A stretch of 33,028 bases of DNA from Planctomycetota bacterium (GTDB lineage Bacteria > Planctomycetota > Planctomycetia > Pirellulales > UBA1268), in NCBI GenBank assembly GCA_003670865.1, contig QWQJ01000067.1:1-33028 (forward strand). The letters run 5' to 3'. The translations under genes and the position numbers were made by a program. The notes beneath the pieces were generated by a model that ran no database searches, had not been told where the DNA came from, and saw nothing but the letters and a program-made list of their open reading frames with translations. Position 1 is the stretch's first letter. Each line of letters opens with the position of its first letter. Of the stretch, positions 1 to 33,028 are shown one piece after another.

Positions 1-1142
1 AGGCCCGAGTCTGCTGCTGCAATCAACGGGCGACCTCCACGCTGGTCGCAGGCACGCACGCGCCGGGCCCGTTCGGCCAGCGATTCAACATCACCCTCGG
101 CGAGTCCACTGCCCATGTCCCAGAGCAACACACGATCCCAATTGGCCGAAAAAACAGGCAGCGATTCAGGATCGCGGATGTCGACCTCGGGCAGCGTGGG
201 CGGTGGGCAGATCACCCACATTCCAGCACGCTGGGCCTCGTCAAGAAGATTGCTCGGAGCTGGTTCTGTCAGACGCACGCAGTTGAATCCAAGCGTGGCA
301 ATCGTTTCGAGTTTTTCTCCGTTGTAGTCAAGCGCGCGTGGGAAAAATGGTAGGCCTGCAACTTCTAGCACTCCACGAGAGAGCCCACTCGGGGGTTGGG
401 GAGGCGAAGGAGCAGTGCTGACTGGCGGCACGATTGGCGGAGCAGGTGAGGGTGCGCTCGCCACCAAGACTGGGCTCAACGGGACCGCGGGAATAACGCC
501 CCTCACGAGCATGTCATCAATGGCGATGTCGTAGCGGCCAGGTCCAGAATAAAGATCAACAACAAGGTGAGTCACTCGAGCACCACTGCTATTCCCTCTT
601 GATCCGTGCTGGGCATGAAGTGCTGGTAGCTGCTGCTCAAGACCTCTGGCAATGTCGCGCACCTCGAGCAATTCCCAGCGATCGGCTAATTTTGAGGTTG
701 TTCCGGGCACAAGCACTTCAACGGGCAAGCCTGTTTTGGTGGAGATAAACTCGGGTAGCACGACGCGAACTGCTACACGAATATCAGGGCGATTGGCCCG
801 TACCCAGAGCGATGCTTGCCACTCATCGATGACACTGGCCGGTGCGATTGGGGTTTGCGCTCGTAGCGTCAAGCCTCCAGACGCATCCAACACGATCCGT
901 TCGCATGAGTCACCGCCGTGCGACGTTTCTCGACTGCGAGCGTGACTCACCATTTGATGGCCAACATCGGATTCGGTGACAGTCCATGTCGAATCTGGGC
1001 CCTCAAAAGTCTCGGCGATTTCAGTAGCGTCCAGTCGAACGGGCAGCCAAGCCCAGACTGCCAGACAACAAAGCTTGCCCCAGCCGAAAGGCAAGAACCG
1101 CTGCGGCGGGAGATCGCAGGGAATAAAAAATTGCGGTAGCAT
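1..1142 (-). CDS. Secreted glycoside-hydrolase-like protein, N-terminal part (C-terminus beyond left edge)
   Basis: An open frame on the minus strand runs without a stop from an ATG at 1142 to the window edge, giving about 380 residues of an incomplete protein. The N-terminus (about residues 1-38) has a Cys/Trp-rich hydrophobic stretch that could be a signal peptide or anchor. Residues about 40-190 look like a beta-sandwich carbohydrate-binding or galactose-binding-like domain (segment ETFEGPDSTWTV, then alternating hydrophobic strands). A proline/serine/alanine-rich linker follows, then the start of a TIM-barrel-like region (GVLEVAGLPFFPRALDYNG, then GFNCVRL and WDRVLLWDMGSGL), as seen in cellulase/GH5-like folds. 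The catalytic acid residues would lie outside the window, so enzyme activity is not shown. The gene is divergent from the kinase across a 334-base gap. Function is inferred from fold-like patterns only. Confidence 0.7.
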   Translation of the reverse strand, partial: MLPQFFIPCDLPPQRFLPFGWGKLCCLAVWAWLPVRLDATEIAETFEGPDSTWTVTESDVGHQMVSHARSRETSHGGDSCERIVLDASGGLTLRAQTPIAPASVIDEWQASLWVRANRPDIRVAVRVVLPEFISTKTGLPVEVLVPGTTSKLADRWELLEVRDIARGLEQQLPALHAQHGSRGNSSGARVTHLVVDLYSGPGRYDIAIDDMLVRGVIPAVPLSPVLVASAPSPAPPIVPPVSTAPSPPQPPSGLSRGVLEVAGLPFFPRALDYNGEKLETIATLGFNCVRLTEPAPSNLLDEAQRAGMWVICPPPTLPEVDIRDPESLPVFSANWDRVLLWDMGSGLAEGDVESLAERARRVRACDQRGGRPLIAAADSG

Positions 1143-1476
1143 AGAAACAAAACCCAGAGGACAGTACGCAAGACGGGCTTTTACCAGCACTTGCGTCGTC
1201 GGCTCTAGACCACCATTTCCCCGGGTTGACCGCTCAACCCGCCGGCAGGTCACAATCCCGTCTCAGGCAGGGCTCAGACAAAGTCCCCGCATGGCATCGC
1301 GAACCACCCAATCTGCCTAGGGTTTGTACGTACCAGGTAGGCAGACCCAAGCAGCAGGGCTTAAAGATCCCCGTCCGTCAGCAAACACAGGAGTATTTTG
1401 GCGGCTTCGAGGTTTCTCGTATCATCCGTACTGGCACTTTTTAAAAACTTTTGTTTCCGCTCCGTGACCGCTTGCT
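1143..1476. other. Intergenic region between divergent genes, with one hairpin
   Basis: This 334-base stretch separates the ATG of the minus-strand hydrolase-like gene from the ATG of the kinase. Short overlapping frames here have no recognisable protein character. It should hold two divergent promoters, but no convincing -35/-10 pair was found. The only clear structure is an 8-bp perfect inverted repeat at 1222-1241. Confidence 0.5.
1222..1241. repeat. 8-bp inverted repeat with 4-base loop
   Basis: CGGGTTGA (1222-1229) and TCAACCCG (1234-1241) are exact reverse complements around the loop CCGC. There is no T-run on either side, so it does not look like an intrinsic terminator. Its place between two divergent genes fits an operator or a structured leader. 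No regulator is identified. Confidence 0.4.
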
Positions 1477-2988
1477 ATGAAACCGACCACTGCTGACGAA
1501 CTGACTCATACCGTTAACGAACTCAATCTCGTTTCCAGTGAATCGCTGCACGAAATCTGCTCGGAGCAAGGTGGCCGAGATATGTCTCTCGATCAGTGTG
1601 CTCAAGCATTTGTGCGCCGCGAATTACTGACGAGCTATCAGTTGGACCGATTGCTGCGAGGCGAACGCACCGGCTTCTTCTATGGCCGAGCAAAAGTTCT
1701 TTATCAGACTGGCGCTGGATCTTTTGCCCGCGTGTTTCGCGCGATCAATGTCGAAACCCGAGCCATTGTCGCTGTCAAGGTTTTGCGCAGCCGCTTTAGT
1801 GCTGATTCAGAAAAGTGTAAGGCATTTCGGCGGGAAGGCGAGATGGGCCACCTGCTCCGCCATCCCAATATTGTTGCGATCGAGGATGTCGGTCAGGAAC
1901 GCGATACCAGTTACATCACGATGGAGTTTGTTGAAGGACAGACGCTGCGCGAATTAGTGCGCATTCGCGGAGCCATCGATATTGACCACGCCATTCGACT
2001 CATTGTGCAACTACTAGAAGGGCTCGAGTATGCTCATCGTCGGGGCGTGACCCACCGCGATCTGAAGGCTTCCAACGTGCTTGTTTCCTCCTCAGGTCAG
2101 GGAAAGCTTGTTGATTTTGGCTTGGCTGGAATCGACTCCGCAGGTGACAAGTCGTTGGGCAAGATGGTGCAGCCCCGCACGATCGACTATGCGGCCTTAG
2201 AAAAACTCAGTGGCATGAACGATGACAGCATCCGCAGCGACATCTATTTTCTTGGCACGATTGCCTATCTGGCGTTGTCTGGCACTTCGGCACTCCTCGA
2301 ATCACGGGATCGCGCCGAGCGTGCCGATCCGAGGCGTTTTACTTCAGTCATGCCACTGGCTACGCGGGCTCCTAGACTGCCTCGAGAGTTGATCGACACT
2401 GTCTCTCGTATGATCCATCTTGATCCACTGGAGCGCTGGCAGAATGCAGCGGATGTGCGGCGTGCACTGGAGTCACTTGTGGGAAAATATACGGCTGACA
2501 AAAAGAGTGCCGACGGCAATGCCACGGCCGATCCAAGTACGGCAAGTCCGGTAGCTAAATCAGCTCTCGGGACGCCAGCTTATAAGGGCCGCTTGATGCT
2601 CGTCGAGCCCTCAGGACAAGCGCAGGCAGCTCTCAGAGAATTCTTCACGAGGCTAGGATACCGTGTTTTACTAACGGAAAATCCAGACCGTGCGTTGACC
2701 CGTTTTTCCAGTACGCCAGTGCCAGCCGACTGTCTTATCATGAGCACGCAATCCCTGGGCAAGGCCGCGATCGAGGCCTTTAATAAACTCACAGCGGATC
2801 CTTTTCTGGCCGACATTCCGGCGATCCTGATCGCCAGTTCGAAGCAGCAAGGACTTATCGATCAGGCACATTTCGATGACCGTCGAAAACTAGTGCTGAC
2901 GCCGATTCACATGAAAGAGGTGGATCGGATCCTAGACTCTTTACTCCACACTCAGAAAGCCAATACTCCCTCCTCAAGCGATTCTTAG
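1477..2988 (+). CDS. Serine/threonine protein kinase with C-terminal degenerate receiver domain
   Basis: This 503-residue Hanks-type kinase would phosphorylate Ser/Thr on unknown targets. Residues 1-65 form a short N-terminal helical region common in planctomycete kinases. The kinase domain is about 68-335: glycine loop GAGSFARV, catalytic lysine K101 in VAVK, HRDLKASN with D195 as the catalytic base, and DFG at 213-215. All key residues are present, so it should be active. A low-complexity linker (335-368) leads to a receiver-like fold at about 371-490. There the usual phospho-acceptor Asp position reads Ser423 (ADCLIMS), the acidic pair is reduced to E377, and the conserved Lys is Thr475. 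It is therefore a pseudo-receiver. No transmembrane segment is seen, so it is probably cytosolic. Its stop overlaps the end of the convergent Rrf2 gene by 3 bases, leaving no room for a terminator. Confidence 0.93.
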   Translation: MKPTTADELTHTVNELNLVSSESLHEICSEQGGRDMSLDQCAQAFVRRELLTSYQLDRLLRGERTGFFYGRAKVLYQTGAGSFARVFRAINVETRAIVAVKVLRSRFSADSEKCKAFRREGEMGHLLRHPNIVAIEDVGQERDTSYITMEFVEGQTLRELVRIRGAIDIDHAIRLIVQLLEGLEYAHRRGVTHRDLKASNVLVSSSGQGKLVDFGLAGIDSAGDKSLGKMVQPRTIDYAALEKLSGMNDDSIRSDIYFLGTIAYLALSGTSALLESRDRAERADPRRFTSVMPLATRAPRLPRELIDTVSRMIHLDPLERWQNAADVRRALESLVGKYTADKKSADGNATADPSTASPVAKSALGTPAYKGRLMLVEPSGQAQAALREFFTRLGYRVLLTENPDRALTRFSSTPVPADCLIMSTQSLGKAAIEAFNKLTADPFLADIPAILIASSKQQGLIDQAHFDDRRKLVLTPIHMKEVDRILDSLLHTQKANTPSSSDS

Positions 2989-3431
2989 ATGTAGTACATC
3001 GGATTGCTCGTTACGCGGGAGCGTTCCACGAGGTCGGCAAATGTCACAGCACGCAGAGAGTCTGTTTCGTTTGCGGCAACTTCTTTCCACGCATCGAGCA
3101 AGACAGAGACGCTACGGGATTGTGCTGCGCGAGCGGCTGTGATCGCAGTAATCAGTTCATCGGGGCCCTCGATGGCGCGAAAGACATCGTCAAGCGTGAT
3201 CTCGGCTGGCGAACGAGCCAACTGGTAGCCCCCGGCTGCCCCCCGTGTGCTTGTCACAACGCCCGCCCCTTTGAGTTGCAGCAATATCTGCACGAGGAAT
3301 CCGGCGGGCACCCCATGTGCGGCACAGATCGTGCGAATCCGCACCGGCTCATCAGAGTTCCAGTGTTGCGCAAGCTCCAGTACTGCGATCGCAGCATATT
3401 CAATTTTTGCAGAGAGTCGCATGTTTAGCAT
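2985..3431 (-). CDS. Rrf2-family transcriptional regulator, probably cluster-free
   Basis: The 148-residue protein starts in typical Rrf2 fashion (MRLSAKIEYAAIAVLELAQH) and has the winged-helix wing (STRGAAGGYQLAR) followed by ITLDDVFRAIEG. In IscR/NsrR-type members three cysteines just after this point bind an Fe-S cluster; here that region (about residues 88-112) has none, and the only Cys is in the helix-turn-helix. It therefore resembles CymR-type members, which control cysteine and sulfate metabolism. The next gene downstream on the genome, cysH, fits that role. The second ATG (3422) matches the usual family start better than the listed one at 3431. cysH ends 21 bases upstream of this gene, so the two could share a transcript and the regulator could autoregulate. 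Confidence 0.9.
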   Translation of the reverse strand: MLNMRLSAKIEYAAIAVLELAQHWNSDEPVRIRTICAAHGVPAGFLVQILLQLKGAGVVTSTRGAAGGYQLARSPAEITLDDVFRAIEGPDELITAITAARAAQSRSVSVLLDAWKEVAANETDSLRAVTFADLVERSRVTSNPMYYI

Positions 3432-3452
3432 CCAACGGTTGATCGGTGACTG

Positions 3453-4190
3453 TCAATCCTCGCGGACATGTAAGCCGCACTCTGTTTTGGCAGTACCACT
3501 CCAGCGGCCCGCACGCTCGTCGTCATCAGTTGTGATGGCGCGGGTGCAGGGAAAGCAGCCAATGCTCACATAGCCTTGGTCATGCAAGGGGTTGTAGGGA
3601 ATATTTTCTCTGATGATCAGGTCCCAGACTTTTGCCTTTGTCCAATTCGCCAGTGGCGAGATCTTCACCACTCCAAACTTCGTATCCCAGCCCACGATTG
3701 CCGCAGCAGCGCGGTCGACGCTCTGGTCACGCCGGATGCCACTCATCCAGGCATCGAATCGAGTGAGCACTCGGCCGATGACGGCAATCTTGCGATCGCC
3801 GCAACAGCGATTGGAGTCGGTGCGGTAAAGCGGGCCGCCGTGAATCCGTTCGTACTCTGCAACAGTAGTCTCGGGTTGCTCTAGCACCACATTGACTCCG
3901 TAACGGTTGGCAATCGTATCGCGGAGTTGCAGCGTTTCTTGGAATTGATATCCCGTGTCGAGATTAAAAATGTAGGTTTGTGGTGCAATGCTAGCCAGCC
4001 AGTGGATGATCGCGCAGCCTTCGGGGCCAAATGCTGTTGCCATCGTGAGTTTGTTGCCGTATCGCTCGACGGCGAACCGGATAATTTCGTGTGGTTCGGC
4101 CGATTCAAGCGAGGCACTTTGGCGAGCAAGATCGTCGAGCGATTCTGCTGAGATGTTCGCGGGCTCAAGCACGCTATCAGGAGAAACCAT
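3453..4190 (-). CDS. cysH: Phosphoadenylyl/adenylyl-sulfate reductase (assimilatory), Fe-S type
   Basis: This enzyme reduces APS or PAPS to sulfite in cytosolic sulfate assimilation, using thioredoxin or a similar donor. The 245-residue length is typical. The nucleotide-binding core is visible as TMATAFGPEG and YIFNLDTGYQF. Two cysteine pairs that bind a [4Fe-4S] cluster in APS-preferring enzymes are present (C129-C130 in RCCGDRK; C212 and C215 in CFPC). The C-terminal KTECGLH carries the catalytic cysteine C238. The Fe-S cysteine set favours APS as substrate, but both substrates are known for such enzymes. No cysD, cysN or cysI gene is nearby. It is followed by the Rrf2 regulator gene, which is its most likely controller. 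A palindrome lies 35-57 bases upstream of the start. Confidence 0.95.
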   Translation of the reverse strand: MVSPDSVLEPANISAESLDDLARQSASLESAEPHEIIRFAVERYGNKLTMATAFGPEGCAIIHWLASIAPQTYIFNLDTGYQFQETLQLRDTIANRYGVNVVLEQPETTVAEYERIHGGPLYRTDSNRCCGDRKIAVIGRVLTRFDAWMSGIRRDQSVDRAAAAIVGWDTKFGVVKISPLANWTKAKVWDLIIRENIPYNPLHDQGYVSIGCFPCTRAITTDDDERAGRWSGTAKTECGLHVRED

Positions 4191-4224
4191 AAAAAAGGAC
4201 CTTAAAAAGCCGAATCGTATGAAA

Positions 4225-4247
4225 GATTGGTAAAATACTAAACAATC
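4225..4247. promoter_or_regulatory. Candidate palindromic operator upstream of cysH
   Basis: GATTG (4225-4229) and CAATC (4243-4247) are perfect arms of a 23-base AT-rich palindrome. The inner part TTGGTA-AAA-TACTAA (4227-4241) is also nearly symmetrical. It sits 35-57 bases upstream of the cysH start codon, where a promoter would be expected. The size and AT-richness fit Rrf2-type operators, and an Rrf2 gene is two genes away. Binding is inferred, not shown. Confidence 0.35.
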
Positions 4248-4424
4248 GGCTGACGCCCTGGAATTATCGACTTTTTAGATCGGTAGCACAAAGCCCCTGC
4301 CACCGAAACGCGCAAGTTAACCACAATTCTTCTAGATGGCCCATGACCTCTCGTCAGGGCGACCAAAAAGTGAACAATGCATGGTTTTTCAATCGTTCGG
4401 GATTTTTAAACAGGAAACCGCTCT

Positions 4425-5897
4425 ATGGCACGCTCCGTAGCACTGGCTGTCGACTTGGGCGCCTCGGGAGGGCGGGTTGTTTCGGGAGCCTTTGACGGCC
4501 GGCTTTTAGAGCTTGAAGAGATCCACCGTTTTGAAAACGGGCCTGTGGGAATGGGTGGGCAACTCGTCTGGGACTTGCCCCGACTCTGGCAGGAAGTGAT
4601 TTTGGGCTTGCGGGCTGCTGCCGCGAGGCATGGCCGGTCGGTTGCCACAATCGGCGTCGATGCCTGGGGCGTCGATTTTTCATTTTTGGGAAATGACGAT
4701 GCGCTCTTGGCGAACCCCGTCTGTTACCGCGATCCCCGCACTCGCGGTCTGATTTTAGCCGCTGAGCAGATTGTGCCTCGCGCAGAAATATTTGCTGCCA
4801 CAGGACTTCAGTTTATGGAGCTCAACTCGCTCTATCAGTTGCTGGCGATGCAGCGGCAACACTCCAGCGTGCTGGCTGCGGCCGACCGGTTCCTGATGAT
4901 CCCCGATCTCTTCCACTGGCTGCTTTCGGGCGAGCGATCGAATGAACGTACAAATGCATCGACATCACAGTGCTTTGACCCGCAGAAAAAAATGTGGGCG
5001 TTTGAAATGCTCGACCGATTTGGTTTGCCCCGGCGAGTGTTTGGTCCCATTGTCGAGCCGGGCACAGCCTTGGGACGCCTTCGCTTGGATGTTGCTGCCG
5101 AAACCGGTCTTGAGGGAGTGCAAGTTGTCATTCCTGGCACGCACGATACAGCCAGTGCCATTGCTGCAGTGCCTGCCCTGGAGCCGCCCTGCGCCCGCCC
5201 CGACTGGTGCTATGTGAGCCTGGGCACTTGGGCACTGGTCGGAGCAGAACTCGATCGACCGCTCGTGACGCCAGAGTGCCTCGCCCATAACTTTACAAAC
5301 GAAGGGGGCGTAGGGGGCACCACTCGATTGCTCAAAAATGTCTGCGGTCTGTGGCTTGTCCAACAATGCCGCATGAGTTGGCAGCGGGCCGGCAAGGCTT
5401 GGGCATGGGATCAATTGACGGCTCTGGCAGCCGAGGCGCCGCCCTTGGTCACACTCATCGATCCCAATCACCCATCTCTTGTGACTCCAGCCGATATGCC
5501 AGAAGCGATCCGATCACTGGCCAAGGTAACCGGCGAACCGGTGCCCGAGTCAACGGCAAGCGTTGTCCGTACAGCGCTTGAGAGCGTGGCCTTGGCCGTG
5601 CGGCGAACACTGGAGGAACTGGATGAGTTGCTCGGGCGTCGGGTCGGTCGGATTCACATTGTCGGGGGTGGCGTCAAAAACACGATGCTCTGCCAGATGA
5701 TCGCTGATGCGACTAACCGCACAGTTATCGCCGGACCGGTGGAGGCGACGGCAATCGGTAATTTACTGGTGCAGTTGACGGCTCAGCTCGGTTGCGTCGA
5801 CCTGCGCAGCGTGCGCACCATTGTGCGAGACAGTTTCGAACTGCATCATTACCACCCGCAGGAGTCAACCCGCTGGAACGATCGCCTCAACAGGTAG
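4425..5897 (+). CDS. rhaB: Rhamnulokinase
   Basis: This 490-residue FGGY-family sugar kinase would phosphorylate L-rhamnulose to L-rhamnulose 1-phosphate in the cytosol. The N-terminal ATP-site half begins LAVDLGASGGRVV, a RhaB signature, and continues with GVDAWGVDFSFLG and NPVCYRDPRTRG. The catalytic base would be D241 in GTHDTASAIAAVPA. The C-terminal half carries IHIVGGGVKNTMLCQMIAD and the phosphate-site segment GPVEATAIGN. A good ribosome-binding site (AGGAAA, 4412-4417) lies 7 bases before the ATG. No rhamnose isomerase, aldolase or rhamnosidase gene is next to it, so it is an orphan here. Its stop is 1 base from the end of the convergent zinc-ribbon gene. Confidence 0.95.
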   Translation: MARSVALAVDLGASGGRVVSGAFDGRLLELEEIHRFENGPVGMGGQLVWDLPRLWQEVILGLRAAAARHGRSVATIGVDAWGVDFSFLGNDDALLANPVCYRDPRTRGLILAAEQIVPRAEIFAATGLQFMELNSLYQLLAMQRQHSSVLAAADRFLMIPDLFHWLLSGERSNERTNASTSQCFDPQKKMWAFEMLDRFGLPRRVFGPIVEPGTALGRLRLDVAAETGLEGVQVVIPGTHDTASAIAAVPALEPPCARPDWCYVSLGTWALVGAELDRPLVTPECLAHNFTNEGGVGGTTRLLKNVCGLWLVQQCRMSWQRAGKAWAWDQLTALAAEAPPLVTLIDPNHPSLVTPADMPEAIRSLAKVTGEPVPESTASVVRTALESVALAVRRTLEELDELLGRRVGRIHIVGGGVKNTMLCQMIADATNRTVIAGPVEATAIGNLLVQLTAQLGCVDLRSVRTIVRDSFELHHYHPQESTRWNDRLNR

Positions 5898-5898
5898 C

Positions 5899-6426
5899 TC
5901 AGCGGTTTGAACTGACGACAATCAGAGCGACAAAAAAGAGCACGATGCATACGGCAGCCACAATTGCCCACAGCAGCCAGAGTTTTGCCTGCTTGGCATC
6001 CTTCTCGTCTTGGCGACGATTCATTTCCTGCCGATACTCCTGACTGTCGGTAATCTTCGGCAGGTAGGCCGCATTGCATTTCGTACAAACCATCTGCGTG
6101 CCGAGCATTTTCTCTTGAATCTTGTGGATGTGTCCGTTTGGGCATGGAATCCGATAGATTGTCGGCTTGGTTGACTGCGACGGTTCTGCTGCCAAGGGCT
6201 CGAGCGGATTGAATGCTCGACTTTCTGTCCCATCCATCGCGGCAGATACTACGTCCATCTTTGCCTTGCCGCTGGCAGACTTGCGAGGGTCGACTGCAAA
6301 GCTTTCATCGACATCAAATCCGGTGTCTGCTGTTGCTGGTAAACAACATAGTGGGCACCTTATCGCCAATTCTCCCACCTGACTCGGGCCGATATAACCG
6401 CAGATACACTTGATGATGACGGTCAT
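5899..6426 (-). CDS. Tail-anchored protein with two zinc-ribbon motifs
   Basis: No characterised homologue is recognised. The 175-residue protein starts with a Cys-rich motif (C7, C9, C24, C27 in CICG and CPLC), has an acidic Ser/Ala/Pro-rich middle (about 40-88), a second zinc-ribbon-like motif (C95 and H99 in CPNGH; C114 and C117 in CTKC), a charged helix rich in Gln, Glu, Lys and Asp (about 128-148), and one transmembrane helix at about 149-171 followed by only four residues. This is the layout of a C-tail-anchored membrane protein with a cytoplasmic metal-binding head. It begins 17 bases after the ABC exporter gene, so the two are probably cotranscribed; GGGTGAG overlapping that stop could serve as its ribosome-binding site. 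Confidence 0.8.
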   Translation of the reverse strand: MTVIIKCICGYIGPSQVGELAIRCPLCCLPATADTGFDVDESFAVDPRKSASGKAKMDVVSAAMDGTESRAFNPLEPLAAEPSQSTKPTIYRIPCPNGHIHKIQEKMLGTQMVCTKCNAAYLPKITDSQEYRQEMNRRQDEKDAKQAKLWLLWAIVAAVCIVLFFVALIVVSSNR

Positions 6427-6443
6427 ATCAAAAAGGGCTCACC

Positions 6444-8393
6444 CTAGGCTGCTTGATGCTGCTTGGCCATTGTTTTTGTAGCAATTCCGTGTTCAATCTG
6501 CACGATTGAATCAGCTAAAGCAAGCGTGCTGGCCCGGTGCGTGATCATAATCACTGTCCGATTTTCAACATAGCGGGAGAGCGACTCATGGATCAGCCTC
6601 TCACTCTCGATATCGATTTGGCTGGTGGCCTCGTCGAGGACAAGAATCTCAGCATTCCGCAAAAAGGCCCGCGCCAGCGAGATTCGCTGCCGCTGGCCGC
6701 CGGAAAGACGAAATCCATTGGGACCCACCATCGTGTTGTAACCGTTTGGAAATTCCGAGATGAACTCGTGGGCATGTGCCTTGCGGGCGGCTTCCTCAAT
6801 CTCCTCCGGGCTGGCTTCCCAGCGGCCGTAGCGGATGTTGTAGAGGATCGATTCATTAAAGAGTTCCGTTTGCTGCGTCACCATGGCGATCCGTCGACGC
6901 AGATCGTGCAGGGCCAGTTCCGTCAGCGGCACGCCATCCAGCAGCACCTGCCCTTTCGTCGGATCATAAAAACGGCAGATCAGATTCACCAGCGTGCTCT
7001 TGCCGCCCCCGTTGGGCCCAACAATGGCAACACGCTCACCAAATTGAATCGTGAGGCTGACATCCTTGAGAACGGTGTCGATGTTGTCGTAGCTAAATGA
7101 AACATTTTGCAGGCGGATCTCACGATGCGGCGAGGGAAGTAATTTCGGTTGTGCTGCCTCAACCAACTTCGAAGGCATATCTAGGAGTGGGTAGAGTGCA
7201 TTGGCTCCTACGACACCGATATTCAGGCCCGTCATCACGCCGGAGAGTTTCCGCACCGGATCGCTGGCCCCAATCAGCATCCCAAAAAATACCATGATTC
7301 CCGGTACAGTCATCGGCCTGTCGGTCATCGTGATCCCGAAAATCTCAGTTTGCTGGTTGATCACAAGCCACGCACCGACGGCGATCGACGTTGCCACCAT
7401 GCCGATGCCAAGAATTTCAGTAATCGGATTGGCGAGGGCAAAATAGAACGAGTGCCACATGCCTATTCGTAGCATGTCACCGGTGCAGTTGCGAAAACGC
7501 TGCCGTTCAAAGTCCTCCATCGTGTAGGCCTGCACGGTGAGCACATTATTGAGCGCTTCTAAAAGCACATGATGGAAACCCATCGACTTCATGAGAATAT
7601 TCTTAGAAATATTCCGTATCTTGCGGTTGAGCCAGACCATCAAAAAGCCAACCACCGGTGCCATTGTGAGGCAGGCAAGCGTGAGTTGCCACGAAATGCA
7701 GAAGGCTCCCGCCAAGCAAGCACAGATTTTCAATGGCTCGGTTACCGCGCCTCCATAAAAACTGGTGATGCCACCGGCGAGCATGTCGGATGTGCATGTC
7801 ACCTGCGCCATAAATCCGGCCGATCCGTTGCGCATGAATTGGGTACGGTCGAGCGCAAGGGCTTTGTCAAAAACTTTGAGCCTGATATTGCGACTGATAT
7901 TCATCGCCACCCAACCGACGATCAAGGTGTTTACCATCAGAAAACCATGTTTGATAAATGTGCTTATGACGACAAAAGCCACCACCCAGAGCACCGTTTC
8001 AAACGGGTCTGTCGGCATAAACCGATCGATCCACGGTTTGAGTTGAGCCGCAGTAGACGCAATGGCTTCGTCACTGCGAACGCTCGCCGCGATCGTCGCG
8101 ATGCGAGATTGGGCCGCCAGAGCAGCCTCGGGCGTGAGGTCTCCGGCCGCAATGGCAGCCGTTAATTCGTCGCTTTCGGTGTGACTGCTCCCGATCCGCT
8201 CCTGAGTTTTTTCGATACGACGCGTATTCCAGGATTGCAGGGAATCGCCATTGAGCGTCACTTCGATAATCGGAAAAAGAGCCGCGATATTGGCCCCCCA
8301 TAAGGCGGCAACGCCAGCTGAACAAAAAAAGGCCGCGACGAGGAGCGGCCAACTTTTAGCTGCGTCACGAAGAGCGCGAAAAAAATAATGCAT
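6444..8393 (-). CDS. ABC exporter, fused permease and ATPase (MsbA-like type)
   Basis: This 649-residue half-transporter would act as a dimer in the inner membrane, exporting a lipid, glycolipid or drug-like substrate. The N-terminal half has about six transmembrane helices. The ATPase half has Walker A GPNGGGKST (459-467), signature LSGGQ (563-567), Walker B LVLDE (584-588) and switch His619. The first external loop (about 50-125) is unusually long, Ala/Glu-rich and predicted helical; standard MsbA has only a short loop there. The frame extends upstream to 8600, but that part overlaps folD and is rich in Arg and Pro without family character. ATG 8393 places the first helix close to the N-terminus and has GGGAAA 10 bases before it. 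The substrate cannot be told; glycan genes nearby make a lipid-linked sugar or lipid plausible. Confidence 0.9.
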   Translation of the reverse strand: MHYFFRALRDAAKSWPLLVAAFFCSAGVAALWGANIAALFPIIEVTLNGDSLQSWNTRRIEKTQERIGSSHTESDELTAAIAAGDLTPEAALAAQSRIATIAASVRSDEAIASTAAQLKPWIDRFMPTDPFETVLWVVAFVVISTFIKHGFLMVNTLIVGWVAMNISRNIRLKVFDKALALDRTQFMRNGSAGFMAQVTCTSDMLAGGITSFYGGAVTEPLKICACLAGAFCISWQLTLACLTMAPVVGFLMVWLNRKIRNISKNILMKSMGFHHVLLEALNNVLTVQAYTMEDFERQRFRNCTGDMLRIGMWHSFYFALANPITEILGIGMVATSIAVGAWLVINQQTEIFGITMTDRPMTVPGIMVFFGMLIGASDPVRKLSGVMTGLNIGVVGANALYPLLDMPSKLVEAAQPKLLPSPHREIRLQNVSFSYDNIDTVLKDVSLTIQFGERVAIVGPNGGGKSTLVNLICRFYDPTKGQVLLDGVPLTELALHDLRRRIAMVTQQTELFNESILYNIRYGRWEASPEEIEEAARKAHAHEFISEFPNGYNTMVGPNGFRLSGGQRQRISLARAFLRNAEILVLDEATSQIDIESERLIHESLSRYVENRTVIMITHRASTLALADSIVQIEHGIATKTMAKQHQAA

Positions 8394-8500
8394 GAATCGG
8401 TGATTTCCCGTGAACGTGGAAGGAAGCGGGAAGATAGGGATCGCTGGCCCAGCGTTCAAGACCGGAAAAACGCCCGTCTTTTCATTTTTCTTCGTGGATC

Positions 8501-9391
8501 CTACCGCTTGCCCAAGCGGAGTTCGGCCGCCAGAACGGTATTGGAGAGGAGCATCGCCACTGTCATTGGCCCGACGCCGCCGGGTACTGGTGAAATCCAA
8601 CCGGCCACCTCTCGGACGGCGTTAAAGTCCACATCTCCCACCAATCTACTGCCCCCCTCTAGGGCCGAAATGCGATTGATTCCCACATCGATCACTGCAG
8701 CACCAGGCTTGACCATTTCGGCAGTGATCACATGTGGCCGACCCACTGCCGCAATCAAAATATCGGCTTGCCGAGTGTAGGCTGGCAGATCCGTGGAGCG
8801 GCTGTGGCAGAGCGTGACGGTTGCATCGCCGCCCCGGCCCCGTGATGCCAAGAGCAAAGCCAGTGGTTTTCCGACGATGTCGCTACGTCCGACGATCACG
8901 GCACACCGTCCGGCCGTCTCGACGCCACCATCGATAAGCATCCGCTGCACGCCTGCGGCTGTGCAGGGCACAAATCGGGGCCGTCCCTGCGAGAGCAGGC
9001 CAGCATTTTCTGGATGAAAGCCATCAACATCACGGTTGGGCGGCACCGCGCCAAGAACTGCAAGCGTGTCGATGTGAGCGGGCAGCGGCAACTGCACAAG
9101 GATGCCATCAGCCGGAGCGTGCTCCTCGCTGGCAATTCTCGTAACGAGTGCCACAAGCGCGGCGGTATCGGTGGTAATAGGCATGGTAATCACCTCTGCA
9201 TCAAGACCCACTCGCTGCGCTGCGTCCCGTTTGCTCTTCACATAGGAGGCACTCGCTGCGAGATCGCCGACAAGCACAACGACCAGTCGGGGCCGTCGCT
9301 TGACAATGCCAATAAAGGTGGCGATCTCGGCGCGGAGATTCTCCTCGATCTGCCTGGCGAGTTCTTTACCATCCAAAATACGTGCAGTCAT
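8501..9391 (-). CDS. folD: Bifunctional methylenetetrahydrofolate dehydrogenase / methenyltetrahydrofolate cyclohydrolase
   Basis: FolD interconverts 5,10-methylene-, 5,10-methenyl- and 10-formyl-tetrahydrofolate in the cytosol, using NADP. From the ATG at 9391 it is 296 residues, close to the usual 285-300. Family marks are Y50 and catalytic K54 in SYVKSKRDAA, ILVQLPLP, DVDGFHPENAG, PCTAAGV, the nucleotide-binding VIVGRSDIVGKP, and the C-terminal SPVPGGVGPMTVAMLL. A start at 9454 would add 21 residues with no family support; MTARILDGKELA matches known N-termini. Neither start has a clear ribosome-binding site. It lies in a minus-strand string behind pyrG and the DUF1844 gene, with gaps of 195 bases upstream and 107 downstream. 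Confidence 0.95.
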   Translation of the reverse strand: MTARILDGKELARQIEENLRAEIATFIGIVKRRPRLVVVLVGDLAASASYVKSKRDAAQRVGLDAEVITMPITTDTAALVALVTRIASEEHAPADGILVQLPLPAHIDTLAVLGAVPPNRDVDGFHPENAGLLSQGRPRFVPCTAAGVQRMLIDGGVETAGRCAVIVGRSDIVGKPLALLLASRGRGGDATVTLCHSRSTDLPAYTRQADILIAAVGRPHVITAEMVKPGAAVIDVGINRISALEGGSRLVGDVDFNAVREVAGWISPVPGGVGPMTVAMLLSNTVLAAELRLGKR

Positions 9392-9586
9392 GGAAAGAGA
9401 TGAACGAGAAGAGGAGTATTTATTCCTTGGCCGAGCATTGCCAGCAATTTTCATTTCTCGCTGTCACTGCGAAAGCGTCGAACATTGGCTGCGATCTGGT
9501 CACCGGCCCGCTTGGAGGATGGGCCGGGAGCGAAAAGATCGACACTCCATCCCATAAAAAGGTTACTACAAACTTGAGAGAGGTCT

Positions 9587-9949
9587 TCACGAGGTAGAGG
9601 CTTCCCCTGGCGATCGGTTGGCATCATTCTGTTCGGCCATATACATCAATCGCAATTGGTGTTGGACCTCCTCCAGCAGGCGATTCTCGTCCACGCTGCG
9701 ATTGCCTGCTGTCTTTTGTTCGAGCATCGCAAGGGTGTCGATAAAATGCTTGGCGGTGGGGATATTGCGCATCGCTTTCTGGGTAATCGGATTGGGGATT
9801 CGGCCCAGTGCCATCAGCGCCTGCGTGAAAAGCGTGTGGACAAGAAAATCAAGCGTTGCAGGCGGCGTCTGCATGGTGCCAGTGTCACTTTCCGAGATTC
9901 CTTCCTCGGCGTCATCGCTGGGGCTCATGTCGTGTGCATCGCCGGTCAT
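9587..9949 (-). CDS. DUF1844 domain-containing protein
   Basis: The 120-residue soluble protein has an acidic disordered N-terminus (about 1-30) and then the DUF1844 core: DFLVHTLFTQALMALG, AKHFIDTLAMLEQKTAGN and a helical tail with LLEEVQHQLRLMYM. The function of this family is unknown. It is predicted to be all-helical and cytosolic. It follows pyrG by 63 bases and is followed by folD, placing it among nucleotide and one-carbon genes. That neighbourhood suggests coexpression but does not reveal a role. Confidence 0.88.
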   Translation of the reverse strand: MTGDAHDMSPSDDAEEGISESDTGTMQTPPATLDFLVHTLFTQALMALGRIPNPITQKAMRNIPTAKHFIDTLAMLEQKTAGNRSVDENRLLEEVQHQLRLMYMAEQNDANRSPGEASTS

Positions 9950-10012
9950 GTGGGCTACTCCAGTTCTAAAGGAACTTTATCTGAAAAACAGTGCGTCTAG
10001 AAAAAAGTCTAC

Positions 10013-11812
<1,800 letters not shown>

Positions 11813-11849
11813 CTAAAAAGACTACCGTTTCATAGTGTAAAGTTGAGCC

Positions 11850-12929
11850 ATGCATCCTATATCTACGCTTCCTCAGTGTGCCCCTCCGCAGTCAACCTCC
11901 AACCTGCGAATTGTGCGTCTTGAGCCGCTTGTACCGCCGGCCCGCTTAGCGGCCCTCTTGCCGATTGACACGGCGGCCACTGATACAATTGTCGCCGGTC
12001 GACAGGCCGTTGAACGCGTGCTCTCTGGTGACGATCCTCGCTTACTCGTGGTGATTGGCCCCTGCTCCATCCATGATCCCGATGCGGCCCGGGATTACGC
12101 TGCCAAGTTGCTAGAGCTCTCACACAAAGTGGCCGATCGCCTCCTGGTTGTGATGCGCGTCTACTTTGAAAAACCGCGAACAACAGTCGGCTGGAAGGGC
12201 CTGATCAACGACCCTCACTTGGACGGCTCGTTCGATGTGGCCACCGGCTTGCGGCTAGCCCGCGGCCTATTGATCGAGATTGCCCAACTGGGACTCTCGA
12301 CGGCCACCGAATTTTTGGAGCCGATTACACCGCAGTACATTGCCGACACGATTGTGCTCGGGGCTATTGGCGCCCGCACGACCGAGTCGCCCACGCATCG
12401 GCAAATGGCGAGTGGACTTTCAATGCCAGTGGGTTTCAAAAATTCAACCGACGGATCACTCCAGGCTGCCGTTGATGCGATGCAGGCGGCCCGCACTCCC
12501 CACAGCTTCCTTGGCATCGACAATGAAGGAGGCACGTGCGTTGTTTCAACGACGGGCAATCCGTGGGGAGTGCTCATGCTCCGGGGCGGTCGCAGCGGCT
12601 CCAATTATTCTCCCGACATTCTCCACGAGGCCAGACAACTCCTTGAAAAGGCCGGGCTGCCAACACGCATGATCGTCGATTGCAGCCATGCCAATTCCGG
12701 CAAGGATCACACCCGCCAGTCGATTGTTTGGCGAGATGTGCTTGCACAGCGGGTGCTGGGGGATCGGTCGATCGTGGGAATGATGCTGGAAAGCAACATT
12801 CACGCCGGCAGCCAACCGGTCCAAAGCGATCGCTCGAAGCTGGCTTACGGCGTTTCTGTCACCGATGGCTGCATTGGCTGGGATGAAACAGAGTCGCTTA
12901 TGATCGAGGCCCACTCGCAGTTAAAGTAG
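11850..12929 (+). CDS. aroG: 3-deoxy-7-phosphoheptulonate synthase (DAHP synthase, class I)
   Basis: This is the first enzyme of the shikimate pathway, joining phosphoenolpyruvate and erythrose 4-phosphate in the cytosol. The 359-residue length fits the AroF/G/H type. Marks in order: LLVVIGPCSIHDP (metal-site Cys), MRVYFEKPRTTVGWKG, IGARTTESPTHRQMASG, PVGFKNSTDG, MIVDCSHANSGK and the C-terminal SVTDGCIGWDET. The first ~30 residues are the region that sets Phe, Tyr or Trp feedback in enterobacterial enzymes, and it cannot be assigned here; the symbol is therefore generic. It is transcribed away from pyrG. Only a weak ribosome-binding site is seen. No other aromatic amino acid gene is nearby. 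Confidence 0.93.
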   Translation: MHPISTLPQCAPPQSTSNLRIVRLEPLVPPARLAALLPIDTAATDTIVAGRQAVERVLSGDDPRLLVVIGPCSIHDPDAARDYAAKLLELSHKVADRLLVVMRVYFEKPRTTVGWKGLINDPHLDGSFDVATGLRLARGLLIEIAQLGLSTATEFLEPITPQYIADTIVLGAIGARTTESPTHRQMASGLSMPVGFKNSTDGSLQAAVDAMQAARTPHSFLGIDNEGGTCVVSTTGNPWGVLMLRGGRSGSNYSPDILHEARQLLEKAGLPTRMIVDCSHANSGKDHTRQSIVWRDVLAQRVLGDRSIVGMMLESNIHAGSQPVQSDRSKLAYGVSVTDGCIGWDETESLMIEAHSQLK

Positions 12930-13050
12930 TGGAAGCACCGCCGTCCGCCTCGCCCAGCACATTTTTTCCGGCTGAAAATGGCGTTGGAGCCCGAGGGAAC
13001 GCTAGGGTACGCTCTCGTGCCTTGGATCTGTGTCTGCAAAAGGATTTGCC

Positions 13051-13959
13051 ATGCAATCAATCTCGACTCGCGCTCTGCTCGGACTTCTGCTGGCTACCCT
13101 CGTTGCCTCTGGCAGCACACGATCGGCTGTTGCCCAACTGCAAAGTGAGAGCGGTGCGCAGGAAGTGCAAACGGTTGTTGGAGCTCGCAACGCTCTCGAC
13201 CAGTTTTTTGTAATTCCTATGGAGTCTGTGCCGCCCTCGATGCTGGCCGCTGCTGAAGGCATCGCGATCTTTCCAAACATGATCAAGGGTGGATTTATAC
13301 TGGGTGTCAACTACGGTAAGGGCGTACTGGTTGTCCGCAAGGCCGATCGAACATGGAGCGCGCCTGTGATGGTGACGATGGGTGGCGGCAGCGTCGGCTT
13401 TCAGGTTGGCGTGCAGTCAGCTGATATTGTTTTGGTATTTGCCACTCCTCGGAGTTTGACAGGGATTCTCACGGGCCAAAAGGTGACGCTCGGGGCCGAT
13501 GCATCGATTGCTGTGGGGCCCGTTGGAAGAACGGCCAACGCCGGTACCGATGTAAAACTCGGCGCTGAAATTTATTCCTACGCCCGCAGCCGAGGGCTTT
13601 TTCTTGGCGTGTCACTCGGGGGCGCCGACATTTCTGTCGATCACAACGCCGATTCGATGCTCTACGGTCGCTTTGGAGTCACGCCAACGGATGTCTTTCA
13701 GGGACGCGGGCTGAGCATGCATCGCGAGGTGCTGGATCTCATCGACGATCTCAATAACAAGTCAAGGCCCGTTGTCGGGCCGCCAGCAGCAGCAATCCGG
13801 TTGTCGGCCGTGCCGACCCCTACCGCCTTTCCAACAATAGCACCGGCGACGATTCCCATCGTGCCCATAGGCTCGCCGCCGCTAGCGCCGCTCATGCCCC
13901 TCAAGCCAACACCACTGTCTCCGGAAATGATCAATCCGCCGCTGGTACCGATTCGCTAA
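13051..13959 (+). CDS. Exported SYLF (Ysc84-like) lipid-binding domain protein
   Basis: The 302-residue protein has a signal peptide (about 1-29, ending SAVAQ) and a SYLF domain at about 40-220. The domain is visible as PPSMLAAAEGIAIFPNMI, GFILGVNYGKGVLVVR, a glycine-rich VTMGGGSVGFQVG, and YSYARSRGLFLGVSLGGA. SYLF domains bind phosphoinositides in eukaryotes; bacterial members are exported proteins of poorly known role, often tied to the envelope. The last ~60 residues are a Pro/Ala/Ile-rich tail with no fold. ATG 13051 is chosen because AAAAGGA ends 6 bases before it; a GTG at 13030 is also in frame. It follows the DAHP synthase gene by 121 bases and ends 20 bases from the convergent methyltransferase gene. 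Confidence 0.88.
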   Translation: MQSISTRALLGLLLATLVASGSTRSAVAQLQSESGAQEVQTVVGARNALDQFFVIPMESVPPSMLAAAEGIAIFPNMIKGGFILGVNYGKGVLVVRKADRTWSAPVMVTMGGGSVGFQVGVQSADIVLVFATPRSLTGILTGQKVTLGADASIAVGPVGRTANAGTDVKLGAEIYSYARSRGLFLGVSLGGADISVDHNADSMLYGRFGVTPTDVFQGRGLSMHREVLDLIDDLNNKSRPVVGPPAAAIRLSAVPTPTAFPTIAPATIPIVPIGSPPLAPLMPLKPTPLSPEMINPPLVPIR

Positions 13960-13979
13960 GGGCCCCGTAGGCGCCGGAT

Positions 13980-15551
13980 CTACACGACAGAATCAAGATC
14001 CACAATTCCCAACCGCACCAGTTGTGGCAGACCGTTTGCAAAGAATGCGTCGCAGGATTGTTGAATCAGCTGGGATCGCTCAGCGGCGTCACTGACGGGC
14101 TGGCCATTTTGCTGGAGGGCACGGCCACTGCCTAAGAGTCGCGTTTCGATACGACTGGTCAAGCCATCGCGACCGCGTTCGACGAGTTCATGGAGGATCG
14201 CAGCATCAAAATCACCCAGTGTGTGACCCGTGCCCGTGCTTGAACTCGCCAGCGCCAAGGCCCGACCGCCCAGGGAGTCAAGGTGGAGAATCGCCTTATT
14301 GAAGGGGTTTGTCAGCGACACTGCCCCCTCGAGCGAAGCTGTGCTCGTCGCAGGACGCGATCCCAGCGGCCCCGCCGTCACATCAAACAGCCCCATCGCC
14401 ACTCCTGCATCCACCGCACGGGCTAGGTCTGCCGGTGGCGTACCTTTCAACTCATTGGCGGCCAGAATCTCAGAGAGTCGCAGGCTCTTATCCGCCAGCA
14501 GACCGAGCAGCGATTGATACAGCGGGCCCTGCACGGTCGATGTCACAACGCCCAGATTGGATTGATAAGGCAGCGTGACATTTGCCGCCGTGACATGGAA
14601 AAAAAGATCGTCTGCCTCGCGGAGTCGATCGGCCACTTCCGGCATCATGCGGGGACCGTTGCTGTAGATGTCCCAGCGAAAAGCCGTATTGGCACAAAAA
14701 TCCTTATGGGATTCCGTGACGAGGCGATTGGTGGTCGTGCGAAAGAGTTCTTGGAAGTCTGGACGTACGCAAAGATCCCAGAAATTAGTGAACACCGGCA
14801 GACTGCCGACAAAGGCCAGCCCGGCAGTGCCAAACATGCCCGCCACTTCGGAAAAGTAGAAGCTGGTCCAATGCTCGTTGAGATACTCGTGCACAAGGTA
14901 ATTGACATCCTGCTTGAGCAGGCCGTCGACGTAGGTCGCCGCGCGGGGATTGTCTTCAAAATACTTGGCTTGCTTATCGCGGATAAAAACCAGATAGGCG
15001 AGCGCATCGCGCATCCGCTGCGCGCTATCGCCCTGACGTAAGAGCGCATACTGCCGAAGGATTCCGCGGATTGGTTGTAAGGCCGCCCAGCCGGGCATTG
15101 AGTTGTAGCTCACCAAAAGTAAGCCACCGGACGCAAGGTGCTTTTTAGCAATGGAAATGATCGCATCACGCACCGTTGGCACCACCCAGCTGAGCACGCC
15201 GTGCAGCGCTATAAAGTCAAACTTCCCCAGATCTTTTGGCAGGTGCCCAAAGTCGGCTGTGATGACGCGAGCGTTTGAAAGTTTCCCGGCGGTGATGTCT
15301 TTCTGGATTGAGGCTGTGTGGTTGGGGTTGACGTCGATGCCGACAAACTCTCCTTTGGGATTGGCGGCGGCAAGCGTCGTGAGCGAGCGACCTAGGCCGC
15401 AGCCAAGTTCGAGGTAGCGAAAACCGTTGGCCGTCTGTGGCGGTACCACGCGGTTGAGGGCTGCAACATACCGCATCGCCACTGGGGCCATATTGGGGTA
15501 GAACCCCGGCGTATAGGAAACATCGGTTACATAGCCGTCAGCAGCCGTCAT
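13980..15551 (-). CDS. SAM-dependent methyltransferase with methyltransferase regulatory domain
   Basis: The 523-residue protein begins with a class I methyltransferase domain: motif I YLELGCGLGRS at 46-56, the acidic strand end FVGIDVNPNH, VITADFGHLP, and KFDFIALHGVLSWV. Residues about 195-290 (YVDGLLKQDVNYLVHEYLNE, then FYFSEVAGMFG) match the predicted methyltransferase regulatory domain (PF10119 type). The C-terminal ~200 residues look like a helical/winged domain common to this architecture. Members often sit in surface-polysaccharide loci, but their acceptors are not known. GGAG lies 6 bases before the ATG. It is the last gene of a minus-strand group after the GT10 gene (88-base gap), so a glycan or glycolipid acceptor is plausible. 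Confidence 0.88.
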   Translation of the reverse strand: MTAADGYVTDVSYTPGFYPNMAPVAMRYVAALNRVVPPQTANGFRYLELGCGLGRSLTTLAAANPKGEFVGIDVNPNHTASIQKDITAGKLSNARVITADFGHLPKDLGKFDFIALHGVLSWVVPTVRDAIISIAKKHLASGGLLLVSYNSMPGWAALQPIRGILRQYALLRQGDSAQRMRDALAYLVFIRDKQAKYFEDNPRAATYVDGLLKQDVNYLVHEYLNEHWTSFYFSEVAGMFGTAGLAFVGSLPVFTNFWDLCVRPDFQELFRTTTNRLVTESHKDFCANTAFRWDIYSNGPRMMPEVADRLREADDLFFHVTAANVTLPYQSNLGVVTSTVQGPLYQSLLGLLADKSLRLSEILAANELKGTPPADLARAVDAGVAMGLFDVTAGPLGSRPATSTASLEGAVSLTNPFNKAILHLDSLGGRALALASSSTGTGHTLGDFDAAILHELVERGRDGLTSRIETRLLGSGRALQQNGQPVSDAAERSQLIQQSCDAFFANGLPQLVRLGIVDLDSVV

Positions 15552-15639
15552 TGGAATCTCCGTTGTCGAGTGTCATGCCTCAAAAACCTCGTAAAGTCTA
15601 CACAGCGCGAGACGCAGACGGGAATTCGAGGAGTTCCAT

Positions 15640-16656
15640 TTATGCGTTGCGCGTGAGCTTACGTGTTTTTCGCACGATCCGACGACGGATGCTGGCGAGG
15701 CTCGCTGGCAGGCGGTCGAGTCGCAGCAGACGGCCCAGCCCGCGACGCTCTGCAACCGGTTTTATCGGCATCGAAAAAATTTGCCTCCATCGCGCGACAA
15801 TCAGCCCTAAATCGGCACACGGTGGTACTGCGTTCCCCCGATACCATGGCCGGGAGAGAATCTCGCGGTGGAGTTCCGGATCACGATCGACGGCGATCAC
15901 GCGTTCCACGAGTTCGTCGAGCGACTGTGAATCGTGGGCCGAAAGAAAACTGCGCGTGTCAAAGTCGCGTCCCACCAGCGGGTCGCCCCAGTAGATGGGC
16001 AGGGAGTCGACCAGCATGGGTTGGGCCACTTTTTCTGTTGTGTAGCCGGCATGTGATTCGTTCTCAAATGCGATCGTAAACTTATAGTCGGCCAGAAAAG
16101 TCTGCTTATCGGCCACGCGGTGGCCAAGTGTATTGAGCACCTTTCCAGCCGAGTCAACCGGCTTGTAACGGGACAGCCGGCGAAAGAAATCGTTACGGAT
16201 TCGGCAGAGAGGGTTTGAAACCACAAAAGCACAAAACTTGTTCTTACGGGCAAGCACTGCAGCGGGATCGTAGTCGGCTGGCTTGAGCAGTGCGTGAGGA
16301 TCGACATAGAGCGGCCAGTGCGGCAGGCGGAAGTGCCGCGGATGGAGAGTGTGCTCAAAGGTGAAGGCCCAGTCGCAGGCATTCCAATCGGGGGGCAGAT
16401 TTTCACCCGTGTAGAAGATGCGCACGCAGTCGTACTGCTGATAGTCTTTGCGCTGCTTGCCGATCGAAGTGTAAAGAATGAAGTCTGGGGAGTCACATAG
16501 ATCGAGCTGGTAATAATGCTGGAGCAATCGCGTAAAAAAGTTGTCGTGGGGGTCAAAGCCGTCCCAGAAGCCGACGAACTTAAAGCGGATCGTCGGTCGC
16601 AGATCGGTTCCCGTGGACGGTGTTAGGCCATCGGCGGGAAGTGAGTGATTGACCAT
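15640..16656 (-). CDS. Glycosyltransferase family 10 (alpha-1,3/4-fucosyltransferase-like)
   Basis: GT10 enzymes transfer fucose from GDP-fucose to GlcNAc or Glc in glycans. The 338-residue protein has the C-terminal donor-site signature of the family: FCAFVVSNPLCRIRNDFF, YKPVDSAGKVLNTLG, YKFTIAFENESHAGYTTEK and PIYWGDPLVGRDF. A basic, Arg-rich tail (about 300-338) resembles the membrane-associating tail of bacterial fucosyltransferases. ATG 16656 is chosen because it overlaps the upstream stop as TGATG, a translational-coupling arrangement; an ATG at 16674 would overlap the phosphatase gene by more. No GDP-fucose synthesis gene is in the window, so the donor is assumed from the family. It probably decorates a surface glycan. 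Confidence 0.92.
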   Translation of the reverse strand: MVNHSLPADGLTPSTGTDLRPTIRFKFVGFWDGFDPHDNFFTRLLQHYYQLDLCDSPDFILYTSIGKQRKDYQQYDCVRIFYTGENLPPDWNACDWAFTFEHTLHPRHFRLPHWPLYVDPHALLKPADYDPAAVLARKNKFCAFVVSNPLCRIRNDFFRRLSRYKPVDSAGKVLNTLGHRVADKQTFLADYKFTIAFENESHAGYTTEKVAQPMLVDSLPIYWGDPLVGRDFDTRSFLSAHDSQSLDELVERVIAVDRDPELHREILSRPWYRGNAVPPCADLGLIVARWRQIFSMPIKPVAERRGLGRLLRLDRLPASLASIRRRIVRKTRKLTRNA

Positions 16657-17666
16657 CAGGTGACTGCCGTCCAACCATAGGGCACATACTGCCGTTCGAC
16701 GCTGCCGTCATCGAAGAGATCGACGAGTGCGTAGCCAAAGTCGGTATCACGATTTTTTCCCTTCCACCAGCCTGCCGAGACGGCCCCGTTGCAGAGATAA
16801 CGCACGCCTTGATAGTCGATCTGTTCGACTACATGAAGGTGGCCGCTCACGCAGACCTTGATATTACGGCGGCGAGCAAAAAGTTTTTGAAAGCGGTCGA
16901 CATCCACGTGCACACTCCCGCCTTGCACCGCAAATGTTGGCATCGACGCACCGATGGCTGGTGGGGCAAGGAGCGTCAGCGGGACGGCTGAAAGAATGGG
17001 TATGTGCGAGAAGAGTGCTACGTGCGTGCTGGGGGCCACTGCTGCCAGATCAGTTTCCAGCCAGTCCCACTGAGCGTCGTCAATCTTGCCGATGTAAGTC
17101 TTAGCCAAAGGAAAAATAGAGTCGAGCAATACAATGTGCCAGCCAGCGCGGTCGAAGCTCGTGAAAGATTTTTCCCGGCCAAATTCGTCGCACGCCCACT
17201 GCTTGCCATCGAGCGGGTCATTGCCGGTTGTTTTTGCAGCTTGTTTGCCCCAGCCCCAGATGTCGTGGTTGCCGATCACACTATGAATTTCCATGCTGCA
17301 ACGATCGGCCTTCACGGTCCGCCAGAGTTCCCACTGCAATGTGGTGCGAGCCATGTCGGCCTCAAAGGCATCCATGATCGTGTCGCCGCCGGTGATGATC
17401 ATGTTGGCCGCATCGTAGCCGAGTCGTGCGGGCAGCGACTGCACATGGTCAAAGCATGCCGCAAGACCTTTGGCGGCGGCCCGCTCTGGCTGGACATGGA
17501 TGTCGGTGAGGTGTGCAATGCGCAGTCGGCGCGTACGCGGGGCGATTGCTTTTTCGGCAGCCTGCGGGGGGTCCGCTTGGCTCACAAGCGGGGCTGCGAC
17601 AAACGCGGCACTCGCCAAAACGCCTGCTGGAGTGGCGGCGAGAAGTTTTCGACGAGTGAGTGGCAT
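16656..17666 (-). CDS. Tat-exported calcineurin-like metallophosphoesterase
   Basis: The 336-residue enzyme would hydrolyse phosphoesters with a two-metal centre, outside the cytoplasm. The N-terminus PLTRRKLLAATPAGVLA has the twin-arginine pair and hydrophobic stretch of a Tat signal, consistent with export of a metal-loaded protein. Metal-site motifs appear in order: LTDIHV, ITGGDTIMD, VIGNHDIWGW, LFSHIPI and VSGHLHVVEQ. All are intact. ATG 17666 is chosen over the frame start at 17732 because the Tat signal begins here and GGAG lies 6 bases upstream. The stop overlaps the start of the GT10 gene by 1 base. The substrate is unknown; the glycan neighbours suggest an envelope phosphoester but give no proof. 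Confidence 0.92.
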   Translation of the reverse strand: MPLTRRKLLAATPAGVLASAAFVAAPLVSQADPPQAAEKAIAPRTRRLRIAHLTDIHVQPERAAAKGLAACFDHVQSLPARLGYDAANMIITGGDTIMDAFEADMARTTLQWELWRTVKADRCSMEIHSVIGNHDIWGWGKQAAKTTGNDPLDGKQWACDEFGREKSFTSFDRAGWHIVLLDSIFPLAKTYIGKIDDAQWDWLETDLAAVAPSTHVALFSHIPILSAVPLTLLAPPAIGASMPTFAVQGGSVHVDVDRFQKLFARRRNIKVCVSGHLHVVEQIDYQGVRYLCNGAVSAGWWKGKNRDTDFGYALVDLFDDGSVERQYVPYGWTAVT

Positions 17667-17719
17667 CTTAAGCTCCGTGGATGAGCGATGAATGACCGTA
17701 AAGAATACGCAGACTCGGC

Positions 17720-17747
17720 ACTTGAGAGTCACTTCGGCGACTTGAGA
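17720..17747. promoter_or_regulatory. Tandem 8-base repeats upstream of the phosphatase gene
   Basis: ACTTGAGA occurs at 17720-17727 and again at 17740-17747, and agreement continues at the two-base TC after one variable base. The copies start 20 bases apart, about two helical turns, in the 138-base gap upstream of the metallophosphatase start. This spacing is that of a direct-repeat regulator site, but with only two short copies chance is a real alternative. Confidence 0.25.
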
Positions 17748-17804
17748 CTCGTGACAACAGTCTATCGTCTTTGGCCTAGGGCGTCAGCAAAGAGAGTCCG
17801 CAGA

Positions 17805-18767
17805 TCACTCGGCACGCATCCATGTGAGCATTTCGCTGAGGCCTTCGCGAGTCGATTGGCGGTGAGAAAAGCCTGCTGCAACCAGTTTGTCGCACGGAAA
17901 GATGCTGGTCTCATGGATTGCTTTCAGGCGGGCGGTTGTCAGGGGAAAGTCGCGCCCCGTCAGCACACTTATCATGTCGCCCAGCGGAGCAACGCAGTGG
18001 GCAAGGAGTGAAGGAATTCGTTTGGGTGCTGGAGCTTCACTGATCTCTGCGATGATGTCAGCGAGCTGATTGAGGGACAGCGTGTTGCTATCAGAAACAT
18101 TAAACACTTCGCAGCCGGTCGACTGTTGCGTGGCCACAAACTCAATCGCAGCGGCAAGATTCAGGCGAGAGACAACCGACTTCTGGGTCTCACCCCTACC
18201 CACAAGCGAGGGCTTGCCGGCCAGAATCTGTCGGACAAAAGCCGCGAGATTTGCCTCGTTGCCCGGGCCGTAGACAGGGGCAGGCCGCAGGATCATCGCA
18301 CTGCGCAGGTGATCCTTCTCGGCCCATAGCCGCACGGCCCGCTCAGCCAGAGCCTTCGACTGGCCGTAGGGAGTGTCGGGATGGAGCGGGGCATCCTCAC
18401 ATTGCTGATGGCTGCAGGGGCTCACTGCCTTGATCGAACTCAGGTGCACAAATCGCCTCACGCCATGAATAGCCGCCCAGTCGAGCCAGACGTGCGTACC
18501 GCCCACATTGACTGTCGTAAAGGAATGGGCCTCAGCCGGCGTAGGCCGCGCGCAATGCTGCTTGACTTCAAGGTGGACGATCGCCTCGATGGCATCGGCT
18601 CGAGAGCCGCCAGAGAGCACTTCGTCACGGCTCATCCCGCGCCAGCCGGCGGGCAGATGAGAGGGAACAACGCGACCGGTTGCCGTGCCGCTGTGGCCGC
18701 TAGCCGCCAGCACCGTGAGTAAGCCGCGGCCGACAAAGCCCCGAGCTCCTGTGACAAGAATATTCAT
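17805..18767 (-). CDS. NAD-dependent sugar epimerase/reductase, WbpV-like extended SDR
   Basis: The 320-residue extended short-chain dehydrogenase acts on a nucleotide sugar in the cytosol. The Rossmann motif is MNILVTGARGFVGRGL at the N-terminus; the active-site Ser region is RRFVHLSSIKAVS and the Tyr-Lys pair is in TPYGQSKALAER. Downstream, ILRPAPVYGPGNEANLAAFV and the pattern around KSVVSRLNLAAAIEF resemble the WbpV/WreQ group, which reduces UDP-4-keto-6-deoxy-GlcNAc to QuiNAc or FucNAc, and related UDP-hexose 4-epimerases. A WbpM-type dehydratase and a WbpL-type transferase elsewhere in the window fit the reductase role. Plain 4-epimerase activity cannot be excluded. It lies 104 bases after the GT4 gene. 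Confidence 0.85.
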   Translation of the reverse strand: MNILVTGARGFVGRGLLTVLAASGHSGTATGRVVPSHLPAGWRGMSRDEVLSGGSRADAIEAIVHLEVKQHCARPTPAEAHSFTTVNVGGTHVWLDWAAIHGVRRFVHLSSIKAVSPCSHQQCEDAPLHPDTPYGQSKALAERAVRLWAEKDHLRSAMILRPAPVYGPGNEANLAAFVRQILAGKPSLVGRGETQKSVVSRLNLAAAIEFVATQQSTGCEVFNVSDSNTLSLNQLADIIAEISEAPAPKRIPSLLAHCVAPLGDMISVLTGRDFPLTTARLKAIHETSIFPCDKLVAAGFSHRQSTREGLSEMLTWMRAE

Positions 18768-18871
18768 GCCGTTTCAGTCTCACAGCGTTCGGGACGGCAA
18801 TAAGGGGCCGCCTGATATTGAAGGAAGACACCCCCATCGGCAATCGGATCACCGCTCGTATCGTCGACACT

Positions 18872-20227
18872 TCATTCTGCAATGCTCTCTAACCACTCGG
18901 CAAACCGAGGATAGATTCTTTCGCGATCGAATTCTACTGCCGCCAGCAGTCGGGCATTCTGGCGAAAATGAAGCAACCTCGTGCGATCATCGGCCAGCGA
19001 CGATATCGCGCTGGCGAGTGAGGTAGCGTTGCCAGATGTGTAACGGATGCCCGCCCCAAAGTGATCGATGAGCTTTTCTAATTCACCCGGCAGGGAGTTG
19101 ACGATTGCCAGCCCAGCGGCCGCGTAGTCGCAGGCTTTATACGGCACAGACACGAGTGATTCGGGCTTGACTAAAACAAGTCCCACAGCACACTCGCTCA
19201 AGAGTTTCGCGTAGGCTCCTCTACTCAGGAGCCCATGCGTAAGCACGCGGCACGATCCACTCAGAGCTGCGGCCGACTGCCGCAGCGAGGCTTCAAGCGA
19301 GCCTGTGCCAGCGATATGCAGCGTGGCTTTGGTACCACTTGAAGAAAGCATTTTGGCCGCGGCGATGAGCGTATCAAGATCCTGCCCAGCTTCCAGGGTG
19401 CCCGAATAAACACACTCAAGCGATTCAGTAACAAGCCTCGCTTGTACATTTTTAATCGCTTGATCCGCAGTCGGAACAGGATTGTAGTTTCGAGGTGGGG
19501 CCGCAAATTCCTCTACGTAAGCACCGAGATAACAGACAAAGTGGGGCTTTGACGCCGCTGTCTCGAAAGGAGTATCTGGCGTGTCATCTCTCTGTTGAGC
19601 CACACCTTCTCCCAGGATTGCATTGGCATACGCCTGCGTGGCCGCCGAGATTCCATCAGCTGCTTCAATCACAATTTTTCGTCGTCGATACATGCCTCCC
19701 AAGAGCAGTGGTGAGAGAATTTTGCGCAGCCACTGTGGACCAGGCACAAGCCGCTCAAGTGTCTCGGGCCAAATCTCCGTAAGATCAACGATGCATTGGG
19801 CATCCAGTCGCTGGGCTAATCGCAAAGCTGCCTCGGGTCCTTCCAGGGGTGACAGGCTGGCCAGGATCAGATCGGGCCGAGAAAGCTGGCCGGAAGCAAT
19901 GGATTCGTTGGCCAATCGCTCAAAGGTGCGGCTAAAGTCGCGGTGGCTAGCAAAACGAGCCAGTGAAGCATTTTTCTGATAGGGCCGCACGGCCACCAAT
20001 CGCATGGCAAAGCCCTCGTCCTCGCGGATACCCAAGGGCACGCGGCGAATCGCTTTGCGACGGTGGCTCCATGTGGAACTCCACCATGTCACATCGTGCC
20101 CTCGGCTAGCCAGTATGCGGGCAAGCGACCAATAGCGCAGTGGGGGCAGGCCTTCTCCCGGGATGTCATCGAATGGGTTGACGATCCAGATGGTAAGAGG
20201 TGGGGGCAGGGGCGCGGCTCGACTCAT
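18872..20227 (-). CDS. Glycosyltransferase, GT4/GT-B type
   Basis: From ATG 20227 this is a 451-residue GT-B glycosyltransferase of the glycosyl transferase 1/4 clan. The N-terminal acceptor half has WIVNPFDDIPGEGLPPLRY and GHDVTWWSS, a pattern seen in WbuB/CapM-like polysaccharide enzymes. The C-terminal donor half has CVYSGTLEAGQDLDTLI, ATLHIAGTGS, and the SVPYKACDYAAAGLAIVNS loop. An in-frame GTG at 20278 adds 17 residues without family support. No clear ribosome-binding site is present. Donor and acceptor sugars are unknown. It is the first gene after the PQQ pseudogene and leads the downstream glycan group. Confidence 0.88.
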   Translation of the reverse strand: MSRAAPLPPPLTIWIVNPFDDIPGEGLPPLRYWSLARILASRGHDVTWWSSTWSHRRKAIRRVPLGIREDEGFAMRLVAVRPYQKNASLARFASHRDFSRTFERLANESIASGQLSRPDLILASLSPLEGPEAALRLAQRLDAQCIVDLTEIWPETLERLVPGPQWLRKILSPLLLGGMYRRRKIVIEAADGISAATQAYANAILGEGVAQQRDDTPDTPFETAASKPHFVCYLGAYVEEFAAPPRNYNPVPTADQAIKNVQARLVTESLECVYSGTLEAGQDLDTLIAAAKMLSSSGTKATLHIAGTGSLEASLRQSAAALSGSCRVLTHGLLSRGAYAKLLSECAVGLVLVKPESLVSVPYKACDYAAAGLAIVNSLPGELEKLIDHFGAGIRYTSGNATSLASAISSLADDRTRLLHFRQNARLLAAVEFDRERIYPRFAEWLESIAE

Positions 20228-20295
20228 ACTGAGGAGCGTAGCAAAACCAACTCGATTGACAGAAGTCCGTCGCGCCACACGGCCAAAGGACTGCC

Positions 20296-21180
20296 TTACT
20301 CTGGGTCTTGTGGGCCTCGACAGTTGAGCGCTAGAAGTTGTCCAACGCTGCGAAAAAACATCCTTCCTTCGACCACTGCAGGGGTTGATCGCGAGGCTTG
20401 ATTGAATGTTGATCGCCCAAGGATCTCAAATGCCTTGCCATCGGCAATCACAGCCACCTCGCCGTCGGCCGAGACATTGAGCACGGTGCCGCCGACAACG
20501 ATGGTTGATCTTTAAAACATGCCCCCTACGCGACGTTTCCAGATCACAGATCCATCGGCAACGGCCATGCATACCACAACGCCTCGGTCGCCCCAAAGAT
20601 AGAGCCGTTTTCCCGAGCAGACTGGCGTTGGCACATAAGGAGCCATGCTGCAGTCCAATTGGTAGACAAGTTTTGGTTCAAATGGTGGAGCCGCGACTGC
20701 TGCAGGAAGAAGTCGCGAGGCGGCTAGTTGCTTGTCGGTCGGAATCTCGAGCGCCACGAGCGAGTTATCGCCTCCTCCATCTCCACACGTGCGGATCACA
20801 AGCCCGTCGACCCTTATCGGTGATGAAACTGTGTGACGGGGAAATCAGCGGCATTCCCGTTCCGCTGGCCGGATCAATCCCGGTGAGGCCATGCGATGTG
20901 CTGGCAAGCACAACCTGCGGCAGGCCGTCACCAGACAAGACGAGCGGCGTTGAATCGGCTGTTTTTCTCGGTCTGGCGAGGCATGCCAGAGCCGTTGGCC
21001 TACGTGAGAGAAAGCTTCGGCTCGCAGATTGTCTTGCGTGGCCCAAAGCCAGTAGACCCCCGTTTCGTTTGCCACGATCGAACCCGATGCCGAGCTATTC
21101 TGGAGATGATGGGGTTGGATCGGCCGCAGCCGCGATTGGCGGCCCAGGGACAACCCGTCTAAAAATGACTGCGTTCCGCT
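20296..21180 (-). pseudogene. Decayed PQQ-like beta-propeller repeat protein
   Basis: Conceptual translation recovers most of a PQQ-type WD-like propeller (blades such as VADGSVIWKRRVGG and DGEVAVIADGKAFEILG, ending in STPAVVEGRMFF), but no single frame is intact. Reading 5' to 3' on the minus strand: one frame gives SIVANETGVYWLW and QRLWHAS, shifts at the A5 run (20962-20966) into DSTPLVLSGDGLPQVV, shifts back near 20809-20815 into GDGGGDNSLVALEI, then meets an in-frame TAA at 20512-20514 directly after GGMF and continues as STIVVGGTVLNVSADGEV to a stop at 20296. The first 100 or so residues expected of the family are missing; the remnant starts right after the stop of the giant PVC gene. 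The two frame changes could also be sequencing errors, but the nonsense codon and the missing start make loss of function likely. Confidence 0.82.
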
Positions 21181-21189
21181 GGGACCGCA

Positions 21190-24100
21190 TTACTCAACTT
21201 GCTGTGCTGCAAAAAGCGGATCTTTTTTGTCGCCACGCGCCATCAAATAAGCCATCAAATCCAGAATTTCTTCTCGCGTCAGCTTGTTTAAGAGCCCCTG
21301 CGGCATGATTGATACTTGTGACTTGATGCGTTCATCAATCTCCATTTTTTGAAGTACGGTAGGCTCGCAGCGGGCCAATGGATCGACGAGAACTTTCACT
21401 TCTGCAGGAGTTTCCTCGACGATCATGCCCGTTACGACCTTGCCTGAGTCAAGTACAAATGTGTGCGACTGATACTTCTCGGCGATATCTTTTGAGGGTT
21501 CAAAAATCGACCCGAGGATGTACTCAGTCGTGTGCTTCGATGACTCAATCTTGGTCAAGTCTGGCCCAAGTTCACGGCCCTCGTTATTGAGCTTGTGACA
21601 GCCAACGCAATTAGCAGCCTTGAAGAGGTTTTTACCAACTTCAAAGGAACGACCCGCTGGAAGTTTCTTAATATCGCCAACCAGATCGTCATATTTCCAC
21701 TCGGTATTGCGTCCAATAGAAGCCAAGAGTTCGTCTTGCATCGGCAACGGATGAGCAGCGAGGTAGGCCGCAGGATTAGCCTGATACCCCTCCAGATTTT
21801 CAACAACAACGAGCGCTCCATACATGCGTCTCCAGTGCCCTGGATAGGTACACACATAAGGATAAATGCCTGGCGTCTTTGGAACCTCAAAGCTGAGCGT
21901 CTGATTCTGGCCCGGTTCAAGCAAACGACTGGCTAATAAAACTTTGTCGCTCTTGGGAACAAAATTTCTCTCGCGGGCATCAGCATCTCTGGCTGTGGCT
22001 TCCGCCAGAAGACCGATCTCTTCAAGCGAACCCGGCTGGACGATTGCAAAATTGTGCGGCATGTTGTCCGTATTTGAGAAGCGAAACTCAACCGGAAAAC
22101 CGGCCTGGACAACAAGCGTTTCCTTGTCGTAGATCATCCGTTCCACCACCGTGCCGATGGCAATCACACGCACATCAAGATTTTCCAGACGCTCCCCGAC
22201 AGCCTTGGCCTGTTCTGGTGCCAGTTTGTTCGAGAGGATTTTAGCAAATGCAATCGCCTCAATTGCCGACCCTGCCGTCCGAAAGGAAGCCGGAATACCG
22301 CTGACATATCCGACGATGTTGTCGACCAAACCAGGCACTTCCTGAGAAGCCCAATCCTGCTCTGGGATCGTACAAAGAACACCGATCGCAGCAGTTCGAT
22401 GCTGGTCAGCTTTTACAAGTTTTACGAGCGCTAAAAACTTCTCGGCCCCGTGCCCAGGAATCGCCGCCAAAGAACGAATCGCAATGTCCTGGAGCGTCTC
22501 CACGCCACCACCGACTGCGAGTCGATCGGCAGCAATTTTTTGCTTGGGAAAATTGGGGCCTGCCCACGAGACTTCAAGCCCACTGCCGCCACTACCGTTA
22601 AAATAGGTCACCACGATCGAATGCATGCCGGCAGTTAAATCAATCGCCTCTTGCATTTCACGCATGCCTTGAAGCCGATCGTTATTGATCAACATTTTAT
22701 CGTCGATATAGATTCGGGAACCGTCGTCGGAGCTAATAAAAAATATGTATTTGCCGCTCTCGGCAATCTGAATTGTGCCGCTGAATCGCAGCGCATACTC
22801 ATCATTTCTTTCTCTCTGTGGAACGTTTATCACGATTTCTGGAACAATCCCGCTGGTGTGCGGCTTGAGTTGTGCAAGGGTTTCAATTGCAACATTGGCT
22901 GGGTTTGGCTGAAAATAGTCGACCGCAATGCCGCGTTGCAGTAATCCAGAACCGCTCGTTTCAGCCTTCAAATTAGGAGGCAGATCAAACATCAAGGCGG
23001 CAACGGCTTCGTACAATCCGCTGCGCAGTTTTTCATCGGCCACAAGGGGCACCGCAGCGAGCAGATCTCGCAGACTTTCCTTGCTCTTTGAGGCCGCCAG
23101 AAACATTGGGTCGCCCGAACCATCCGCCACTATGCAGGCGACATAGCCAAGCCGCCGAGTCTGAGCGGCAGAACCTTTGGCTGTCAATGTTTCAATTCTA
23201 TTTCTCACCTTTTTTAACTCGGCAACAGGCTGCTCGGCCAGCAGTTGTCCAAGGCCTTCAAGCGACTCCGTCTGTCCCCCAGCATCGCGGTCTTCGATCA
23301 ACGTGAGCAGCAGCGGTAGCGAACTCATCTTTTGTAATTCCGCAAGACCTTCCAGCGATGCTCGTAAAGCAGCAGTCGGAGCATTGGGCCGATTCAAAAT
23401 CGCCTGACAGACCGCTTCTGATCGCGGCATTTTTAAGAGATCGTCGACGCTGGCATTTCGCAACGTGTAGGCTTGAGCCGCAGGCGAAAGCGGTTTCGAC
23501 GAAGCGATCGCGTCTTGCACGAGTTTATCAACATTGATTTTACCGCGTGCGTAGTTGAGGACATTGTCGAGTTCCGGATCAGTCGGACGCGAAGCAGCCT
23601 CAAAGATCACTTCGGCTGCGGCGACACCCTCAAAATTGACTGCCGTCTTGACCGCTTCAGCCCTTACAAGAGGAGAACTATCGCGGGCGGCAGCAATCAG
23701 GGTCGATTCCCAATCGGGAACTTTATTGCCCCAGTGGCCAAGCGTGCGAATCGCCGCTGCTCGCACTCGCGGCTCATTGGTAGCCGCAACGATCTTTAGT
23801 AATTCTGCATTTGGCACGCGGTGCTCTTCAAAAACCCAGAGACATTCAAGTAACGCCTGCGAGTGGTCGGGATTTGTTGGATCGAGGGCCTTTGCCCACG
23901 CACTGACTTCCGTCGTGACAAGCTTGGTATCGCGACCACTCAGCTCCAATCGCGCGCGATAACGGGTGCTGTTTTCTTTGGCGAAGAAGGCTTGGCACAC
24001 CTCTGGAATCGGCTTGCCTTTCATGTGAATGGGCTTCACAAGCGGCCGATCCTTAGCCGTCACTCGATAAATGCGACCGTGCTCGTGGTCGCGGTTCGGA

Positions 24101-26154
24101 TCTCGCATGTTGTGCTGCATGTGACCGATGATCGCGTTGCTCCAGTCGGAGACATAAAGCGCGCCGTCGCCACCAATCTCTACATCGGTTGGCCGAAAAT
24201 TTGGGTCCGCCGAGACAAGAATCGGTTCAATTTCTGTGGCTGTGATCTCGGCTCCGTTGTATTTCACCTCGTGCTGCAGCACGCCCAAAAAACCGATGCA
24301 GTTACAAATCAGGAAGTTGCCCTGATTTTTTTCAGGAAACTGACTGCTGGAAAGAATGCCTGTGGCCGCCACAGGCCGAACTCGCATCTTGAACCACGGC
24401 TTGTGGCCGACTCCCTTACCAATATTGACATACGCACCACTGCCGCCCGTGCCGTCGTTGGCAAACTGATAGCCCCATTGGTCAAATACATCACCGTGAG
24501 GATTTGGCCCAATCGGAAAATGAAACTCCATTTCAAATGTGCGTGGGTTAAATCGATGCACGCCACTTTCCCCTGAGCGAACCGTGCGAGTCGGCGTTTC
24601 CATCGTGGCCATATTAAAAACACCTCTCGACCAGTAGAGCCAGCCGTCCGGCCCCATCAGCAGCGCATTGGCTGAGTGATGCGAGTCGGCACTGCAGACG
24701 CCTTGCAGCATGCGGATCTTCACATCGGCCTTATCGTCGCCGTCGGTGTCCTTCAAAAACCATATCTCGGGCAAGGCCGCGACAAGCATGCCGCCGCCCC
24801 AGAATTCAAATCCCGTGACACTATTCAGATCGTCGGCAAAGGTTACGCATCGATCGGCCACTCCGTCGCCATTGTCGTCAGGGAGGCAAACGATCTTGTC
24901 GCGACGGGGTTCTTTTGGATTCCAATGGGGATAGGACGGCCAGACCGAAACAAACAGCCGTCCATCGGTATCGACTGCCATCTGCACAGGATTGACGATT
25001 TCAGGAAACATTTCTTCGGAGGCGAAAAGATTGACCTGCATGCCGTCGGCAATGCGCATCTTTTCAATCGCTTCTTTACCACCCAGATAAATATGCTTGC
25101 CGTCAGGCAACTTGCCCGCAATATTTGTTTTGACTTCGAGTTCCGCAGGCAGATTGCTGTCATCCACGACTTTGTCTTGACCACGCGCAACCGCCCAAAC
25201 ACGCTCGTCGCGGTTGGTTGTCATGACATCGAGAATTTCCATCTCTCGCATCATGACATCGGCATTCGATTGCCCAAACCAAGCCAGTTTGGAGCGACCA
25301 CCAAACACGTTGTAGCCGTCAACCACACGGTAACGGCTGAACCAGTGGTAATTCTTGTCGAGCACCGCCTGCCGCAACCGCACCAACTGCTTGTCATCTT
25401 CTTTGTCATCTTTGGCAACCTTTGTTGTGCCAAATAATTCCTTGACGATGAGCTTGGAAACGGCTTTGTCACCGTCGTCGAGCAAGTGAATGCCATTCAT
25501 GGTCAGCGGTTTGTCGGCCGAGGCATATAATTTTTGAGTGGGAGTAAAGAGGTCTACAAAAACGACTCCCTTTTCTTTACAGACTTCCTGCATGGCCTGT
25601 GTGTAGATCGCTATTTTTTCATTGTTGGCTGTGCCATCCGGCAGATTCGGGTTTTTTAGATTTTCGTGAGCGATCGGTGAGAAAAAAACGAGCCGGGGAG
25701 TCGATTCGCCGTTGTATTTCTGTGCCAGCATTCCGCCGATTGTTTCGGCCAGATCCTTGCGAAAGCCTGCCAAGGCATCCGGCCCGCGGAGGGCCTCGTT
25801 GTAGCCAAAGAAACAGAAAACAACGTTCGCCTTCGTTTTTGTCAGCCACTGATCGGGACTGCCAAAATTTTCTTCCCGCTGGCGAATCTTGAGTTCATCG
25901 CCTGAGTAGCCCAAATTACGGAACGTGATGTCGAGTTCGGGATAGAGCGCGTAGATATAGGTTTCGAGCCAAGCCGAGTGCTGCATCCTGTCGGCTAGCG
26001 TGTTGCCGATAAAGGCAATCCGATCACCTTTATGAAGTTCTAGCAGGGGTTCTGCGCTGTGGGCTACACCCTGCGGACCCAAGAACTGACCTAAGCACAG
26101 ACAAAAGACGATTGCCAAAAACGTTGCAACCGATTGAAAGTAGTGTCGTTGCAT
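21190..26154 (-). CDS. Giant PVC-type multidomain protein: SGNH-like, propeller, HEAT, PA14, cupredoxin, cytochrome c
   Basis: The 1654-residue exported protein has a signal peptide (about 1-34). Domains in order: SGNH-hydrolase-like (40-245; FIGNTLADR, FFGYNEAL, NGIHL), PVC-type membrane-bound dehydrogenase beta-propeller (about 360-700; NPVQMAVDTDGRLFV, GGDGALYVSDWSNAIIG), HEAT-like helices (about 710-1050), PA14 (about 1068-1215; IFFISSDDGSRIYIDD), more helices, cupredoxin (about 1327-1452) with a full type 1 copper set H1367, C1435, H1440, M1444, and cytochrome c (about 1500-1645) with CVGCH at 1516-1520 and likely distal ligand M1617. The family is specific to planctomycetes and relatives; a role in periplasmic oxidation of sugars or in polysaccharide breakdown is proposed for relatives, not proven. 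The catalytic Ser of the SGNH domain is replaced by Thr. It stands alone between the glycan operon (219-base gap) and the PQQ pseudogene. Confidence 0.95.
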   Translation of the reverse strand: MQRHYFQSVATFLAIVFCLCLGQFLGPQGVAHSAEPLLELHKGDRIAFIGNTLADRMQHSAWLETYIYALYPELDITFRNLGYSGDELKIRQREENFGSPDQWLTKTKANVVFCFFGYNEALRGPDALAGFRKDLAETIGGMLAQKYNGESTPRLVFFSPIAHENLKNPNLPDGTANNEKIAIYTQAMQEVCKEKGVVFVDLFTPTQKLYASADKPLTMNGIHLLDDGDKAVSKLIVKELFGTTKVAKDDKEDDKQLVRLRQAVLDKNYHWFSRYRVVDGYNVFGGRSKLAWFGQSNADVMMREMEILDVMTTNRDERVWAVARGQDKVVDDSNLPAELEVKTNIAGKLPDGKHIYLGGKEAIEKMRIADGMQVNLFASEEMFPEIVNPVQMAVDTDGRLFVSVWPSYPHWNPKEPRRDKIVCLPDDNGDGVADRCVTFADDLNSVTGFEFWGGGMLVAALPEIWFLKDTDGDDKADVKIRMLQGVCSADSHHSANALLMGPDGWLYWSRGVFNMATMETPTRTVRSGESGVHRFNPRTFEMEFHFPIGPNPHGDVFDQWGYQFANDGTGGSGAYVNIGKGVGHKPWFKMRVRPVAATGILSSSQFPEKNQGNFLICNCIGFLGVLQHEVKYNGAEITATEIEPILVSADPNFRPTDVEIGGDGALYVSDWSNAIIGHMQHNMRDPNRDHEHGRIYRVTAKDRPLVKPIHMKGKPIPEVCQAFFAKENSTRYRARLELSGRDTKLVTTEVSAWAKALDPTNPDHSQALLECLWVFEEHRVPNAELLKIVAATNEPRVRAAAIRTLGHWGNKVPDWESTLIAAARDSSPLVRAEAVKTAVNFEGVAAAEVIFEAASRPTDPELDNVLNYARGKINVDKLVQDAIASSKPLSPAAQAYTLRNASVDDLLKMPRSEAVCQAILNRPNAPTAALRASLEGLAELQKMSSLPLLLTLIEDRDAGGQTESLEGLGQLLAEQPVAELKKVRNRIETLTAKGSAAQTRRLGYVACIVADGSGDPMFLAASKSKESLRDLLAAVPLVADEKLRSGLYEAVAALMFDLPPNLKAETSGSGLLQRGIAVDYFQPNPANVAIETLAQLKPHTSGIVPEIVINVPQRERNDEYALRFSGTIQIAESGKYIFFISSDDGSRIYIDDKMLINNDRLQGMREMQEAIDLTAGMHSIVVTYFNGSGGSGLEVSWAGPNFPKQKIAADRLAVGGGVETLQDIAIRSLAAIPGHGAEKFLALVKLVKADQHRTAAIGVLCTIPEQDWASQEVPGLVDNIVGYVSGIPASFRTAGSAIEAIAFAKILSNKLAPEQAKAVGERLENLDVRVIAIGTVVERMIYDKETLVVQAGFPVEFRFSNTDNMPHNFAIVQPGSLEEIGLLAEATARDADARERNFVPKSDKVLLASRLLEPGQNQTLSFEVPKTPGIYPYVCTYPGHWRRMYGALVVVENLEGYQANPAAYLAAHPLPMQDELLASIGRNTEWKYDDLVGDIKKLPAGRSFEVGKNLFKAANCVGCHKLNNEGRELGPDLTKIESSKHTTEYILGSIFEPSKDIAEKYQSHTFVLDSGKVVTGMIVEETPAEVKVLVDPLARCEPTVLQKMEIDERIKSQVSIMPQGLLNKLTREEILDLMAYLMARGDKKDPLFAAQQVE

Positions 26155-26373
26155 AAGAGATTTATTGTCGCTTTCTATCGAAGGGACGGACCGTAAATCA
26201 ACGCTTTCAGCATAGCCAGAATAGACCCGACTGTCTTAAAAAATAACCGTACCGTGACACACGGCCATCAAAATTCCAAAAACCCTGCGAATTCATCTCT
26301 TTTTACCCTCAGGCACCCTCTCGGCGGGGGATCTAAGTGCGATTCAACACCGTCTTTTTGCATCCATTTCCTC
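26155..26373. other. Intergenic gap between the acyl/glycan operon and the giant PVC gene
   Basis: This 219-base, relatively AT-rich stretch should contain the end of the seven-gene glycan operon and the promoter of the PVC gene. No perfect hairpin followed by a T-run was found, and no convincing coding frame. Several A/T runs lie at 26236-26300, but a promoter could not be placed with confidence. Confidence 0.4.
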
Positions 26374-27249
26374 TTAGCCCGTCGTGCCCCCATCGATGGC
26401 GATCACTTGGCCGGTGATAAACGCAGCACGAGAACTGGTCAAAAAATCGATCGCGCTGGCAACGTCCCCCGGCAGCCCTAATCGGCCCAGTGGCGTGCGC
26501 TGAATGATTCGCGCCCGATTACTGGCCGAGAGCGATGCTGAAAGATCTGTTTCTAGAAAACCCGGGGCAACCGCGTTGACGCGAATGCCACGCGGCCCAA
26601 GTTCGCGGGCCAAACTTTTTGCAAAGCCCTCCAGCCCGGCTTTGGTGGCCGCGTAAACGGACAGCCCGGGACTTCCTCGCGATGCCACAACAGACGAAAT
26701 CAAAACAATCGAGGGACTTCCGTTGACAACCACATTCGGGCTTGCAGAACCCGCGTCGGTCGATTCATCCAAACGCCGCTGCCCGACCTTGAGTTCGAAG
26801 TCCGACAACGCTGGTTGCACCAGCATCTGCCGCACAGACTCGCGAACAAGCACGATCGATCCTTTGAGATTCACGCTCAGCATCGCTTCAATGTGGTCGT
26901 CGCTGAGAGTCGCCAGAACGCCATCGTAAGCCACCGCTGCATTAGCGATGCAGTGGTCGACATGCCCAAATCGCTCGGTAACTCGGCCCACAAACCCCCG
27001 CAGAGCGTCGGCATCGGCGGCGTCGAGTTGCTCGGCGACGAGCCTGTTTGGATAAGCCACGACAAGTGCGGCAAGAGCCGCCGAGCCGGAGCGAGAGAAT
27101 GTGGCTACGCAATCGCCTCGCTCAAGAAAACGCTCCACAAGGGCCAACCCCAGGCCTCGCGAGCCGCCGGAGATGATCGATGTAGGAGGCATAAAAATGA
27201 TTGCACCTTCTTTGTGGTCAGGAAACTCATCCGCAGCGCGTTTCGTCAT
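26374..27249 (-). CDS. SDR-family oxidoreductase, 3-oxoacyl-ACP reductase (FabG)-like
   Basis: This classical short-chain dehydrogenase probably reduces a 3-keto-acyl group on a carrier protein with NAD(P)H. In 291-residue numbering, the cofactor motif is SIISGGSRGLGLAL (24-37), the NAG-type motif is ANAAVAYDG, and the catalytic residues are Ser185/186, Tyr199 and Lys203 (SVYAATKAG). The C-terminus FITGQVIAIDGGTTG is typical of FabG-like enzymes. About 33 residues (145-178) are inserted before the catalytic Ser strand. ATG 27249 starts 2 bases after the stop of the ligase gene, favouring coupled translation; Met20 (27192) is closer to family N-termini and may be the true start. With the adjacent ligase and acyl carrier protein it likely forms an acyl-group-making unit; a sugar substrate is the alternative. 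Confidence 0.88.
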   Translation of the reverse strand: MTKRAADEFPDHKEGAIIFMPPTSIISGGSRGLGLALVERFLERGDCVATFSRSGSAALAALVVAYPNRLVAEQLDAADADALRGFVGRVTERFGHVDHCIANAAVAYDGVLATLSDDHIEAMLSVNLKGSIVLVRESVRQMLVQPALSDFELKVGQRRLDESTDAGSASPNVVVNGSPSIVLISSVVASRGSPGLSVYAATKAGLEGFAKSLARELGPRGIRVNAVAPGFLETDLSASLSASNRARIIQRTPLGRLGLPGDVASAIDFLTSSRAAFITGQVIAIDGGTTG

Positions 27250-27251
27250 TA

Positions 27252-28643
27252 CTACACCGTCGGACGGCGGGGAATTTTTCCGGCTGGATTGGTGGCAATT
27301 TTTTTTACGATGTCGAGAATGCGGGGAACACTCTGGGGCTCCAGTCCCATTCGACAGGCGGCAAGGGCCGCCGCTCGAATGCTCTCAGGCGACTGCCCCG
27401 CGGGCAGTGGCTCAGAGATGATCACTTCAGCGGCTACAAGCTCACCTGTGATCGCACTTGGCAACCCGTAGACCCGCGCATCGGCTATCCCCAAAACGCC
27501 CCGCAAAAGTTCTTCCGCTCGCCGGGGGAAAACTTTCGCACCGCCGACCACAATCACATCGCTACGACGGCCAGAAAATTCGTAGCGATTGCCTCGCCGT
27601 TCGATAAGATCGCCTGTCGCCACTTCGGTTGTATCACGCGAGAGTTGCACGAGTAACTCTCCGTCGCGACGCATCGAAAGCTTTGCACCGCCGGGGAGCG
27701 TGCGGTTTAGCCAAGCCGCTGGAAATCCCGCCAGGCCATCGCTGACACGAAACACCTCGCCTAACTCCGTCGTAGCGTAGACCTGCGTGATCTTGGCCGC
27801 CGGAAAAAGCTCGTGTGCCTGCGACAGGAGTTGGCCGTCGGCTGCCTCGCCTCCCAGCGTGATGCGGTCGAACGTTAGGCGGGCGAGCGTCGAGCGGTCA
27901 GCCGACGTGATCAATCTCCGCAAGAGTGTCGGCGTGGCTGGGAGAATCGCGATGTGTTCCTCGACGATCGCTCGTGCTACGGTGTCGGGGTCTCGCGATG
28001 CTGGCTGAACCAGTTGTCCGCCTGTTAGTAGAGCCTGCAGCCAGACTTGCAGGCCGGCCCATCGAGCGGCGTCGTACACCAACAGCCAGCCGAGTCCGTG
28101 CCACTGCTCTGCAAGTCGAGACGATGCCAAGAGCGAATCCCACGAATGTTCGATGAGCTTGGGTGGCCCACTTGTGCCTGAGGTGGCGACTACAATCTGT
28201 GCCGCCACGGAGTCAAAGACGCTGCAAGGACGCGCGCTATTGGCATCGCAAGAGAGTTCTAAGCTGTCATCGAGCGTGATCCATTCTCGCAATTCGCCCA
28301 CCAAGTCGCGGGAGTCTTCCACCAAAAATGCTACCGGTACATGCTGCCGACCACAGGCCGCCGCGATCACCACGAGTGACTCGATCTGCTTGGCCCTTGC
28401 GACGATACCAATCGGCCGCATGGCATCGAGTTGCCTTTCAAGCGTGACGATTCTGTCAGCGATTGCAGCGTAATCAATGGTACGACGGTCCTGAGAGCCG
28501 GCCTGCGAAACAATCGCCACACGGTCTGGAAATTGCTGCGCCACAATGCTGATCGCCGCGGCAAGACGGTCTTCAACAGGGGCATCGGCCAAGTGGGCAA
28601 TCGCGGCAGTGGAGGATGTGGTCATAAGGGTATGGATTCCCAT
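27252..28643 (-). CDS. AMP-dependent acyl-CoA/acyl-ACP ligase
   Basis: The 463-residue adenylate-forming enzyme activates a carboxylic acid with ATP and passes it to CoA or a carrier-protein thiol. Core motifs: VATSGTSGPPKLIEHSW (phosphate loop, with Leu where most relatives have Gly), YATTELGEVF, ATGDLIER, GRRSDVIVVGGAKVFP and the catalytic C-terminal lysine in NPAGKIPR. The N-terminal part is short, about 40-60 residues less than typical acyl-CoA synthetases. An ATG at 28625 is an alternative start. The acyl carrier protein gene ends 23 bases upstream and the SDR gene starts 2 bases downstream, so the carrier protein is the likely acceptor. The acid used cannot be told from sequence; the setting suggests a short or hydroxylated acyl group for a sugar amine. 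Confidence 0.9.
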   Translation of the reverse strand: MGIHTLMTTSSTAAIAHLADAPVEDRLAAAISIVAQQFPDRVAIVSQAGSQDRRTIDYAAIADRIVTLERQLDAMRPIGIVARAKQIESLVVIAAACGRQHVPVAFLVEDSRDLVGELREWITLDDSLELSCDANSARPCSVFDSVAAQIVVATSGTSGPPKLIEHSWDSLLASSRLAEQWHGLGWLLVYDAARWAGLQVWLQALLTGGQLVQPASRDPDTVARAIVEEHIAILPATPTLLRRLITSADRSTLARLTFDRITLGGEAADGQLLSQAHELFPAAKITQVYATTELGEVFRVSDGLAGFPAAWLNRTLPGGAKLSMRRDGELLVQLSRDTTEVATGDLIERRGNRYEFSGRRSDVIVVGGAKVFPRRAEELLRGVLGIADARVYGLPSAITGELVAAEVIISEPLPAGQSPESIRAAALAACRMGLEPQSVPRILDIVKKIATNPAGKIPRRPTV

Positions 28644-28666
28644 TCTTTGACGGAATGACGATTGAT

Positions 28667-28930
28667 TTATTGAGACGCGATGGCGGTGGAATAGATCGCG
28701 ATTAAGTCAGCCACCGTTCGGATGCTCGGGCGGGCAGACCCGGCCAATGGAGTGCGAAAGGGATCGATCCCCAGCGAACGCTCAAGCAAAACGATGGCCT
28801 GCGCGATATCAAGCGAGTCGAAACCCAGATCGGACGAAAGCAGCATCGACGGCTCAATCACTTTCCTATCACGGCCCGTGTCGTGCAGAACGGTGCGAAT
28901 CGCATCGGCAATGGAGTCAGAGAGAGACAT
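28667..28930 (-). CDS. Acyl carrier protein
   Basis: The 87-residue acidic helical protein has the phosphopantetheine attachment motif LGFDSLD, with Ser39 as the modified residue, and the usual four-helix pattern. Carrier proteins hold acyl groups as thioesters for modification and transfer. Loop 2 has an unusual stretch (about 54-68, with FRTPLAGSARPS) before the last helix. It is not in a fatty-acid synthesis cluster; it sits between the sugar-1-phosphate transferase gene (27-base gap) and the acid ligase gene (23-base gap), so it is likely a dedicated carrier for the ligase/SDR pair rather than the housekeeping AcpP. Confidence 0.92.
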   Translation of the reverse strand: MSLSDSIADAIRTVLHDTGRDRKVIEPSMLLSSDLGFDSLDIAQAIVLLERSLGIDPFRTPLAGSARPSIRTVADLIAIYSTAIASQ

Positions 28931-28957
28931 AATTGCTCACAGGGCCGAAGCCCTGCC

Positions 28958-29629
28958 TTACTGAAATTCTTGCATGGTGGCAGAACCCGGGGCAGCGATG
29001 CCTCGAGCTGTCAGTGCCTGCCAGATGATTTGAAAGAGTGTAGCCACAAGGATCCAAAGGTCTAAGAGCGGCGCATACCATCGCCCCAGCATTTCCACAT
29101 AGGTGGCATCTAATTCCAGTCGCGTGGGCCAGTCAATCGCATTCCGGCCGCGAATTTGTGCCCATCCAGAAAGCCCCGGCCGCACCAAGAGCCTCGTCGC
29201 CTGCCGCCGCGAATAACGGGGAATGTATCGCATCGGCAGTGGTCGCGGCCCAATCAGGCTCATGTCGCCAGACAACACGCTCAAGAGTTGCGGCAATTCA
29301 TCAAGGCTTGTGCAGCGGAGAATTTTGCCCGCGAGCCTTAGTCGCTGGGCATCGGGAAGAGGTTCACCATCCAGACCGGTTGCAGTACTCATGGAACGAA
29401 ACTTGGCAATCAGAATCGGTCTCCCGTTTTGACCAGCCCGCTCGTCAAGATAAAGCACCGGCTTACCAAGCACCATGCGCACGACCACCCATGTGGCAAG
29501 CATCAACGGAGTCAGGGCAATGAGGAGCACAGAAGCCCCGAGAATGTCCGCACAACGCTTGAGCCTCGCTGCATAACAGCGATTGCGAAGGTTGTCTGGA
29601 AGTGATTGCGGGGGCGTTGCCTCAAGCAC
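28958..29629 (-). CDS. Polyprenyl-phosphate sugar-1-phosphate transferase, small monotopic (PglC/WcaJ catalytic domain) type
   Basis: This 223-residue enzyme would transfer a sugar 1-phosphate from a UDP-sugar to undecaprenyl phosphate, starting a glycan on the cytoplasmic face of the inner membrane. Family marks: basic LKRCADILGA before a single membrane-embedded helix (about 28-52), AKFRSM, the catalytic Asp-Glu pair D110-E111 in TSLDELPQLLSVL, GDMSLIGPRPL and RPGLSGWAQ. It lacks the extra N-terminal membrane domain of WcaJ/WbaP and so resembles PglC. The start is GTG, with AAAGGA 8 bases upstream; that site overlaps the stop codon of the preceding transferase gene (12-base gap). The aminotransferase in the operon suggests a 4-amino-4,6-dideoxy sugar donor. 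Confidence 0.93.
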   Translation of the reverse strand: MLEATPPQSLPDNLRNRCYAARLKRCADILGASVLLIALTPLMLATWVVVRMVLGKPVLYLDERAGQNGRPILIAKFRSMSTATGLDGEPLPDAQRLRLAGKILRCTSLDELPQLLSVLSGDMSLIGPRPLPMRYIPRYSRRQATRLLVRPGLSGWAQIRGRNAIDWPTRLELDATYVEMLGRWYAPLLDLWILVATLFQIIWQALTARGIAAPGSATMQEFQ

Positions 29630-29641
29630 AAGTGAATTCCT

Positions 29642-30721
29642 TTAGCGGCCTCGATCGGAAAACGACTCGCTGCGTTCTGCAACGAGCACAAGGCCGATCA
29701 GGAGCACCATGCCGATTACGATTGTCGAGAGCACGACATGATCGGCTGTTGTGCGGGCGGTCGGATCAAACAGCGGCATCAACGCAAGAGCAGCGGTCAT
29801 CGCCGCGAGCCCTCCGTACAGGCTCGAGACGCCACGGTGAGACCAACCGGCAATCACGAGGCGCTGGTAGAGGTGGCTGCGATGGGCCTTAAAAATATTT
29901 TCTCGCTTACGCAGTCGGCGGACGATTGTGTAGGCCGTGTCGAAGATGAACGGCCAGAGTGCGACAACGGCAACAGGCATAATCAGATGCACGCTTTTTT
30001 CCGGTACTGACAGCGGCAGCACCGCAATCAGAAAACCACAAAACGCACTCCCGACATCCCCCATAAAAATCCTCGCCGGCGGCCAATTGCAACTGAGAAA
30101 ACCGAGTGCTGCTGCCGCAAAAGCAGCAGCAATCGCCACCACCGCCGGAGCCTGCACCGTCGCCGCGACCAAGGCGATGGCGAGCCCTGCAACGACGGCC
30201 GTGATTCCGGCAATGCCGTCAATGCCGTCCATAAAGTTAAAGGCATTGGTGAGCCCCACGATCCAGAGAAGCGTCAGCGGCCAAGCGGCAAACCCCAAAT
30301 CGATACAGCCAAACGAACCCAGATCCACCTGCCCAACCGGGCCGAGAATCGCAATGGCCATCAGGCCGGCAATCATGTGTATTGAGATTCGGGTGCGGTT
30401 TTTGAGCGATTCAATATCGTCTACCCAACTGATCGCTGCAATCAACAAGGCCGGCAGCATGATGCCGACCACCCGCCAGATTGCTTCTGGATGGAGAATC
30501 GCAGCCAGTAAAGCCCCGCCACTCACGACGGCCACAACGGCAAGACCCCCACCCCGCGGCGTCGTGCGAGTGTGGCTGCTGCGGGAGTTGGGCGTATCGA
30601 CGATCCCACGAGCTCTCGCCCAACTCACGAGCCGCTGCGTGAGCAGAGCCGACCCGACAAGGGCTGTGACACACCACACACACCAAAAGACGAGCACGGG
30701 CCAAAAGATAAACAAGGGCAT
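29642..30721 (-). CDS. MraY/WecA-family polyprenyl-phosphate glycosyl-1-phosphate transferase (WbpL-like)
   Basis: This 359-residue integral membrane enzyme has about ten transmembrane helices and would load an N-acetylhexosamine 1-phosphate onto undecaprenyl phosphate. Signature segments: PNSRSSHTRTTPRGGGLAVV (44-63), Mg-binding SWVDDIESL (D101, D102), NAFNFMDGIDGIAG (159-172), RIFMGDVGSAFCGF (D222) and the basic HRSHLYQRLV loop. The RSSHT-RGGG segment is typical of the WbpL/FnlE-like group, which uses UDP-QuiNAc or UDP-FucNAc, rather than of MraY. It sits between the DegT gene (24 bases upstream) and the monotopic transferase gene (12 bases downstream), so one operon encodes two unrelated priming enzymes. 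Confidence 0.93.
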   Translation of the reverse strand: MPLFIFWPVLVFWCVWCVTALVGSALLTQRLVSWARARGIVDTPNSRSSHTRTTPRGGGLAVVAVVSGGALLAAILHPEAIWRVVGIMLPALLIAAISWVDDIESLKNRTRISIHMIAGLMAIAILGPVGQVDLGSFGCIDLGFAAWPLTLLWIVGLTNAFNFMDGIDGIAGITAVVAGLAIALVAATVQAPAVVAIAAAFAAAALGFLSCNWPPARIFMGDVGSAFCGFLIAVLPLSVPEKSVHLIMPVAVVALWPFIFDTAYTIVRRLRKRENIFKAHRSHLYQRLVIAGWSHRGVSSLYGGLAAMTAALALMPLFDPTARTTADHVVLSTIVIGMVLLIGLVLVAERSESFSDRGR

Positions 30722-30745
30722 GGGGCGATAGCCAAAGGCTGGTGG

Positions 30746-32029
30746 CTAGAGTGTTTGCTGAACGTGTGCGATTGTTTTACAGATGTCGTCTACGACAGCT
30801 TCATCGACATGCGCTCCCATCGGTAGCGACAGACTGCGGGCCGAGAGGAGTTCGGTGACGGGGAGCGGCCGCATCGGATCATAAAAATGTGCAAACGCTT
30901 TTTGAAGATGGCAGGGTGGATCGTAGTAGGCGCGGGTTTCAATGCCGCGATCGGCCATCTCTCGCCGCAGGGAGTCTCGTGAAATACCAAACTGGGCCGG
31001 ATCGATTGTGATTGAAAAATCTTTATGACTGGACTGACTGCCCGGGGACGTTTCCACAAATCCGATGCCTGGCACCTGACTGAGTTCTTGGCGATAGAGG
31101 GTCGCAATCTGATCGCGCCTAACAACCACGCTGTCGAGGATCGTCAGCGAGGCGAGCCCCAGCGCCGCGCTCAACTCCGGCATCCGGCCGTTGACACCGG
31201 AAAAAAGAGCGTCGTAGGAACCGTCGTTGCCATACTCGCGACCCATCCTCACAAAGTGGGCGAGGCAGTCACAGTTGGTGGCCACAATCCCCCCTTCTCC
31301 AGCCACCAAGAGCTTGGTCGGCGAAAGACTAAAAATTTGCGCGGTGCCGCCTGAGCCAACGGGCTTGCCATGCGAGCTTGCACCGAATCCATGGGCTGCA
31401 TCAATTATCAACGGCAGGCCGTGCTCGGCCGCAATTGCCTCAAGGGCCGGCACATCACAGGGGTTGCCAAAGTTGTGGCAGGCGGAAATTGCAACGGTGT
31501 GCGGCGTGATCGCGGCAGCCACCGTTTGCGGCAGCACATTAGTTGTGGCTGGATCGACCTCGATAAAGACCGGCCGGAGGTTATTCCAGACAACGGCTGC
31601 CGGACCGGCGAGAAATGTATAGCTGGGCATAATCACTTCGCCCATTGGCTGGGTGAGGTCAACGCTCAGAGCCCCATTCAACCGGGAACGCTGTTCCATG
31701 CCAGCAACCCGGCAGTCCGCACGACCGCGATTGTCGCGACAACTCCCCGCCGCGATACCGAGGCTCTTGTAGACAAGCATCAAGCCGACCGTGCAACTGC
31801 TTACAGCCACCGCATGCCGCACGCCGAGTCGCTGGGCGATGGCCTGCTCAAACTTTTGGACATTGGGGCCTTTCGTGAGTTGACCGCTGCAGACAATCTT
31901 TTCAAACTCCTCGTGAAGCAACTCATAGGGGGGCATCATCGGCCGCACAAATGGCACGTGAAAGACGCCGGACGCAGGGTTCTTGGCAGAGGCCGCTGGG
32001 GAAGTGAATGCGAGGGGATTTGTCTGCAT
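30746..32029 (-). CDS. DegT/DnrJ/EryC1/StrS aminotransferase with an in-frame insertion
   Basis: This PLP enzyme would transaminate a 4-keto-6-deoxy UDP-sugar to a 4-amino sugar (PglE/WbpE-like role). From ATG 32029 it has 427 residues, longer than the usual 370-390. Core marks: FEKIVCSGQLTKGPNVQKFE, VSSCTVGLMLVYKSLGI, GEVIMPSYTFLAG, LPLIIDAAHGFGA, and the PLP lysine K239 in SLSPTKLLVAGEGG. Residues 96-129 (rich in Arg, Cys and Asn; SCRDNRGRADCRVAGMEQ and onward) interrupt a segment that is normally continuous between LGI-x-G and GEVIMPS. The longer frame to 32143 overlaps the dehydratase gene and is rejected. Its place after the dehydratase gene (40-base gap) supports a nucleotide-sugar role. 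Confidence 0.9.
   Translation of the reverse strand: MQTNPLAFTSPAASAKNPASGVFHVPFVRPMMPPYELLHEEFEKIVCSGQLTKGPNVQKFEQAIAQRLGVRHAVAVSSCTVGLMLVYKSLGIAAGSCRDNRGRADCRVAGMEQRSRLNGALSVDLTQPMGEVIMPSYTFLAGPAAVVWNNLRPVFIEVDPATTNVLPQTVAAAITPHTVAISACHNFGNPCDVPALEAIAAEHGLPLIIDAAHGFGASSHGKPVGSGGTAQIFSLSPTKLLVAGEGGIVATNCDCLAHFVRMGREYGNDGSYDALFSGVNGRMPELSAALGLASLTILDSVVVRRDQIATLYRQELSQVPGIGFVETSPGSQSSHKDFSITIDPAQFGISRDSLRREMADRGIETRAYYDPPCHLQKAFAHFYDPMRPLPVTELLSARSLSLPMGAHVDEAVVDDICKTIAHVQQTL
31643..31744 (-). repeat. 102-base in-frame insertion with a 12-base palindrome
   Basis: This segment encodes the 34 extra residues of the aminotransferase. It contains the perfect palindrome TTGTCGCGACAA (31731-31742) at its upstream end, the inverted repeat GGAAC-AGC-GTTCC, and two near-identical copies of CCGGGTTG/CCCGGTTG. 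An in-frame, palindrome-bearing insertion of about 100 bases resembles the known class of palindromic elements that insert in Rickettsia coding genes. No second copy was seen in this window, so repeat status is unproven. Confidence 0.4.
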
Positions 32030-32069
32030 CTTGGGTAACGTTTTAAACTCGGATTCGACTGGGATTGTG

Positions 32070-33028
32070 TTAGGCAAGGGTTTCTGTGCTGGGACCTTTT
32101 TGTCTGTCAGCCACCGGCCGTAGCGGCCTCCCTTCGAGACCATACTCTGGCACGAGATCGCGCAGGCGAGTTCTTACGATTTCGGGTGGCTCGTCGAGGA
32201 GAGTCGTCAGGTCCTCTAAGAGTGCTTCGACGGCGGCTAGCTCGGCCGGCCTGTGCATCGCACAAAACACCTTGGGATGCTTAGTGTGCACGCGCCGCTC
32301 CTCATCAAAATAGAGTTCCTCGTAGAGCTTTTCACCAGGACGCAAGCCTGTAAAAACAATTTCGATGGTCTCTTCGTCAAGGCCTGATAAGGCGATTAAG
32401 TCACGGGCGAGGTCAACGATTTTAACGCTTTCACCCATGTCGAGCACGAAGATTTCTCCTCCGTCCCCCATCGCTGCGGATTGCAGCACGAGTTGCGACG
32501 CCTCGGGAATCGTCATGAAGTAGCGTTCAATCAAAGGATCCGTAACCGTGACTGGCCCGCCGCGGCGAATCTGCTCCTGAAAGATCGGCACAACACTGCC
32601 ATTGCTGGCGAGCACATTGCCAAATCGCACAACAATAAATTTGGTTTTGGATTCCTTGGCAAGCGCGTGGACAAAACGCTCCGCAATCAGCTTCGAACAA
32701 CCCATCACGCTCGTGGGATTGACGGCCTTGTCGGTTGAAATCATGACAAACTCTCGCACTCCATGCCGGTCGGCGAGGCGGGCTAACGACTGCGTCCCAA
32801 GGCAATTGTTTTTAATCGCTTCGGCTGGATTCCACTCCATCATAGGCACATGCTTGTGGGCAGCGGCGTGAAAGACAACATCGGGGCGATGTGTGACGAT
32901 AATCTGCTCCATCCGAGGCTCGTCAGTGATGTCAGCCAAGAGCGGTTCAAACGATGGACGCGGCTGGGCACGAGCAAATTCCTGCTCGATGAGAAACAGA
33001 GCGTTTTCACCCCGCTCGACCAACAGCA
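32070..33028 (-). CDS. Nucleotide-sugar 4,6-dehydratase, FlaA1/WbpM/CapD type, C-terminal part (5' end beyond right edge)
   Basis: The frame is open through the right edge, so the start and probably an N-terminal membrane domain lie outside. The visible ~319 residues form the catalytic extended-SDR half of the WbpM/PglF/FlaA1 family, which turns UDP-GlcNAc into UDP-4-keto-6-deoxy-GlcNAc (or its L-ido epimer). Marks: VVFHAAAHKHVPMMEWNP, EFVMISTDKAVNPTSVMG, then GCSKLIAE with Met in place of the usual active-site Tyr, as is normal for this family, VRFGNVLASNGSVVPIF, GGPVTVTDP, ERYFMTIPEASQLVLQSA and FTGLRPGEKLYEELYF. Its product would feed both the DegT aminotransferase and the WbpV-like reductase. 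It is the most upstream visible gene of the seven-gene operon. Confidence 0.95.
   Translation of the reverse strand, partial: LLVERGENALFLIEQEFARAQPRPSFEPLLADITDEPRMEQIIVTHRPDVVFHAAAHKHVPMMEWNPAEAIKNNCLGTQSLARLADRHGVREFVMISTDKAVNPTSVMGCSKLIAERFVHALAKESKTKFIVVRFGNVLASNGSVVPIFQEQIRRGGPVTVTDPLIERYFMTIPEASQLVLQSAAMGDGGEIFVLDMGESVKIVDLARDLIALSGLDEETIEIVFTGLRPGEKLYEELYFDEERRVHTKHPKVFCAMHRPAELAAVEALLEDLTTLLDEPPEIVRTRLRDLVPEYGLEGRPLRPVADRQKGPSTETLA

Follow-up and report, generated by a model that had tools for sequence, protein, structure and literature searches.

The operon described here quite probably directs the synthesis of a 4-amino-6-deoxy sugar that is linked to a lipid and N-acylated with a non-standard group, for which a trio of genes, encoding a dedicated acyl carrier protein (ACP), an AMP-forming ligase and a FabG-like reductase of the SDR type, would supply the acyl donor. 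Carrier-based N-acylation of 4-amino sugars with a ketoacyl synthase is already known; on the best reading, what is new here is a ligase in the place of the synthase. Antigenicity and surface properties depend on the N-acyl groups of amino sugars, yet the group that is made can seldom be read from a genome.

In the proposed pathway the 4,6-dehydratase and the DegT-family aminotransferase would generate a nucleotide-linked 4-amino-4,6-dideoxy sugar, and the ligase, with ATP, would activate a free short acid that is then loaded on the dedicated ACP. The FabG-like SDR would convert the keto-acyl thioester into hydroxyacyl-ACP. A PglD/VioB-like enzyme with a left-handed beta-helix fold, whose gene lies on another contig (C23) in this genome, would take the acyl group over from the ACP and place it on the nitrogen at position 4 of the sugar, and the PglC-like enzyme would attach the finished sugar phosphate to the polyprenyl carrier used for an exported polysaccharide. 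We infer that the ligase charges the ACP of this operon and that the SDR works on an acyl thioester. The transferase is likewise presumed to accept acyl-ACP, a step that can only be inferred since the solved VioB, PerB and PglD enzymes use acetyl-CoA.

Gene content and setting of the operon

The window, i.e., the whole stretch of DNA that was analysed, comprises all 33,028 bases of contig QWQJ01000067.1 (C8) from an assembly of 2.29 Mb that is 81% complete. Seven minus-strand genes follow one another from its right edge:

32070..33026, minus strand: WbpM/PglF-type nucleotide-sugar 4,6-dehydratase, N-terminus cut (Polysacc_synt_2, PF02719, 4e-103)
30746..32143, minus strand: DegT-family sugar aminotransferase (PF01041, 7e-94; PLP lysine K277)
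29642..30721, minus strand: WecA/MraY-like sugar-phosphate transferase (Glycos_transf_4, PF00953, 2e-35; WecA profile, 4e-28)
28958..29629, minus strand: PglC-like polyprenyl-phosphate sugar-1-phosphate transferase (Bac_transf, PF02397, 1e-47)
28667..28930, minus strand: dedicated ACP, 87 aa (PP-binding, PF00550, 22.9 bits at a cut-off of 20.8; phosphopantetheine Ser39 in GFDSLD)
27252..28643, minus strand: putative AMP-forming acyl-ACP ligase, 463 aa (AMP-binding, 1e-16, plus AMP-binding_C)
26374..27249, minus strand: FabG-like SDR of the 3-oxoacyl-ACP reductase type, 291 aa (adh_short_C2, 2e-48)

The earlier note had described ACP, AMP-forming ligase and FabG-like SDR genes behind the sugar genes, and all of them were found where it had placed them, matched the respective Pfam families and were separated by gaps of 2–27 nt. 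The intergenic distances are 24 nt between DegT and WecA, 12 nt between WecA and PglC, 27 nt between PglC and the ACP, 23 nt between the ACP and the ligase, and 2 nt between the ligase and the SDR; the dehydratase and DegT reading frames overlap when the first ATG of DegT is taken as the start. Because the window is the entire contig, the N-terminus of the dehydratase is truncated at the contig end, its full-length relatives being about 630–660 aa long. Promoter and terminator scans returned nothing above chance. Past the SDR, the minus strand continues after 219 nt with a gene unrelated to the operon (26154-21190), which was judged from its own sequence to encode a PVC-type cytochrome protein.

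The residues expected of active enzymes are kept in alignments with relatives. K277 of DegT is invariant, and the best profiles and structures for this protein are mostly C4 aminotransferases (DesI, ArnB, WbpE, perosamine synthetase). An insertion in DegT was first suspected to reflect a frameshift, but similar inserts occur in several relatives from the same family. Ser39 of the ACP is invariant in an alignment with 16 homologues. In the ligase, E293, D345, R359 and the C-terminal Lys456 are invariant and the TSGTSG-type phosphate-binding loop is conserved. Its predicted model has the ANL fold (pLDDT 84) with nearest PDB folds of 16–21% identity, including the carrier-loading enzymes EntE, PchD, PltF and VinM; the model points to no substrate, since the fold is a plain ANL one and no listed match exceeds 21% identity. 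In the SDR, which may start at an internal Met about 57 nt downstream, S186, Y199, K203, the glycine motif and R53 are invariant, and the best PDB match is MupS, followed by FabGs. The window SDR also has an insertion of about 30 residues ahead of the catalytic Ser, longer than in any aligned relative.

Distribution in the family and the probable partner acyltransferase

The ligase was found in 36 of the 48 genomes of the uncultured planctomycete family to which this genome belongs, with 59–77% identity among full-length copies, and in 31 of these 36 PglC lies directly upstream, the coordinates leaving space for the ACP alone between them; the association of these genes is therefore not a matter of chance. 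The order conserved in the family is NusG-like gene, dehydratase, DegT, (WecA), PglC, ACP, ligase, SDR, a gene with PglD_N and Hexapep domains, and glycosyltransferases, with a divergent polysaccharide-export gene (Pfam) upstream. The WecA-like gene was not detected between DegT and PglC at four loci (L038, L039, L050, L061) and is hence optional. Departures from the position behind PglC are a contig fragment with ligase, SDR and PglD-like genes (G003), a trio accompanied by PglD-like, glycosyltransferase and nucleotidyltransferase genes (G030), and the genus g6 (G008, G017, G024), where the neighbours of the trio are GFO/IDH, alanine-dehydrogenase and MtnA-like genes. Thus a trio without sugar genes, which the earlier note had named as the finding that would speak against a role in glycan synthesis if it prevailed in relatives, is limited to 3 of the 36 family genomes, all of genus g6. 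In one of them, G024, a 6.7-kb unit GFO/IDH-AlaDH-MtnA-like-ACP-ligase-SDR is repeated in tandem in almost identical form, giving two copies (L030, 1530-14357); its occurrence as a single copy in G008 speaks for a real layout, whereas the duplication may be an assembly effect. Another family genome, G016, has a second ligase and SDR pair without an ACP, adjoining a C-terminal remnant of a PglD-like gene (L031, 301-2942).

In most family relatives the gene after the SDR encodes a PglD/VioB-like hexapeptide protein (Pfam). The earlier note had suspected an acyltransferase gene beyond the right edge of the window; that edge is the upstream end of the minus-strand operon, the usual place of the gene is downstream of the SDR, and in this genome it lies outside the operon, on contig C23 (7426-8124). 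A PglD/VioB-like gene is present in 29 of the 36 ligase-positive family genomes versus none of the 12 ligase-negative ones (Fisher p = 7e-7, in a test on related genomes in which genus g3 supplies six of the 12 negatives, and with a 29%-identical match in G015 left out of the count as part of a PglC-PglD-DegT fusion). No transferase was seen in the remaining seven ligase-positive genomes, some of them with cut contigs. The closest solved structures of the transferase are VioB, the perosamine N-acetyltransferase PerB, and PglD, all of which act on 4-amino sugars. Its invariant His aligns with the PerB His replaced in structures 4eaa and 4eab, which we take to be His141.

Gene fusions point in the same direction. 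In two genomes of family f14 (G060, G076) a 303-aa PglD-ACP fusion lies directly upstream of the ligase and SDR, and another PglD-ACP fusion, after PglC, was found in G731 (f15), the only true one among three further candidates; G569 and G466 were rejected, having two adjacent genes each. The window ACP shares 40% identity over 83 aa with the ACP domain that is fused to PglD in G060 (E 1e-19); the matches found at further ACP loci in the window's genome are more distant, the best of them reaching only 4e-5. The order PglC-ACP-ligase-SDR-PglD-like (LbH) recurs outside the family (G522 of f7; L176). In family f19 (L064, L178, L180) one glycan cluster contains PglC and then PglD-like (LbH)-ACP-SDR-ligase beside KASIII-ACP-SDR-PglD-like (LbH), which is a ligase-primed and a synthase-primed version together. 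At least six changes of the PglD-like label are forced on well supported branches of the ligase tree, so the pairing of ligase and PglD-like gene arose more than once. Taken together, the neighbourhoods and fusions tie the carrier, ligase and reductase to sugar N-acylation. The proposal that a special acyl group for the DegT-made amino sugar comes from the trio is supported, at the level of genome comparison, by the position and co-occurrence of the transferase and by the PglD-ACP fusions. The phylum-wide search with the ligase profile yielded few close relatives outside the order, most matches being judged generic AMP ligases.

In the ligase-negative genomes G004 and G015 the place of the trio is taken by a PglC-PglD-DegT fusion, which is the enzyme set and layout of the ordinary bacillosamine pathway. 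The fusions recorded in trio-less planctomycetes lie at L156 (7786-10833, 1015 aa), where the protein additionally contains a glycosyltransferase domain, and at L157 (9840-12275, 811 aa).

Related cassettes in other lineages

A scan of named genomes gave 80 loci, 79 of them with the ligase, and in 62 of the 79 an ACP and an SDR lie within two genes of it; these loci were found via the ligase, at identities down to 31–40%, and their function may differ. Ten loci, e.g., that of Alteromonas genovensis, adjoining flagellin, have pseudaminic-acid-type genes and a GNAT beside the cassette, eight have an MBOAT, and nine outside the planctomycete family have hexapeptide proteins; MBOAT genes were seen with related cassettes at L092 and L072. 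The pseudaminic-acid/GNAT, MBOAT and MetY settings are spread over many phyla. A second ligase, often with MetY-type genes, lies beside the cassette at 23 of the 79 loci, and so the cassettes outside the family are not tied to sugars.

We hold it to be evenly poised whether the ACP-ligase-SDR set serves generally as a plug-in source of acyl donors that several phyla, possibly including Asgard archaea, have recruited more than once. Such a cassette would feed non-acetyl groups to three kinds of transferase that are unrelated to one another, namely PglD/VioB-like enzymes (as in this operon), GNATs of pseudaminic-acid clusters and MBOATs, as a carrier-based alternative to acyl-CoA for surface sugars that is annotated as fatty-acid synthesis. 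If so, an ACP-ligase-SDR set beside a PglD, GNAT or MBOAT gene would predict a non-acetyl acyl group from sequence alone, and acyl-ACP would join acyl-CoA as a donor for PglD/VioB-like enzymes. The prediction would extend to planctomycetes, about whose surface glycans little is known, as well as to the flagellar pseudaminic-acid clusters of Alteromonas-type bacteria.

The A. genovensis locus (L096, 1624-10752) has ACP-ligase-SDR behind flagellin, PseB-like, PseC-like, CMP-transferase, NeuB and GNAT genes, and likely represents a non-acetyl pseudaminic acid pathway; Paraglaciecola, Lacimicrobium and Rheinheimera loci have a similar layout. At L149 (4470-13934) and similar loci of Acidobacteria and Proteobacteria, ACP-ligase-SDR is accompanied by a second AMP ligase, a PLP decarboxylase, a MetY-type and a haem-oxygenase-like gene. 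A Heimdallarchaeota-labelled contig, possibly a contamination, carries a divergent hexapeptide protein gene followed by ACP, ligase, SDR and phosphopantetheinyl transferase genes (L104, 322-4195). In another planctomycete family, ligase-SDR-ACP lies beside a polyketide-synthase-like gene for 2,553 aa (L065, 3-10299).

Comparison with known systems and the likely acyl group

The viosamine island of Pseudomonas syringae (vioA, vioB, vioR, vioS, acp) is responsible for N-(3-hydroxybutyryl)-viosamine, a product lost in a vioR mutant (PMC3927599). The analogy drawn with it in the earlier note stands for the dedicated ACP, the FabG-like reductase, the VioB-type N-acyltransferase and the DegT aminotransferase, but not for the start of the acyl chain, which is made there by the ketoacyl synthase VioS, without a ligase; the island also directs a dTDP sugar onto flagellin and is without PglC or a WbpM-type dehydratase (PMC3927599). 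The O-antigen R-group genes wfpB-wfpG of Flavobacterium psychrophilum, the product of which is Qui2NAc4N with 3,5-dihydroxyhexanoyl on N4, share with the planctomycete system a PglC homologue, PglE/PglF enzymes, a dedicated ACP, a ketoacyl-ACP reductase and a PglD homologue, but include two ketoacyl synthases (wfpC, wfpE) and no AMP-forming ligase (PMC6519341). Thus, of the vio/wfp-type components, the window's genome has the ACP with its phosphopantetheine serine, the Ser-Tyr-Lys reductase and the VioB/PglD-like transferase (C23); no ketoacyl-ACP synthase was found in the window operon, which has the AMP-forming ligase instead, or at that spot in the family loci.

The bacillosamine pathway of Campylobacter and Neisseria (PglF/PglE/PglD/PglC) uses the same four enzyme types, and the operon itself contains the PglF-type dehydratase, the PglE-type aminotransferase and the PglC-type transferase. 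That pathway, however, takes acetyl from acetyl-CoA and is without ACP, ligase and reductase, and the trio would argue against an N4 acetyl group from acetyl-CoA in this operon. The Aeromonas group II island for flagellar glycosylation (orf1-3) resembles the planctomycete operon in having ACP, 3-oxoacyl-ACP reductase and AMP-dependent synthetase genes beside a sugar N-acyltransferase gene, pseH, but belongs to a pseudaminic acid pathway with luxE/luxC, and its authors regard the three as fatty-acid genes (PMC7874193). The combination of pse genes and luxE/luxC with ACP, reductase and synthetase was not found in the operon, nor was an MBOAT acyltransferase, so that it does not have the make-up of a Dlt-like surface acylation system. 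No N-acyl sugar module that starts from a ligase and is associated with PglC and a PglD/VioB-like gene was found in the literature searched, most subscription papers being outside its scope.

A short 3-hydroxyacyl, e.g., 3-hydroxybutyryl, is tentatively put forward as the likeliest acyl group, although the chance that it is the right one is clearly below even. What speaks for it is that FabG-like enzymes produce groups of this kind and, by analogy, that the characterised look-alikes yield N-3-hydroxybutyryl (PMC3927599) and 3,5-dihydroxyhexanoyl (PMC6519341) groups. In the substrate tunnel, a position that is Gly in 4-chlorobenzoate ligase and FadD10 is Ala in most cassette ligases, a slight hint of a short acyl. 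Should the ligase accept an acid that already carries its hydroxyl group, a different role would fall to the SDR.

Other readings of the trio were considered. That the ligase loads an amino acid or another acid (e.g., alanyl), transferred unreduced, with the SDR acting on the sugar or elsewhere, is improbable. PltF and DltA, free-standing adenylation enzymes for the loading of amino acids, have the same fold, and the family ligase has Asp191 in what is presumably the region where amino-acid-loading adenylation enzymes bind the amino group, which we counted in favour of this reading; amino-acid activation read from this residue was, however, weakened by its variation in the wider cassette (K, Q, P or G). 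Unreduced transfer fits poorly with an SDR that accompanies the ligase and ACP at nearly all family loci as well as at the 62 named ones; this company, together with a best match to an ACP-dependent ketoreductase, assigns the SDR to the carrier pathway.

The generic annotation of the genes, and the fatty-acid interpretation of the Aeromonas ACP, reductase and AMP-dependent synthetase (PMC7874193), would suit a trio devoted to the synthesis or channelling of longer fatty acids that end up in a lipid or lipo-sugar, with the proximity of PglC incidental. We consider this quite unlikely: the operon contains no ketoacyl synthase, luxC or luxE, and the type II fatty-acid synthesis genes looked for (condensing enzyme, dehydratase/enoyl reductase) are absent from it; the Ala for Gly replacement would narrow the ligase tunnel, and the PglD-ACP fusions point to sugar N-acylation. 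It is very improbable that the trio is part of an unrelated small-molecule pathway carried into a glycan operon. Related cassettes do occur beside MetY/PLP-decarboxylase genes (23 loci), beside the PKS-like gene of L065 and, in genus g6, beside amino-acid metabolism genes, but the gene order is kept through the whole family at 59–77% ligase identity, the trio co-occurs with the transferase, and families f7, f14 and f19 show it in separate placements next to PglC and PglD.
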